64,000 bases of DNA from Caprella mutica (taxonomy: Eukaryota > Arthropoda > Malacostraca > Amphipoda > Caprellidae): NCBI GenBank assembly GCA_947561585.1, contig CANNZV010001636.1, positions 90,078 through 154,077 of the forward strand, in the 5' to 3' direction. Below the pieces are notes generated by a model. That model ran no database searches. It was not told where the DNA came from and saw only the letters and a list, made by a program, of their open reading frames with translations. Every line of letters starts with the position of its first letter. The first letter of the stretch is position 1. Shown piece by piece: positions 1 to 64,000 of this stretch. The position numbers and the translations under genes were made by a program.

Positions 1-31
1 GTATGTTTTTTATCTCTAATTTTTCCCACAG

Positions 32-1269
32 GCTCTGTTGAATCTGCATGGTGTTGCCTCCACTCACAACGATGCACATCTCACCAATTTCCTGGAGGGA
101 GAATTCTTGGAGGAACAAGTAGAAGCTATCAAAGAGTTGGCTGATATGATCACAAAATTGAAGAGAGCTGGACCAACTGGTGAGTCTTTTGACTTTACTT
201 CCCGGTCTTTTGACTTTACTTCCCGGTCTTTTGACTTTACTTCCCGGTCTTTTGACTTTACTTCCCGGTCTTTTGACTTTACTTCCCGGTCTTTTGACTT
301 TACTTCCCGGTCTTTTGACTTTACTTCCCGGTCTTTTGACTTTACTTCCCGGTCTTTTGACTTGACTTCCCGGTCATTTGACTTTACTTCCCGGTCATTT
401 GACTTTACTTCCCAGTCATTTGACTTTACTTCCTGGTCATTTGACTTGACTTCCTGGTCATTTGACTTGACTTCCCGGTCATTTGACTTGACTTCCCGGT
501 CATTTGACTTGACTTCCCGGTCATTTGACTTGACTTCCCGGTCATTTGACTTGACTTCCCGGTCATTTGACTTGACTTCCCGGTCATTTGACTTGACTTC
601 CCGGTCATTTGACTTGACTTCCCGGTCATTTGACTTGACTTGGCAGTCTTCTGAGTTGACTGGGCAGTCTTTTGACTTGACTGGGCAGTCTTTTGACTTG
701 ACTGGGCAGTCTTTTGACTTGACTGGGCAGTCTTTTGACTTGACTGGGCAGTCTTTTGACTTGACTGGGCAGTCTTTTGACTTGACTGGGCAGTCTTTTG
801 ACTTGACTGGGTAGTCTTTTGACTTGACTGGGTAGTCTTTTGACTTGACTGGGTAGTCTTTTGACTTGACTGGGCAGTCTTTTGACTTGATTTAGAAATT
901 CTGTTAACTTTTCTCACATTTCAAATAGTGTTGATATTTTCATCAGTCCGAAGCTTCGAATTATCGGACGATTTCACATTTTCGGTCATTTAGGAATATA
1001 GAATATTCATAATTTAAAAGTTATTTTCTTTGATGTCATTGATACTAGCTAATTAGCTAAATTATTAATATTATTTACTCCTATATGAACGAAGATATGA
1101 AACTGTCCGATAACTCTGGACTTACCCTACTACTCATTTTATTTATATAGTAAATAATAACTCTCTATGATAATAACCGTAACGTGAAATACTCTAAAAT
1201 ATTCATTCCTAATCTAATTTATATCTTTCAGGTCTTGGCGAGTACCTGTTCGACAAAGATCTCCAATAG
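32..1269 (+). CDS. Ferritin heavy-chain-type subunit, last two coding exons (partial)
   Basis: Ferritin subunits form the 24-mer iron-storage shell; heavy-type chains oxidise Fe(II). The exon at 32-179 follows a cccacag acceptor and reads [20 protein letters not shown] then [19 protein letters not shown], the helix C/D region of animal ferritins. Its donor GTGAGT is at 180. The second exon, 1232-1269, follows tctttcag; the split Gly codon joins and it reads [11 protein letters not shown] then TAG, the usual ferritin C-terminus. By human H numbering the ferroxidase Gln141 (EEQVE) and the channel Glu134 are present, but the channel Asp131 position is Asn. Earlier exons, any 5' iron-responsive element and any signal peptide lie off the left edge, so I cannot say whether the protein is cytosolic or secreted. 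The 1052-bp intron holds a 21-bp minisatellite and a MITE. Family call is firm. Confidence 0.92.
180..893 (+). repeat. 21-bp minisatellite starting at the ferritin donor
   Basis: About 34 copies of a 21-bp unit (core TCTTTTGACTTTACTTCCCG) begin directly after the GTGAG of the donor. The unit drifts along the array: TTTACTTCCCG at the left, TTGACTTCCCG in the middle and TTGACTGGGCAG at the right. Because 21 is a multiple of three and the frame has no stop until 812, the ferritin frame stays open through about 210 codons as a heptad SFDFTSR / SFDLTGQ. Confidence 0.95.
949..1128. mobile_element. Family A MITE in ferritin intron
   Basis: Inverted ends: left TCGAATTATCGGACG with CACATTTTCGGTCAT inside it; right AACTGTCCGATAACTC then GGACTTACCC followed by TA. 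Same family as the copy at 7118. The left end is eroded. Confidence 0.75.
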
Positions 1270-1558
1270 TCTCCTCTACAGTGACATCTAAACACCTAAA
1301 GTAATAATCAGAGGCCTCCACTACCTAAAACATTATTCAAACCTATTGCTAGGAAAAATATTAGACGGATTTTATGTTTAGATATTTTATTGCAACACTT
1401 ATTTTTATCTTCTCTTCAGAGAATAGCTTTCCTGATTATTATACTTACTAACTGTTCATTGTTCCATTTCTGTTCATAAATACTCTAATTACACTTTCAA
1501 CGTGACTTCCTTTTTGTTTCTCCTGAGTTTATTCTGTCGTTTAGAAAGGATTTTATAA

Positions 1559-1564
1559 AATAAA
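1559..1564 (+). terminator. Candidate poly(A) signal of ferritin
   Basis: AATAAA lies 290 bases after the ferritin stop codon and is the first canonical hexamer seen downstream on the + strand. A GT-rich stretch (CTTGTGGTAGG) follows within 25 bases. Confidence 0.45.
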
Positions 1565-1567
1565 AAT

Positions 1568-1582
1568 GGCGCCATCTTGTGG
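1568..1582. promoter_or_regulatory. CTCF- or YY1-like site
   Basis: GGCGCCATCTTGTGG resembles the CTCF core (reverse complement of CCASYAGRKGGCGC) and also contains the YY1/Pho core CGCCATCTT. A second GGCGGCCATCTTTG follows at about 1604. It sits just past the ferritin 3' end, where an insulator or a new promoter would be plausible. Motif only. Confidence 0.35.
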
Positions 1583-1794
1583 TAGGATTGAGATTTAGCG
1601 CCTTGGCGGCCATCTTTGTTTTCAACTGGCAATTAGTAGGTACAACTATTGCTGCTTACTGGTTAATTACAGTAGTTACTAAATACTAATGAATGCTCAA
1701 CAATAATTAGTAAATATATTGTCAATAGAATTCAATATGTAATGTAAAACTTTTTAGAAACTACCCTGAACATGTTGCCTTGAATTAATTATCT

Positions 1795-2390
1795 GTTCTA
1801 ATCAAGGTATATTAACTTAACAAGGTATGCTACGCCTTGATACGAATTTTAGACTCCTCTGCGCATAAACAAATACGCACGTACGAACACACGGCCGTGT
1901 GCCCCTGCAATAATAGATACAGCTACTTAATTAGTTATTTGTATATAAGAATTTTTGCCGTGGTTGTTTGTGCTGTGTGCGGATGCAATGAAAAAAGTGT
2001 AATTATTCTGATTAAATTATTTAGGTTTTCTAAAAATGTAGGAATTAGGAAGAAATAGACAGGATAAGAAGAGACAGGATCGACAGCTCTTACATAAACG
2101 TACTTTGAAGAAAAACAATACGTTTTTCCCTATTAAACCTTACTAAAAAATATATGAAAAGTTTTCACAATGCTGAACACAGCCAGTTTAGTCCAAAAAA
2201 CAAGTTGAAAGGCATTTTATTCGAAAAAGAATGAATAACAGACCTTGTTTCTATGTAAAAATAATTATCATGGGGCACACGGCCGCACACCAGCCAGCGT
2301 CTTTCACAACAAAACTGTAATCATCTTGATATGAACCTGCGCAATACTCTACCTTGTAGTTAATATACCTTGGTTCTAATATACATGGTA
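1795..2390. mobile_element. Possible inverted-repeat element
   Basis: Outer arms CAAGGTATATTAACTT (about 1803) and AGTTAATATACCTTGG (about 2358) are inverted copies. Inner arms CACACGGCCGTGTGCCCC (about 1888) and GGGGCACACGGCCGCACAC (about 2272) also pair. There is no transposase ORF inside. Probably an old non-autonomous DNA transposon. Confidence 0.5.
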
Positions 2391-3194
2391 CAGCAGCGCC
2401 ATTTGTTTTCAACGGCGGGATTGGAAACTGCATTGATATAAATAAAACTTAATTCTAAGAGATGCTAAAAGTGAATTAATTCTCATACGTATGTGATTGT
2501 TGAATACAGGCAAAATACTTCAAAGTTTTTAAAACTTATTCAAAGAGATATATCAAATGAATGAGTTTTATACAATTGATAGGGTGGCGCAAAATAAAGG
2601 AATCCCATTTTCTAGTATATTTTACAAACTATTAAAGCTAGAAATTTTCTAAAAGCATCATTTATTTCATCTACTTTTCTTGCATCTATTTTGAAATATT
2701 TGGGAAAGTTAGGACAGAAATTAAACATCCTGCAGCGAATCAAAAACGGAAATAAAAAGGGCTTACGCGAGGACGAAATATACGAAAAATATTACATTAG
2801 GTATAATTCATTCCATATGGATGTAAAACCAATAAATTATAATATTTTTTGTAACAAATAAAAGACAAAATTAATATTTGATAATTTATCTTGGATATGA
2901 AATTGATATCTTTAATAAAATCAGTTTGCCCTTAATTTTTATCTCCTATTCGAAACCCTCAAAATGTAGCTTTCAAAAGAACAGAGTTTTTGTTGTGACA
3001 AGTTATTTAAACACTGAAAGCTTTAAACAGGTCCATCCTCATTTTGAACATAGCTCTCAGGGAAGATTTTCACCAACTATAAAACCATTTTGATTTATTC
3101 AGTAAGTTCAGAACTGAAGAAATAACTTTATTTTGAACAAAAAGCGATTATGTCGCTAGAGAACAGAACGAACACATGAAAACATTAATGTTAT

Positions 3195-3435
3195 TCATGA
3201 ACTATTTATTGAGAATCCAAACATATTAATCAGAAGGAATGGATTAGATATCACTAAAGACACTTTTCACAGAATTGTTAAACACGATGTGAAGTGTCAT
3301 CCTTTCAAGACGTAGGTAAGGCTCGAACTATTAGAACTGATTTACCGCAGTCTAAATTTTTCAAGATGGTTTCTGCAAAGAAATGCTCGTTTTGGAGAAG
3401 ATATCGTGATTAGTGATGAAGAAGTATTTCCATGA
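3195..3435 (+). pseudogene. Tc1/mariner-type transposase relic
   Basis: A continuous frame with two stops reads HELFIENPNILIRRNGLDIT, then FHRIVKHDVKCHPFKT, stop, and FSRWFLQRNARFGEDIVISD followed by EEVF. This matches the end of the helix-turn-helix region and the first catalytic Asp block (SDE.xF) of IS630/Tc1/mariner transposases. The element may start near 2580 (GGTGGCGCAAAATAAAGG). In-frame stops show it is dead. Confidence 0.65.
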
Positions 3436-3834
3436 ATGAAAGAATCGATAAACCAAAAGTTAATTGTATTTAAAATAGCATTTTTTAATTTTTACTACTA
3501 CCATATGGAAATAAATTATAACTATTGTGAAGTCTTTTTGTGTTTTTCGTCCTCGCGCAAGCTCTTTTTATTTATATTTTTTCAATTCGATGCAGGATGT
3601 ATAATTTTGGTCGTAAAGTTTAATGGATTTTCATGAAAATGCAAAAAAACTATACGATGCACTGTATAGAAAAGTTATTTATTAAAGTTTCAATAATGAA
3701 TAAAAAGAAGGCTGTCGTTAACTAGGAAGCTGGTACTCTTCCAGCTTCCTAGATAATGACAGGGCTGCCATTATCTAGGAATTTACTGAAATTTTTTTTT
3801 TACATATATATATATCTCGTTATTTTCATAGTCA

Positions 3835-3910
3835 TTATGAGGGTTGTGACGATATGCTGTATGACTCATGACTAGGGTTGTGACGATATGCTGTATGACT
3901 CATGACTAGG
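3835..3910 (+). repeat. 34-bp direct repeat, about 2 copies
   Basis: GGGTTGTGACGATATGCTG and then TATGACTCATGACTA are repeated head to tail just left of the MITE at 3907. The unit is the outer end of that MITE plus its flank, so the MITE terminus has been tandemly copied. Confidence 0.8.
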
Positions 3911-4085
3911 GTTGTGACAATATGCGTTTAAAATCACAGATCTTAGGAATATCATAGACGAAACAAATTATCATGGTATCGAATACTATATACTGCTGAT
4001 TTAGAACTATTCAATACTCTTTAATTCTCTCCGTCTGTAATATTTTTCGGATCTATGATTTTAAACGCATATTGTCACAACCCTA
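3907..4085. mobile_element. Palindromic MITE, TAGGGTTGTGAC family
   Basis: The left end TAGGGTTGTGACAATATGCG then TTTAAAATCA is matched inverted by the right end TGATTTTAAACGCATATTG then TCACAACCCTA. About 180 bp, no ORF. A diverged second copy is at 53061-53239. Confidence 0.8.
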
Positions 4086-4089
4086 CAGT

Positions 4090-5388
4090 CATGAGTGTAA
4101 TTTTTTTAGTGATATGCAGCATAATAAATGAGGATCACTGCATACAATATGCAAAAGGCCACTGGCTTACAAGCTGAACGTAAATGCATATTATAGGCCT
4201 GAAATAATTCAATATAGTGTGCATAATATACGCTCAAAGTTAGTAAGGGAATATAGAATATAGTTAATCTGTTAATGGATAGTTGAATTCCGTTCATTAG
4301 ATTAGTCATGACTCTAAAATAATTCACCATCTTGTTAGAGTGATTAGACAGTTCCATGTTCAAATTGACCAGTTGAGCATATTTGCTGGTTGTCAGATAT
4401 GCACACGTGTGCATTTTATGCTCTTGAAATGCATGCCGAGTGCATTCATCCAATATGTTACATTCCTAGTTATTTTTTTTATTACTGAAACTGACCAATA
4501 AATCACAAGTTCATGACTTACAGCAAATTAATTATTAGTATTTAATTTAAATCAAGAAAGCACTCATATGCATGGATTGTATGTCAGAAATATTCACCAC
4601 ATAAAATTATTACACAATAAGTTTAAGACAAACAATTTTACAACATGATGAATGTTTTCAAACTCTCGTTTATAGTGTTTGACAACATTGAAGTGGAATG
4701 TTTTCTTAACCAGTTTGATTGTTTAGTTAGTAACTGCTGCTAGATATTGTGAAATTCTTAAGCTCATACTTGATGATTAAAACTAAAGAATGGAGTAACA
4801 TTTTATTTTCAAATTAGCAGTAGGTAATCCGATTTTAAGAATATTTTAAATAATAAACGATATTTACCATTACAATTATGAATGTAGATATGTAAATGTT
4901 CTTTGTGTAACGTTTATGGTGATGTTAGTAAAATTAGGTAATGAGGTGAAATTAGGTTGATAGAATTTTTATTCAATTTTAATTATTGCGATATAAATCA
5001 TAAGAGCCGTAAGATGCAATAAATTATTACCTATTTAATATTCATACAGCTCGAAGATTAGGAGAGAACCCCTCTTAATCTTATATGGCCCCACTATAAC
5101 TCCTTCTATGGGACATATTGAGACATTTGTTGAATCCCTGTAACACCACAAACGGAAGAGTTAATGTATCAAAATAGGACCACACCTCTAGCAGTTACTC
5201 CCGAAAAGCACTTTAGCTAACTAACATTGGGTCACGCATGTACTGTCGCTGTAAGAAATACTCTTACTTTTCTTCGTACGAATAGCATTGTGAGATGCAT
5301 TGGTTAATTGTCTGTAATGCTAAGAATCATGATGTTGGTTCAATGTTGTGTCAGTGTTGGTTGGTGACAGGTGTGCTATTTTGGTTCA
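4090..5388. other. Intergenic stretch, no gene seen
   Basis: AT-rich unique sequence without a supported exon. A single degenerate copy of the GGCCATAGAAG motif in inverted form (CTCTTAATCTTATATGGCC) lies near 5071. I see no tRNA-like or rRNA-like sequence. Confidence 0.4.
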
Positions 5389-5389
5389 G

Positions 5390-6032
5390 TTCCCTCCACT
5401 CTAAATTTTATTTCTCTATTTAATAGAACTAAGGTAACTGGTTATAAAACTGCAAACCATTTCAAATTTGGTTCTATTTTCATTATAATATTTAATTTAA
5501 AGGTCCCCTCCACCCTAAATTAAAATTTTTGTGTTAATGTTTTAAATTTGTAGAGCTAAGGTTATACAACATATCACAGTTAACAGAAAAGAAATTAATC
5601 AAGTATTCACTACGTAATTAATTATAAAAGAAATATTCACACTCAACTTCACTGTCCGACATTTCTATTAGATTCAATAGAAGAACAAGAAAGAGTTCCG
5701 AACTCTATCTAAATTTTTTGTATATTTAATGGTTATTTTAGGTACCTAATGTTTTTTTAGGGTTATTCTATTTAGGTAACGATATGTATAGGTAGCCATT
5801 TATAATATATCTATCAGCTTTATTAAGGTTTTGAATAATTCCAAAGTATCTTACACTTTTTCTTTCTCTAGACAGCTTAGAAAGTCGGAGTGTAGGGAAA
5901 ATCCCACCCTTATAATTTAAATTAAATATTATAATAAAAATATAGAACCAAATTAGAAATGGTTTGCAGTTTTGTAATCAGTAACTTTAGTTCTAATGAA
6001 TAGAGAAATAAAAAAATGGAGTGGAGGGGACC
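5390..6032. mobile_element. Element with about 110-bp inverted arms
   Basis: The left arm (about 5390-5500; includes ACTGCAAACCATTTC and TTGGTTCTATTTTCATTATA) pairs with the right arm (about 5910-6032; includes GAAATGGTTTGCAGTTTTG and ATAGAACCAAATTAG). Both outer ends carry CCCTCCAC/GTGGAGGG. The roughly 400-bp interior has no transposase ORF. Likely a non-autonomous DNA transposon. Confidence 0.65.
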
Positions 6033-6049
6033 TTTAATATATTAAATGA

Positions 6050-6515
6050 AGAGATTGGATTCTGTACGAAAAGGACACATATTACCGGATAATATCTTAT
6101 ATTTATATATTACGTGTAACCGAATAATATATTCCGTATTACCGTGCATTTTATTCCGGTACTGTTACGATTCCCGTACACCACTCAATGGTTTAATACG
6201 TGATAAAAACTACCTACTTCTTCATAATTAAGATAATTTGTTATAAATAAATGTGCGAAATTTCATAACAGTCAGACTAACATAACCCTATGTGAAGAAT
6301 AAGATAAATTATAGATAGGTTTGTATTTTAAAATCCAGTACTCTGATTTCTGATTACAACCAAAAATTTATCAAATTGGTAAAAAAATGGACATGTCTGT
6401 TGTTTAATAACTTATTTCTTTTATATTATCTGCAAATAAACTCAGTGTTTGAACAATCAATTCAGAAGTATAGCACCGTAAAGTTTGACGGCACGTGATA
6501 CTCTAGTTGATAGGT
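6050..6515. other. Intergenic stretch, nothing recognised
   Basis: AT-rich unique sequence. The short ORF at 6046-6231 has no recognisable similarity and no splice context. Confidence 0.3.
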
Positions 6516-6519
6516 AATA

Positions 6520-6722
6520 CAGTGGAACTCCTGAGTTATGAATATATAGGTTCATACATAACTCAGAACCACTTCATATCTCGGGTGCACTAGATAGTTT
6601 TCTATGATTGAAATCATAGAAAACTATGGTCGTTGAGAGAAAACTAGGACGAAATTCTTGACGTATAATTCGTTTTCTATAATTTAAACATAGAAAACAC
6701 TTCATAACTCAGGAATTTTTTT
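6520..6722. mobile_element. Pogo-like MITE
   Basis: The left end CAGTGGAACTCCTGAGTTAT then GAA is inverted at the right end as TTCATAACTCAGGAATTTTT. CAGTnGAACtCC is the pogo/Tigger style of terminus. An inner palindrome ATAGTTTTCTATGATT / AATCATAGAAAACTAT sits near 6593. It lies directly left of the array that precedes the CIB start codon. Confidence 0.6.
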
Positions 6723-6734
6723 GTAATATTTACT

Positions 6735-6980
6735 TTTTAGGGTTATAGACTATTTAAGACTATTTTAGACTATTTAAGACTACTTAAGACTATTTTAGAC
6801 TATTTAAGACTATTTTAGACTATTTAAGACTACTTAAGACTATTTTAGACTATTTAAGAATACTTAAGATTATTTTAGACTATTTAAGACTACTTAAGAC
6901 TATTTTAGACTATTTAAGACTACTTAAGACTATTTAAGACTATTTTAGACTATTTAAGACTACTTAAGACTATTACTATT
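6735..6980 (+). repeat. 10/20-bp minisatellite upstream of CIB start codon
   Basis: About 25 copies of a 10-bp unit with variants ACTATTTAAG, ACTACTTAAG and ACTATTTTAG, ordered mostly as pairs. The array ends about 20 bases before the ATG at 7001, so it occupies the position of the 5' UTR or proximal promoter. Confidence 0.92.
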
Positions 6981-7000
6981 AGTCTTAAATAGTCCCCAAA

Positions 7001-10000
7001 ATGGGTAATAAAGTTGCAGCCTTCACCGAGGACCAAATAGAGGAATACCAGGTAAAATCAGCTCTATGCCATTGCCATGAATGTTGTTATTGAGGAGTAT
7101 TTGGCGCTATTTGATTAGGGTAAGTTCCGAGTTATCGAATGGTCCATATTGTCGATTACAAAAAAATAAGTAAATAATTAGGCATTTTAACGCGTTATTT
7201 TAATGGATACCAATCCAAGTAACGAGTTAATTATCTATTTTATATACTTTTTCTTATATGAACGGAAATGTGGAACCGTCCGATAACTCGAAACTTACCC
7301 TATACCCTAAAATAAAATTATGGTTGGGCCATAGAAGATTAACTGCATGTGACCCCTCTTAATCTTCTATGGCCCCACCTTAATTTTTGTCATTGGGAAT
7401 AGCTAACTAATTAATGAATGTACTTAAAATAAATGATTGTGACAATAATAGTGTGCATGATACTAATTCAAATAGATAAATAATGAAAGAATAAATAAAA
7501 ATTTAATTCCTTAATATTTAATGAGAGAAATGTTTGAAATGATTTCTATTTTCCTCAGATATGCACTTACCTCAGCAGAAAAAATATACTAAGGTAAATA
7601 TGAGGTAAAAAGGTGAATATAAGGTAAAAAGGTGAATAAAAGGTAAAAAGGTGAATAAAAGGTAAAAAGGTGAATAAAAGGTAAAAAGGTGAATAAAAGG
7701 TAAAAAGGTGAATAAAAGGTAAAATGGCGAATAAAAGGTAAAAAGGTGAATAAAAGGTGAAAAGGTGAATAAAAGGTAGAATGGTGAATATAAGGTAAAA
7801 AGGTGAATATAAGGTAAAAAGGTGAATAAAAGGTAAAAAGGTGATTAAAAGGTAAAAAGGTGATTAAAAGGTAAAAAGGTGATTAAAAGGTAAAAAGGTG
7901 ATTAAAAGGTAAAAAGGTGAATAAAAGGTAAAAAGGTGAATAAAAGGTAAAAAGGTGAATAAAAGGTAAAAAGGTGAATATATGGTAAAAAGGTGAATAA
8001 AAGGTAAAAAGGTGAATAAAAGGTAAAAAGGTGAATAAAAGGTAAAAAGGTGAATATATGGTAAAAAGGTGAATAAAGGGTAAATATAATTAGGTAAATC
8101 AATATTATAAATAAAAGAAAACCTAATAATACGCTTGGCAAGCAGCTGATAGCATGGATAGGAAAATATTCTGATATCAGTTCAATAAATAGTTTCAATA
8201 ACTAAATTAAACATTATTTTATTCAGTTGAAAATATTGGATAATAATTATTACATAAATTGAACTACCATCAAAGTCAATAAAATTGATATTTAAAATGT
8301 CATCATTAGTACAAACATCTTTCTAGACTTTAATACTGAAAATAAATTTTACTTTTAGAGTATAGTAACTATACTTTATAGTATAGAGTATAGCAACTAT
8401 ACTTTATAGTATAGAGTATAGTAACTATACTTTATAGTATAGAGTATAGTAACTATACTTTATAGTATAGAGTATAGTAACTATACATTATAGTATAGAG
8501 TATAGAAACTATACTTTATAGTATAGAGTATAGCAACTATACTTTATAGTATAGAGTATAGTAACTATACTTTATAGTATAGAGTATAGTAACTATACAT
8601 TATAGTATAGAGTATAGAAACTATACTTTATAGTATAGAGTATAGCAACTATACTTTATAGTATAGAGTATAGTAACTATACTTTATAGTATAGAGTATA
8701 GTAACTATACTTTATAGTATAGAGTATAGTAACTATACATTATAGTATAGAGTATAGAAACTATACTTTATAGTGTAGAGTATAGTAACTATACTTTATA
8801 GTGTAGAGTATAGCAACTATACTTTATAGTGTAGAGTATAGTAACTATACTTTATAGTGTAGAGTATAGTTACTATACTTTATAGTGTAGAGTATAGTAA
8901 CTATACTTTATAGTGTAGAGTATAGTAACTATACTTTATAGTATAGAGTATAGTAACTATACATTATAGTGTAGAGTATAGTAACTATACTTCATAGTAT
9001 AGAGTATAGTAGTAACTATACTTCATAGTATAGAGTATAGTAGTAACTATACTTTATAGTATAGAGTATAGTAGTAACTATACTTATAGTACCTATAGTT
9101 AGAGTAAGTAACTAAAACCGAATATTTTTTTCAATCCGAATAATCCTCCTTTTCATAAATATATTTTTTTTCCCCCAAACCAAATAAAATAAAATAATTT
9201 ATTTTTCCAGCAGCTAACGAGAAGATAACGAACTTTTATTGTGAAAACATTCTTTGAAACAACGAATTTACTAACTCTCACAAAAAATAAAATGTTTGTA
9301 TTTATTAATTTCCAACAATAAATGTTTCTATTTTTTGAGCCAGAGTGTTACCAGATAGGTTCAAATTCTTTACTTCATTTTAGAAGGAATATTTGTTTTC
9401 TTCCATGTAATCTAATTTGTTGATTGCAAACAGTGTGCAACAATTAACATTTGTAAAAAAATGAAATAAAATCACTGAATAAGAAATTTAAATAAATTAA
9501 ATTTATACCAACAGGACTTCCATAAATAAAATTAAAAAATATTTATAACAATGTATATATTATTTCGGGCCACAGTTTCGGGCAAGATCCGAATTACCGG
9601 ACTTTTCTACATTTTCGATATCATTAAAAATATATAATAATTATTATTTAAGGTTTACTATTATTTAACAGTCCGATAATTCAGTATTTACCCCCACCTT
9701 CTACCCCTCTGGTTCAGGGCCCACAGGGTGTTCAGGCGGGTGACAGAAGGAAGGGCCCCGGAAGTTATGACCCGTAATGCATCAGCTACCATAACAGCAC
9801 CTTACGGGGCACTGGACACCATGGGGGCAATAAAGGTGAATAAGGTGAATGGTGAATGGTAAGGTGAATGGTGAATGGTTAGGTGAATGGTAAGGTCAAT
9901 GGTAAGGTCAATGGTGAATGGTGAATGGTAAGGTCAATGGTGAATGGTAAGGTCAATGGTAAGGACAATGATAAGGTGAATGGTAAGGACAATGATAAGG

Positions 10001-13000
10001 TGAATGGTGAGGTCAATGGTGAGGGGTAAGGTCAATGGTGAATGGTAAGGTGAATGGTAAGGACAATGATAAGGTGAATGGTGAGGTGAATGGTGGGGGG
10101 TAAGGTCAATGATAAGGTGAATGGTGAATGAAGGTGAATGGTGAATGAAGGTGAATGGTGAATGATAAGGTGAATGGTGAATGAATGTCAAAAAATTGAA
10201 TAAAAGTAAAAAAAATAAATGAAATTCGAATCGTGTCTGAATTCCTTTTATTATACCATTTCACTATTACTTTTAGCAGTAAAGGCTTAATATTATTTTT
10301 AGTTCAGTAGAATAGCTTTCAAATGTTAAATCAATTAGTAACTTTAGCAATTACAACTGCTGGAATGAACCTAAAAAGGCTCTAATAATGACCGAAAATA
10401 CGGCCAGAGATTTTACCGTTAGATATATAGTGCGAGTGAGAGGGGAATGTAAAGTGGCCTATTTGGAGGGAAAGTCATTAGTGCTCTACTTACAAAATGG
10501 CTTTGATTGAAACTATGGACTTCAAGATCCTATCGAATATTTGTGAAATTAATGATAGAGACTTCTTAATTCTATAATAAGTAACCACCGACTTCCGTTA
10601 CAATTTTAGTAGTAATTTAATAGGACTCACAAAGTTCCTAGTTGAAGCATCTTACTAGTATACTCTATCGTAAAGTTCCTAGTTGAAAGCATCTGACTAA
10701 TACTCTCTATCGTAAAGTTCCTAGTTGAAAGCATCTTAGTGATACTCTCTATCGTAAAGTTCCTAGTTGAAAGCATCTTAGTGATACTCTCTATCGTAAA
10801 GTTCCTAGTTGAAAGCATCTTACTAATACTCTCTATCGTAAAGTTCCTAGTTGAAAGCATCTTAGTGATACTCTCTATCGTAAAGTTCCTAGTTGAAAGC
10901 ATCTTAGTGATACTCTCTATCGTGAAGTTCCTAGTTGAAAGCATCTTACTAATACACTCTATCGTAAAGTTCCTAGTTGAAAGCATCTTAGTGATACTCT
11001 CTATCGTAAAGTTCCTAGTTGAAAGCATCTTACTAATACACTCTATCGTAAAGTTCCTAGTTTAAAGCATCTTACTAATACTCTCTATCGTAAAATTCCT
11101 AGTTGAAAGCATCTTACTAATACACTCTATCGTAAAGTTCCTAGTTGAAAGCATCTTAGTGATACTCTCTATCGTAAAGTTCCTAGTTGAAAGCATCTTA
11201 CTAATACACTCTATCGTAAAGTTCCTAGTTGAAAGCATCTTAGTGATACTCTCTATCGTAAAGTTCCTAGTTGAAAGCATCTTACCAATACTCTCTATCG
11301 TAAAGTTCCTAGTTGAAAGCATCTTACTAATACACTCTATCGTAAAGTTCCTAGTTGAAAGCATCTTACTACATTCTATCGTAAAGTTCCTAGTTGAAAG
11401 CATCTTACTAATATACTCTCTATCGTAAAGTTCCTAGTTGAAAGCATCTTACTAATACACTCTATCGTAAAGTTCCTAGTTGAAAGCATCTTAGTGATAC
11501 TCTCTATCGTAAAGTTCCTAGTTAAAAGCATCTTACTAATGCACTCTATCGTAAAGTTCCTAGTTGAAAGCATCTTACTACATTCTATCGTAAAGTTCCT
11601 AGTTGAAAGCATCTTACTAATATACTCTCTATCGTAAAGTTCCTAGTTGAAAGCATCTTAGTGATACTCTCTATCGTAAAGTTCCTAGTTAAAAGCATCT
11701 TACTAATGCACTCTATCGTAAAGTTCCTAGTTGAAAGCATCTTACTAATACTCTCTATCGTAAAGTTCCTAGTTGAAAGCATCTTACTAATACTCTCTAT
11801 CGTAAAGTTCCTAGTTGAAAGCATCTTACTAATACTCTCTATCGTAAAGTTCCTAGTTGAAAGCATCTTACTAATAGACTCTATCGTAAAGTTCCTAGTT
11901 GAAAGCATCTTACTAATACTCTCTATCGTAAAGTTCCTAGTTGAAAGCATCTTACTAATACACTCTATCGTAAAGTTCCTAGTTGAAAGCATCTTACTAA
12001 TACACTCTATCGTAAAGTTCCTAGTTGAAAGCATCTTACTAATACTCTCTATCGTAAAGTTCCTAGTTGAAAGCATCTTACTAATATACTCTATTCCCCC
12101 AAACCACAAATCTGTGACTGAAATATTTTGTCTCAATGCAGGAGAATCCATTTCGAAGACGAATTTGTGAGATTTTCTCGGAAGACAAGTCTGGCTGTCT
12201 GAATTTTGATCAGTTCTTGGATATGTTCTCAGTGTTTTCGGAGGCTGCCCCCAGGGAAATGAAGGTAATCTACGCCTTCAGGATTTACGGTGAGACTTCA
12301 GTCCTAAGTGAATTACCGTTATTGGCTTTTCTCTGATAAATAGTATTTACTTATTGAACACTTACATTAGATTTAACTGAATATATATTTAATTCATAAT
12401 TAAAATTAGAGAAGGAGGAATTAACCATATTTATTTTATTTTAATAAAATGACAAAGAATAAGTTTTTATATTTTACGATGATTTTAATTAATAATATTT
12501 ATTTTTATTCTCCAATAATTGCAGTTAGGTTAGGTTCTGAGTCATCGAATGGTTTCACATTTTCGATCAAAAACCTCAAATTTCAAGTAGCATCCATGAT
12601 ACTTGCAGGTATCATGGATACCAATAGAATTTAGAAGCTTTTTCTTTTGTATGATCGAAAATGTGGAACCGTTCAATAACTCAGGACTTAACCCAATAGT
12701 GATATTTTCGACAGATTTTGACAATGACGGCTTTCTGGGACGAGAAGATTTACTCTCCGCCACACAGCATTTGACGCATAATTTACTGACGCCTGAGGAG
12801 TGTAACAGCATCGTCAGTAAGGTGAGTGCATCGTCAGTAAGGTGAGTGTATCGTCAGTAAGGTGAGTGCATCGTCAGTAAGGTGAGTGCATCGTCAGTAA
12901 GGTGAGTGCATCGTCAGTAAGGTGAGTGTATCGTCAGTAAGGTGAGTGCATCGTCAGTAAGGTGAGTGCATCGTCAGTAAGGTGAGTGTATCGTCAGTAA

Positions 13001-15796
13001 GGTGAGTGTATCGTCAGTAAGGTGAGTGTATCGTCAGTAAGGTGAGTGTATCGTCAGTAAGGTGAGTGTATCGTCAGTAAGGTGAGTGCATCGTCAGTAA
13101 GGTGAGTGTATCGTCAGTAAGGTGAGTGCATCGTCAGTAAGGTGAGTGTATCGTCAGTAAGGTGAGTGTATCGTCAGTAAGGTGAGTGTATCGTCAGTAA
13201 GGTGAGTGCATCGTCAGTAAGGTGAGTGCATCGTCAGTAAGGTGAGTGCATCGTCAGTAAGGTGAGTGCATCGTCAGTAAGGTGAGTGCATCGTCAGTAA
13301 GGTGAGTGCATCGTCAGTAAGGTGAGTGCATCGTCAGTAAGGTGAGTGTATCGTCAGTAAGGTGAGTGTATCGTCAGTAAGGTGAGTGTATCGTCAGTAA
13401 GGTGAGTGTATCGTCAGTAAGGTGAGTGTATCGTCAGTAAGGTGAGTGTATCGTCAGTAAGGTGAGTGCATCGTCAGTAAGGTGAGTGTATCGTCAGTAA
13501 GGTGAGTGTATCGTCAGTAAGGTGAGTGTATCGTCAGTAAGGTGAGTGTATCGTCAGTAAGGTGAGTGCATCGTCAGTAAGGTGAGTGTATCGTCAGTAA
13601 GGTGAGTGTATCGTCAGTAAGGTGAGTGTATCGTCAGTAAGGTGAGTGTATCGTCAGTAAGGTGAGTGTATCGTCAGTAAAGTGAGTGCATCGTCAGTAA
13701 AGTGAGTTAAATGGAATCATTAAATTTATACAGTTTAATTAAAAAATGAAATAGGTAGTGGAAGAAGTCTTTCGACAAAAGCAAAAAGAATGGATTTTAT
13801 TTAATCGGTCATCCTTTGCTGTTGAACTATTTCTGTAGTTCTTAACTAGGTTCTGGCAATATTTCACAAAAAAATCCCACTCTTCAGGGCAATAATTATT
13901 GCAGGTTTGAGGGGGCTTGCTCTGATCTGTCTCTTCAAAATTTATCACTAACTTTTAATAGGTTTTTAAAACATCAATTTCCATATATTCGATTCATTTC
14001 TCAGTTGCCTTCGCTGTGTGTTTTGAATCAATATTTTCTTGGTACACTAACATCATCAGAGAATTACATTTTCTCCAGACTCTTACAGAAAACTGTCCAA
14101 AATATTCTTGTATTTGGCTCTATTAATTCTTCCATTGGTTGTTACCATCTCCCGTGAGAATCGTGTCTCTAATAATCTAATTTTGGCTTCTAGATGTGCT
14201 CCCTAGTTCTTCCTAGTATGATCTAATTGTATTTTATTTTGGTAATACAAGGAATACTGTCCAAATACTTCTTTCACTACCTATTTCCAAAATGTAGTAT
14301 AAATTGTATGTTTTTAGTTAATGTTAAGATTTAACTCTTTCAATCTATTTATATCTTGAAACTGTATTATTTTATAATTTTGTTTGGTAAGGTAAAAATG
14401 TTGAAAAATGAACATTTTAATTCTTTTCAAATAATTATTTCTCGTCACTGTACATATTAATGTTCCAATATTGTCAATTTTAAAAGCACATTTTAATTTT
14501 CGGGTAAATGTATTCAGATGAAATTGCGTGTTACGTTATTCAAAAATTATTACGTTACTCTACAATCGTTACTCTACAATAGTTACTTTACAATAGTTAC
14601 TTTACAATAGTTACTCTACAATCGTTACTCTACAATAGTTACTTTACAATAGTTACTTTACAATAGTTACTTTACAATAGTTACTCTACAATCGTTACTC
14701 TACAATAGTTACTTTACAATAGTTACTCTACAATAGTTACTTTACAATAGTTACTTTACAATAGTTACTTTACAATAGTTACTTTACAATAGTTACTTTA
14801 CAATAGTTACTTTACAATAATTACTTTACAATAGTTACTTTACAATAGTTACTTTACAATAGTTACTCTACAATAGTTACTTTACAATAGTTACTTTACA
14901 ATAGTTACTCTACAATAGTTACTTTACAATCGTTACTTTACAATAGTTACTTTACAATCGTTACTTTACAATAGTTACTCTACAATAGTTACTTAACAAT
15001 AGTTACTTTACAATAGTTACTTTACAATAGTTACTTTACAATAGTTACTTTACAATAGTTACTTTACAATAGTTACTTTACAATAGTTACTTTACAATAG
15101 TTACTCTACAATAGTTACTTTACAATCGTTACTTTACAATAGTTACTTTACAATAGTTACTTTACAATAATTACTTTACAATAGTTACTTTACAATAGTT
15201 ACTCTGCAATAGTTACTTTACAATAGTTACTTTACAATAGTTACTTTACAATAGTTACTTTACAATAGTTACTCTACAATAGTTACTTTACAATAGTTAC
15301 TTTACAATAGTTACTTTACAATAGTTACTTTACAATAGTTACTTTACAATAATTACTCTACAATAGTTACTTTACAATCGTTACTTTACAATCGTTACTT
15401 TACAATCGTTACTTTACAATCGTTACTTTACAATAGTTACTTTACAATCGTTACTTTACAATCGTTACTTTACAATCGTTACTTTACAATAGTTACTTTA
15501 CAATCGTTACTCTATAATCGTTACTCTACAATCGTTACTCTACAATCGTTACTCTACAATCGTTACTATACAAACGTTACTCTACAATCGTTACTCTACA
15601 ATCGTTACTCTACAATAGTTACTTTACAATCGTTACTCTACAATCGTTACTTTACAATCGTCACGTTTCTTTATTTCCCCAGGTGCTGGAAGAGTGTGAC
15701 ATTGACTGCGATGACAGGCTGTCACAGTCGGAGTTTTCGCTGGCAGTGCTCAAGTGTCCTTATTTCCTGCAGAATTTCAAACTCGCTGCGGTTTGA
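7001..15796 (+). CDS. Calcium- and integrin-binding (CIB) family EF-hand protein, CIB2-like
   Basis: CIB proteins are small myristoylated Ca2+/Mg2+ sensors that bind integrin tails and other partners. Exon 7001-7051 reads [17 protein letters not shown] with a good start context (CCCCAAAATGG); Gly2 suggests N-myristoylation. Its donor is CAG|GTAAAA. Exon 12142-12289 reads [18 protein letters not shown] then [20 protein letters not shown], then [11 protein letters not shown]. Exon 12715-12821 carries the third EF loop [12 protein letters not shown] and ends NSIVSK. Exon 15683-15796 carries the fourth loop [12 protein letters not shown] and ends in TGA. All phases match. ENPFRRR and APREMK point to the CIB2 side of the family. 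Two oddities stand out. Loop 4 has Asp instead of the usual Gly at position 6. The segment that normally follows EYQ (a phenylalanine-rich helix to PELK, about 45 residues) was not found on either strand between 7052 and 12141. Every intron holds minisatellites or a MITE. Confidence 0.88.
7118..7300. mobile_element. Family A MITE, intact ends, TA duplication
   Basis: Starts GGGTAAGTTCCGAGTTATCG and ends CGATAACTCGAAACTTACCC, flanked by TA on both sides. 183 bp, no ORF. It lies in the long CIB intron and is the clearest copy for defining the family boundaries. Confidence 0.9.
7318..7382. repeat. GGCCATAGAAGA motif, inverted pair
   Basis: GGGCCATAGAAGATTAACTG is followed after a few bases by CTCTTAATCTTCTATGGCCC, making a short palindrome. 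This is a single-copy form of the motif amplified at 19880, 40010 and 51285. Confidence 0.75.
7592..8085 (+). repeat. 18-bp minisatellite in CIB intron
   Basis: About 27 copies of AAAAGGTGAATAAAAGGT with variants GTGATTAAAAGG and GTGAATATAAGG. Variants are clustered, which shows local duplication blocks. Confidence 0.92.
8355..9105 (+). repeat. 28-bp self-complementary minisatellite
   Basis: About 27 copies of a unit built from AGAGTATAGTAACTATAC and TTTATAGTAT. TATAGTAACTATA and ACTATAnnnTATAGT pair with themselves, so the array can fold as hairpins. Blocks ending in TAGTGTAG replace TAGTATAG at the right, and a few units gain an extra TAG. Confidence 0.92.
9110..9580. other. Intron sequence without recognised content
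   Basis: AT-rich. I searched it on both strands for the missing CIB segment (phenylalanine-rich helix, PELK before a phase-0 donor) and found none. Confidence 0.4.
9586..9693. mobile_element. Family A MITE, short diverged copy
   Basis: Left arm GATCCGAATTACCGGAC with TCTACATTTTCGATAT; right arm ACAGTCCGATAATTCAG then TATTTACCCCC. Only about 108 bp, so the interior has been lost. Confidence 0.65.
9700..9832. other. GC-rich island of unknown origin
   Basis: A stretch clearly richer in G and C than its surroundings (for example GGAAGGGCCCCGGAAG and CACCTTACGGGGCACTGG). No open frame resembles CIB. It may be a fragment of a retroelement or a foreign repeat; I cannot identify it. Confidence 0.3.
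9836..10190 (+). repeat. Irregular GGTGAATGGT minisatellite
   Basis: Mixed units of 9 to 21 bp built from AAGGTGAATGGTGAATGG, AAGGTCAATGG and AAGGACAATGAT. It shares the AAGGTGAAT core with the 18-bp array at 7592. Confidence 0.85.
10200..10620. other. Intron sequence without recognised content
   Basis: Unique sequence of moderate AT content between two arrays. No CIB-like frame, splice-flanked ORF or transposon end recognised. Confidence 0.35.
10627..12095 (+). repeat. 42-bp minisatellite ending before a CIB acceptor
   Basis: About 35 copies of a unit containing TATCGTAAAGTTCCTAGTTG and AAAGCATCTTACTAATA. Variants are TTAGTGATA and TTACTAATACA; a few short units read TTACTACATT. The unit is 14 codons, so long frames are open on both strands; these are by-products. 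The array ends 47 bases before the exon at 12142, so the branch region of that intron is at the array edge. Confidence 0.95.
12524..12695. mobile_element. Family A MITE filling a CIB intron
   Basis: Left end GGTTAGGTTCTGAGTC with TTTCACATTTTCGATCA; centre GGTATCATGGATACC; right end GTTCAATAACTCAGGAC then TTAACCC. It occupies about 40 percent of the 425-bp intron and ends about 19 bases before the exon at 12715, so the acceptor region is partly made by the MITE flank. Confidence 0.8.
12806..13710 (+). repeat. 20-bp array of splice donors, 45 copies
   Basis: The unit GTGAGTGCATCGTCAGTAAG is the last 14 bases of the CIB exon (GCATCGTCAGTAAG) plus the GTGAGT donor. GTGAGT occurs every 20 bases exactly, from 12822 to 13702, 45 times, with no indel. 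Only one position varies commonly (GTGAGTGCA or GTGAGTGTA); the last two copies have AAAGTGAGT. Read in the exon frame, TGA appears in the second unit, so only the first donor gives a normal protein. Confidence 0.97.
13739..13948 (-). CDS. Minus-strand ORF in CIB intron, unassigned
   Basis: About 69 codons with a coding-like composition, including [18 protein letters not shown] and [12 protein letters not shown] do not recognise it. There is no clear donor at its end, and it may be a chance frame or an exon of an unknown antisense gene or transposon. Confidence 0.15.
   Translation of the reverse strand: MINFEETDQSKPPQTCNNYCPEEWDFFVKYCQNLVKNYRNSSTAKDDRLNKIHSFCFCRKTSSTTYFIF
13950..14548. other. 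Intron sequence, nothing recognised
   Basis: Unique AT-rich sequence between the donor array and the 14-bp array. No MITE ends or ORF seen. Confidence 0.35.
14552..15663 (+). repeat. 14-bp minisatellite running up to a CIB acceptor
   Basis: About 79 copies of GTTACTTTACAATA with CTCTACAATC and similar variants. It stops about 20 bases before the acceptor at 15681-15682; the pyrimidine tract TTTCTTTATTTCCCCAG follows directly. Confidence 0.95.
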
Positions 15797-15861
15797 ATTC
15801 TAGTTTAACCATTTTCGAACAGTTTTTCAAATTTCTTTGGTTTAACCATGTGCGACCGAAT

Positions 15862-16395
15862 TGATACAATATCTATTTACAGTCAATACAAATAATATTC
15901 CACTAGGGATGTACTCTTACGGTGAAGAACATTCATACAATATCTATTTACAGTCAATACAAATAATATTCCACTAGGGATGAACTCTTACGGTGAAGAA
16001 CATTCATACAATATCTATTTACAGTCAATACAAATAATATTCCACTAGGGATGAACTCTTACGGTGAAGAACATTCATACGATATCTATTTACAGTCAAT
16101 ACAAATAATATTCCACTAGGGATGAACTCTTACGGTGAAGAACATTCATACAATATCTATTTACAGTCAATACAAATAATATTCCACTAGGGATGAACTC
16201 TTACGGTGAAGAACATTCATACAATGTCTATTTACAGTCAATACAAATAATATTCCACTAGGGATGAACTCTTACGGTGAAGAACATTCATACAATATCT
16301 ATTTACAGTCAATACAAATAATATTCCACTAGGGATGAACTCTTACGGTGAAGAACATTCATACAATATCTATTTGCAGTCAATACAAATAATAT
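15862..16395 (+). repeat. 71-bp tandem repeat, about 7.5 copies
   Basis: The unit runs from TACAATATCTATTTACAGTC through AATATTCCACTAGGGATG to TCTTACGGTGAAGAACATTC. Copies are almost identical, so amplification is recent. It starts 66 bases after the CIB stop codon and would lie in the 3' UTR if the poly(A) signal at 16669 is used. Confidence 0.95.
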
Positions 16396-16411
16396 TCCAA
16401 AAGGAATTTTC

Positions 16412-16480
16412 TATAAGGGTGATGCCACACTAGCGCTTTTGCAGCGTTGTTAACGCTCCAAAAGCGTCGCGTTACATAGA
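16412..16480. mobile_element. Possible Harbinger-like end
   Basis: GGGTGATGCCACACTAGCGC with AGCGTTGTTAACGCT beside it resembles the CCACACTnGCGT style of terminus seen at 17727. No matching second end was found, so this is a fragment at best. Confidence 0.3.
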
Positions 16481-16668
16481 CACGTATGAAATGGGTTTAA
16501 CAGTAATTTCATCAAAGTCAAAAAAGCTGTATAACATCTAGCACCCACTATGTTTTATATATTTTATTTAAAGTGCTTTGTAGCGTTATTTTAGTTGCTA
16601 TTTTTGCCTATGCTTTGAAAGCAGTTATGTAATCATCGTAGTTTAGGTATCTATATATGTAGTAGAAT

Positions 16669-16674
16669 AATAAA
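16669..16674 (+). terminator. Candidate poly(A) signal of the CIB gene
   Basis: AATAAA, about 870 bases after the stop codon and the first clear hexamer downstream. A TGTCC/TACCTACTT stretch follows. Confidence 0.35.
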
Positions 16675-16699
16675 GAAATATGTCCTGTACCTACTTCTT

Positions 16700-17720
16700 C
16701 ATACCTAAATAATACTATAGTTATATTATTTTATTAAATTTATATTAAGATTAATTCGTCAATAATTGTTGACGAATATTGATTATATTTAATAAACTTC
16801 AAATAATGATAATATTATAGTGATTATATTAGTTTAATTAATTATAAAAGCAGTTATTTAATTCCATATAGGCTACGGTTCCAAAATTGAAATCTGACAA
16901 GAAAAAAGTATATAAGAATAATTATTTAAATCTCATTTACTTTTTTCTAATAATATCGAAGATGTGGAATCGTCCATCAACTCAGACTGTAGCTACTATA
17001 AATACTTTTTTAGTCGATTAATTTTCCTAACTGATGTAACCACATTAATCTATTTTAATCTTAAAATTTATTACTATTTTTTTTTGTGCATTAGTATTAT
17101 TTAATATATTATAAAAAGAATAGTTATCTTATTCTTATTCTTATTTACTATTTAATAAATATATAACAGTTATTTTTTTAATTTTATCCTTTTTTATGAT
17201 TGCTCAGTCACAGGTATACCTTACCTATGTACTGATATTATAAATTCATTTCATTTTAATTACTCAGTCTGCGACAACAGGTAAAATGTTCGTAGAGATC
17301 TCTTGTTCACAGTAAAATTAATGTCAACATAGGAATTAATTCAAAATTGTTCATAGAGAATATCCCAAATATCTCCCATATTCTGCAGACTGGTTAATTA
17401 CTGGTGTACTCGTGCCGTCAAAAATGATGGCATTTTTAACACATCTATTTTATGAACACTGATAAATGAATGACAAAAAAGAATTACCTCTGTAAGAAAA
17501 TAATTTTTCATTGACAAATTAAAAATTAATGTAAATTATAAAATAGGATGGAGAGCTTATAAGTAGGTATTCAAGATACAACAGTGAGTCAAAAAATTCA
17601 TTGTTAGACATAATTTCAATTTTAAAGATTTTAAACCAAAATACCTTCAATTATGAGATTTTAATCACTTTCTAGATATTATATTTTTCGAGTGACTGAC
17701 TGACAGACAGACAGAAGCAG
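16700..17720. other. Intergenic stretch with a possible MITE half
   Basis: AT-rich. GAAGATGTGGAATCGTCCAT near 16957 looks like the inner right arm of family A, with no convincing left arm. Nothing else recognised. Confidence 0.35.
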
Positions 17721-17726
17721 CTCTTA

Positions 17727-17873
17727 GGCCCCCTTCACACTTGCGTTTCTCAATGCCGCGTTAGAAATACTGCTCATGGCAAAAAGTTTAGCTATAACTA
17801 ATTTAATCGGAGCTCTTCACACTTGCGTTAGAAAAAACGCAGCATTTTTTCTAACGCAAGTGTGAAGGGGGCC
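17727..17873. mobile_element. PIF/Harbinger-like MITE with TTA duplication
   Basis: Starts GGCCCCCTTCACACTTGCGT and ends ACGCAAGTGTGAAGGGGGCC, with TTA at 17724-17726 and 17874-17876. GGCC-rich ends, the CTTCACAC motif and a 3-bp TTA/TAA duplication are typical of PIF/Harbinger. 147 bp, non-coding. Confidence 0.85.
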
Positions 17874-18094
17874 TTAATGGCTTCCGAATAAGCGAATCTT
17901 TGCTTCATACCTTTATTCTCAACACCATGTTCTTTTTCCCTACCATTTTTCGTGTTTTTTATTGCCAGTCTGCAGAAACTGGTAAAGTGACGGTATACGC
18001 ATTTTTCACAAAAGGAAAAATACAAGAAAAAGATAGCTAAAAATATTTGAATTCCTATTATGGTTTGGCTATGAAAGTTAAAAGCCCTACACAA

Positions 18095-18365
18095 TCTACT
18101 ATAGTATAACTCCTCTATAGTGAACTTCATCTAATTCACTTCACTATAGAGGATATGAGAGATGAATAGAAAATTGGCCTTTTCATGCAAACTACACAAA
18201 ACAGTTCGCTTCTTTTTCAAATGAATTTATTATACAACGTATTTCTTTTCTTATGATTCTTAAAATTAGGATGGTTCACTACACATGACTTCACTATAGA
18301 GGAGTTGTACTGGTACAGGGGTTCATTATACAGGAGTTCATTATAGAGGAGTTGTACTGGTAGAA
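18095..18365. mobile_element. Pogo-like MITE with CTCTATAGTGAA ends
   Basis: The left end TATAACTCCTCTATAGTGAA pairs with right-hand copies TTCACTATAGAGGAGTTGTA at about 18290 and TTATAGAGGAGTTGTACTGG at about 18342. This is the pogo/Tigger terminus style. The right end is already duplicated. Confidence 0.6.
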
Positions 18366-18464
18366 CTTCCCTTTCATGACATACAACTAATTTACTATAT
18401 GGAGATGCATAGAAAACTCGTGGAAATTTGTGTCAGACTAAACTAAATATGTTCACTTCAGAAG

Positions 18465-18690
18465 TTAGTTCATTATACAGGAGTTCGTTATACAGGAGTT
18501 CATTATGGAGGAGTTCATTATACAGGAGTTCATTATACAGTAATTCATTATACAGGAGTTCATTATACAGTAATTCAGTATACAGTAGTTCATTATACAG
18601 GAGTTCATTATACAGTAATTCATTATACAGGAGTTCATTATACAGTAATTCAGTATACAGGAGTTCATTATACAGGAGTTCATTATAGAG
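18465..18690 (+). repeat. 15-bp minisatellite made of a pogo-like terminus
   Basis: About 15 copies of TTCATTATACAGGAG with TTCATTATACAGTAA variants. The last copy reads TTCATTATAGAGGA, the terminus of the element just to the left, so the array appears to have grown from that end. Confidence 0.9.
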
Positions 18691-18961
18691 GATCTCTATT
18701 GTATCTGCCAAAAGTTTCACTCTGGCAATATTCTAATAATGTTCCATATTCTGCAGTCTGGACAAATACCTCATACACACGCATGAGTGCCTAATTTCTC
18801 CGCACTTTGTTTGACCAATCAGAAGTCCTTCTCGAAATCAAAGGATAACTGCTCCTGTAAACAAGAAACTCGGCGAGTCTTTGTACCTAATCTGCAAACT
18901 GGGACTGGAAACAAGAAATGAAATTTGATTGTGATTCTCAAATTAGATTTGGTAGCAATTA

Positions 18962-19169
18962 GGGTATGTTCGAGTTATCGGAATGTTCTACATTTTCGAT
19001 CATGTAAGAAAGAACTTATTATTATCTAACTTTTTATTTAAATTGGTAAAAAGTAGGTAGTATTATTACCTACAGGTATCATGGATACCAATTAAAATAA
19101 AAGTTAATAATAGTTATTTTTCTTACATGATCGAAAATGTGGAACTGACCTATAACTAAGAACTTCCCC
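18962..19169. mobile_element. Family A MITE
   Basis: Starts GGGTATGTTCGAGTTATCGG with TCTACATTTTCGATCATG. The centre contains GGTATCATGGATACCAATT. It ends CATGATCGAAAATGTGGAAC, then TATAACTAAGAACTTCCCC. Confidence 0.85.
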
Positions 19170-19406
19170 GACTTTTCGTAAAAGTAGAATTCTACTTAAT
19201 TGCTTTTTTCACCTTTTGCTTTGTACCCTTTACTAATTATTATTTTAATTGAAATAGAGCAGGTGTTTTCCTCTAAACCTCTAAATAATAAATAGCTTCT
19301 ACTTCCTTTTAATCATTTACCAAATGTTTTACATGCATCTAACACTTGTATTTATTTGCACAATAGTACCAATTTTAGAACTAATTGGTATGATGAAAAC
19401 GTCTAG

Positions 19407-19592
19407 AAGCTGCTTCACACATGTCAGGTATCCGTCCGGTCCGTCTCCTCTCAGTGCTTTAGTGTCAGTGAAAAAATATATCGGTACTTTAATTTCAACG
19501 GACACATTTACACAGTACCGGCTCTTCTCAGTGCTAAAAATTCATTGGCCGGAGACGTTCCGGACGGATACTTGACATGTGTGAAGAAGCCT
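19407..19592. mobile_element. MITE with CTTCACACATGTC ends
   Basis: Left arm GCTTCACACATGTCAGGTAT then CCGTCCGG; right arm CCGGACGGATACTTGACATG then TGTGAAGAAGC. About 180 bp. The ends resemble PIF/Harbinger or hAT termini, but no clear target duplication is visible. Confidence 0.7.
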
Positions 19593-19649
19593 GTAACCCG
19601 TACATGGATGGCGGCCTTATTTTGGGACAGTAATCTGATGTTGCATCTA

Positions 19650-19743
19650 CAGCATGGATACCAATTAAAATGAAAGATAAAAGTTTACAGTTTTTTAATA
19701 TGATCGGAAATGTGGAACAGTCCGATAACTAGGAACTAACTCC
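19650..19743. mobile_element. Family A MITE, right half only
   Basis: CATGGATACCAATTAAAATG (centre) and TGATCGGAAATGTGGAACAG then TCCGATAACTAGGAACTAAC (right end). The left half is missing. Confidence 0.65.
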
Positions 19744-19879
19744 ACTACTTTTTTAATTATTAGTTTCAATTAGAATTTTTGGTGTTACTTAATGAATTGA
19801 AGGATGCTAATTAATACAATATTTTGGTGATGATGTGTAAATTATTTCGGAGAAACTGAAGAATTATAAAAGATCTTTT

Positions 19880-20225
19880 TTAATCTTCTATGGCCCTCCA
19901 TAACTTCCTCTCTCAATCTTCTATGGCCCCACCATAACTTTCGCTCTCTACCTTAATTCTATGGCCCCACCATAACTTTCGCTCTCTACCTTAATTCTAT
20001 GGCCCCACCATAACTTTATTTCTCAATCTTCCATGGGCCCATCATAATTTTCTCTCTCTACCTTCTATGGCCCCACCATAATTTTCTCTCTCCATCTTCT
20101 ATGGCCCCACCATAACTTTCTCTCTCATTCCTCATGGCCCTATCATAACTTCCTCTCTCCATCTTCTATGACCCCACCATAACTTCCTCTCTCAATCTTC
20201 TATGGCCCCACCATAATTTCCTTTC
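19880..20225 (-). repeat. GGCCATAGAAGA array, minus orientation
   Basis: About 10 degenerate copies of TCTATGGCCCCACCATAAC with a TTTCTCTCTCAATCT spacer. This is the reverse complement of the 34-bp unit at 40010 and 51285. Copies differ much more here, so this array is older. Confidence 0.9.
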
Positions 20226-20241
20226 TTGGGTTGTGTCACAG

Positions 20242-20540
20242 TTAATACGAAATACAATTCCATGTTCTTTTTCGACATGCCTTCAGTTTCCATGTGAATG
20301 CTTTTCTTCGATTATTTTTATATTGAATATTTAAGCCTTTTTTAGCAAGAGAAAGAAGCGAAGTTTGATGCGCTTTAATATTTTGCAGGAAATACTTACT
20401 AAGTAGTTTAAAATTGTAATAAAAAGTAACAGAAATTGTCATATTAATAATAAGAGTTAAATTATTACTAATATTAACGATGATGCTGAATTAAAAATTT
20501 GAAATGATATAAAAAAACTAATATGAGATCTAATAATAAT
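20242..20540. other. Unique stretch, nothing recognised
   Basis: A 66-codon minus-strand frame is present without splice context or similarity. No other signal seen. Confidence 0.25.
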
Positions 20541-20544
20541 ATCA

Positions 20545-20870
20545 TTAAATGTAAAAGAATATATTATTTGATGTACTAAATATTATTTGATGTATTATAT
20601 ATTATTTGATGCATTAAATATCATTTGATGCAATAAATATCATTTGATGCAATAAATATTATTTGATGCATTAAATATCATTTGATGCAATAAATATTAT
20701 TTGATGCATTAAATATCATTTGATGCAATAAATATTATTTGATGCATTAAATATCATTTGATGCAATAAATATTATTTGATGCATTAAATATCATTTGAT
20801 GCAATAAATATTATTTGATGTATAAAATACTATTTGATGTATTAAACATTGGTTTGATGTAATAAATATA
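20545..20870 (+). repeat. 19-bp minisatellite
   Basis: About 16 copies of ATTTGATGCATTAAATATC alternating with ATTTGATGCAATAAATATT, so the real period is a 38-bp dimer in the middle of the array. Confidence 0.9.
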
Positions 20871-21109
20871 ATCTAACTTATATCGAACTAATGACCATCT
20901 CTCTAATCATGTTAATTATTTTTAACCAACATGTTCCCCTATGAGAACATGTTACAGTCTATTATTTCCTAATAAAAACATGTTCTATTCATATTAATTT
21001 GCTAACATTGTCCTTATGATTAAAATACATCAGCTGTCGATTAATGAGTGGTAATAATTAGTTAATTTGCATTTCAAAGAAATAATTAAATAATGATTTT
21101 CTGTATTGT

Positions 21110-22075
21110 ACGGGCCTGATAGTACTACTAGGACAGAGATAGTACCTGATAGTACTATTAGGACAGAGATAGTACCTGGTAGTACTATTAGGACAGAGAT
21201 AGTACCTGGTAGTACTATTAGGACAGAGATAGTACCTGATAGTACTATTAGGACAGAGATAGTACCTGATAGTACTATTAGGACAGAGATAGTACCTGAT
21301 AGTACTATTAGGACAAACATAGTACCTGATAGTACTATTAGGACAAAGATAGTACCTGATAGTACTATTAGGACAGAGATAGTACCTGGTAGTACTATTA
21401 GGACAGAGATAGTACCTGGTAGTACTATTAGGACAGAGATAGTACCTGATAGTACTATTAGGACAGAGATAGTACCTGATAGTACTATTAGGACAGAGAT
21501 AGTACCTGATAGTACTATTAGGACAAACATAGTACCTGATAGTACTATTAGGACAAAGATAGTACCTGATAGTACTATTAGGACAGAGATAGTACCTGAT
21601 AGTACTATTAGGACAGAGATAGTACCTGATAGTACTATTAGGACAGAGATAGTACCTGATAGTACTATTAGGACAGAGATAGTACCTGATAGTACTATTA
21701 GGACAGAGATAGTACCTGATAGTACCTGATAGTACTATTAGGACAGAGATAGTACCTGATAGTACTATTAGGACAGAGATAGTACCTGATAGTACTATTA
21801 GGACAGAGATAGTACCTGATAGTACTATTAGGACAAACATAGTACCTGATAGTACTATTAGGACAGAGATAGTACCTGATAGTACTATTAGGACAGAGAT
21901 AGTACCTGATAGTACTATTAGGACAGAGATAGTACCTGATAGTACTATTAGGACAGAGATAGTACCTGATAGTACTATTAGGACAGAGATAGTACCTGAT
22001 AGTACTATTAGGACAGAGATAGTACCTGATAGTACTATTAGGACAGAGATAGTACCTGATAGTACTACTAGGTTA
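21110..22075 (+). repeat. 30-bp minisatellite
   Basis: About 32 copies of a unit with AGTACTATTAGGACAGAGAT and AGTACCTGAT. AGTACctgatAGTACT can form a short hairpin. A block of nine units with GGACAAACAT and GGACAAAGAT is duplicated, showing block-wise growth. Frames are open on both strands only because the unit is ten codons. Confidence 0.95.
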
Positions 22076-22258
22076 TCGATGCCCCCGTTGCAAGATATGA
22101 ATTATTTATCGGAAACGGATGCCATTTTCCGCCTTCATTGTCCTATTTTGTGATCCAAATAATCATTTATCATAAATAAAGGCATTTCTTATTGAATTAT
22201 TCATATATAATAAAAGTCATTTGTTTGATGTGTTATATTTTGGACTTCTCTTCAGGTA

Positions 22259-22457
22259 GGGTAAGTTACATGTTATCGGACGGTTTCAGATTTACGATTC
22301 GAAAATTGTATAATTATTGTTATTTAACGTTTAATTGGTATCCATGATACCTGCATGTATCATGGATACCAATTAAAATAAAAGATTAGTTACATATTAT
22401 GCAATTTTTCTTACATGATCGAAAATGTGGAACTGGCCAATAACTCGTAACTTACCC
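22259..22457. mobile_element. Family A MITE, nearly complete
   Basis: TA, then GGGTAAGTTACATGTTATCG at the left. The centre is the palindrome GGTATCCATGATACC / GGTATCATGGATACC. The right end is AATAACTCGTAACTTACCC. The whole element can fold into one long hairpin. Confidence 0.9.
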
Positions 22458-22624
22458 CAGTGATAGAAACACGTTAAAAGCTACTTTAATTCTTGTTCCA
22501 TTTATAACATCATTCCTGTTTCATTCCTGCTTCATTCCTGACATTTTTTATTCATTTGACAGTGTGAGTTAAAGAGATCATTATATATTTATTCCGCCTA
22601 AGATTGCCCCATAAATTAAACTCT

Positions 22625-23985
22625 GGTGCAGTCATGTACAGTCAGACTGTAGGTGACTGTACAGGCAATGGTACAGTCACTCTCAGTTTGACTGTAGGTG
22701 ACTGTACAGGCAATGGTACAGTCACTCTCAGTTTGACTGTAGGTGACTGTACATGCAATGGTACAGTCACTCTCAGTCTGACTGTAGGTGACTGTACAGG
22801 CAATAGTCTAGTCACTCTCAGTAGAATGTAGGTGACTGTACAGGCAATGGTACAGTCACTCTCAGTAGAATGTAGGTGACTGTACAGGCAATGGTACAGT
22901 CACTCTCAGTAGAATGTAGGTGACTGTACAGGCAATGGTACAGTCACTCTCAGTCTGACTGTAGGTGACTGTACAGGCAATGGTACAGTCACTCTCAGTC
23001 AGACTGTAGGTGACTGTACAGGCAATGGTACAGTCACTCTCAGTCTGACTGTAGGTGACTGTACAGGCAATGGTACAGTCACTCTCAGTCAGACTGTAGG
23101 TGACTGTACAGGCAATGGTACAGTCACTCTCAGTCAGACTGTAGGTGACTGTACAGGCAATGGTACAGTCACTCTCAGTCTGACTGTAGGTGACTGTACA
23201 GGCAATGGTACAGTCACTCTCAGTCTGACTGTAGGTGACTGTACAGGCAATGGTACAGTCACTCTCAGTCAGACTGTAGGTGACTGTACAGGCAATGGTA
23301 CAGTCACTCTCAGTCAGACTGTAGGTGACTGTACAGGCAATGGTACAGTCACTCTCAGTCTGACTGTAGGTGACTGTACAGGCAATGGTACAGTCACTCT
23401 CAGTCAGACTGTAGGTGACTGTACAGGCAATGGTACAGTCACTCTCAGTCAGACTGTAGGTGACTGTACAGGCAATGGTACAGTCACTCTCAGTCTGACT
23501 GTAGGTGACTGTACAGGCAATGGTACAGTCACTCTCAGTAGAATGTAGGTGACTGTACATGCAATGGTACAGTCACTCTCAATCAGACTGTAGGTGACTG
23601 TACAGGCAATGGTACAGTCACTCTCAGCCTGACTATAGGTGACTGTACAGGCCATGGTACAGTCACTCTCAGCCTGACTATAGGTGACTGTACAGGCAAT
23701 GGTACAGTCACTCTCAGCCTGACTATAGGTGACTGTACAGGCCATGGTACAGTCACTCTCAGCCCGACTATAGGTGACTGTACAGGCAATGGTACAGTCA
23801 CTCTCAGCCTGACTATAGGTGACTGTACAGGCCATGGTACAGTCACCTACAGTCTGACTGCAGATGACTGTAGGTGACCTTACAGGCAATGGTACAGTCA
23901 CCTACAGTCTGACTGAAGATGACTGTGCAGGCCATGGTACAGTCACCTACAGTCAGACTGCAGATGACTGTAGGTGACTGTACAG
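22625..23985 (+). repeat. 45-bp hairpin-forming minisatellite
   Basis: About 30 copies. Each has GTGACTGTAC, loop AGGCAATG, then GTACAGTCAC: perfect 10-base arms around an 8-base loop. Linkers are TCTCAGTCTGACTGTAG and variants. Right-hand copies carry GGCCATGGTAC, which breaks the loop but keeps the arms. Confidence 0.95.
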
Positions 23986-24084
23986 GCAATATCAATTCTC
24001 GAAATGTTAAAACACAAAAAAAAAACGGAAGGGCAATAAGACTCAATTTACCCGGAAAAAAAGATTGAATTTTACCCAAGAAAT

Positions 24085-24262
24085 GATTGGTATTGGATAC
24101 AATTTTGTGGATGGGGATACAGTTAAAGTAGATAAATGTATTACATTTTTTTGTGGATGGGGATACAGTTAAAGTGGATAAATGTATTACATTATTTGGT
24201 GGATGGGGATACAGTTAAAGTGGTTAAATGTATTACATTATTTGGTGGATGGGGATACATTG
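24085..24262 (+). repeat. 46-bp tandem repeat, about 3.5 copies
   Basis: The unit contains GGTGGATGGGGATACAGTTA and AAGTGGATAAATGTATTAC. Short young array between two large ones. Confidence 0.85.
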
Positions 24263-24314
24263 TTATTGTGTAATCTTCTGCATTAATGAGAAGTGTAACA
24301 AACTGATGGTAAGT

Positions 24315-25755
24315 GACTTTCTCTGTAACCCATTAGTCTCTCTTGTAACCCATTACTCTCTTTTGTAACCCATTACTCTCTCTTGTAACCCATTACTCTC
24401 TCTTGTAACCCATTAATCTCTCTTGTAACCCATTACTCTCTCTTGTAACCCATTACTCTCTCTTGTAACCCATTAATCTCTCTTGTAACCCATTACTCTC
24501 TCTTGTAACCCATTACTCTCTCCTGTAACCCATTACTCTCTCTTTTAACCCATTACTCTCTCTTGTAACCCATTAATCTCTCTTGTAACCCATTACTCTC
24601 TTTTGTAACCCATTACTCTCTCTTGTAACCCATTACTCTCTCATGTAACCCATTACTCTCTCTTGTAACCCATTAATCTCTCTTGTAACCCATTACTCTC
24701 TCTTGTAACCCATTACTCTCTCATGTAACCCATTACTCTCTCTTTTAACCCATTACTCTCTCTTGTAACCCATTACTCTCTCTTGTAACCCATTACTCTC
24801 TTTTGTAACCCATTACTCTCTCTTGTAACCCATTACTCTCTCTTGTAACCCATTACTCTCTCCTGTAACCCATTACTCTCTCTTGTAACCCATTACTCTC
24901 TCATGTAACCCATTACTCTCTCTTTTAACCCATTACTCTCTCTTGTAACCCATTACTCTCTCTTGTAACCCATTACTCTCTTTTGTAACCCATTACTCTC
25001 TCTTGTAACCCATTACTCTCTCTTGTAACCCATTACTCTCTCCTGTAACCCATTAATCTCTCTTGTAACCCATTACTCTCTTTTGTAACCCATTACTCTC
25101 TCTTGTAACCCATTACTCTCTCATGTAACCCATTACTCTCTCTTGTAACCCATTAATCTCTCTTGTAACCCATTACTCTCTCTTGTAACCCATTACTCTC
25201 TCATGTAACCCATTACTCTCTCTTTTAACCCATTACTCTCTCTTGTAACCCATTACTCTCTCTTGTAACCCATTACTCTCTCTTGTAACCCATTACTCTC
25301 TTTTGTAACCCATTACTCTCTCTTGTAACCCATTACTCTCTCCTGTAACCCATTACTCTCTCTTGTAACCCATTACTCTCTCTTGTAACCCATTAATCTC
25401 TCTTGTAACCCATTACTCTCTCTTGTAACCCATTACTCTCTCATGTAACCCATTACTCTCTCTTTTAACCCATTACTCTCTCTTGTAACCCATTACTCTC
25501 TCTTGTAACCCATTACTCTCTCTTGTAACCCATTACTCTCTCTTGTAACCCATTACTCTCTCTTGTAACCCATTACTCTCTCTTGTAACCCATTACTCTC
25601 TCATGTAACCCATTACTCTCTCTTGTAACCCATTACTCTCTCTTGTAACCCATTACTCTCTCTTGTAACTCATTACTCTCTCTTGTAACCCATTACTCTC
25701 TCTTGTAACCCATTACTCTCTCTTGTAACCCATTACTCTCTCTTGTAACTCTATA
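24315..25755 (+). repeat. 20-bp minisatellite, about 71 copies
   Basis: The unit TCTTGTAACCCATTACTCTC keeps an exact 20-base period across the array. Variants (TCATGTAACC, TCTTTTAACC, CATTAATCTC) recur in the same order, showing higher-order blocks. Confidence 0.97.
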
Positions 25756-25844
25756 TCCCTTCTGTTCAGCAAATCTCACTTTCTCTTTTGTTCGACTGTC
25801 ATGTTCACTTAAGACAACCAAAATAACACTCAGAATCGGTTTCG

Positions 25845-25895
25845 TGTAAGTTTCAAGTTATCGGACAGTTCAACATTTTCGATCATGTAAGAAAA
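25845..25895. mobile_element. Family A MITE, left arm only
   Basis: GTAAGTTTCAAGTTATCGGA then CAACATTTTCGATCATG, followed abruptly by TACAGGGTGTATAC, which may be the end of a mariner element that replaced the rest. Confidence 0.6.
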
Positions 25896-25999
25896 TATAC
25901 AGGGTGTATACTTATAGTGTTCTACATTCTATACTTCACTTTCAGAATATTCATTAGATTTATATTTGCTTGGTTTTAAAATAGTTTCTAGACTTATAT

Positions 26000-26233
26000 T
26001 TCCATATTCACGGTGGAGTAGACACTCACAGTTGTCGTTACTGGTGCACTGGTAACCCTCACTGGACACTGGAGAGGCCACTTCTTTCACCTCGAACAAC
26101 CCTGTGGGGAACCATATTGGATGGGGGAATTTTCGGCCCAGTTTTCATTGAAACAAATGTTAATGGTGATAATTATCTTGATTTACTCCAATCTGACTTT
26201 TGGCTTGATATTTCGATTTTACTAGATTCATAA
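26000..26233 (+). pseudogene. Mariner-type transposase relic
   Basis: An open frame of 77 codons reads FHIHGGVDTHSCRYWCTGNP, then HWTLERPLLSP, WGTILDGGIFGPVFIETNV and NGDNYLDLLQSDFW. This is the block between the first and second catalytic Asp of mariner-type transposases (VWCGI..IGP.FF...V.G..YL..L). Neither catalytic Asp lies in the piece. TACAGGGTG at 25897 may be the left terminus. Confidence 0.75.
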
Positions 26234-26324
26234 AAATTGGTTTTTAGACAAAATGGTACCCAGATCATTGGTCAAGAACTGTCGGACAGTGACTGAATGG
26301 AAAGTTTCAAAGCATGTGGATTGG

Positions 26325-27370
26325 CAGAGGTTTAACTGAGTACAGCAGACTCTTAATTACTCCTTCCTTTATCACTCTAATTAATTGTAATGTTAACAGA
26401 CATTTAACTGAGTACACCAGACTCTTAATTACTCCTTCCTTTCCCAAGCAACACAAGTTAATGGGGCCTATGTGGGCACTAGGTTGACAAATCGTATTGG
26501 TACTGTGTGATTATTTGCAAAATGGGCCAACATGGTGACAGTATGGGCTGCTTTGTTGAAACAATATTGGCCCAAGATGTTGCCGATGTGTTAATCAAGT
26601 TTCAGTCATACGCTATATAGTAATCAGGTTGGGCCAATATGACAATTCAATGGGATGGATTAGCCACATTGAACCAACCCTCTCCCAAGGTAACATTCAG
26701 TGAGAATGGAAAACCACATTATCCCCATGTAATTTCTAGACTACTTTTCTGTCTGCCATCTCTTGCCCATCTAACCATCTAGTGCCCATGTTGGCACAAT
26801 GTGCCATGGTTGCTTGGGTTATCACTCTAATTAATTGTAATGTTAACAGACATTTAACTGAGTACACCAGACTCTTAATTACTCCTTCCTTTATCACTCT
26901 AATTAATTGTAATGTTAACAGACATTTAACTGAGTACACCAGACTCTTAATTACTCCTTCCTTTATCACTCTAATTAATTGTAATGTTAACAGACATTTA
27001 ACTGAGTACACCAGACTCTTAATTACTCCTTCCTTTATCACTCTAATCAATTGTACTGTTAACAGACATTTAACTGAGTACACCAGACTCTTAATTACTC
27101 CTTCCTTCATCACTCTAATTAATTGTACTGTTAACAGACATTTAACTGAGTACACCAGACTCTTAATTACTCCTTCCTTTATCACTCTAATTAATTGTAA
27201 TGTTAACAGACATTTAACTGAGTACACCAGACTCTTAATTACTCCTTCCTTTATCACTCTAATTAATTGTAATGTTAGCAGACATTTAACTGAGTACACC
27301 AGACTCTTAATTACTCCTTCCTTTATCACTCTAATTAATTGTAATGTTAGTTTAATAGCTTTTTGTCGTC
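26325..27370 (+). repeat. 72-bp minisatellite split by an insertion
   Basis: About nine copies of a unit containing TTATCACTCTAATTAATTG, AACAGACATTTAACTGAGTA and CACCAGACTCTTAATTACTC. The second copy is interrupted by the element at 26443-26818. The unit is 24 codons, so long frames are open on both strands. Confidence 0.95.
26443..26818. mobile_element. 376-bp TIR element inside the 72-bp array
   Basis: It starts CCCAAGCAACACAAG and ends CCATGGTTGCTTGGG. The arms share CCCAAGCAAC and, further in, GGGCACTAG. It cuts the unit between CTTCCTTT and TTATCACTC, leaving a 2-bp TT duplication at most. No ORF. The class is uncertain because the duplication is so short. Confidence 0.85.
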
Positions 27371-27379
27371 TTCAAGGCA

Positions 27380-28890
27380 ATTAGTTCGTATCTTCAGCAG
27401 CAAATTTGTATGGAGGTAAAACATGGAGAGGATATTTGGTAGGGATATTTCTAGACAGTAGCTTATTGATGTTGTTGTATGCATGTAATATTATAATTAT
27501 AATATCATAAAAAAGTATACTTAATATACAGTAATAATATACTTAATATATAATATATCAAGTAAGCCATGATGTGCACTATAGTATGCTAGTGTATTTT
27601 CCCTAAATAGTGTTTACTTTGGTGTAACTTAAGTGTCTTTGATTTGTTTTTACAATTGAATAAAGATAATAAAATTATAATATCATATCAATATATTCTC
27701 GCACGTAACATGGTTATAGTCTTCTTGTTAAAATCTATCCTAATAAGTCCCGTCGTATATTCATTTATTTGGTGTCCGCTTATTAGGAATGATAGGAGAA
27801 AAATACTAAAGCCACTTAATGCAACCAAACTTATAATTAAATACCTTTGCAGATCCATGAATTATTTTCCAAACTATCAATCTCAATCGTATACCGAAAA
27901 TAAATCTTATTTCTTCTTTATTTTCTTTAATTTCATTGCCGAAGATTCTCTTCTACAAACGTAATTAGTCCAAAAGTCCACGGAATTGAAACTCAGACTT
28001 CGCTAGAATCTAATTCCGACTTTTTCTTGCTGTTCAAAATGACAGAAAGAAAGAACGGATAACTCATTGTAGCAAGATAATTGATTGCTAGGTATTCCTT
28101 CAGTCTCTAATTTGTTACAGAATAAACAGAGGCAACATGTTAATTAATTAGGTAATTTGTATACAGTCACTTTGTCAACCAGTTTTAATTTGAAACAAAA
28201 AAGAGGAACTTGCGTTTAAACGATAAAATTGTAGAAGAATTTTTAATTGATTTAATGGAAAATAACGTCTTAAAAAATTGTAGAAAATGTCATCCAAAAT
28301 AGTTACCTAATATTCTAAACGTTAGTCGTTTAGTTAGTCTATAATATTCTAACTAATTACCCATTAGTTATGTAAATAATCCTTTCGTCTTGGCAGATGT
28401 TAATTATCACCCATTAGTCAAAGAAAATAAGAAGATGTAACAAGAATAATAATAAAGTCAGAAAATTATAATCAGCAGCCTTTCATGTATCCATAATTAT
28501 GAAAATTGTTCAATACCACATATTTTTCTATAATATTGTTTCTGGCGGCTACTGTGACCAGTCATTTAGATTGACCGGAATTTATTTATTAATTTATTTT
28601 TTTAATGGAAAAATATCATATTAGAAAAATCTTCATTCTAAATAACTTAATTTAAAATATATATCGTGTGAGTATCTTAATATGATCTTCGACGAATAAA
28701 TTTAATTAATATTACGTGTATTAAATTGTAGGCCGAGCTTAATCTTTATCTTAATCAATCTTATTTGCAGATTGCTTTTGCAATCTATTAAATAAATATT
28801 AACTTAAAAGCCAATACATTATAATAAATATTCCACAAATACATTCAACTCTCCAAATTATTTTTCCTCCCAACAAACATGTCCTCTTCA
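27380..28890. other. Intergenic or intronic stretch, nothing recognised
   Basis: AT-rich unique sequence. The frame at 27644-27964 has no similarity I recognise and low-complexity composition. A pyrimidine-rich tract near 28858 may belong to the acceptor of the next ORF. Confidence 0.3.
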
Positions 28891-28897
28891 TTTGAAG

Positions 28898-29422
28898 AAG
28901 GTGAATCTGGACTCCAATTGCTCAGATCCGTCAATAGATCATCAGCATCTCATTCAGAAGCACCAAGAACACCAAAAAGCTCTATTAGAGCAGCACAAGA
29001 CCAAGAAAGCCATCTTGCCTCCGACTCATTATCCCACTTTCCACAGACGGTCTTCGTCTCATCGAATTTATGGAGATACACTCACCAAATCAACAGTTAA
29101 AAGTGCCGAGTCTTCTGACGATTTGGCAGCAAATCATTTCGAATTGTCTCGGACTAAGTTTAAATCAAGCAGTCAGTTGAGCTCTGGGATTCAGTCGCAT
29201 TTTTCGAATTTACAGTCGAAGAATGGGTCTCTCCGACATTTGGACTCCGACTCAACCTTTGGCCAATCTTCGGAAGGACTTCGGGGCAGTAAATTGAATT
29301 TAGGAGCAACAGATTCTACTTTGCGGGACAGAATTAAACATCTTTCAGCCTCTCCATCTTCCGAAGAGACCAAAAAAGAATTAATAAATAGAAGATCTTC
29401 CAGGGAAAGACTTAATAAATAG
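28898..29422 (+). CDS. Serine-rich exon-like ORF, unassigned
   Basis: About 174 codons, no Met, preceded by a pyrimidine tract (TTATTTTTCCTCCC) and TTTGAAG acceptor-like sites at 28897 and 28900, so it reads as an internal or terminal exon. It contains DSNCSDPSIDHQHLIQKHQE, HRRSSSHRIYGDTLTKST and RDRIKHLSASPSSEETKKEL. Composition (Ser, Lys, His, Gln) suggests a disordered, phosphorylatable region such as a cytosolic tail. The balanced composition and lack of repeats across most of its length argue for real coding. It ends in TAG inside the first unit of a 31-bp minisatellite. I do not recognise the family. Confidence 0.5.
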   Translation, partial: KVNLDSNCSDPSIDHQHLIQKHQEHQKALLEQHKTKKAILPPTHYPTFHRRSSSHRIYGDTLTKSTVKSAESSDDLAANHFELSRTKFKSSSQLSSGIQSHFSNLQSKNGSLRHLDSDSTFGQSSEGLRGSKLNLGATDSTLRDRIKHLSASPSSEETKKELINRRSSRERLNK

Positions 29423-29750
29423 AAGATCTTCGAAGGTAAGACTTAATAAATAGAAGATCTTCGAAGGTAAGACTTAATAAATAGAAGATTTTCGAGGGAA
29501 AGACTTAAGAAATAGAAGATCTTCCAGGGCAAGACTTAATAAATAGAAGATCTTCCAGGGAAAGACTTAATAAATAGAAGATCTTCGAGGGCAAGACTTA
29601 ATTAATAGAAGATCTTCGAGGGCAAGACTTAATAAATAGAAGATCTTCGAAGGTAAGACTTAATAAATAGAAGATCTTCCAGGGCAAGACTTAATAAATA
29701 GAAGATCTTCCAGGGAAAGACTTAATAAATAGTAGATCTTCCAGATAAAG
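29388..29750 (+). repeat. 31-bp minisatellite over the ORF end
   Basis: About 11 copies of a unit with AATAGAAGATCTTC and GAAGGTAAGACTTAATAA. Several copies (29434, 29465 and 29651 area) contain AAGGTAAGA, a good donor; others read AGGGAAAGA or AGGGCAAGA and lack GT. The unit is not a multiple of three, so frames shift from copy to copy. Confidence 0.93.
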
Positions 29751-29759
29751 TCTTTCTAA

Positions 29760-32500
29760 ATAAATGAAGTATAATCTCCGAGATAATAAAACGTACCCAC
29801 CGATAGAGTTAAATCGACAAAACTTCGATGATTTCGAATGAAATCCGATTAAACCGCAGAAATGTTCGCGATTGAACTCAGGATTGAATATTTTATAATG
29901 ACTAGTTTAACGTATTTTGTTTTCGTTCATTTCTGCTATGTTCTCCAAGTAAACTTTGACATTTACCATCAGCTTTTTATTGTCCATCCAAAACAGAACT
30001 CAAGAGTTTGATATTTAAATTCATATTATGTTCTGGAAACCTAGATCTATAAAATACAGTCTGAGTCCAAGACACTCAGGAATATGAAGGACGAAAAGCG
30101 AGACACTTCCACATATCTGCATCATTTTATAATTCTGAAACACTTTCGTATTTCAAGAGCCGCAAAGTGCTTTTAGAAATTAATAATTGATGCACTTCGG
30201 TGTAATGCCTTTATCAAAAAGTTTATCGGGTAAACGTAAAACAAACACCTGAGTGTCTAATATTTTTTCCGCGTACCTATTCAATTTCTTTCATTTTCCT
30301 ATCGGACTTTCGATCAGCTTTCATTTTCGACCAGGAATGAATTCCTCCGCAAAATAGTGACCGAAAAGAAACGGACAGGAGACTCTTTGAATCCTATCTC
30401 AAAATTGGCTATGGGACGACAATGTTGTTGTCATACGAAGTTCTTCAATAGAACTTAAAATTAGAAAAAAATAGATTTATTAATTTATATTAATTGTGTT
30501 ATATCTCTAGAGATATCATATGCTGAGAGGCCTGGATGAATCTTTACAATAAATATCTCAATAACTTTATATTTATTTTCTTTTTCCTTTAAAATAGTAC
30601 CACATAACTACCAATGATAGTACAGCAGATATATATGTGAGGAATAGAAATAGCACCAACACTTCTGCAAAAGACTGCATTTATTTACATTGCAGCAGTT
30701 CTTATTATCATCTACTGACTTAGTACAGACAATAATTATATACTATAGAGCAACATACAAATAAAATACCAAGGCAATAAAACAATCTCAAAGGAGATAA
30801 AATCCATTATAAATGGGGTTCAGATAAAAGAAATTATATAATTATTCTATAAAGTATGTATATTGATATATAGGATATATTGTTATATTCTCAATATGTT
30901 ATTTTAGTAAATTCATTTAAAGTGCTAAATTAAATTAAATTTTCTTATATTCATAATATAAACTTTTATCTAAGATAATTATTATATAAGTTGAAACTTT
31001 AATTTTATAATTATTACAAATATATAAGTACCTATGCAATATATTAGTTATTATAGGTAAAAATTAACTATATTAATTGTTGAAATGTTCAGAAAATATA
31101 GCAGTTCCTCGAATTGCCGGAGGTGAAATATTCACGGCGTTACTTTGGCTGCTATTTACTGGCGGAGGAATATGCCAAATTATTAGCAGTTTATGAGAGC
31201 ATCAGTTGACTGTAGTGGCGCATATCTTAGACATTAGTCTGGCGGGATTTGGCAATAATTTGTCCTTATTATCTTGGAGGTTTAGATAAAAAATATCATT
31301 ATAAGGTAAGATATGATCAATTTGCTAAAAATAGAAAAAAAAAAAATATTTTGTACCGTAAAGGTGTACTTTAGCTTCGATGTTATAAATTTTAAATTAA
31401 ATAGAAATACTTGTCCTGACTTATTTATTATCATGATTTCTCTTTAATTTTGCATAAAAATATAACTCGATTATCGTTTCAAACTGTGCCTCGAATTATT
31501 GTAGGTCATATTATTAATTATTATATAATCAAACAATGGTTCAAATCTTCTTTTTTGTTCATATCTTCTTTATATCTCCTGAAACCGAGAGGAGTATGCA
31601 ATAAGACTGCTAAATTGTAACTAATCACTGAGTTATTTTCATACACACCACATTTTTTAAATATAATTGTTAATATTTAATGAAAATTACAGAAAGAGAA
31701 GAATAGCTTCGACGATCTCAGTCGAAGCTTAAGTGTACCTTTACCTTCGTTACAATAAATTTTCAAGATTAAAAGTATTGTATCCATATGACGACTATTA
31801 TTACCAGCCATTTAGTTCGACTTTATTTATTTTATTCTTTAACTTCAAAAGTTAATGAGAATGAAAATATAAAGTAAATGAAATATTCGAAGTATATACC
31901 GTAGAGTTTCAAAGTGAAATTTCAATTTTTTCTAATTTTTTTTGATAGTGATACAAAATAAAACAAATTCGGTATCGATTGAAAATAAATTAAGTGTTTA
32001 TGTTTATGGATAGAGTGATCTACAAATTTTCAATTATTATACTTAATTCTATTATATTTCATTACCATTAATTTAACATTAATGATTGACATCTAATTTG
32101 ATTGTAATATTGCAATGCGATTGAAAACGTTCTTTTTTTTATTTTTATGCATCTGTTATTTGTACACACTATTTTGAATTACCGGGAAAATGTTTTTTCA
32201 TGGTCTAAGATATAATAATAATATTTTAATAAAAAATTAAATTTGAGAGACTTATGCATTTCACGTTGACCCTATTAGTTTTGTTATGAAAACGTGACAT
32301 TTAAGTACATGAACTATAAATGTGATTTTCTTATGCATTTCAATAGGTTGAAAATGTTTCCGAGTGAGTAATCAATGCATTTGTGAGTACTTTGTGTAGT
32401 AGAGTTAGTTTACTTTGGAAGTGAACAACGTAGTGTTTACATATTTTGCTGTTTACAGCAAGCGAATTAATGCTTGTATTTTATGATTTTCGCTTTCTAA
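29760..32500. other. Long AT-rich stretch
   Basis: Holds the 136-bp dispersed repeat at 30285 and a less AT-rich patch near 31095-31260 with two short overlapping open frames (one reads VPRIAGGEIFTALLWLLFTG) that I cannot assign. Otherwise unique AT-rich sequence without recognised genes. Confidence 0.3.
30285..30419 (+). repeat. 136-bp dispersed repeat, copy 1
   Basis: From TTTCTTTCATTTTCCTATCG to TTGGCTATGGGACGA. It matches 52258-52393 with three visible mismatches, and the flanks differ. The part ATCGGACtTTCGatcag...CATTTTCGA faintly resembles family A arms. Confidence 0.92.
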
Positions 32501-32765
32501 ACTCTAGGACGTTCTCTGTGTATTTTAGGGTTCTTAACAGTAGTCATTTCAAACGATGTGGTGTCACAACCAGGTGTGTGTTTGGGCGGCTGTAGGGTGG
32601 CTTGGAGACCGTGTAAGAATTCTTGGAGCTCCTAACCAGGTTGCTCTTACAATTTGAAAGTCTTTATTATGTATTTTAATATAGTTTAATGTATCTTGTC
32701 TAACACATGCTTAGGTCTTTACCCTTAAACATCTCAGTATCAAACTTATCTTTATTTTTATTTCC

Positions 32766-32910
32766 CCGCATCAGTTCCCCAGAGAGTCAAACCCTATCGT
32801 CTTTCTCTCCATTGTCCCAAACTCCAAACTTTGATTTGTTCCCCAATTTTCCGCCTGAAGTTTCACCTTCAATGGAATTGTCTCTAAGATCTACAATGAG
32901 CTGTTTATGG
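32766..32910 (+). CDS. Possible Ser/Pro-rich exon, unassigned
   Basis: After the acceptor-like TTTCCCCGCATCAG the frame reads SPESQTLSSFSPLSQTP then NFDLFPNFPPEVSPSMELSL. Less AT-rich than its flanks. No confident donor and no family recognised. Confidence 0.25.
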
Positions 32911-33174
32911 TGGGCATTGTCTGCATTAATCTGCTATTGCCAGATACTGCCTGCTATAATCTACTATAATCCGCCATAATCTGTTAAGCTTGTGCACACC
33001 TCATAATTATGCAGTTTGCTCGTGTTTAAAAACCTACATAATTCGATTTGGATTCAACTGTTGAATGACTATTTATTGTAGTACATAAATCATGAGTAGA
33101 ATTGTTTGGTAATTAAAAGAGGCAGATACCCTGCCATCTAATTATTATTTTGCAAGTTTGTTCAGTAATAATGA

Positions 33175-33920
33175 TTACAACTATCATCGATACATTCATT
33201 GATTATTTTAACTATCATCGATACATTCATTGATTATTTTAACTATCATCGATACATTCATTGATTATTTTAACTATCATCGATACATTCATTGATTATT
33301 TTAACTATCATCGATACATTCATTGATTATTTTAACTATCATCGATACATTCATTGATTATTTTAACTATCATCGATACATTCATTGATTATTTTAACTA
33401 TCATCGATACATTCATTGATTATTTTAACTATTATCGATGAATTTAACAGTTAGATACATTCTCCTGCAGTATCATCGATACATTCATTGATTATTTTAA
33501 CTATCATCGATGAATTTAACAGCTAGATACATTCTCCTGCAGTATCATAGATACCACATTGATAATTTTAACTATCATCGATGAATTTAACAGTTAGATA
33601 CATTCTCCTGCAGTATCATGGATACTTCATTGATTATTTTAACCACCATCGATGAATTTAGCAGTTAGATACATTCTCCTCCAGTATCATCGATACATTC
33701 ATTGATTATTTTAACTATCATCGATGAATTTAACAGCTAGATACATTCTCCTGCAGTATCATAGATACTTCATTGATTATTTTAACCACCATCGATGAAT
33801 TTAACAGTTAGATACAGTCTCCTGCAGTATCATGGATACTTCATTGATTATTTTAACCACCATCGATGAATTTAACAGTTAGATACATTCTCCTGCAGTA
33901 TCATAGATACCACATTGATT
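33175..33920 (+). repeat. 31-bp minisatellite passing into a 76-bp unit
   Basis: The left part is about 9 copies of a unit with CATCGATACATTCATTG and ATTATTTTAACTAT. From 33430 the unit grows to about 76 bp by adding CGATGAATTTAACAG and ACATTCTCCTGCAGTATCAT. CCTGCAGTATCATGGATAC resembles the centre of family A (CCTGCAGGTATCATGGATAC). Confidence 0.93.
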
Positions 33921-34257
33921 TTTCTACTAAAATATTGAAAAGCTTTGAAAGGATTCGGTCGTCTAAATCCCACCTTTCAACATTCTGTAATTATTAAAAA
34001 GCAATTAACAATGCATGGAAAAAAGGTGTTCTCGTGAAAAGAATATAGACTTTATATATTATTCTATTAGAACATATAACAGAATTTTCCCAGTGCGCAT
34101 TCAGTTTGTCATTTGTTTTTATTCATATTGGTTATCATTATTTTGAAAAAAACACAAACAATTTGATAGAATTTTCTGACTGGTTTAAATATTTCTAATT
34201 AATTCTTCAATGGCAACAAATTGAAAAATAATGAAATACAATATATTTTATATTGAA

Positions 34258-34463
34258 GAAAACTCCGAATTGTTATACTGTTCCACATTTTCGATCATAT
34301 ACAGAAGAAGATTATAGTGATAATTCTATTTAACTGATATTTAATAAAATAAATATAATACCTTTAATTAACCAATTGAAATAAAAGGTAAATAATAATT
34401 TTTATAAAATATTTCCTAGCTTAATCTAAAATGTGTAACCGTCCGATAACTCAGAACTTACCC
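34258..34463. mobile_element. Family A MITE, diverged
   Basis: Left: AACTCCGAATTGTTATACTG then TTCCACATTTTCGATCAT. Right: GTAACCGTCCGATAACTCAG then AACTTACCC and TA. The left terminus is eroded. Confidence 0.8.
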
Positions 34464-34469
34464 TATTCG

Positions 34470-35270
34470 TAGTTAATTAAATATATGATGCAGTTAGAAG
34501 TATTATCTTAATCAACATTTGCAATACATTTTATTAAATCTAATTACCTCTTCTGTACTTCTGTACAAAGGGAGACACAAAGACAAATAAAAGTCTCTAA
34601 CATCAAATTCAATGGTTTTCTTCGTTAATTAACTTAAATAATTTGAATTATCTTTACGGGATCATTTAGGAATTATTTCAGTTTTCCCAGGTAACAGAAT
34701 AATTAATGAAACTTATAAGTTGATTTTTAAAATTATTTTAATTAAATCTTTCATAATTGTAAAATGAATAATATAATACAAAAATATTTATATAATAGTT
34801 TTCTACTTATTTTTTTCAACAATTATTGTGATTTTGATTTACGTTTTAATCATGGATTCTTTTACGTTTTAGTCTATTAAATTACCTTTCTAAATTATTT
34901 GAACATTTAGCAATTATATATTTTGTTATACTTATTACTTTCTTCAGATATCCCTTGTGCTTTCAACTAGTCCTGTTATTACTGTTATTCATAACTGTTA
35001 TTAACAGACACACAAAGGTCTTCAATTACAGTTCTGCAGTCTGTAGAAATGTTTAGTCAACCAAGAGAATGTCTGATTGAACGAGAAACAAACTCAAAGG
35101 GGTTACTATTGGTATGAATATTGTCCATTCTCAGGCCTTTCTCACGGTGTTATGAAAAATGGAGACTAAATACCGAAGACTTTTTTTTTCGATATATTCA
35201 CATCCGTCTCCAAATGAATAATTTCTTATAGTTTTTTGACGGATAATTATGCTAGCTCTTTTTTCTTTAC
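34470..35270. other. AT-rich stretch, nothing recognised
   Basis: No exon-like frame, tandem array or inverted ends seen. Confidence 0.3.
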
Positions 35271-35274
35271 TGTT

Positions 35275-36540
35275 GTTACAACTGAGGAAGTAAGAAATAT
35301 AAAATTGAGCGTAATAGAAAAATTCTTCCCCGTTGATTGTTTACCAATTAATGTAATAAGATAGTTTCTCTGTAAACATATCTCCTATTCTGAAAATAGT
35401 CTTCAATAAATCAGTGCAGGAAGGTTCGTTCCTGGATTCCCTTAAAATAGCTAGAATAGTATCAATTTTTAAGTGTGGAAGGACAAATGAAATAGTCAAC
35501 TACCGACCTATCTCTGTTCTTCCTAAAAAGTTTTCGGAAAGGTTATGTATTAATTTAATTTAATTAAGTAATTTGAAAAATAAATCTTTTCGCTCCAAAG
35601 ATCAACATGGATTTAGTGATGGACGTGGCACGGTTAATGCGGTGATCGATTAAATGTAGGAATATTTATTAAGAGGGGGAATTGATTATAGAGGTACAAT
35701 ATTTATTATTCAAGGGAAACATGTGTTTTCTACCTTTATTGACTTCTGCAAAACATTTGACTGTGCGTCTCATGACTAGAGCACAGATTTTTATGCTCTA
35801 ACAATATAATAGCATAGAATACTGTAAAAGCACATAACCTCTATAAAAGCATAGATGATATATGTCTTATAGGCATTAATCTAATTTGCATACTAAGCAT
35901 ATAAAATTCTTATTTTATCAATAGGAAATGTGACCGTAAAAGTTAATAGGAAATGTGACCGCATTGTAGCAAATAATCCTGAATTGCAACACATAGAATA
36001 AATACGAAGAATTATCGCTGGAGTGGAAGAGATGCAAATTGAAAGGAATGTAGCACAAGATGCAATGTATTTAAAGTGTATGCAATGTATTGGCATCAGT
36101 TAAATTAGAAAGAAACTTTTCAAAACTTAAAATGTTAATGAACGATTACCGAATGTCTTTAGAATCAGAAAATGTCAAAAAACAATTAATCGTATATCTT
36201 GTAACTCCTAATTGTTAAATTATTTTTAGTGCCATTCTGTCTAGAATGAAATGGAATAGGTTCTACTCATGACATTCTGAAGCTATGGCACTATATGGAT
36301 ATAGAATTAACTGCCACGAGAGGTTTAAGTCATACCTAACTAATAGAAACCATTCCGTCCCAATAATGGTATGCACTACCTGTGATGTCCCACAGGATTC
36401 TATATTGGGACCTTTGTTGCTTCTTGTGTTTACCAATGATATTACTGGCTCTGCAGCATCTTTTAAATTCACTCTCTATGCAGAATGCAGACTGCACCTT
36501 ATCTTATATGTTCAACATACTTCACTCAATGCACCCTAGT
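35275..36540 (+). pseudogene. LINE reverse transcriptase relic
   Basis: Before the insertion the frame reads VFNKSVQEGSFLDSLKIARI then VSIFKCGRTNEIVNYRPISV, the start of a CR1/jockey-like RT, followed by KDQHGFSDGRGTVNAVID and FIDFCKTFDCASHD. After the insertion it continues YGYRINCHERFKSYLTNRNH, then CDVPQDSILGPLLLLVFTND and LYAECRLHL. The catalytic YADD box has become YAEC, and stops and frameshifts occur. It is inactive. Confidence 0.85.
35777..36265 (+). mobile_element. hAT element nested in the LINE
   Basis: 489 bp flanked by the 8-bp duplication CTCATGAC (35769-35776 and 36266-36273), the hAT signature. Ends are TAGAGCACAG and ATAGGTTCTA. Near 36090 it reads SVKLERNFSKLKMLMNDYRM, the C-terminal hAT dimerisation motif (ERxFSxLK). 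It cuts the LINE frame between ASHD and ILKL. Most of the transposase is deleted. Confidence 0.85.
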
Positions 36541-36599
36541 TGACTTCTCACCATTAACAATCACATTTATACAAGAAAATACAATATAATATATCGTCT

Positions 36600-38010
36600 T
36601 ATTACCATTAATACCCAATTTTTTACAATGTATCCATCTAACTACATTCTCCAGTTCATCACTGACATTATTGCCGGTCAGGTTTGATAGGGCCAAAATG
36701 TATACTTTATTTTTTTTTACTATAAAATAGGTATACCTTATTTTGCTAAAAATTTGTCATATTTTCGGCTAAAATGTAATTTGTTCGCAATGAATAATGT
36801 TAAATATATTATTAATAATGAATAAGTCTTTTTACATCATCCAGAGTTTTTTTTTACACAGGGGTTTTTCTGACCGGGGGATTTATTGCACTTTTTTTTC
36901 CGTGGGTATTTTGCACGTTTTTTTGACCGCATGTTTTTTTTGTTGTAGATTGCTCTGATATAACCGAATACAAGTATTCGTGATCTTCCTCTAACATATA
37001 GTAAATTTCATTGAGCTTTGTGAATGACATATAATTAAAGTAAAAAAAAAGTGACTCTCTAACTCGAATTTTAAATTTCAATTCTAACGGTATATATGCG
37101 ATTGTAATTTCTATATTTTGTATAATTTCTATATTCATAAATCTTTAATGGATAATCCATGTAAATTTACTGTCAATAATTACCTACTAAATTAACCGAA
37201 AAACTTCTGCTTTGATAACAAATTTATACGTTAACAAATCAGTGCTTGATGTAAATTACTGATTTGTTGCATAAACAGAAAGTGGGAGTTAAATAAACAT
37301 TTCCATAACATGATTGCTACACAAATATTATTCAACTAAAAATGACAGAGGTTTTTAATATGAATAATTTTGCATGATCATTGGATCACACACGGCACTA
37401 AAGGTTGAATAATCTTCCATGGCACACCATAAATTTATATTCGATTATATGAATGGGCTTAGCTATATGAATTCCTATATTTAACAGAGATGAATTGTTT
37501 TTAACTTTATGTATAAATTTAATTTATTAATGCCATTGAATACAATTAGTTATTTTATTACTATTGTTATTTTATTACTGTCTTTAGCTAGCGGATCTAT
37601 TAATTGAATTCTTTATCTTTGTAATATGTTTTTTCTCGATGTTCAGGTCTTACCACTCTGAGGTGTAACTAAAATTATAATTACTTTAATGTTTGAAATT
37701 ATGAAGAAAACTCAATAACACAAATATTGTGTTTATCAAAATTATTTGGCTTATACTTTTATATTTCTCTTTATTTTACATTTTTTCATTTTGAATTAGT
37801 GAAGAAATACGTATTATTAATAATAAAATATATAAATGTTGTTACTAACTGAAAAATTGAAGAATTTATTAAGTAAAATATAAAGTAATGATTTACAAAT
37901 TTAATAAAAAGGATCCGTTAATTATTAATTAGGTATAATTTATCAATAGTTATTAATTAATAGTTGAAATTTAATTCTTTATCCATCATAATTAACTACC
38001 TATTATGCCT
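36600..38010. other. AT-rich stretch with one dispersed motif
   Basis: Apart from the copy at 37602 nothing is recognised. A patch near 36858 (GGGGTTTTTCTGACCGGGGG) resembles the G-rich motif of 62706. Confidence 0.3.
37602..37672 (+). repeat. Dispersed GGTCTTACCACTCTGAGG motif, copy 1
   Basis: TCTTTGTAATATG, then GATGTTCAGGTCTTACCACT and CTGAGGTGTAACTAAA. Other copies are at 49074 and 50303. The strict conservation of the core among diverged flanks suggests the end of one transposon family. Confidence 0.8.
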
Positions 38011-38019
38011 TCTTTCTAA

Positions 38020-38095
38020 CCGGTTATATCTGGTACACGGTTATATTCGGTTATATCTGGTTAAAACTGGTTATATTCGGTTATATCCAGATTAT
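38020..38095 (+). repeat. Short GGTTATATCTGGTT repeat
   Basis: Five to six imperfect units of GGTTATATCTGGTTA or GGTTATATTCGGTTA. Confidence 0.7.
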
Positions 38096-38317
38096 CAATC
38101 AGCGTTTGATTAGATAATGTGCTGCCATCAACACAGTAACCGAAAATCCGCTTAATTATTAATTAGATTTGTGATACAAATTGAAGAACACTGAAATATC
38201 AATTAAAACACAATGGGTTTCATTGAATTATTACGGTATGAATACTCGATTAGGTATAAGTAAATGGATACAAATGAAAATAAAATAATAAAATTATACC
38301 GTTTTTTATTTTACGTT

Positions 38318-38356
38318 TGATCGGAGATGTGGAATTGACTGATAATTCGTAACTTA
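38318..38356. mobile_element. Family A MITE, right arm only
   Basis: TTGATCGGAGATGTGGAATT then GACTGATAATTCGTAACTTA. No left arm found nearby. Confidence 0.55.
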
Positions 38357-38724
38357 CTATTCAAACTCTTTTACCAGTCAATAGTGGACATAATAGTCTC
38401 ATAAATATGTCAAACTATTTTTTATCAAAACTGTTTCAGGGAAAAGTTGTTCTCATCTAAAAAAAATGTCCTGATTTTTTTTGAAGAGGGACATAATAAA
38501 ATTAAAAAAAATTATTCGAATCTTTGATACTTTGAAAACTCTTCATTATTATAAAATACTTTAATTCACCCAATGAAGAAATATTTCACTCGGTAGTAGA
38601 GGGTTAAAAGACACAGTCATCGATCTTTGTTTTTAAGCAACTGACTGTGACGTACTTAGAAACTTTCTTAGATTTCAAGAGTTTTTTTCAGCTCTTAATC
38701 GACTGTGTCAAAAACCCTTTGAGA

Positions 38725-38880
38725 ACCTGGCGAATCTGGCAACCATTTTGAGAACCTGGCGAATCTGGCAACCATTTTGAGAACCTGGCTAATTTGGCAA
38801 TTCTTTAGAGTGTCTTGCTAATCTGGCAACCCAGTGAGGAATATAGCTAATCTGGCAACCCAATTGGAAAGATTTCAGAA
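38725..38880 (+). repeat. 28-bp degenerate repeat
   Basis: About five copies of TTGAGAACCTGGCGAATCTG plus GCAACCAT, decaying to the right (GCTAATCTGGCAACCCA). Confidence 0.8.
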
Positions 38881-39039
38881 AAAAATAAAAAGTGGCATTA
38901 ATACCAGACTAAGAAATTTGTTATAATTAAATGAAAAATTATATCATGTAGAACAAAAATGATATTTTTATCTTCGCAGAATGCAGAAGATTATATTTTT
39001 GGTTGCATTTATTTAATATTCGCATAACTCAAAAAATAT

Positions 39040-39430
39040 AGAACCATATTGTCTAAAATTTGGTGTGACGGTTGGTCAATATCCAGGAACCATTTTTTTC
39101 AATTTTGGGAGTGATTGGGTTAAAGATCCGGTTACAACCGGACCTCAATCAAGGTCAAGGCCATTCATAACTCATTCAATAATTAAAATGTATTAAACTA
39201 AATTGCCTGAAATTTGATTTCAAGACTAGTCAATATCCAGGAACCATTTTGTTAAAATTTGGGAGTGATCCGATCAAAATTCAAGGTCAAGGTCATTTAT
39301 AACTCGATAACTTAAACAGTATTCAATTGAATGGAAGGTGTAACGGTTGGTCAATATCCAGTTACCATTTACTATATTTTGGGAGCGAACGGGTCAAAGA
39401 TTAAGGTCAAGGTCATTCATAATTCAAGTA
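39040..39430 (+). repeat. Three diverged copies of a GGTCAATATCCAGGAACC unit
   Basis: Units of about 130 bp with GGTTGGTCAATATCCAGGAA, TTTTGGGAGTGATTGGG and CAAGGTCAAGG(C/T)CATT. A related inverted stretch (GACCTTGACCATCCAG, TAGCTCCCAAAAATC) is at 50010-50200, so this is probably a transposon interior. Confidence 0.7.
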
Positions 39431-39818
39431 TTATTGGATGATCAAGGTCATTTTTTCTATTATATTTCGAATTATACTCTATATATTTCAAAATAGTTTA
39501 TAAATATAAAGTAATTAGGTGAATTTTTTTTACTATTAATTTTTTTTTAATTTATCTGTCGAGCTAAAAAAAATATTAGTCTTTTCAATCATTAAAAATA
39601 CGAATCATATTCATGAATTAAAAGTAGAACCTCAGGAAATAAATCTACAGATCTTGAATTCATTAATACTTTTCTCTAACAAATCAAAACAATTTGCCAA
39701 AGTTTATATTAGAAATTCAGGAATGAATTCAGAAATATGTATGTATAATATATGTATATATAACATATGTATATATTAAATAGATTGTTATCATGCAATA
39801 TCGTTGGTTTGAGTTGGA

Positions 39819-39966
39819 ATAAATTCCACGTTATCGGATGGTTTCAATTTTTTTCATTAAATATGAAAAAGTATTTAAAAATTATTATTTAACTTTTATT
39901 ATATATTTTTATATATAATAATAATTTTTTTGGAATTTTGCGTCCAATAACATGGAATTTACACTA
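39819..39966. mobile_element. Inverted-repeat element related to family A
   Basis: Left AATTCCACGTTATCGGATGG; right CGTCCAATAACATGGAATTT then ACAC. The termini differ from family A (TAAATTCCACG), but the ATCGG arm and the layout agree. Confidence 0.65.
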
Positions 39967-40009
39967 GTTAGTTGATGGAAATAAATAGTGATTTAGAATA
40001 AGAATTTTG

Positions 40010-41110
40010 AAAGTTATGGTGGGGCCATAGAAGACTAAGAAGGAAAGTTTTGGTAGGGCCATAGAAGACTAAGAAGGAAAGTTATGGTGGGGCCATAGAA
40101 GACTAAGAAGGAAAGTTATGGTGGGGCCATAGAAGACTAAGAAGAAAAGTTATGGTGGGGCCATAGAAGACTAAGAAGGAAAGTTATGGTGGGGCCATAG
40201 AAGACTAAGAAGGAAAGTTATGGTGGGGCCATAGAAGACTAAGAAGGAAAGTTTTGGTAGGGCCATAGAAGACTAAGAAGGAAAGTTATGGTGGGGCCAT
40301 AGAAGACTAAGAAGGAAAGTTATGGTGGGGCCATAGAAGACTAAGAAGGAAAGTTTTGGTAGGGCCATAGAAGACTAAGAAGGAAAGTTATGGTGGGGCC
40401 ATAGAAGACTAAGAAGGAAAGTTATGGTGGGGCCATAGAAGACTAAGAAGAAAAGTTATGGTGGGGCCATAGAAGACTAAGAAGGAAAGTTATGGTGGGG
40501 CCATAGAAGACTAAGAAGGAAAGTTATGGTGGGGCCATAGAAGACTAAGAAGGAAAGTTTTGGTAGGGCCATAGAAGACTAAGAAGGAAAGTTATGGTGG
40601 GGCCATAGAAGACTAAGAAGGAAAGTTATGGTGGGGCCATAGAAGACTAAGAAGGAAAGTTATGGTGGGGCCATAGAAGACTAAGAAGGAAAGTTATGGT
40701 GGGGCCATAGAAGACTAAGAAGAAAAGTTATGGTGGGGCCATAGAAGACTAAGAAGGAAAGTTATGGTGGGGCCATAGAAGACTAAGAAGGAAAGTTATG
40801 GTGGGGCCATAGAAGACTAAGAAGGAAAGTTATGGTGGGGCCATAGAAGACTAAGAAGAAAAGTTATGGTGGGGCCATAGAAGACTAAGAAGGAAAGTTA
40901 TGGTGGGGCCATAGAAGACTAAGAAGGAAAGTTATGGTGGGGCCATAGAAGACTAAGAAGAAAAGTTATGGTGGGGCCATAGAAGACTAAGAAGGAAAGT
41001 TATGGTGGGGCCATAGAAGACTAAGAAGGAAAGTTATGGTGGGGCCATAGAAGACTAAGAAGGAAAGTTTTGGTAGGGCCATAGAAGACTAAGAAGGAAA
41101 GTTATGGTGA
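40010..41110 (+). repeat. 34-bp GGCCATAGAAGA array, about 32 copies
   Basis: The unit is GAAAGTTATGGTGGGGCCAT plus AGAAGACTAAGAAG. Variants (GTTTTGGTAGGGCC, AAGAAGAAAAG) recur in blocks. It ends at a GC-rich non-repeat patch (41108-41170) followed by one more motif copy GGCCATAGAAGATTAAGAGG. Confidence 0.97.
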
Positions 41111-41179
41111 GGCCCTGTGTCCCCCGGTGAAGGTTCACGTCACGGCTGAGGACTCTGCCTCTGGCTGGTGTCGAAGGCC

Positions 41180-41790
41180 ATAGAAGATTAAGAGGGTATA
41201 ACTCTAGAAGACAATTTTCCAATATTTATCATTATTAATCTTTCATACTTTTATCAATTTTAATTTTTTTAAACTGTATGGAAGTATAATTTTGTTATTT
41301 TATTTTTGATAAATAAATATTAGCACAATTTATTTTTCATAGATAAGTATTAACTGATTATATTTTTGATAAAGCAACTGTTAATTGTATATATGCATTA
41401 ATTTATGCGTATGAAACTACATATCAATATTCAAATATTATATAGCAAGAGTTAGTAGTAACTTAAATGAATATACTAATTTACTAGGTTCGTACGTGTT
41501 AAATACTTATATTTAAATATTTTATGATATTTAATCATTATGATTTAGTACTATTTAGAGTAAAAGTTTCTAAATATTTTCATTTAAAAGTTCTAAGGAC
41601 CCATGACAGTTTCGCTAAGAATTTACCAGAGTAGATTTAGATAATTTATTTCTATGGAAACTTCATGAATTTATTCCAAGATTAATGAGTAAAGTTCTAA
41701 TTCAAGAATGAGAGTTTGTAAATAATAATGAGTTATGGTGACTGATAACATTCAGTTGTTACGTTACCTAATTAATGATTATAATTAAAG
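41180..41790. other. AT-rich spacer, nothing recognised
   Basis: Unique sequence between two large arrays; no ORF or element ends seen. Confidence 0.3.
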
Positions 41791-41799
41791 AGGTAAAAT

Positions 41800-43160
41800 G
41801 ATAACCAGTTGTAACAATATTATTGTAAAGAGAGTAAAATGATAACCAATTGTAACAATATTATTGTAAAGAGAGTAAAATGATAACCAGTTGTGACAAT
41901 ATTATTGTAAAGAGAGTAAAATGATAACCAATTGTGACAATATTATTGTAAAGAGAGTAAAATGATAACCAATTGTAACAATATTATTGTAAAGAGAGTA
42001 AAATGATAACCAGTTGTGACAATATTATTGTAAAGAGAGTAAAATGATAACCAGTTGTGACAATATTATTGTAAAGAGAGTAAAATGATAACCAGTTGTA
42101 ACAATATTATTGTAAAGAGAGTAAAATGATAACCAATTGTAACAATATTATTGTAAAGAGAGTAAAATGATAACCAGTTGTGACAATATTATTGTAAAGA
42201 GAGTAAAATGATAACCAATTGTGACAATATTATTGTAAAGAGAGTAAAATGATAACCAGTTGTGACAATATTATTGTAAAGAGAGTAAAATGATAACCAA
42301 TTGTAACAATATTATTGTAAAGAGAGTAAATTGATAACCAGTTGTGACAATATTATTGTAAAGAGAGTAAAATGATAACCAATTGTAACAATATTATTGT
42401 AAAGAGAGTAAATTGATAACCAGTTGTGACAATATTATTGTAAAGAGAGTAAAATGATAACCAGTTGTGACAATATTATTGTAAAGAGAGTAAAATGATA
42501 ACAGGTTGTGACAATATTATTGTAAAGAGAGTAAAATGATAACCAGTTGTGACAATATTATTGTAAAGAGAGTAAAATGATAACAGGTTGTGACAATATT
42601 ATTGTAAAGAGAGTAAAATGATAACCAGTTGTGACAATATTATTGTAAAGAGAGTAAAATGATAACCAGTTGTGACAATATTATTGTAAAGAGAGTAAAA
42701 TGATAGCAGGTTGTGACAATATTATTGTAAAGAGAGTAAAATGATAACCAGTTGTAACAATATTATTGTAAAGAGAGTAAAATGATAACCAGTTGTAACA
42801 ATATTATTGTAAAGAGAGTAAAATGATAACCAGTTGTAACAATATTATTGTAAAGAGAGTAAAATGATAACCAGTTGTAACAATATTATTGTAAAGAGAG
42901 TAAAATGATAACCAATTGTAACAATATTATTGTAAAGAGAGTAAATTGATAACCAGTTGTAACAATATTATTGTAAAGAGAGTAAAATGATAACCAGTTG
43001 TAACAATATTATTGTAAAGAGAGTAAAATGATAACCAGTTGTAACAATATTATTGTAAAGAGAGTAAAATGATAACCAGTTGTAACAATATTATTGTAAA
43101 GAGAGTAAAATGATAACCAGTTGTAACAATATTACCGTTAAGAGAGTAAAATGATAACCA
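41800..43160 (+). repeat. 41-bp minisatellite, about 33 copies
   Basis: The unit contains GAGAGTAAAATGATAACC, then AGTTGTGACAATATTATTG and TAAA. ACAATATTATTGT is a palindrome inside every unit. Variant positions (AATTGTAAC, CAGGTTG, AATTGATAACC) are clustered. Confidence 0.96.
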
Positions 43161-43404
43161 ATAATTACAACAGGTATATTATCACAGACAAACATGATTT
43201 TAATAGATAAAAGTTACTTCTAACATTCTATTAAAAAGAAGGTTTTGCTTCGATTTCTATCCCCAAATATTTTATTCTTCAGTGGATATAAATAGTCACC
43301 TATGACGCACATCTTCCTATGTTTTATCTGATCAGATCATAAATATCGTAAAGGATCTATCGTGACCTCATCATAGCCACATGCGTGTCACTGTGACCAC
43401 ATAC

Positions 43405-43419
43405 AGCGCCATCTAGTGA
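43405..43419. promoter_or_regulatory. CTCF-like site
   Basis: AGCGCCATCTAGTGA is the reverse complement of TCACTAGATGGCGCT, a near-consensus CTCF core. The surrounding 43360-43495 is less AT-rich and free of repeats. Motif only. Confidence 0.4.
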
Positions 43420-43497
43420 CTGTTATGCAAATGATAAAAAGAGAACGAGTCGCAGCACGCACAGACAAGAAAGGAACGAGATGAGGCACGTTTCTTA

Positions 43498-43955
43498 GTG
43501 TAATTTACCGTGTTTTAGTGCGATTGAACGTGTTTTAGTGCGATTGAACGTGTTTTAGTGCGATTGAACGTGTTTTAGTGCGATTGAACGTGTTTTAGTG
43601 CGATTAAACGTGTTTAGTGTAATTTACCGTGTTTTAGTGCGATTGAACGTATTTTAGTGCTAATGAACGTGTTTAGTGTAATTTACCGTGTTTTAGTGCG
43701 AATGAACGTGTTTTGTGCGATTGAAAGTATTTTAGGTCAATTAAACGTATTCTAGTGTCATTGAACGTGTTTTAATGCAAATTAACGTGTTATAATCCGT
43801 TTTAACGTGTTCAATTGCAATTATACGTATTCTAGTGCCATTTAACGTGTTTTAGTGCAATAAAACGTGTTTTAGTGCATTTAAACGTGTTCAATGCAAT
43901 TATACGGGTTTTAGTGCCATTAAACGTGTTTTAGTGTGATTAAACGTTTCATATT
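43498..43955 (+). repeat. 20-bp minisatellite
   Basis: About 22 copies of CGTGTTTTAGTGCGATTGAA, tight at the left and decayed at the right (TTCAATTGCAATTATACGTA). A related array is at 46165. Confidence 0.92.
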
Positions 43956-43959
43956 AATT

Positions 43960-44680
43960 AAATTCTCATGATTACAAAGGATTCGTTAATCTACGAGGGT
44001 AAATGAAGCAACATATTATAATTACCTAAATTTGCTAGTGAAAAGATTCATGCATGCCATTACACTGATAAGTTACTCGAAATATTTATGATATACATTA
44101 TACAATTGAACCTGCGAACTAAACATGTTTGTAATCCACATTTTAATTAAGGGAGGCTAGAGCCCAAGATATACTTATTCTCTTTGAGGACATGATCAGA
44201 GGCTTTCGGCCAGGTCAAAAGACACCTCTTCAAACTTTGTAATCGCAATATCACTAAATATCAATGACCAAACTATTATAATGAGGAATACTATCCCTCT
44301 GAAGTCTAACCAGGAACTAACTCTATAACTTATTGTTCCCTACTCTTGATCTCCACCCCCTATATTTACTGTACTAACCTTTCCTTTCAATTCTTCAATT
44401 TCATTTGATTTCACTACACCCCTGTAATAATATAAACTCTTTTCTATTTCAGCCTAACTATAAACAATATTTCCTGTCTAAGCCCTCAAACTGTTACGAA
44501 GTTGTTTGCTGAAATATAATCTATTGAGCTAAATATTAAAGAATTTCTAGAATATTTCAAATTTCATTATATCACCTATAAATCTTCTTAAGAATCTACC
44601 AAAATATCCCTATAATAAGCACTATTCATGAAGCATATAAAGTTCCCTTATTTCACTCCAGCTATAACCCTTCTTTCCAT
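43960..44680. other. Unique stretch with a possible LINE tail
   Basis: A frame near 44206 reads GQVKRHLFKLCNRNITKYQ, which resembles the C-terminal end of some LINE ORF2 proteins, then breaks. Weak evidence; nothing else seen. Confidence 0.25.
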
Positions 44681-44681
44681 A

Positions 44682-44762
44682 TTATCAGAGGTTATTTAAA
44701 CTCAATGTTGAAGGTATTTTTCGCATTAAATCCCAACGCTGAGTTTGAATAACCTCTGATAA
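44682..44762. mobile_element. Small palindromic MITE
   Basis: TATCAGAGGTTATTTAAACT then CA at the left; TGAGTTTGAATAACCTCTGA then TA at the right, about 35 bases apart. Only 81 bp. Confidence 0.65.
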
Positions 44763-44934
44763 AATAACCCTTCTAATTAAACAAATAACTAAAGTTCTGA
44801 ATACATTGTGCGATATATTCCTGAACACATTATTCCTCAATCCTAGATATATAGAAGTTGCATTCCGAAATTATACATTGCCCCTCCAAACTTCTTTCAC
44901 TTACTTCCCATGCCACTTTCTATAGTAACATTCC

Positions 44935-45850
44935 GTAAGTCATATCCTCCTAAGTGTATTCTGTAAGTCATGTCCTCCTAAGTGTATTCTGTAAGTCATG
45001 TCCTCCTAAGTGTATTCTGTAAGTCATGTCCTCCTAAGTGTATTCTGTAAGTCATGTCCTCCTAAGTGTATTCTGTAAGTCATATCCTCTTAAGTGTATT
45101 CTGTAAGTCATATCCTCCTAAGTGTATTCTGTAAGTCATGTCCTCCTAAGTGTATTCTGTAAGTCATATCCTCTTAAGTGTATTCTGTAAGTCATATCCT
45201 CCAAAGTGCATTCTGTAAGTCATGTCCTCCTAAGTGTATTCTGTAAGTCATATCCTCCAAAGTGCATTCTGTAAGTCATGTCCTCCTAAGTGCATTCTGT
45301 AAGTCATGTCCTCCTAAGTGTATTCTTTAAGTCATGTCCTCCTAAGTGTATTCTGTAAGTCATGTCCTCCTAAGTGCATTCTGTAAGTCATGTCCTCCTA
45401 AGTGCATTCTGTAAGTCATGTCCTCCTAAGTGTATTCTGTAAGTCATGTCCTCCTAAGTGCATTCTGTAAGTCATGTCCTCCTAAGTGCATTCTGTAAGT
45501 CATGTCCTCCTAAGTGTATTCTGTAAGTCATGTCCTCCTAAGTGCATTCTGTAAGTCATGTCCTCCTAAGTGCATTCTATAAGTCATGTCCTCCTAAGTG
45601 TATTCTGTAAGTCATGTCCTCCTAAGTGCATTCTGTAAGTCATGTCCTCCTAAGTGTATTCTGTAAGTCATGTCCTCCTAAGTGCATTCTGTAAGTCATG
45701 TCCTCCTAAGTGCATTCTATAAGTCATGTCCTCCTAAGTGTATTCTGTAAGTCATGTCCTCCTAAGTGTATTCTGTAAGTCATGTCCTCCTTAGTGTATT
45801 CTGTAAGTCATGTCCTCCTAAGTGTATTCTGTAAGTCATGTCCTCCTCAT
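44935..45850 (+). repeat. 28-bp minisatellite, about 33 copies
   Basis: The unit is TCCTCCTAAGTGTATTCTG plus TAAGTCATG. Every unit holds CTGTAAGTCA, which resembles a donor (CTG|TAAGT lacks the G of GT; TCTGTAAGT has it shifted by one). The main variant is AAGTGCATTC. Confidence 0.96.
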
Positions 45851-46164
45851 CCCAATTAGGAAAATGTTAAATAAATTACGTACCCTAACACATTCTACCC
45901 TTGGGTTAGCCTAAGTATTTACTGTATTGGTACATTGTAATAATATAAAACATATATCGAAATAATCGAGAATAAAATAAATTAAGAAATGACGAAATTT
46001 AAAATATTGAAATAGATAAAATTGCTGAAGGTTTCTATTTAATTTGATTGGTATTCTCCATTTGATATAAATGCACCTTGAAATTTTGGTTATTACAAAG
46101 AATGACAGTTTCTTCAGGAGTCTTCCTTAGAGGTGTCATCAGACTAATTATGGCAGGGATTAAT

Positions 46165-46365
46165 GTAATTAAACGTGCTTTTGAGTAAAGAAACTTGTTT
46201 TTATTATAAAGAAACTGGTCTTAGTGTACAGAAACTTGTTTTAGTGTAAAGAAACTTGTCTTAGTGTACAGAAACTTGTTTTAGTGCAAGGAAATGTATT
46301 CTAGTGCAAAGAAACGTATTTTAGATCAAAGCAACGTATTTTAGATCAAAGAAACGTATTTTAGT
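46165..46365 (+). repeat. 20-bp minisatellite related to 43498
   Basis: About 10 copies of GAAACTTGTTTTAGTGTAAA. TTTTAGTGyAA is shared with the array at 43498, so the two may descend from one seed. Confidence 0.85.
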
Positions 46366-46459
46366 GCTATAATCACCTCCTCAGTGTTAAGATACATACA
46401 TCTGAATATGATTTTTTTAACAGTACTTTACATTAATTTCAACCATAACAATCATCAAA

Positions 46460-46747
46460 AAAGTTTCACTCTGCAAAGTAAGACACAAACTTCCTAGATT
46501 TCATAACCGCCTAGCACCAATTCTCGACGAGAAAAGTCGAACATTGCGTTTATTGGTTCTTCAGAAGTTGTTTCACTTAAATTTCAATCGGGAAGAAGAA
46601 CTCGTTGCAGAAGTTCTGTTCTTAAGACTGATGGACAGGCGGAGTGGCTCAGAGTTCGAAAAAATCTTCGTAATGATCGAACTTTGTGAGACGATGTCAG
46701 AGAAATTGATGCTATTGGAAGTAACTGTGTCATTACGAGACAACTGA
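46460..46747 (+). CDS. Possible helical exon, unassigned
   Basis: The open frame reads KVRHKLPRFHNRLAPILDEK, then SRTLRLLVLQKLFHLNFNRE, EELVAEVLFLRLMDRRSG and SEFEKIFVMIELCETMSEKL, ending in TGA. Leu/Glu/Arg-rich and coding-like, with no repeat. No start codon or clear acceptor is fixed. A family A arm follows immediately. Could be a decayed exon or part of a transposon. Confidence 0.3.
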   Translation, partial: KVSLCKVRHKLPRFHNRLAPILDEKSRTLRLLVLQKLFHLNFNREEELVAEVLFLRLMDRRSGSEFEKIFVMIELCETMSEKLMLLEVTVSLRDN

Positions 46748-46751
46748 ATAT

Positions 46752-46863
46752 AAGATAACTTCAGAGTTATTGGACGGTTCCACATTTTCGATCTGATAAA
46801 GAAAAAACTATACAACAATTATAATTTAACTCGCCCCTTTAAATTGGTATCCATGATCCATCA

Positions 46864-46897
<34 letters not shown>

Positions 46898-46900
46898 TGT
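46752..46900. mobile_element. Family A MITE, left half ending in poly(A)
   Basis: CTTCAGAGTTATTGGACGG, then TTCCACATTTTCGATCTG and TTGGTATCCATGATCC, then about 31 A residues. The right half is missing. Confidence 0.7.
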
Positions 46901-46959
46901 GTTAATTTTCAATGTTATGAAATATAACTAGCTTCATAATTCAGGTTTCATCAATTATT

Positions 46960-47970
46960 AAGGCTTTAAATACTTAGTATTAGTGATAAACGTGCAGCCA
47001 TTATTGAGTTCCATCACGCGGGCAAAACAAACACTAAGGTAATAAAGCTTCTCAAAGCTACAAGATAGACTGTTTACTACTTTGTTAGGAGGTTTCAAGA
47101 ACTCAAAAACACTTAAGATCGTTCTCAAAGTAGAAGACCGCGATCTTCTTGGACGTCAAAAGTCGTTAATGCTGTCCGAGTCCGGCGCAAACTAAAGAGA
47201 TCCAAGAAGAGAATGGCCCGTGACATGAATGTGTCATCACATGTCAAAATGCAAACCCGTCAGCACCTCACAGACCTCCAAAAGAAAACGACTCTGGCTA
47301 AAGTAAAGATTCTTCTTAACCGGTTAAAGGCAGGTACGGCACTGATGAAATCATTTTATCTAATGAAAAAATGTTCACAGTCCAGGAAATCTGCAATCGA
47401 CAAAACTTAATTCTAGCAAAATAATCTGCCAGCTTTTCTGATTCGATGAGAACGGGTTTCATGGAGTGGACCACCTCATCCAGAACATGGAAGTTTCCTC
47501 TCAATAAAAGTGAATACAAATTAATTTTGTGCATTGAGACGATTTTGATTACTGCACTTCAAGAAGCCAACAGATACTTCAAAGACAACCCGTAGAACAT
47601 TTTCCAACAAGATGGCCCTCCATCACACACGACCAAGAGTCCGATGGACTTTTGTGTTAGGTCTCTTTTGGATCTGATGCCTCCTTTTCTTCTCATGGAT
47701 CAATTAAAGATCTGAAGCGTGACATCGAGAAAGTATGGGCAAAAAACCCTCAATAAATCCTGCGTAAAGCAGCATAGGGTACCGTAGCAGACTTGACCGA
47801 GTAATTCAAGACAGAGGAAAGATAATTGAATGAAACTTTGAGTAAATATTCGAAAATATATTGCCAAACAGGTTCTGTAATATTTTTGATTTTTTTTTAA
47901 ACTATTACGGAAATACGGAAATATCACATACTAAAATTGTCCAAGGTCTTTGTCCGCACCCTGTATGTCA
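46960..47970 (+). pseudogene. Mariner (maT-like) transposase pseudogene
   Basis: Pieces in shifting frames: AAIIEFHHAGKTNTKVIKLL (helix-turn-helix), RRPRSSWTSKVVNAVRVRRK, KRMARDMNVSSHVKM, then NIFQQDGPPSHTTKS, which carries the second catalytic Asp (QQDGxPxHT). Several stops and frameshifts. The right end GTCCGCACCCTGTA at 47952 looks like a mariner terminus; the matching left end is missing. Confidence 0.85.
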
Positions 47971-48517
47971 GTTCAACCTTATAGTTAAACAGTTACTGAA
48001 TTTATGTTTCTGTTGCAAACAATAGTTATTTTCTGAGCCCATCGTAAGAGCTCTATTTTAAAAATTGAAGAGTACTTAAAAATTTCAACTTCTCCGCTTT
48101 ATAAAGATATTTTTGTTTTCATTGTTACAATAAAATTGTTGAAGTTACAGAGGTTTATTTTTCCACAGTATCTAATTGTCACCCTGTATATACATATATT
48201 GTATAAATATATTTATCTACTTACATATATTAAATGTAATGAATATTACCGTACCGGAACTAAGCGGTGAAACTATGAATAAAGTCTGATAGAAGGCGTA
48301 TGAAATATAGCTAAAGTTTTACATAGCTCCTTAACTTTTTTGGGGATCATCTTTGAGTAGTCGAATATAATTCTCAGGAATATTCGCTGAAGAGGAGCAC
48401 CAATTTGAAATGTAAATCTGGATTATGTTGCAGAGCTCGGGCTCTGATATAAGAAAAGAGACACGATTCGGGTAGAGTTTTAGTGAAATTATCAACTTAC
48501 AATGGAGAATTTATAGG

Positions 48518-48650
48518 TTGAGCTCCGAATTATAGGACTATTTCATATATTTGATTTTATATAAATATAATATTAAACTATCATTTTGATTATTATATAC
48601 TTATTTTCCTTATAGATTTGGAACAATCCGATAAACTGCAACTTAACCTA
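48518..48650. mobile_element. Family A MITE, short diverged copy
   Basis: Left GAGCTCCGAATTATAGGACT then TTTCATATATTTGAT; right TTTGGAACAATCCGATAAAC then TGCAACTTAACC and TA. Confidence 0.65.
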
Positions 48651-49073
48651 TTGCCATATTTTTTTAAAGATACATCATGACCAATTTATTAGATAAATAA
48701 TGCATGTAGTATCATATATATAAAAAAATACATGTAAATGTCATTCATAATCAATTAATAGATGTAATTTTCTCCACTAATAAATAGAGCGTTTAAAAAG
48801 CGTATGATCCTTTCATGAATGAATGAAGAGTTTGACGGTGAATGAATGCATTCATTAAAATTAATGGGACTCTTGATTATTTAGAGATGGTCTCTTCAGA
48901 TCTCTGTGGTGGGATTAAAGACCATTCTTAATCTTTCAATGATTAATGACCATTCAGTACGATTAATGTGTTAATGATTAATCAGTTTGCAGAAGATTGG
49001 TCACTAATATATCCATCTAATTATTATTTAATAATTAAGTATAAATAATCTAGTTCCATGCTTGAGATCAAGT

Positions 49074-49183
49074 TTCTGTTCCCTAAGATGTAATTCAATT
49101 CTTATTAGTCTTTGTAATATGATATTTTGTGATGTTCAGGTCTTACCACTCTGAGGTGTAACTAAATACTTTGATTTATTAGC
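49074..49183 (+). repeat. Dispersed GGTCTTACCACTCTGAGG motif, copy 2
   Basis: TTTCTGTTCCCTAAGATGTA, TCTTTGTAATATG, GATGTTCAGGTCTTACCACT and AACTAAATACTTTGATTTAT. Shares about 110 bp with copy 3 at 50303. Confidence 0.85.
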
Positions 49184-49229
49184 GGAGTGTCCATAGCAAA
49201 CGAGAATTGTTATTGCGGGCCATAGAAGA

Positions 49230-49345
49230 TATAGAAGTTACATCTCCTAAACTTCTATGGCCCCACCATAACTTTCTCTCTTGATCTGCCATGGCCCCAC
49301 CCTAACTTTTTCTTTTAATCTTCTATGGTCCCACCCTAAATCTAT
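49230..49345 (-). repeat. GGCCATAGAAGA motif, about 4 copies
   Basis: One + copy (GGGCCATAGAAGATATAGAA) followed by three minus copies (CTTCTATGGCCCCACCATAA). A small mixed-orientation cluster. Confidence 0.85.
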
Positions 49346-49566
49346 TTCTGGGGAAGGAATATACAAGAAAAGAGTCTAACGGTTAATTACCGAGAGAAAA
49401 ATAGATCTATAACTTTTACGCTAATGATATATCTGCAAGAAGAAGAATTATGGACCTGCTGCTCTGTCACACAAAAAAGAATGTGTATAATGCATATACA
49501 CAGAAAAAGTAATTGTTAACCAGAAAATTACTGTTGGTTTGCTGATAGATCACTAATTCTATTATA

Positions 49567-49798
49567 GGGTCAGTTTTGAATTATTGGACGCTTCCACACT
49601 TTTGATCATATAAGAAAAATTAATATTTAAACTTATACCTATAACTTATACGTATTGAAATAAAATTCATTTATAGGTATTTTTACTATTTTTAATAAAA
49701 ATGAAGAATAAATTGAATTTAGGTTAAAAAATTATGAATACTAATAGAAGTTCAATTATCGAAAATGTGGAACAGTTCGATAACTCATAACTTATCCC
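49567..49798. mobile_element. Family A MITE
   Basis: TA, then GGGTCAGTTTTGAATTATTG and TTCCACACTTTTGATCAT at the left; right AATGTGGAACAGTTCGATAA then CTCATAACTTATCCC. Confidence 0.8.
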
Positions 49799-50302
49799 AT
49801 ATGGATTAGCTTGAAGGTATATTATATAATACGGTATCACGTAATGCTTCGTAGAGCTAATAAATTATACATATTGACTTACATTATGCATAAATATTAA
49901 ATGGTTGGTTGTTCTGTAACTCCTAAGAGTAATAAAGACCTGAACATAAGAAATAACTTATCACAACTAGAATTGGGTACTCCTAGAGCGCATTCCTTCG
50001 TCGCCGCTTAAAAATGACCTTGACCATCCAGTATTCCTTGAGTTTTAAAGGACCTTGACGTTGACCTTTGAACCGATAGCTCCCAAAAATCTAACCAAAT
50101 GGTTACTGGATAATGAACAATCGTCCAACAAAATTTCAGATATTTTGGTTGAATACTTTTTGAGTTATGCGAATATCAAGATTGCAAATAAACCAAAACA
50201 AAATATAACCTTCTACAATTTGGCAAAGGTAACGACTAGGAAAAGTAAACCAACACTAACATAGAAATGATATGTGTATTAGTTTTTGTGCTACAGACTA
50301 GG

Positions 50303-50412
50303 GGTTCTGTTCCCTGTGAGGTAATTACATTCTATATCTTTGTAATATGTTATTTAGTGATGTTCAGGTCTTACCACTCTGAGGTGTATCTAAATACTTT
50401 GGTTTATTAGTG
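50303..50412 (+). repeat. Dispersed GGTCTTACCACTCTGAGG motif, copy 3
   Basis: GTTCTGTTCCCTGTGAGGTA, then GATGTTCAGGTCTTACCACT and TCTAAATACTTTGGTTTATT. A diverged inverted copy (ACTCCTAAGAGTAATAAAGA then CCTGAAC) at 49917 may be the other end of the same element, with 50010-50230 as its interior. Confidence 0.8.
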
Positions 50413-50449
50413 TACATAATAAATCAAACATAAACTGTGTGACGTTTTT

Positions 50450-51280
50450 CCAGATAGAATATTATGGTGAGGCAATAAAATATTTTACAGGATCCCCCAA
50501 GTTTTTTAACGCTACTTGCAGTTTTAGAGGATAGCGCTAGAGTTATGCTCTTCAACTACGAGGTCTTAGATTTTGTATTAGGTAGACTTTTAGGTATCAT
50601 TTACTATTACCTCTTCATTTTCCTCTTCAATCCGTGATTGCAGCCACCGGTGCTTGTGTCCCTTTTCGTCACATTCCTTGATGAGTGACTGAATTCATTG
50701 AGTAGCTTTTCTGTATCCATGAGCATTGTCACCGACGGTGGTAGGCGACTTTGTCCATGAAGCCACATTCCATTCTGACAGCTTCTTCCAATCCTTTGTA
50801 TTTATTTTCCTTTCGATGTTGGCAATATGGCCTTTGGTTCCTAATCAGACGTTAAACCCCTACTAAAATATAAATAATAAATAAATAGGACCCCCTATCA
50901 ATCTTCTATGTCCCCACCATTTTCATTGACGAAGAAACTATTATAGACTGTAGTTTGAAGGACTATATAAATACCATTTTTTAGGTCAACAATGCTCTAT
51001 TCATCTTTTTATTATATTTAAAAGTGATACACCATTCAGTTTGAGGCCTTTTGTTAAGCAACTGTGCCAGATATTGGGAAAACATGTTACGAAATTTAAT
51101 AAAAGAGGTAATAATACTTTTCTGAAGAGGATGATACCTTACCATTTCATTCCTGAATAAGACTTACCAATATAAGTATATTTATTATAATAGCAGTGCT
51201 TGAGTTTTCTGAAGTACTCTTCAAGAAATTGTCCCGTGAATACATTCTACTGTGTCTAACGGGTCTAAATGCTTCTAAAA
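50450..51280. other. Unique stretch with a less AT-rich patch
   Basis: 50560-50870 is richer in GC; its minus strand shows broken frames (GLEEAVRMECGFMDKVAYHR) and the end TAGGGGTTTAACGTC. It may be an old retroposed or SINE-like fragment. I cannot identify it. Confidence 0.3.
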
Positions 51281-51284
51281 GTAA

Positions 51285-52090
51285 TGGTGGGGAAATAGAA
51301 GATTAAGAGGGGGTAAACCCAGAGATAACTTATGGTGGGCCATAGAAAATTTTAGTAGTGTGGATTGTACTTATCTATCCAGAGGGAAAGTTATGGTGGG
51401 GCCTTAGAAGATTGAGAGAGAAAGTTATGGTGGGGCCATAGAAGATTTAGAAAAAAGTTATGGTGGGGACATAGAACATTAAAAGAGAAAGTTATGGTGG
51501 GACCATAGAAGATTAAGAAAGAAAGTTATGGTGGGGACATAGAACATTAAGAGAAAAAGTTATGGTGGGGCCATAGAAGATTAAGAGAGAAAGTTATGGT
51601 GGGGACATAGAAGATTAAGAAAGAAAGTTATGGTGGGGCCATAGAAGATTAAGAAAGAAAGTTATGGTGGGGACATAGAACATTAAGAGAAAATGTTATG
51701 GTGGGGCCATAGAAGATTAAGAAAGAAAGTTATGGTGGGGCCATAGAAGATTAAGAAAGAAAGTTATGGTGGGGACATAGAACATTAAGAGAAAATGTTA
51801 TGGTGGGGCCATAGAAGATTAAGAAAGAAAGTTATGGTGGGGACATAGAACATTAAGAGAAAAAGTTATGGTGGGGCCATAGAAGATTAAGAGAGAAAGT
51901 TATGGTGGGGACATAGAAGATTAAGAAAGAAAGTTATGGTGGGGCCATAGAAGATTAAGAAAGAAAGTTATGGTGGGGACATAGAACATTAAGAGAAAAA
52001 GTTATGGTGGGACCATAGAAGATTAAGAAAGAAAGTTATGGTGGGGACATAGAAGATTAAGAGAGAACGTTATGGTGGGGCCATACAAGA
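51285..52090 (+). repeat. 34-bp GGCCATAGAAGA array, second large copy
   Basis: About 23 copies of GAAAGTTATGGTGGGGCCAT plus AGAAGATTAAGA(A/G)A, alternating with GGGGACATAGAACATTAAG units. The same motif as 40010 but with GATTAAG instead of GACTAAG, so each array was homogenised separately. Confidence 0.96.
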
Positions 52091-52257
52091 GTAATTAAGA
52101 TTGAGTAGGTTTATACTCATCCTGTACGATTATATGTGGATAAAAATACCATTAAATCAGTTATAGAATCAATTTCAATGAACGTTTATTGTTTCAGTTC
52201 AAATTCTGACATTTCTCATTAATATTTTTTAAAGCACGCATTCCTGCACTCTGCCAC

Positions 52258-52393
52258 TTTCTTTCATTTTCCTATCGGACATTCGATCAGCTTTCATTTT
52301 CGACCAGAAATGAATTCCTCCGCAAAATAGTGACCGAAAAGAAACGGACAGGAGACTCTTTGAATCCTATCTCGAAATTGGCTATGGGACGAA
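52258..52393 (+). repeat. 136-bp dispersed repeat, copy 2
   Basis: Matches 30285-30419 with three visible mismatches (GGACATTCG, CCAGAAATG and CTCGAAATT here). Flanks are unrelated. Confidence 0.92.
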
Positions 52394-52440
52394 GCTCCTT
52401 GAATTCAACCTGTATGAAATTTGAAAATTATATTCAAATA

Positions 52441-52613
52441 GGGTAAATTCGAGTTATCGGACAGTCTCACAATTTCAAACGCATAATAAATGAATTTAAT
52501 TGGTATCCATGATACCTACATGTATCATGAATACCAATTAAAATAAATGTTAAATCATATTTTTTTCTAATTTAATCGAATAGGTAAAAGCATCCGATAA
52601 CCTGGAACTTAGC
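52441..52613. mobile_element. Family A MITE
   Basis: GGGTAAATTCGAGTTATCGG at the left; centre GGTATCCATGATACC / GTATCATGAATACC; right CATCCGATAACCTGGAACTT. Confidence 0.85.
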
Positions 52614-53060
52614 ATATTGATTTCATTTGTTATAAGGTATTGTTTATTTGAAAAATCAATCCATATTTTCTTCGAATCTTCCTAATTCTCTATCAAAATG
52701 ATCAAATTCTACTATCATGATCATTTTATATAGTACTTCATTAGTTTATGAATTCCGACCATTATAATCACAGTTCGATATTAGTTTCATGAATCTGAAT
52801 ATTGCAACTTATTTATATGACTCTAAGTGACGGAGCATCAAACATTAACGAACAAACATTCAGTTTTGCATTTTCATAATAGAAAAAGGAAGGAAATGTT
52901 TCTTTTTATAAATGATGTTTCCGATACAATTTCGGTCACAGTGTTTTTTTCGATAAAGTTTATTAGTAAATCATTTCTATTCAAAAAAGTAAGGATTTTT
53001 TTTTCAAATTTCACTAAATACCGCTAGTGTTTTTAAAATTAGAATCCATATTATTATGAA

Positions 53061-53239
53061 TAGGGTTGTGACAATAGGCACTTAAAATCATGGATGTAAA
53101 GAATATCATAGACGAAACGAAATGAAATGGTATCGAATACTATATACCGCTGGTGTAGAACCATTCAATACTCTTTAATTCACTCCGTCTATAATATTTT
53201 CGGGATCTATGAATTTAAAAGCACATTAACACAATCCTA
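53061..53239. mobile_element. Palindromic MITE, TAGGGTTGTGAC family, copy 2
   Basis: TAGGGTTGTGACAATAGGCA at the left; TTAAAAGCACATTAACACAA then TCCTA at the right. The interior (ATCATAGACGAAAC, CCATTCAATACTCTTTAATT) matches 3907-4085. Confidence 0.8.
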
Positions 53240-53259
53240 GTTTTGAGTAAACTTTGATA

Positions 53260-54300
53260 TTAATATTTTGGCATATAAATTCTAAAAATTCTTGCCTATT
53301 TTCTATTGTGCTTGTATTTCATTTACACGTCGAGGAATAATTTATTGAAATTTATTAGCTTTGCGTCTGTTCAAAAAAGGACAAATTGTCTATTATTTTA
53401 ATACTGAACTGAAATTCCACATTATTGACTATTTCAAAAAGGATATTGCCATAATTTGACTCCCATGGTAATTTAAATTAAGTCTCAACAATGTTCTTCT
53501 TTTCATTAATTATATTAATGATTATATTTATATCTATTAAATCACTCAGAAAAGGTAAGTAACAACCACTTTTTTCAAAAGTATTAAATGGGTCAATTAC
53601 CTATATGCCAATTTCAATATTCATTTTAAATATATCTCTAAGTGATAAAAATCAATTTCAATAAATTCACCTCGTGATCCAGGTTCAGTAATTAGGAAGG
53701 AAAGTCACATATTGATATGATATTTTATTAAATTTTAATTCAATTTATGAATGAATTTCACTTAAAATACATCAGTCTATGCAGAAAATAAATTATTTGA
53801 AAGATAACTTACAGCACTGCAGAATAGAATAGTCATTAATCAAGAAATAATCAAATATAAAGACACGGACAATATTAATAACATCGGAAAATACTTACAT
53901 TGAACTGGAAAATACACTAATATAAACAATTATTATTGCTATGATGAAACTTTGTTCATAAAATGTGTAACTTCAATATGACTCAAGATACAGTTCTACA
54001 ATAACAAAGTAATATTTTAATGGAAAGACTTGTTAATTGTTTGCTTTGTAACGTCACTGATTGATTTTTTGAAGATAATTAACAAGTTATTTCCTCACTT
54101 ACTTGTACCAAACATTTTCTTTAGGGTACAGTTTTCATACATACTAAAAAAGAGCGCAATATTCATTCACGACACGGCCTCGACATTTCATGTTCATTTG
54201 GCGTCACAATCTTTATCTTCAGCGTCAGTTTGCCTTGAGACAGTAACTCGGCTGAGGAAATGGTAGCACAAGGTAGTTCCAGAGTGTAAAGTGTGGCAAA
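53260..54300. other. AT-rich stretch, nothing recognised
   Basis: No array, element ends or convincing exon. The frame at 54030-54266 is low complexity and has no similarity I recognise. Confidence 0.3.
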
Positions 54301-54337
54301 GAGGACCTGAAATTAATGGCGAGAAAAGAATAACGCG

Positions 54338-54901
54338 GTGAATATTCTCCGAGAAGAAACTCTGCTGTACGAGATATTGAGTGTCTCGAACAGAGGAAAG
54401 GATGCTAAAGTACTTGCCAAGAATGACCTACACGAGATATTGAGTGTCTCGTACAGAGGAAAGGAAGCTAAAGTACTTGCCAAGAATGACCTACACGAGA
54501 TATTGAGTGTCTCGAATAGAGGAAAGGATGCTAAAGTACTTACCAAGAATGACCTACACGAGATATCGAGTGTCTCGAACAGAGGAAAGGATGCTAAAGT
54601 ACTTACCAAGAATGACCTACACGAGATATTGAGTGTCTCGAATAGAGGAAAGGATGCTAAAGTACTTACCAAGAATGACCTACACGAGATATCGAGTGTC
54701 TCGAACAGAGGAAAGGATGCTAAAGTACTTACCAAGAATGACCTACACGAGATATTGAGTGTCTCGAATAGAGGAAAGGATGCTAAAGTACTTACCAAGA
54801 ATGACCTACACGAGATATTGAATGTCCCGTACAGAGGAAAGGATGCTAAAGTACTTGCCAAGAACGACCTACACGAGATATTGAGTGTCTCGAATATGTG
54901 A
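54338..54901 (+). repeat. 63-bp minisatellite with open frames on both strands
   Basis: About nine copies of a 63-bp (21-codon) unit containing GAGATATTGAGTGTCTCGAA, AGAGGAAAGGATGCTAAAG and AAGAATGACCTACACGAG. On + it reads EILSVSNRGKDAKVLAKNDL; the opposite strand is open too. CGAGATATTGAGTGTCTCG is a near-palindrome. I treat it as non-coding, but the intact frame means a repeat protein cannot be excluded. Confidence 0.9.
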
Positions 54902-54909
54902 CAAAATTT

Positions 54910-55640
54910 AGGAGTTTTCGTTCTTATTTATTGATTTGAGAGGTAAAAAAGTTTTAAAAGAATTATAGAAAAGATACAAATACAAAATGAGTGGAATGTG
55001 TGTAAAATAAAACTATTTAATAATAGAATGAACGATTAAACTATCTAATTACATATATTTTCCAACATATTAGATTTAATAAGACTAAAATAGATTTATT
55101 GAATATTTTTTGTAATTGGTGATTTTACTCAAGAATGGTGCTTTCTATTAGAAACTAATAATGTGTGATTTGTAAATAACATATAAATGATAAAGAATTA
55201 TTTTACTGAATATGAGTAAAATTAAATTTGAATACATATTATTATAGTTTAAATAAGAAAAAATAAGTAACTGAAATATTATTAGTAAAAACCGTAGAGT
55301 TTTCAATGAAATTTTGTTGCTTATTGTAAGTTTCAATGAAATTCATATTCTACATATTGAAATACTGATGGAGGAAATAGATATAGTGCTTTTCATGAAT
55401 AATTAATAGATTCAAGTTCATAATTTAAATATATCCTTTTCGTGATTATCTAAATTTCTTATGATTATATTAATTAAACTTTCATAATTACTTTACATTT
55501 ATCACGATTAATTTGATAATTTAATGCTTTAGTTTTCTGATATTTCTCATTGCATAGCCGTTAATTATCCATTCTTTTTAATATGCTTAATTGATTATTT
55601 TATTTATATTAATGTTTTTAAATCAATATCAATGGACATA
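54910..55640. other. AT-rich stretch, nothing recognised
   Basis: No element ends, arrays or exon-like frames. Confidence 0.3.
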
Positions 55641-55645
55641 AATAG

Positions 55646-55745
55646 GGTTAGTTTCGAGATAGCAATCAGCTTCACATTTTCGATCATATGAAAAAAAAAA
55701 ACTTTATAATAATATTTTTTTAACAAATATGATCGTAAATGTTTT
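55646..55745. mobile_element. Family A MITE, partial
   Basis: GGGTTAGTTTCGAGATAGC, CTTCACATTTTCGATCATAT and, after about 45 bases, ATATGATCGTAAATG. The outer right arm is lost. Confidence 0.6.
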
Positions 55746-55749
55746 TATT

Positions 55750-56398
55750 TCATCGTATCATAAATTCACAGCAAGCCACTAACTGCATTGTGGTGCCATC
55801 GTTTGACAGATCGAAATGAAATTTCATTCCGAAATAATTTGCATTATTTTTTGCGACTGAAATACACGTCAGTTGAACTGTCAATTAGTGTTACGTGAAC
55901 GCGTCAATTAGTGCCACGTGAACGCGCAACTCATGAAGTTATACGAAACATTTTAGGGTGAAAAACTGATAAGCGTAGAATTAAATCAAACTAAAATATA
56001 TTGAAGGAAAACAGAAATATATTCACTTTCATTATGTACAAAGTATTATGTTTTATATATATTTGTTTATTATATAATAGAAATTTATAGATAGAAAAAT
56101 AAATACATACCAGACAAAGATTATATAGCAAATAATAAAAAGTAATTATTAATATGATATAAAATGATACCTAATATTATTAATTCAGTAACTCCATACA
56201 TAAAATTCTCGACTTTTATTTCCAATTCATCTTTTTATTTTCTCTACTTTTTTTAATATATCCAAATTGAAAATCCATAGAATTTCCCGTGGATAAATAT
56301 TGGAAATATTTCTATTGCATTACCTAGTGAATATTTAGATATAATGGAATAAATTTTCCTTCTTTTGAGAGCAAATACTGTGAAACATGACATGGAGT
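55750..56398. other. Unique stretch with a short direct repeat
   Basis: GTCAATTAGTGTTACGTGAA then CGC (about 55879) is repeated as GTCAATTAGTGCCACGTGAA then CGC. Otherwise AT-rich with nothing recognised. Confidence 0.4.
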
Positions 56399-56401
56399 GT
56401 T

Positions 56402-56606
56402 AGGCTAAGATAGGAGTTATTGGACAGTTCTACATTTTCGATTCTACAAGAAAGTATATAATAAAATTATTTACTTTTATTTGTATCCCTTATACCTGCA
56501 GGTATCATGGATACTAATGAAAATAAAGAATTTAAATATCAAATTATCTCTTGTTTTCACATATGATCGAAAATGTGGAACTGTCCGATAACTTGCAACT
56601 TACCCC
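56402..56606. mobile_element. Family A MITE
   Basis: AGGAGTTATTGGACAGTTC, CTACATTTTCGATTC; centre ACCTGCAGGTATCATGGATA; right AAAATGTGGAACTGTCCGAT then AACTTGCAACTTACCC. Confidence 0.85.
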
Positions 56607-56676
56607 CATTGAAAATTTAATAGTAAATAATTTCAGTAAAAATAAAAATCTTTATCTCTGTCTTCATTATACGATG

Positions 56677-57051
56677 GGGTAAGTTCTGAGTTATGGGGCG
56701 ATTACACCTTTTCGACCATATTGAAAAAAGTTTATAATTATTTATTATTGACCCACAAGTGTGAAAGACCTTCCCATCCGATGACAAAGGCTGAGAATAG
56801 CGCAAGTGACAAAATGGTCCACTGGTAAAACAACATTTTTACAGATTCAAATTCGGAAAATACTTTTTTTCTAGAAATTGCACTATTTAATTGTTTACTT
56901 TGTGTGATTTTTATATCTAAGTATTTTACTTTTAGGTAGTTTTTTTTTCACTCGGGAGGGTCTTAAAATAACAGCAATTTAATAATAATTATATACATTT
57001 TTCATACATGATCGATAATGTGGAACAGTTTCGATAACTCGTAACTCACCC
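56677..57051. mobile_element. Family A MITE with enlarged interior
   Basis: Starts GGGTAAGTTCTGAGTTATGG and ends GATAACTCGTAACTCACCC with TA after it. 375 bp instead of about 200; the extra 56755-56980 is unrelated sequence, so it is either an insertion or the interior of a longer relative. Confidence 0.75.
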
Positions 57052-57111
57052 TATTTTGCTACAGGCATCTATGGAATTTTAACGGAAATATTTCATCGTC
57101 TGAGTTTCCAG

Positions 57112-57240
57112 GTGAATGATTTTCCTTTGAGAATTTTTATTGAATCTTCATGCATTGCCTGCCTTATCACGACCAGACGAGATGCTCTGAGAAAACACGG
57201 CCCTGATATTTCACATGCCAATAGCCAGCCTAATACCTAA
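57112..57240 (+). CDS. Possible terminal exon, unassigned
   Basis: After the acceptor GAGTTTCCAG the frame reads VNDFPLRIFIESSCIACLIT then TRRDALRKHGPDISHANSQP, NT and TAA. It is less AT-rich than its surroundings. PLRIFIESSC is reminiscent of a zona-pellucida-domain core, but this is weak. It could be the last coding exon of an unknown gene. Confidence 0.3.
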   Translation: MNDFPLRIFIESSCIACLITTRRDALRKHGPDISHANSQPNT

Positions 57241-57249
57241 ACAGATAAC

Positions 57250-58690
57250 CAGCTGACAATTTAGAATCAGATCGTCTATTGTTAAGATGACAGTGATTGT
57301 ATTATAGCGTAGTATATCCTTATTTCAGACATCATCGTCAGGGTTACTAAATGTCGGACAGAAAAGCGGTAGACTGAAATAGTTTGGAAATTTGGATAAA
57401 TTACAATTGAATTTTAATCTAATCATTTATATTTTAGAAAAAAATTAATTTGTGCTGAATTCAATCAATTACAATGTTAAAAGTTAAAATAATAAACCAT
57501 AAAATCATTCTGCAAGTCACCATAAGGTCACAATTTTACCTTTGTTCCTATTGAAAAATTATGTCCAGGTAACTCAGTTTATGGGAGACTGTTGTGGCAA
57601 ACCGTGTATTTGTTTTCCTTCCATGAATATCACATGCCTTTAACACTGTCACTTATGAGTCGCTGTTGATAAAGGCGCCATAATGAATAATTATGTTAAT
57701 ACTTTAATCAAGATTAATGAAAGGACTCCATAGATGTGAACAAAACTTAATGAATATTTTAGCATGTTTGACGCGAAGAAACTACTTCTGATATTTTCTT
57801 CCGCCGTTTAGAAAGCTTTCAATTGTAAATAAACGTGAAATTGTATACTATTGCATATTACATTTATATGATATCATTTGTATAATGTTTATTGATGATA
57901 TATTATTCATTATTTACAAAATTGAAATATTCATATTTATGATTTATAAAATAGTTTTTGAAATGCACATATATATATATATATATATATTTAATCATTT
58001 ATTATATTTTAAAGTATTTTAACAAGGCCATTTTCTTTAATAAATTGATCATTTACAGACAATAAGTGAAATATCTTCACGATATTATTTCACCAAGCAA
58101 TTAACACCGAAAGCTTCTACTAACACATTCTTCAGAAGGGAATAGTCTCAATATAAGCTGCACCATAATGTCAATCTTATTGAATTCCCCAGAGGAAGGT
58201 GACGGAAATAGAGCAATATCAAGTATTCAAAACACACTGTAGCCTATATCATCAGCTGTGCTCTAAATAATAAACTCTTGGCAAAATTTCCTGGTTATTG
58301 CAGTTGTCTGGAACATGTTAGCAACATGTTTTGCTCTGCCTTTATAAATCTGAACACTTTATACAGCTAGTTACAAGTGAAGAAATTGAACATGCACCGT
58401 AATCTGTTTGTGTTTCGTACGTTCTTTTATTCAGAAATAAAGAGGAAAAGTCTTTTGCTCGGTATATAGGCAATAAAAACTATATTAAATGATGTAAAGG
58501 CTATTACGGTAGTAAATTGAATAGAAATTCAACCTAATGGAAAATAAAATAGCATATAAATTCAGTAAAAAAAGTAAGAAATAACTTTAGTAAATAAAAT
58601 ATTAATATGTTACAGAAAAGTAATTCTATATTATATTAAAAAATGCTTTATAATTGTATTAATTACTTCATTTTCATTAATCATCATTTT
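57250..58690. other. AT-rich stretch
   Basis: Contains a short (AT)n run at about 57967. No gene, MITE or array recognised. Confidence 0.3.
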
Positions 58691-58696
58691 CACCAG

Positions 58697-58850
58697 CATC
58701 CATAAGCTCCTCCCAACTTGCCTTTAATTTTCCCATTGATTCATCACAGCTCCCCACGTGCCTCATCATCAAAGGATTTCAGGGACAAGAAGACAACAAA
58801 AATGGCTACTACTTCACAGTCCATGATGGAAAATTGAAGCTTTTTCCCTT
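58697..58850 (+). CDS. Possible internal exon, unassigned
   Basis: 154 bp bounded by the acceptor CATTTTCACCAG and the donor CTT|GTAAGAAAG. One frame is open throughout: SISSSQLAFNFPIDSSQLPT, CLIIKGFQGQEDNKNGYYFT, VHDGKLKLFP. GC content jumps relative to the flanks, and the other two + frames stop early. I do not recognise the domain. Confidence 0.35.
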
Positions 58851-58859
58851 GTAAGAAAG

Positions 58860-59280
58860 AATTGCCATCAACGTATGAAGGTAATAAGTGTACTCAATCG
58901 GTAATGGAATCAAAATAGTTAGAGTGAATATATATTAAATAGGGGTAATATGTATGTACTAGTGTACTTACCCGTTAAGAATAACGTGTTCTCAATTGCA
59001 TCAGTATCAATATTTGTGTAATTTAACTATCCACACTCTGGTTCATGCCATCATATTTAAATGGAGTAATTAATTGAAAAAATGACGATAATATCATAAT
59101 TAATAGACTTAGACTCACAGACAGAGTATATAATTTTATGACAGAGGTTGTAAATAGTTCTTTATAAACTTTCACGGTATATTTTAAATAATTTCTAATT
59201 CAGTTAATGAAATCATTTATCCCAAGAAATAATTAACCACCTGTTAAATTAAGAAAAAATTTCTGAATATTAATCAAAGC
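58860..59280. other. AT-rich stretch, nothing recognised
   Basis: No signal beyond AT-rich unique sequence. Confidence 0.3.
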
Positions 59281-59282
59281 GT

Positions 59283-59780
59283 GACAGACAGACAGACAGA
59301 CAGACAGACAGAAACACAGACAGACAGACAGACCACAGACAGACAGACTGAAACACAGACAGACAGACAGACAGAAACACAGACAGACAGACAGACCACA
59401 GACAGACAGACAGACAGACCACAGACAGACCACAGACAGACAGACAGACCACAGACAGACAGACAGACCACAGACAGACAGACAGACCACAGACAGACAG
59501 ACAGACCACAGACAGACAGACAGACAGACCACAGACAGAAACACAGACAGACAGACCACAGACAGACAGACCACAGACAGACCACAGGCAGACAGACAGA
59601 CAGACCACAGACAGACAGACAGACCACAGACAGACAGACAGACCACAGACAGAAACACAGACAGACAGACAGACAGACCACAGACAGACAGACAGACCAC
59701 AGACAGACAGACAGACAGACAGACCACAGACAGACAGACAGACCACAGACAGACAGACAGAAACACAGACAGACAGAAAC

Positions 59781-59817
<37 letters not shown>

Positions 59818-59830
59818 AAAACAGACAGAC
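59283..59830 (+). repeat. CAGA microsatellite with CCACAGA and AAACACAGA variants
   Basis: Runs of (CAGA)n broken by CCACAGACAGA and GAAACACAGA. Open frames on both strands follow from the simple repeat and are not genes. Confidence 0.97.
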
Positions 59831-59881
59831 AAATAAAGATGAGGAAACTATTTATTGGGGGTGACGGGGAGTGAGGGTTTG

Positions 59882-60015
59882 TTTGGAGTTATTGGATTGT
59901 TCCACATCTTCGATCACATAAGAAAAAGTACATAATAAGTAAACCAAAAAGTTAAATATGTATCATTGTACAACTTATTTCACTTGATCGGTGATAAGGA
60001 ACCGACTGATAAATA
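59882..60015. mobile_element. Family A MITE, diverged
   Basis: Left GGAGTTATTGGATTGTTCC then ACATCTTCGATCACAT; right CTTGATCGGTGATAAGGAAC then CGACTGATAAATAG. Confidence 0.65.
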
Positions 60016-60184
60016 GGATTATGGCCTACCTTAAACTTCGTATATAGGCTTGATAAATAAAGTATTGTTCATAGTATATAATAGTATACGTTCATTTATT
60101 TCAAAGCTATTTAGTACACTCTTTATCCCTCACTGAATATTACTAATAATATCATATTTATGTTAATTTACTTTTGAGGGCTTA

Positions 60185-60203
60185 AAGGGGGGGGGGGGGG
60201 GGT
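60185..60203 (+). repeat. Poly(G) tract
   Basis: About 16 consecutive G residues in otherwise AT-rich DNA. The true length is uncertain, since sequencers misread such runs. Confidence 0.8.
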
Positions 60204-60373
60204 GCGTCTAATTTTCATATCAAATATTTTTTCATAATATCATAAATAAACAATGATTAGTTACGGATATGAAATGTTTCATCTCAAATCACTGTATTTT
60301 CAGAGAAAATAGGGTTTTTATTAGTTAACATAAGCTTATGCGATCATCTCATAGTTGGCGCTGTTTACATTAT

Positions 60374-60417
60374 TTCCAGAACGTTCCAGAAACAAATCTT
60401 TACGAACGTTTCTAGAA
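60374..60417. promoter_or_regulatory. Heat-shock-element-like cluster
   Basis: TTCCAGAACGTTCCAGAA is four perfect alternating TTC/GAA pentamers, the HSF trimer consensus. A second TTCTAGAA with an upstream GAACG follows at 60404-60417. No nearby start codon of a known heat-shock gene is seen. Confidence 0.45.
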
Positions 60418-60608
60418 TGTCTGATTATCTTCCCAAATAAGCTATAAATAAATAAATTTGTGATTTATATACAATATACTAACAAATAAGTATTTTTAGA
60501 GTTATAATTAATAATATTACTCACAGATATACTAAAGTTTTTTGCACAACGTTTGTGAAATCAGAGCAAGATGGCGTCAATGACTCGAGCAAAGCTTATG
60601 CTATTTGT

Positions 60609-60622
60609 CACTAGATGGCGCT
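60609..60622. promoter_or_regulatory. CTCF-like site
   Basis: CACTAGATGGCGCT matches the CTCF core. AAGATGGCGTCA lies 40 bases to the left. AAGCTTATGC precedes both this site and the related TAGTTGGCGCTGTTT at about 60353. Confidence 0.4.
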
Positions 60623-60779
60623 TTTTCAAAATAAATTAAATTTTCTTTTCTTTAATAAGTATTATTCAGATGAACAGAGTATGTAATCATACATAATTAA
60701 ATATGCTGATTCCATTAAAACACATATTAACAAATGTTTGATTTTACCCGCACCCTCCCTTTAAATGCCGAATATTTGA

Positions 60780-61075
60780 ATTGATGTCGGTGCATTTATT
60801 GCTGCAGCTAATTACGCCAGATATTAAACCCAACAGAAGCTCATTGGAGCCTAATGAAGTGGATTTACATCACAGATCTTTGTTTTGATGCTAATTCGCA
60901 TCATTTCGCTAATTGCCTTTGCTTTCAAAAGGTAAAACTCTGTGATATCACACCTTCATTAGCAAGCAGATCAGCCGGAAAAATATCTCTAATCGGCGGA
61001 TCGTCAATATTTGATTTTATCGCAATTTATCCTAATTACGGAATGTAACAAGGTTCTTTTTTGTCGTTTTGGCGA
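60780..61075. other. Unique patch rich in TAATT cores
   Basis: Less AT-rich and repeat-free, with GCTAATTACG, GCTAATTCGC, GCTAATTGCC and CCTAATTACGG within about 230 bases, a density that would suit homeodomain binding. A 64-codon frame (60854-61048) has no similarity. Enhancer is one possible reading. Confidence 0.25.
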
Positions 61076-61595
61076 TAATCTATAACCGTTTTATGATAAA
61101 TTGCGATTGGATTTTCGGCGCATCATTCATCGTGGTTGATAGATTATCCCTCTATATAAAAAGACCGATGTGAATATTTATATATTCCGTGTTCCACTTT
61201 CAGTAATTAGGTACCTAAGTAAATATGAAGAATGTAGCTATGATAGGTATGGAAATATAGTGATATGATCATTTCTATTTGAATTCAATTTTTATATGCT
61301 TTTTATCAATAAAATATATCAGTCTATGCATATATATTTAATTTAAAACACTGCATGGTATACTATAATAGGCATTATTCAATTTATAACTAAATCTGAA
61401 GACACGAACCATGTGCGGATTGTTGAGTTACACCGATATAAATAACAGTGAGTACCCGTTATTCTTAACGTTAAAGTACACTAGTTTTTTTATTAATCAC
61501 TTATCATCATATCAGAATTAGAGAACAGAAGAGAATTTAAATAATTTATTATTAAAAGATATTCGTTTACATCGTTTTAAATGGTTCTAGCAATT

Positions 61596-61820
61596 ATATT
61601 ATACTACAACAAGATGCACTACTCTCGACAATTCTGTTTTGAAAAGCGCCATCTGCATTTGAAAGCGGGTACAATAGATAGATACAGCTAAATAAAATAG
61701 AAACGAAGACGATGATCAACACCAAATGTTGTTGTTTCTTTAGTTCCCGCTTTCAAATGCAGATGGCGCTTTTTAAAACAGAATTTGTCGAGAGTAGTGC
61801 ATCTTGTTGTAGTATAATAT
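61596..61820. mobile_element. 225-bp element with 75-bp inverted ends
   Basis: Left ATATTATACTACAACAAGAT then GCACTACTCTCGACAATTCT; right AGAATTTGTCGAGAGTAGTG then CATCTTGTTGTAGTATAATA. Each arm carries GCGCCATCTGCATTTGAAAG or its complement, giving an inverted pair of CTCF-like half sites. Confidence 0.85.
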
Positions 61821-61899
61821 CTTTGGTTTTAGCATATTGGTCACTATAGTAAGTATTTAATATTTCATCTACTAGGCCCCCTAGTTACCCTAGTAACTA

Positions 61900-62335
61900 G
61901 GGTAACTATTCAATTACCGTGTTCTCACAATTACCGTACAGGGGGAGTTAACATTTAATATCTAATAGGGTAACTGCTCAATTACCGTATGCTCACAATT
62001 ACCGTACAGGGGGCGTTAACATTTAATATCTAATAGGGTAACTACTCAATTACCGTATGCTTACAATTACCGTACAGGGGGCGTTAACATTTAATATCTA
62101 ATAGGGTAACTACTCAATTACCGTATGCTCACAGTTACCGTACAAGGGGCGTTAACATTTAGAATCTAATAGGGTAACTACTCAATTACCGTATGCTCAC
62201 AGTTACCGTACAAGGGGCGTTAACATTTAATATCTAATAGGGTAACTACTCAATTACCGTATGCTCACAGTTACCGTACAAGAGGCGTTAACATTTAGTA
62301 TCTAATAGGTATCTACTCAATTACCGTAAATTTTC
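61900..62335 (+). repeat. 68-bp tandem repeat, about 6 copies
   Basis: The unit holds GGGTAACTACTCAATTACCG, TATGCTCACAATTACCG and GGGGCGTTAACATTTAATAT. Copies are nearly identical. Confidence 0.95.
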
Positions 62336-62349
62336 CTTAACCTATCATG

Positions 62350-62880
62350 ACGGGGGTACGGTCAAGAGCCCCCCGGTCAAGAGCCCCCCGGTCAAGAGCC
62401 CCCCGGTCAAGAGCCCCCCGGTCATAAGCCCCCCTAGGTCATAAGCCCCCCCCCCCGGTCACGAGCCCCCCCTCCCTGTTTTTTATCTTTATTTACCTAG
62501 TTAAACAAATGAAGAACTACTTAGATAGAAGTAACTGAGAGTTGCTAATGTAGTTTGTTGTATCCGCTAGTTTGTTGTACTGCACACTTCATGATTATTT
62601 AATGACCTGGCAGGGGGTCATTATACATATATTTTTATGTCTAATCAGTAATGAACTACAAAAGTGTCAATAAGGATTAAATAATATAGGTAAATAAGGA
62701 TTTAAAAACAGGGGGGCTCGTGACCGGGGGGGCTCATGACCGGGGGGGGGGCTCTTGACCGGGAGGGCTTATGACAGGGGGGCTCTTGACCGGGGGTCTC
62801 TTGACCGGAGGGGCTCTTGACCGGGGGGGTTCATGACCGGGGGGGCTCTTGACCGGGGGGGGGGGGGGGGGTTATGACCT
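62350..62880. repeat. Inverted pair of GGTCAAGAGCCCCCC arrays
   Basis: Left (62356-62475): about seven units GGTCAAGAGCCCCCC with CATAAGCC and CACGAGCC variants. Right (62706-62875): about eight units of the complement, GGGGGGCTCTTGACC, with G runs of up to about 14. A 230-bp AT-rich spacer separates them. ATCATGACG occurs at both outer edges. Confidence 0.9.
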
Positions 62881-62969
62881 GCACCCATCATGACGTAACA
62901 CTCACTTTACGGTAACTGTCGGTAATTGAGTCGGTAATTGAGTCGGTACCCTGTATAACTTCTTATGCA

Positions 62970-63600
62970 GTGTGTCCCAAAAAAACCGATAACCAAGTTT
63001 CAATGTCTGTAATTCAAAAACTATAAAATTTAAAAGAAATTTGAAAATCACATTTTGTTTATCAACATTTTTTACACATCTGTACAAAATTTTAGATGTA
63101 TATATTCAACTGTTTTCATTATGCAGTATTTTTAGTGAACGATATCAAAAACCTGTTTGCGCACTTTTAAACTTCGAATTTTAGTATATTAAAACCATTT
63201 TTTAAATAACTTTCAACAGTTTATTAAAATTGTTTATTAAAAAAACGTTAATATAACAATGAAAGGTGTTTATTATTATGCAACCGAAAAAAACACATTC
63301 AAACTGTTCCTCCTATTAGTCGATCTGATGGGCCATTCGTTACGATGATTCAGGGCGATAATGCGTATTGCCGAATAGCTCATTTAGTTTTTCCTTACAG
63401 AAACAGTTCTGAACCCCGTCATGAACCAACCAGGTTCGATTGATTCTGTTTCCATGTATTTCTTGAAGTCTTGAAACGATTCTATCATTTATTAGATCAA
63501 GGCACGGTACATGAACATAATCGGGTGTAGTACCTAGTAGACGACACAAAAATATGACGTCACCACAACAACACATTCCTTGTTTGTGACCGAGTGGCTC
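62970..63600 (-). pseudogene. Mariner-type transposase relic, minus strand
   Basis: On the minus strand 63340-63576 reads DLINDRIVSRLQEIHGNRIN then RTWLVHDGVQNCFC and KEKLNELFGN. This is the block with the second catalytic Asp (WxxHDG), followed after a frameshift by IIALNHRNEWPIRSTN, the expected next block (ALNH..EWPPRS). CAGTGTGTCCCAAAAAAACC at 62971 looks like the element end. Frameshifts and stops make it inactive. Confidence 0.8.
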
Positions 63601-63604
63601 ATAA

Positions 63605-64000
63605 TTCCTCGTATTTGCATGTTAATATCGAGAAGTTTGAAGTTATTTTATAAGGGTTTCGTGCAAAAGAAAAGTGAAAATGGCGATTGAACCTCAAAGT
63701 TGAATATATAGATATAATTCAGGTGTGTTTTTAATGTTAATTTCTTTAACTTATCTATAAAAAATAGGGTCTTGAAAAAATGCTACCTAGGAGCGTAAAG
63801 TAGTGCTAGTTAACTGCTAAATTGTAGTTCCTATGAATAACAAGTAAGGAAAAAAAATAATGGAATACAATTTAACCAATGCCTAGTTAGTAATTGATCA
63901 GAAAAAAATTAAATTTAGAAGTGCTAAGTTTAAGTAGGTTTTCCCATGTTTCAAAGTGTGGTCAGAGTCGCCATTTCCAGTCATCCGGTGGTCACGTCAA
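63605..64000. other. Right edge, nothing recognised
   Basis: AT-rich with a less AT-rich last 60 bases (GTGTGGTCAGAGTCGCCATT). The rest of the mariner relic may lie here, but no frame is convincing. Confidence 0.25.

What the first reader, a model, noticed from the sequence alone, without database searches (positions are those of the whole stretch)
12806..13710. Forty-five tandem 5' splice sites at the end of a CIB exon
The exon-intron junction itself is the repeat unit. GTGAGT recurs every 20 bases, 45 times, without an indel, and each copy is preceded by the last 14 exon bases. The spliceosome must choose the first donor, because use of later ones adds 20n bases and meets TGA in the second unit. 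Such an array could buffer donor mutation, sponge U1 snRNP, or make non-productive isoforms as a way to tune CIB level. The C/T marking at one position could report how the array grew.
Basis: partly seen in the sequence, partly recalled or inferred. Interest (0 to 1): 0.85.

Follow-up and report, generated by a model that had tools for sequence, protein, structure and literature searches.

The report
Repeated splice-donor array in amphipod gene
In a small crustacean, the signal that marks the end of an exon in a calcium-binding-protein gene has been copied head to tail 45 times, making a natural test bed for how cells choose between many near-identical splice sites.

Summary
At 12808-13707 a 20-base unit, made of the last 14 bases of CIB exon 5 and the first 6 intron bases, recurs 45 times without an indel. 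A second contig, probably the other haplotype, has the same array with 35 units. The gene is an intact six-exon CIB of 190 aa, closest to amphipods. It is not general: 0 of 56 myosin and 0 of 26 kinesin exons had an array at the donor. Two of nine donor-motif arrays elsewhere whose 5' edge I read abut exon-like frames. Best reading: hypervariable minisatellites seeded by tandem duplication across exon-intron junctions in a repeat-rich genome; the first copy makes CIB, later copies are tolerated decoys. The human IFI6 (6-16) minisatellite is the precedent. Whether junctions are preferred seeding sites, or array length tunes CIB output, is open; no RNA data were available.

The parts
12808..13707 (+). 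45 x 20-bp array (GCATCGTCAGTAAGGTGAGT): 14 exon bases + 6 intron bases of CIB exon 5/intron 5
   Evidence: 35 units on contig C1602
12715..12821 (+). CIB exon 5 (EF-hand 3 region), last 14 bases are the first part of unit 1
12822..12827 (+). first (exon-adjacent) 5' splice site GTGAGT, the only one that keeps the CIB frame
12843..12845 (+). in-frame TGA met if donor 3 or a later one is used
15683..15796 (+). CIB exon 6 coding part with stop codon; acceptor ccccag before it
7001..7051 (+). CIB exon 1 (ATG), donor CAG|GTAAAA, no array at the donor
7559..7593 (+). CIB exon 2, donor AAG|GTAAAT
7591..8084 (+). 19-bp array (AAGGTGAATAAAAGGTAAA, 26 copies) that starts at the exon 2 donor; the consensus unit has two donor-like sites
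9718..9835 (+). CIB exon 3, donor AAG|GTGAAT
9836..10183 (+). 12/19-bp array (TAAGGTGAATGGTGAATGG) that starts at the exon 3 donor
12142..12289 (+). CIB exon 4, donor ACG|GTGAGA, no array at the donor
10631..12094 (+). 42-bp array ending 47 b before the exon 4 acceptor; unit holds TTACTAATA (branch-site-like, recalled consensus)
14554..15658 (+). 14-bp array (GTTACTTTACAATA, 79 copies) ending 24 b before exon 6
32..179 (+). ferritin penultimate exon (..RAGPT(G)), donor CTG|GTGAGT
180..890 (+). 21-bp array (GTCTTTTGACTTGACTTCCCG, 34 copies) that starts at the ferritin donor; later copies have lost the donor

Best explanation
It is a hypervariable minisatellite that began as a tandem duplication of 20 bases straddling the exon 5/intron 5 junction of a CIB gene (14 exon + 6 intron bases), in an amphipod genome region crowded with minisatellites. 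Expansion by unit and block duplication pushed the rest of the intron away, so the exon still ends in unit 1. Shown: the anatomy, the intact gene, the same array with another copy number on a second contig, the local excess of such arrays at donors, and the coding outcome of each donor. Inferred: the first copy is the working donor for CIB; the other copies are near-neutral decoys; leaky use of them gives a frameshifted protein (donor 2) or early-stop RNA (donors 3-45, with the stop more than 50 nt before the last junction from donor 5 on).
For: Unit 1 is coding sequence of a conserved protein. 45 against 35 units on two contigs with the same array edges; CIB exons 1, 3, 4 and 6 identical on both, exon 2 with 1 and exon 5 with 3 changes. 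Exact 10-unit block duplication in the second contig and a longest shared run of only 6 units. About 30% of the window is arrays, and copy number differs between the contigs at the arrays compared, for example 79 against 162 and 7.6 against 31.6. Donor loss in downstream ferritin copies, and no bias against donor changes in the CIB array, fit tolerance rather than upkeep. None of 82 surveyed myosin and kinesin exons has an array at the donor itself, so such arrays are occasional, not required.
Against: 4 of 6 donors in this window carry such arrays. Random placement of the 30 arrays never gave 4 in 200,000 trials and gave 3 in 6 trials; with exons avoided, 3 occurred in 3 of 20,000 (the window of -16 to +10 bases was set after seeing the data, and one of the 4 is the given finding). 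Two of 26 kinesin exons have an array that starts 24 and 31 b after the donor. Chance seeding alone therefore does not explain this locus. A paper notes that how the intron-proximal of two comparable donors is favoured is not known (PMC6002489, Discussion passage); such a preference would predict use of later, non-productive copies. The two most intron-proximal copies in the window are, however, weak (-6.8 and -5.7 kcal/mol).
Confidence: 0.6

Rival explanations
1. Splice junctions are preferred birth places of minisatellites in this genome (mutational bias: for example the G-rich, C-poor donor strand opens into R-loops during transcription, or AGGT-type microhomology starts slippage), so donor arrays, and branch-site arrays before acceptors, are a recurrent class.
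For: 4 of 6 donors in the window. Tandem AGGTRAGT triplets 18,122 matches genome-wide against 7,454 for the pattern read backwards (match counts, several per array). Two further arrays from that list begin at exon-like frames (C29, C27:567k). Two of 26 kinesin exons have an array 24 and 31 b after the donor. G exceeds C in five of the six donor-array units listed and three have no C. Arrays just before acceptors of CIB exons 4 and 6 and of a kinesin exon seen in two copies.
Against: 0 of 56 myosin and 0 of 26 kinesin exons have an array at the donor itself. Array starts number 0.26 per kb in the myosin blocks (17 in 65.3 kb) and 0.47 per kb in the window (30 in 64 kb), so chance alone would put about 1% of donors at an array start; a genome-wide excess is not shown. 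The ferritin unit is C-rich. Six of nine donor-motif arrays read elsewhere were not at exons.
Confidence: 0.22
2. The array is a functional dial: extra donors compete, shift part of the CIB transcripts to frameshifted or early-stop forms, and array length sets CIB output.
For: 43 of 45 copies are strong U1 matches (-11.8 or -12.6 kcal/mol; first percentile of 920 background GTs -8.3). Donors 3-45 give early stops. Array length differs between contigs.
Against: No RNA. No excess conservation of donor bases. The ferritin sister array has lost its extra donors. Exons 2 and 3 have weaker arrays with the same potential, so nothing singles out exon 5.
Confidence: 0.1
3. Remnant of intron birth by tandem duplication of an AGGT-containing segment (Rogers model).
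For: The unit holds AGGT; the model is described in PMC4974935 (passages), including 24-bp multi-copy cases in fission yeast.
Against: The acceptor used to complete CIB lies about 2 kb beyond the array at 15682, not in a unit; the intron holds a second unrelated array. Intron age was not testable.
Confidence: 0.04
4. Assembly artefact.
For: Long perfect arrays are hard to assemble; read data were not available.
Against: Two contigs carry it with different lengths and different variant orders.
Confidence: 0.04

Closest known systems
Human IFI6 (G1P3, 6-16) minisatellite (Turri, Cuin and Porter 1995, seen only as a cited title in PMC2572611 and PMC4526556 and one introduction sentence of the latter)
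   Same: A minisatellite that offers multiple splice donor sites; that introduction sentence says two downstream repeat units are used as donors, giving three mRNA species.
   Different: There (recalled) the unit is 12 nt and keeps the frame; here it is 20 nt and breaks it, includes 14 coding bases, has 45/35 copies, and the same gene has two more donor arrays. Use of downstream donors is unknown here.
Internal tandem repeats at exon-intron boundaries in human segmental duplications (PMC2812944, abstract and passages)
   Same: Minisatellites of on average 30-bp units, some at exon-intron boundaries where they alter splicing.
   Different: On average 4 repeats in recently duplicated paralogs, with novel introns formed; here dozens of copies in an ordinary gene with the old intron kept.
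[quoted passage not shown]
   Same: Tandem copies of a segment holding AGGT.
   Different: No sign that a new intron was made; the acceptor is outside the array.

Membership tests
Minisatellite | head-to-tail units of about 10-100 bp | tested here: met
   20-bp unit, 44.9 copies, 98% matches, 0% indels
Minisatellite | copy-number variability between alleles | tested here: inconclusive
   45 against 35 units on two collinear contigs; that they are alleles rather than paralogs is inferred
IFI6-type splice-donor minisatellite | array includes a real exon-intron junction and its units a 5' splice site | tested here: met
   AGGTGAGT intact in 43 of 45 and 34 of 35 units; junction inferred from protein homology, not from RNA
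IFI6-type splice-donor minisatellite | downstream copies used as donors in transcripts | not testable with these tools
   no RNA data for this species
IFI6-type splice-donor minisatellite | unit length keeps the reading frame (recalled for IFI6; a difference rather than a defining trait) | tested here: not met
   20 nt; donor 2 gives a frameshifted 199-aa protein, donors 3-45 a stop
CIB (calcium and integrin-binding) family | full-length homology with about 190 residues and EF-hands | tested here: met
   190 aa; 78% to Trinorchestia, 75% to Hyalella proteins; PDB calmyrin 7e-49, CIB3 1.2e-44; EF-hand_7 2.3e-15
Rogers-type intron gain | splice from GT of one copy to AG of another copy | tested here: not met
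   the acceptor that completes CIB is ccccag at 15682, about 2 kb past the array
Rogers-type intron gain | intron absent from relatives | not testable with these tools
   no genomes of related animals were searchable

The most novel reading that the evidence does not exclude
In this amphipod lineage splice signals themselves are preferred nucleation sites for minisatellites: donor arrays grow out of exon ends and branch-site arrays in front of acceptors, in many genes. At CIB three of five introns start with such an array, each allele has its own lengths, and array length changes the share of productive CIB mRNA.
Probability: 0.12. Interest if true: 0.85.

Novelty: new variant of a known kind. 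Interest (0 to 1): 0.55.

Why it matters
It is a natural experiment on an open question: how one of several comparable 5' splice sites is chosen (stated as not known in the Discussion of PMC6002489). Here 43 strong, near-identical sites and two weak ones stand 20 nt apart and only the intron-distal one makes protein, with a 35-copy version in the same assembly. Counting junctions per unit would read out the choice rule in a living animal. If splice junctions are favoured seeding sites, it would also tie minisatellite birth to transcription or splicing.

Tried and rejected
Considered and rejected: (1) universal rule that exons end in arrays. PF00063 gave 105 exon matches; I carried 61 rows into the count and 56 lay inside the 15 fetched blocks (65.3 kb, 4.5% tandem repeat); with arrays of 2.5 or more copies, 0 of 56 had an array start from -60 to +150 of the match end and one had an array end 81 b before the match. 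An earlier version had minus-strand loci in the wrong orientation and was replaced. PF00225 gave 96 matches; I fetched 20 short stretches with 26 exons (12.3 kb). By the same criterion 6 of 26 have some array start within -60 to +150 of the match end; the nearest two start 24 and 31 b after the donor, the other four 116-149 b after the match end; none is at the donor itself. On the acceptor side: L083 and its near-identical copy L084 (array ends 14 b before the exon) and L092 (48 b). C1840/C2332 and the C560 copies are probably haplotype or duplicate pairs, so these counts are not all independent.

(2) All genome-wide AGGTRAGT arrays are exon ends: one search counted 18,122 matches and listed only the first places, 11 distinct arrays on contigs C5-C29 by my count. 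I read the 5' edge of nine: two at exon-like frames (C29:70k, C27:567k), one unclear (C5:1252k, array right after a frame ending in TGA), six not at exons (C5:762k, C14, C15, three related copies on C25); C27:712k was fetched but its edge was not reached, and C22 (tetranucleotide) was not fetched. The two exon calls rest on acceptor + open frame + donor only; Pfam gave no family for either, and PDB gave nothing for the C27 piece and one chance-level hit (E 2.1) for the C29 piece. The receptor-like look of the C27 exon is recall.

(3) Exon boundaries first taken a few bases off were corrected. (4) Pfam on ten window pieces gave only ferritin and a weak EF-hand hit. (5) Ferritin upstream exons were sought by eye in the preceding 10 kb and not recognised. 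(6) Paper searches: (amphipod + genome assembly + minisatellite) gave 0 papers; I claim no more than that about what is in print. (7) The scrambled-motif control that I planned besides the backwards pattern did not complete.

Full report
Observation. The array is as described: 45 GTGAGT at 20-base spacing from 12822 to 13702, each behind G[C/T]ATCGTCAGTAAG (last base A in units 44 and 45), without an indel (Tandem Repeats Finder 44.9 copies, 98% matches). Unit 1 is exon sequence: AGC ATC GTC AGT AAG reads S-I-V-S-K in a CIB protein. The array ends in AAAGTGAGT|TAAATGG here and in AAGGTGAGT|TAAATGG on the second contig, so the likely starting sequence was one junction, GCATCGTCAGTAAG|GTGAGT followed by TAAATGG.

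Gene and species. Six exons (7001-7051, 7559-7593, 9718-9835, 12142-12289, 12715-12821, 15683-15796 with the stop) join into an intact 190-aa CIB. Its best database relatives are amphipods, Trinorchestia longiramus 78% and Hyalella azteca 75%. The window is part of a 903-Mb assembly in 7200 contigs. The join at exon 5/6 is K|V, phase 0, and aligns without a gap to CIB3. Trinorchestia has ..NSIVKK|VLEE where this gene has ..NSIVSK|VLEE. Exon limits are inferred from homology and splice consensus, not from RNA.

Second copy. Contig C1602 holds the locus in reverse, collinear with the window. Exons 1, 3, 4 and 6 are identical; exon 2 has 1 change of 35 (CTAAG to CTGAG next to the donor), exon 5 has 3 of 107, none in the last 14 bases, and the ferritin exon is 99.3% identical. 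The array edges are the same, but the interior differs: 35 units, four main unit types, an exact duplication of a 10-unit block, and a longest shared run of 6 units with the window. Copy numbers differ at the arrays compared (exon 2: 26 against 10; exon 3: 19 against 41; ferritin 34 against 23; 42-bp 35 against 51; 14-bp 79 against 162; 71-bp 7.6 against 31.6). I read C1602 as the other haplotype; a recent duplication is not excluded.

Sister arrays. The 19-bp array after exon 2 and the 12/19-bp array after exon 3 begin at the donors AAG|GTAAAT and AAG|GTGAAT, and the 21-bp array after the ferritin exon begins at CTG|GTGAGT; on C1602 the ferritin array begins about 20 b after the donor. The ferritin join RAGPTG|LGEYLFDKDLQ matches ferritins in the PDB (8zn8, 1.6e-23). 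So 4 of the 6 donors in the window (CIB exons 2, 3, 5, ferritin; not CIB exons 1 and 4) stand in or at the first unit of an array. Shuffling the 30 arrays over the window gave 3 donors in 6 of 200,000 trials and never 4; with exons avoided, 3 in 3 of 20,000 accepted of 233,849. The tolerance was chosen after the fact and one of the four is the finding itself, so the numbers are a guide.

Is it general? In 56 myosin-head exons (15 blocks, 65.3 kb, 4.5% tandem repeat, 17 arrays) none had an array near the donor. In 26 kinesin exons none had one at the donor, but two start 24 and 31 b after it and four more 116-149 b after the match end. Genome-wide, three AGGTRAGT with gaps of 2-32 b matched 7,841 + 10,281 times against 3,459 + 3,995 for the pattern read backwards. 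Counts are per match, so long arrays weigh more. Of nine distinct arrays from that list whose 5' edge I read, two begin at an exon-like frame with acceptor and donor: C29:70k, where 15 exon bases before the donor lie in the 27-bp array, and C27:567k, where a 23-bp array starts at the donor; one was unclear and six, three of them related copies, were not at exons. Such arrays therefore recur, but the rate at ordinary donors (0 of 82) is compatible with chance placement at about 1%.

Consequences for splicing (inferred from sequence). 43 copies pair with U1 at -11.8 or -12.6 kcal/mol and the last two at -6.8 and -5.7, against -8.3 for the first percentile of 920 GT sites. Only donor 1 gives CIB. 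Donor 2 gives 199 aa with a foreign C-terminus; donors 3-45 end at TGA 12843-12845 after 160 aa, the stop lying 56 nt before the last junction for donor 5 and 856 nt for donor 45. At exon 3, donor 2 adds 9 bases and keeps frame (VNK, 193 aa), while the five further ones tested give 76-95 aa; the six later donors tested at exon 2 stop after 29 aa. Nothing here shows which donors are used. Exon definition (recalled) favours the first; a paper states that how the intron-proximal of two comparable sites is favoured is not known (PMC6002489, Discussion passage), and such a preference would favour later copies.

Function. The donor octamer is intact in 43 of 45 and 34 of 35 units, but the rest of the unit is about as uniform (variable positions 1, 2, 6, 12 outside, 14 and 16 inside), so uniformity reflects recent copying and not proven upkeep. 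In ferritin the 38 downstream GT sites score -1.1 to -6.0 against -9.2 for the first. I therefore favour a tolerated minisatellite. Copy-number tuning of CIB remains possible and testable.

Known kinds. A minisatellite giving multiple splice donors was reported for human 6-16/IFI6 in 1995; I saw its title in two reference lists and one sentence on three mRNA species from two downstream units (the paper itself is not held). Minisatellites at exon-intron boundaries that alter splicing are described in human duplicated genes (PMC2812944, abstract and passages). This case differs in copy number, in the frame-breaking 20-b unit with 14 coding bases, and in several introns of one gene being affected. 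Of two talitrid genome papers I saw passages only; Trinorchestia is given as 6.18% tandem repeats (PMC7062882), against about 30% of this window.

Noticed in passing
window 15683-15796: CIB EF-hand 4 loop reads DIDCDDRLSQSE where the four crustacean relatives read have DCDGRLS or DCDGKLS, with G at the sixth loop position; calcium binding there may be altered.
   Followed up: no
window 10631-12094 and 14554-15658; loci L083, L084: Arrays that end 14-47 b before acceptors; the 42-bp and kinesin units hold CTAAT, branch-site-like by recalled consensus. A possible mirror of the donor arrays.
   Followed up: partly
window 6747-6974 and 15860-16399: Two more arrays hug the CIB coding region: one ends 26 b before the ATG, one starts 63 b after the stop codon; the second has 7.6 against 31.6 copies on the two contigs.
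   Followed up: partly
window 28808-29419 with array 29375-29762: A 204-aa open frame of protein-like composition runs into a 31-bp array; some units read TTCGAAG|GTAAGA. Possibly one more junction array; no Pfam match.
   Followed up: partly
window 40009-41114, 51381-52094, 19882-20220, 49243-49339: A 34-bp unit (GTTATGGTGGGGCCATAGAAGATTA...) recurs in several separate arrays and as scattered fragments (about 5080, 7330), also in locus C1789: a dispersed repeat family, unlike the locus-specific donor arrays.
   Followed up: no
window 54369-54894: 63-bp array open in frame on the + strand (DLHEILSVSNRGKDAKVLTKN repeated); may be coding.
   Followed up: no
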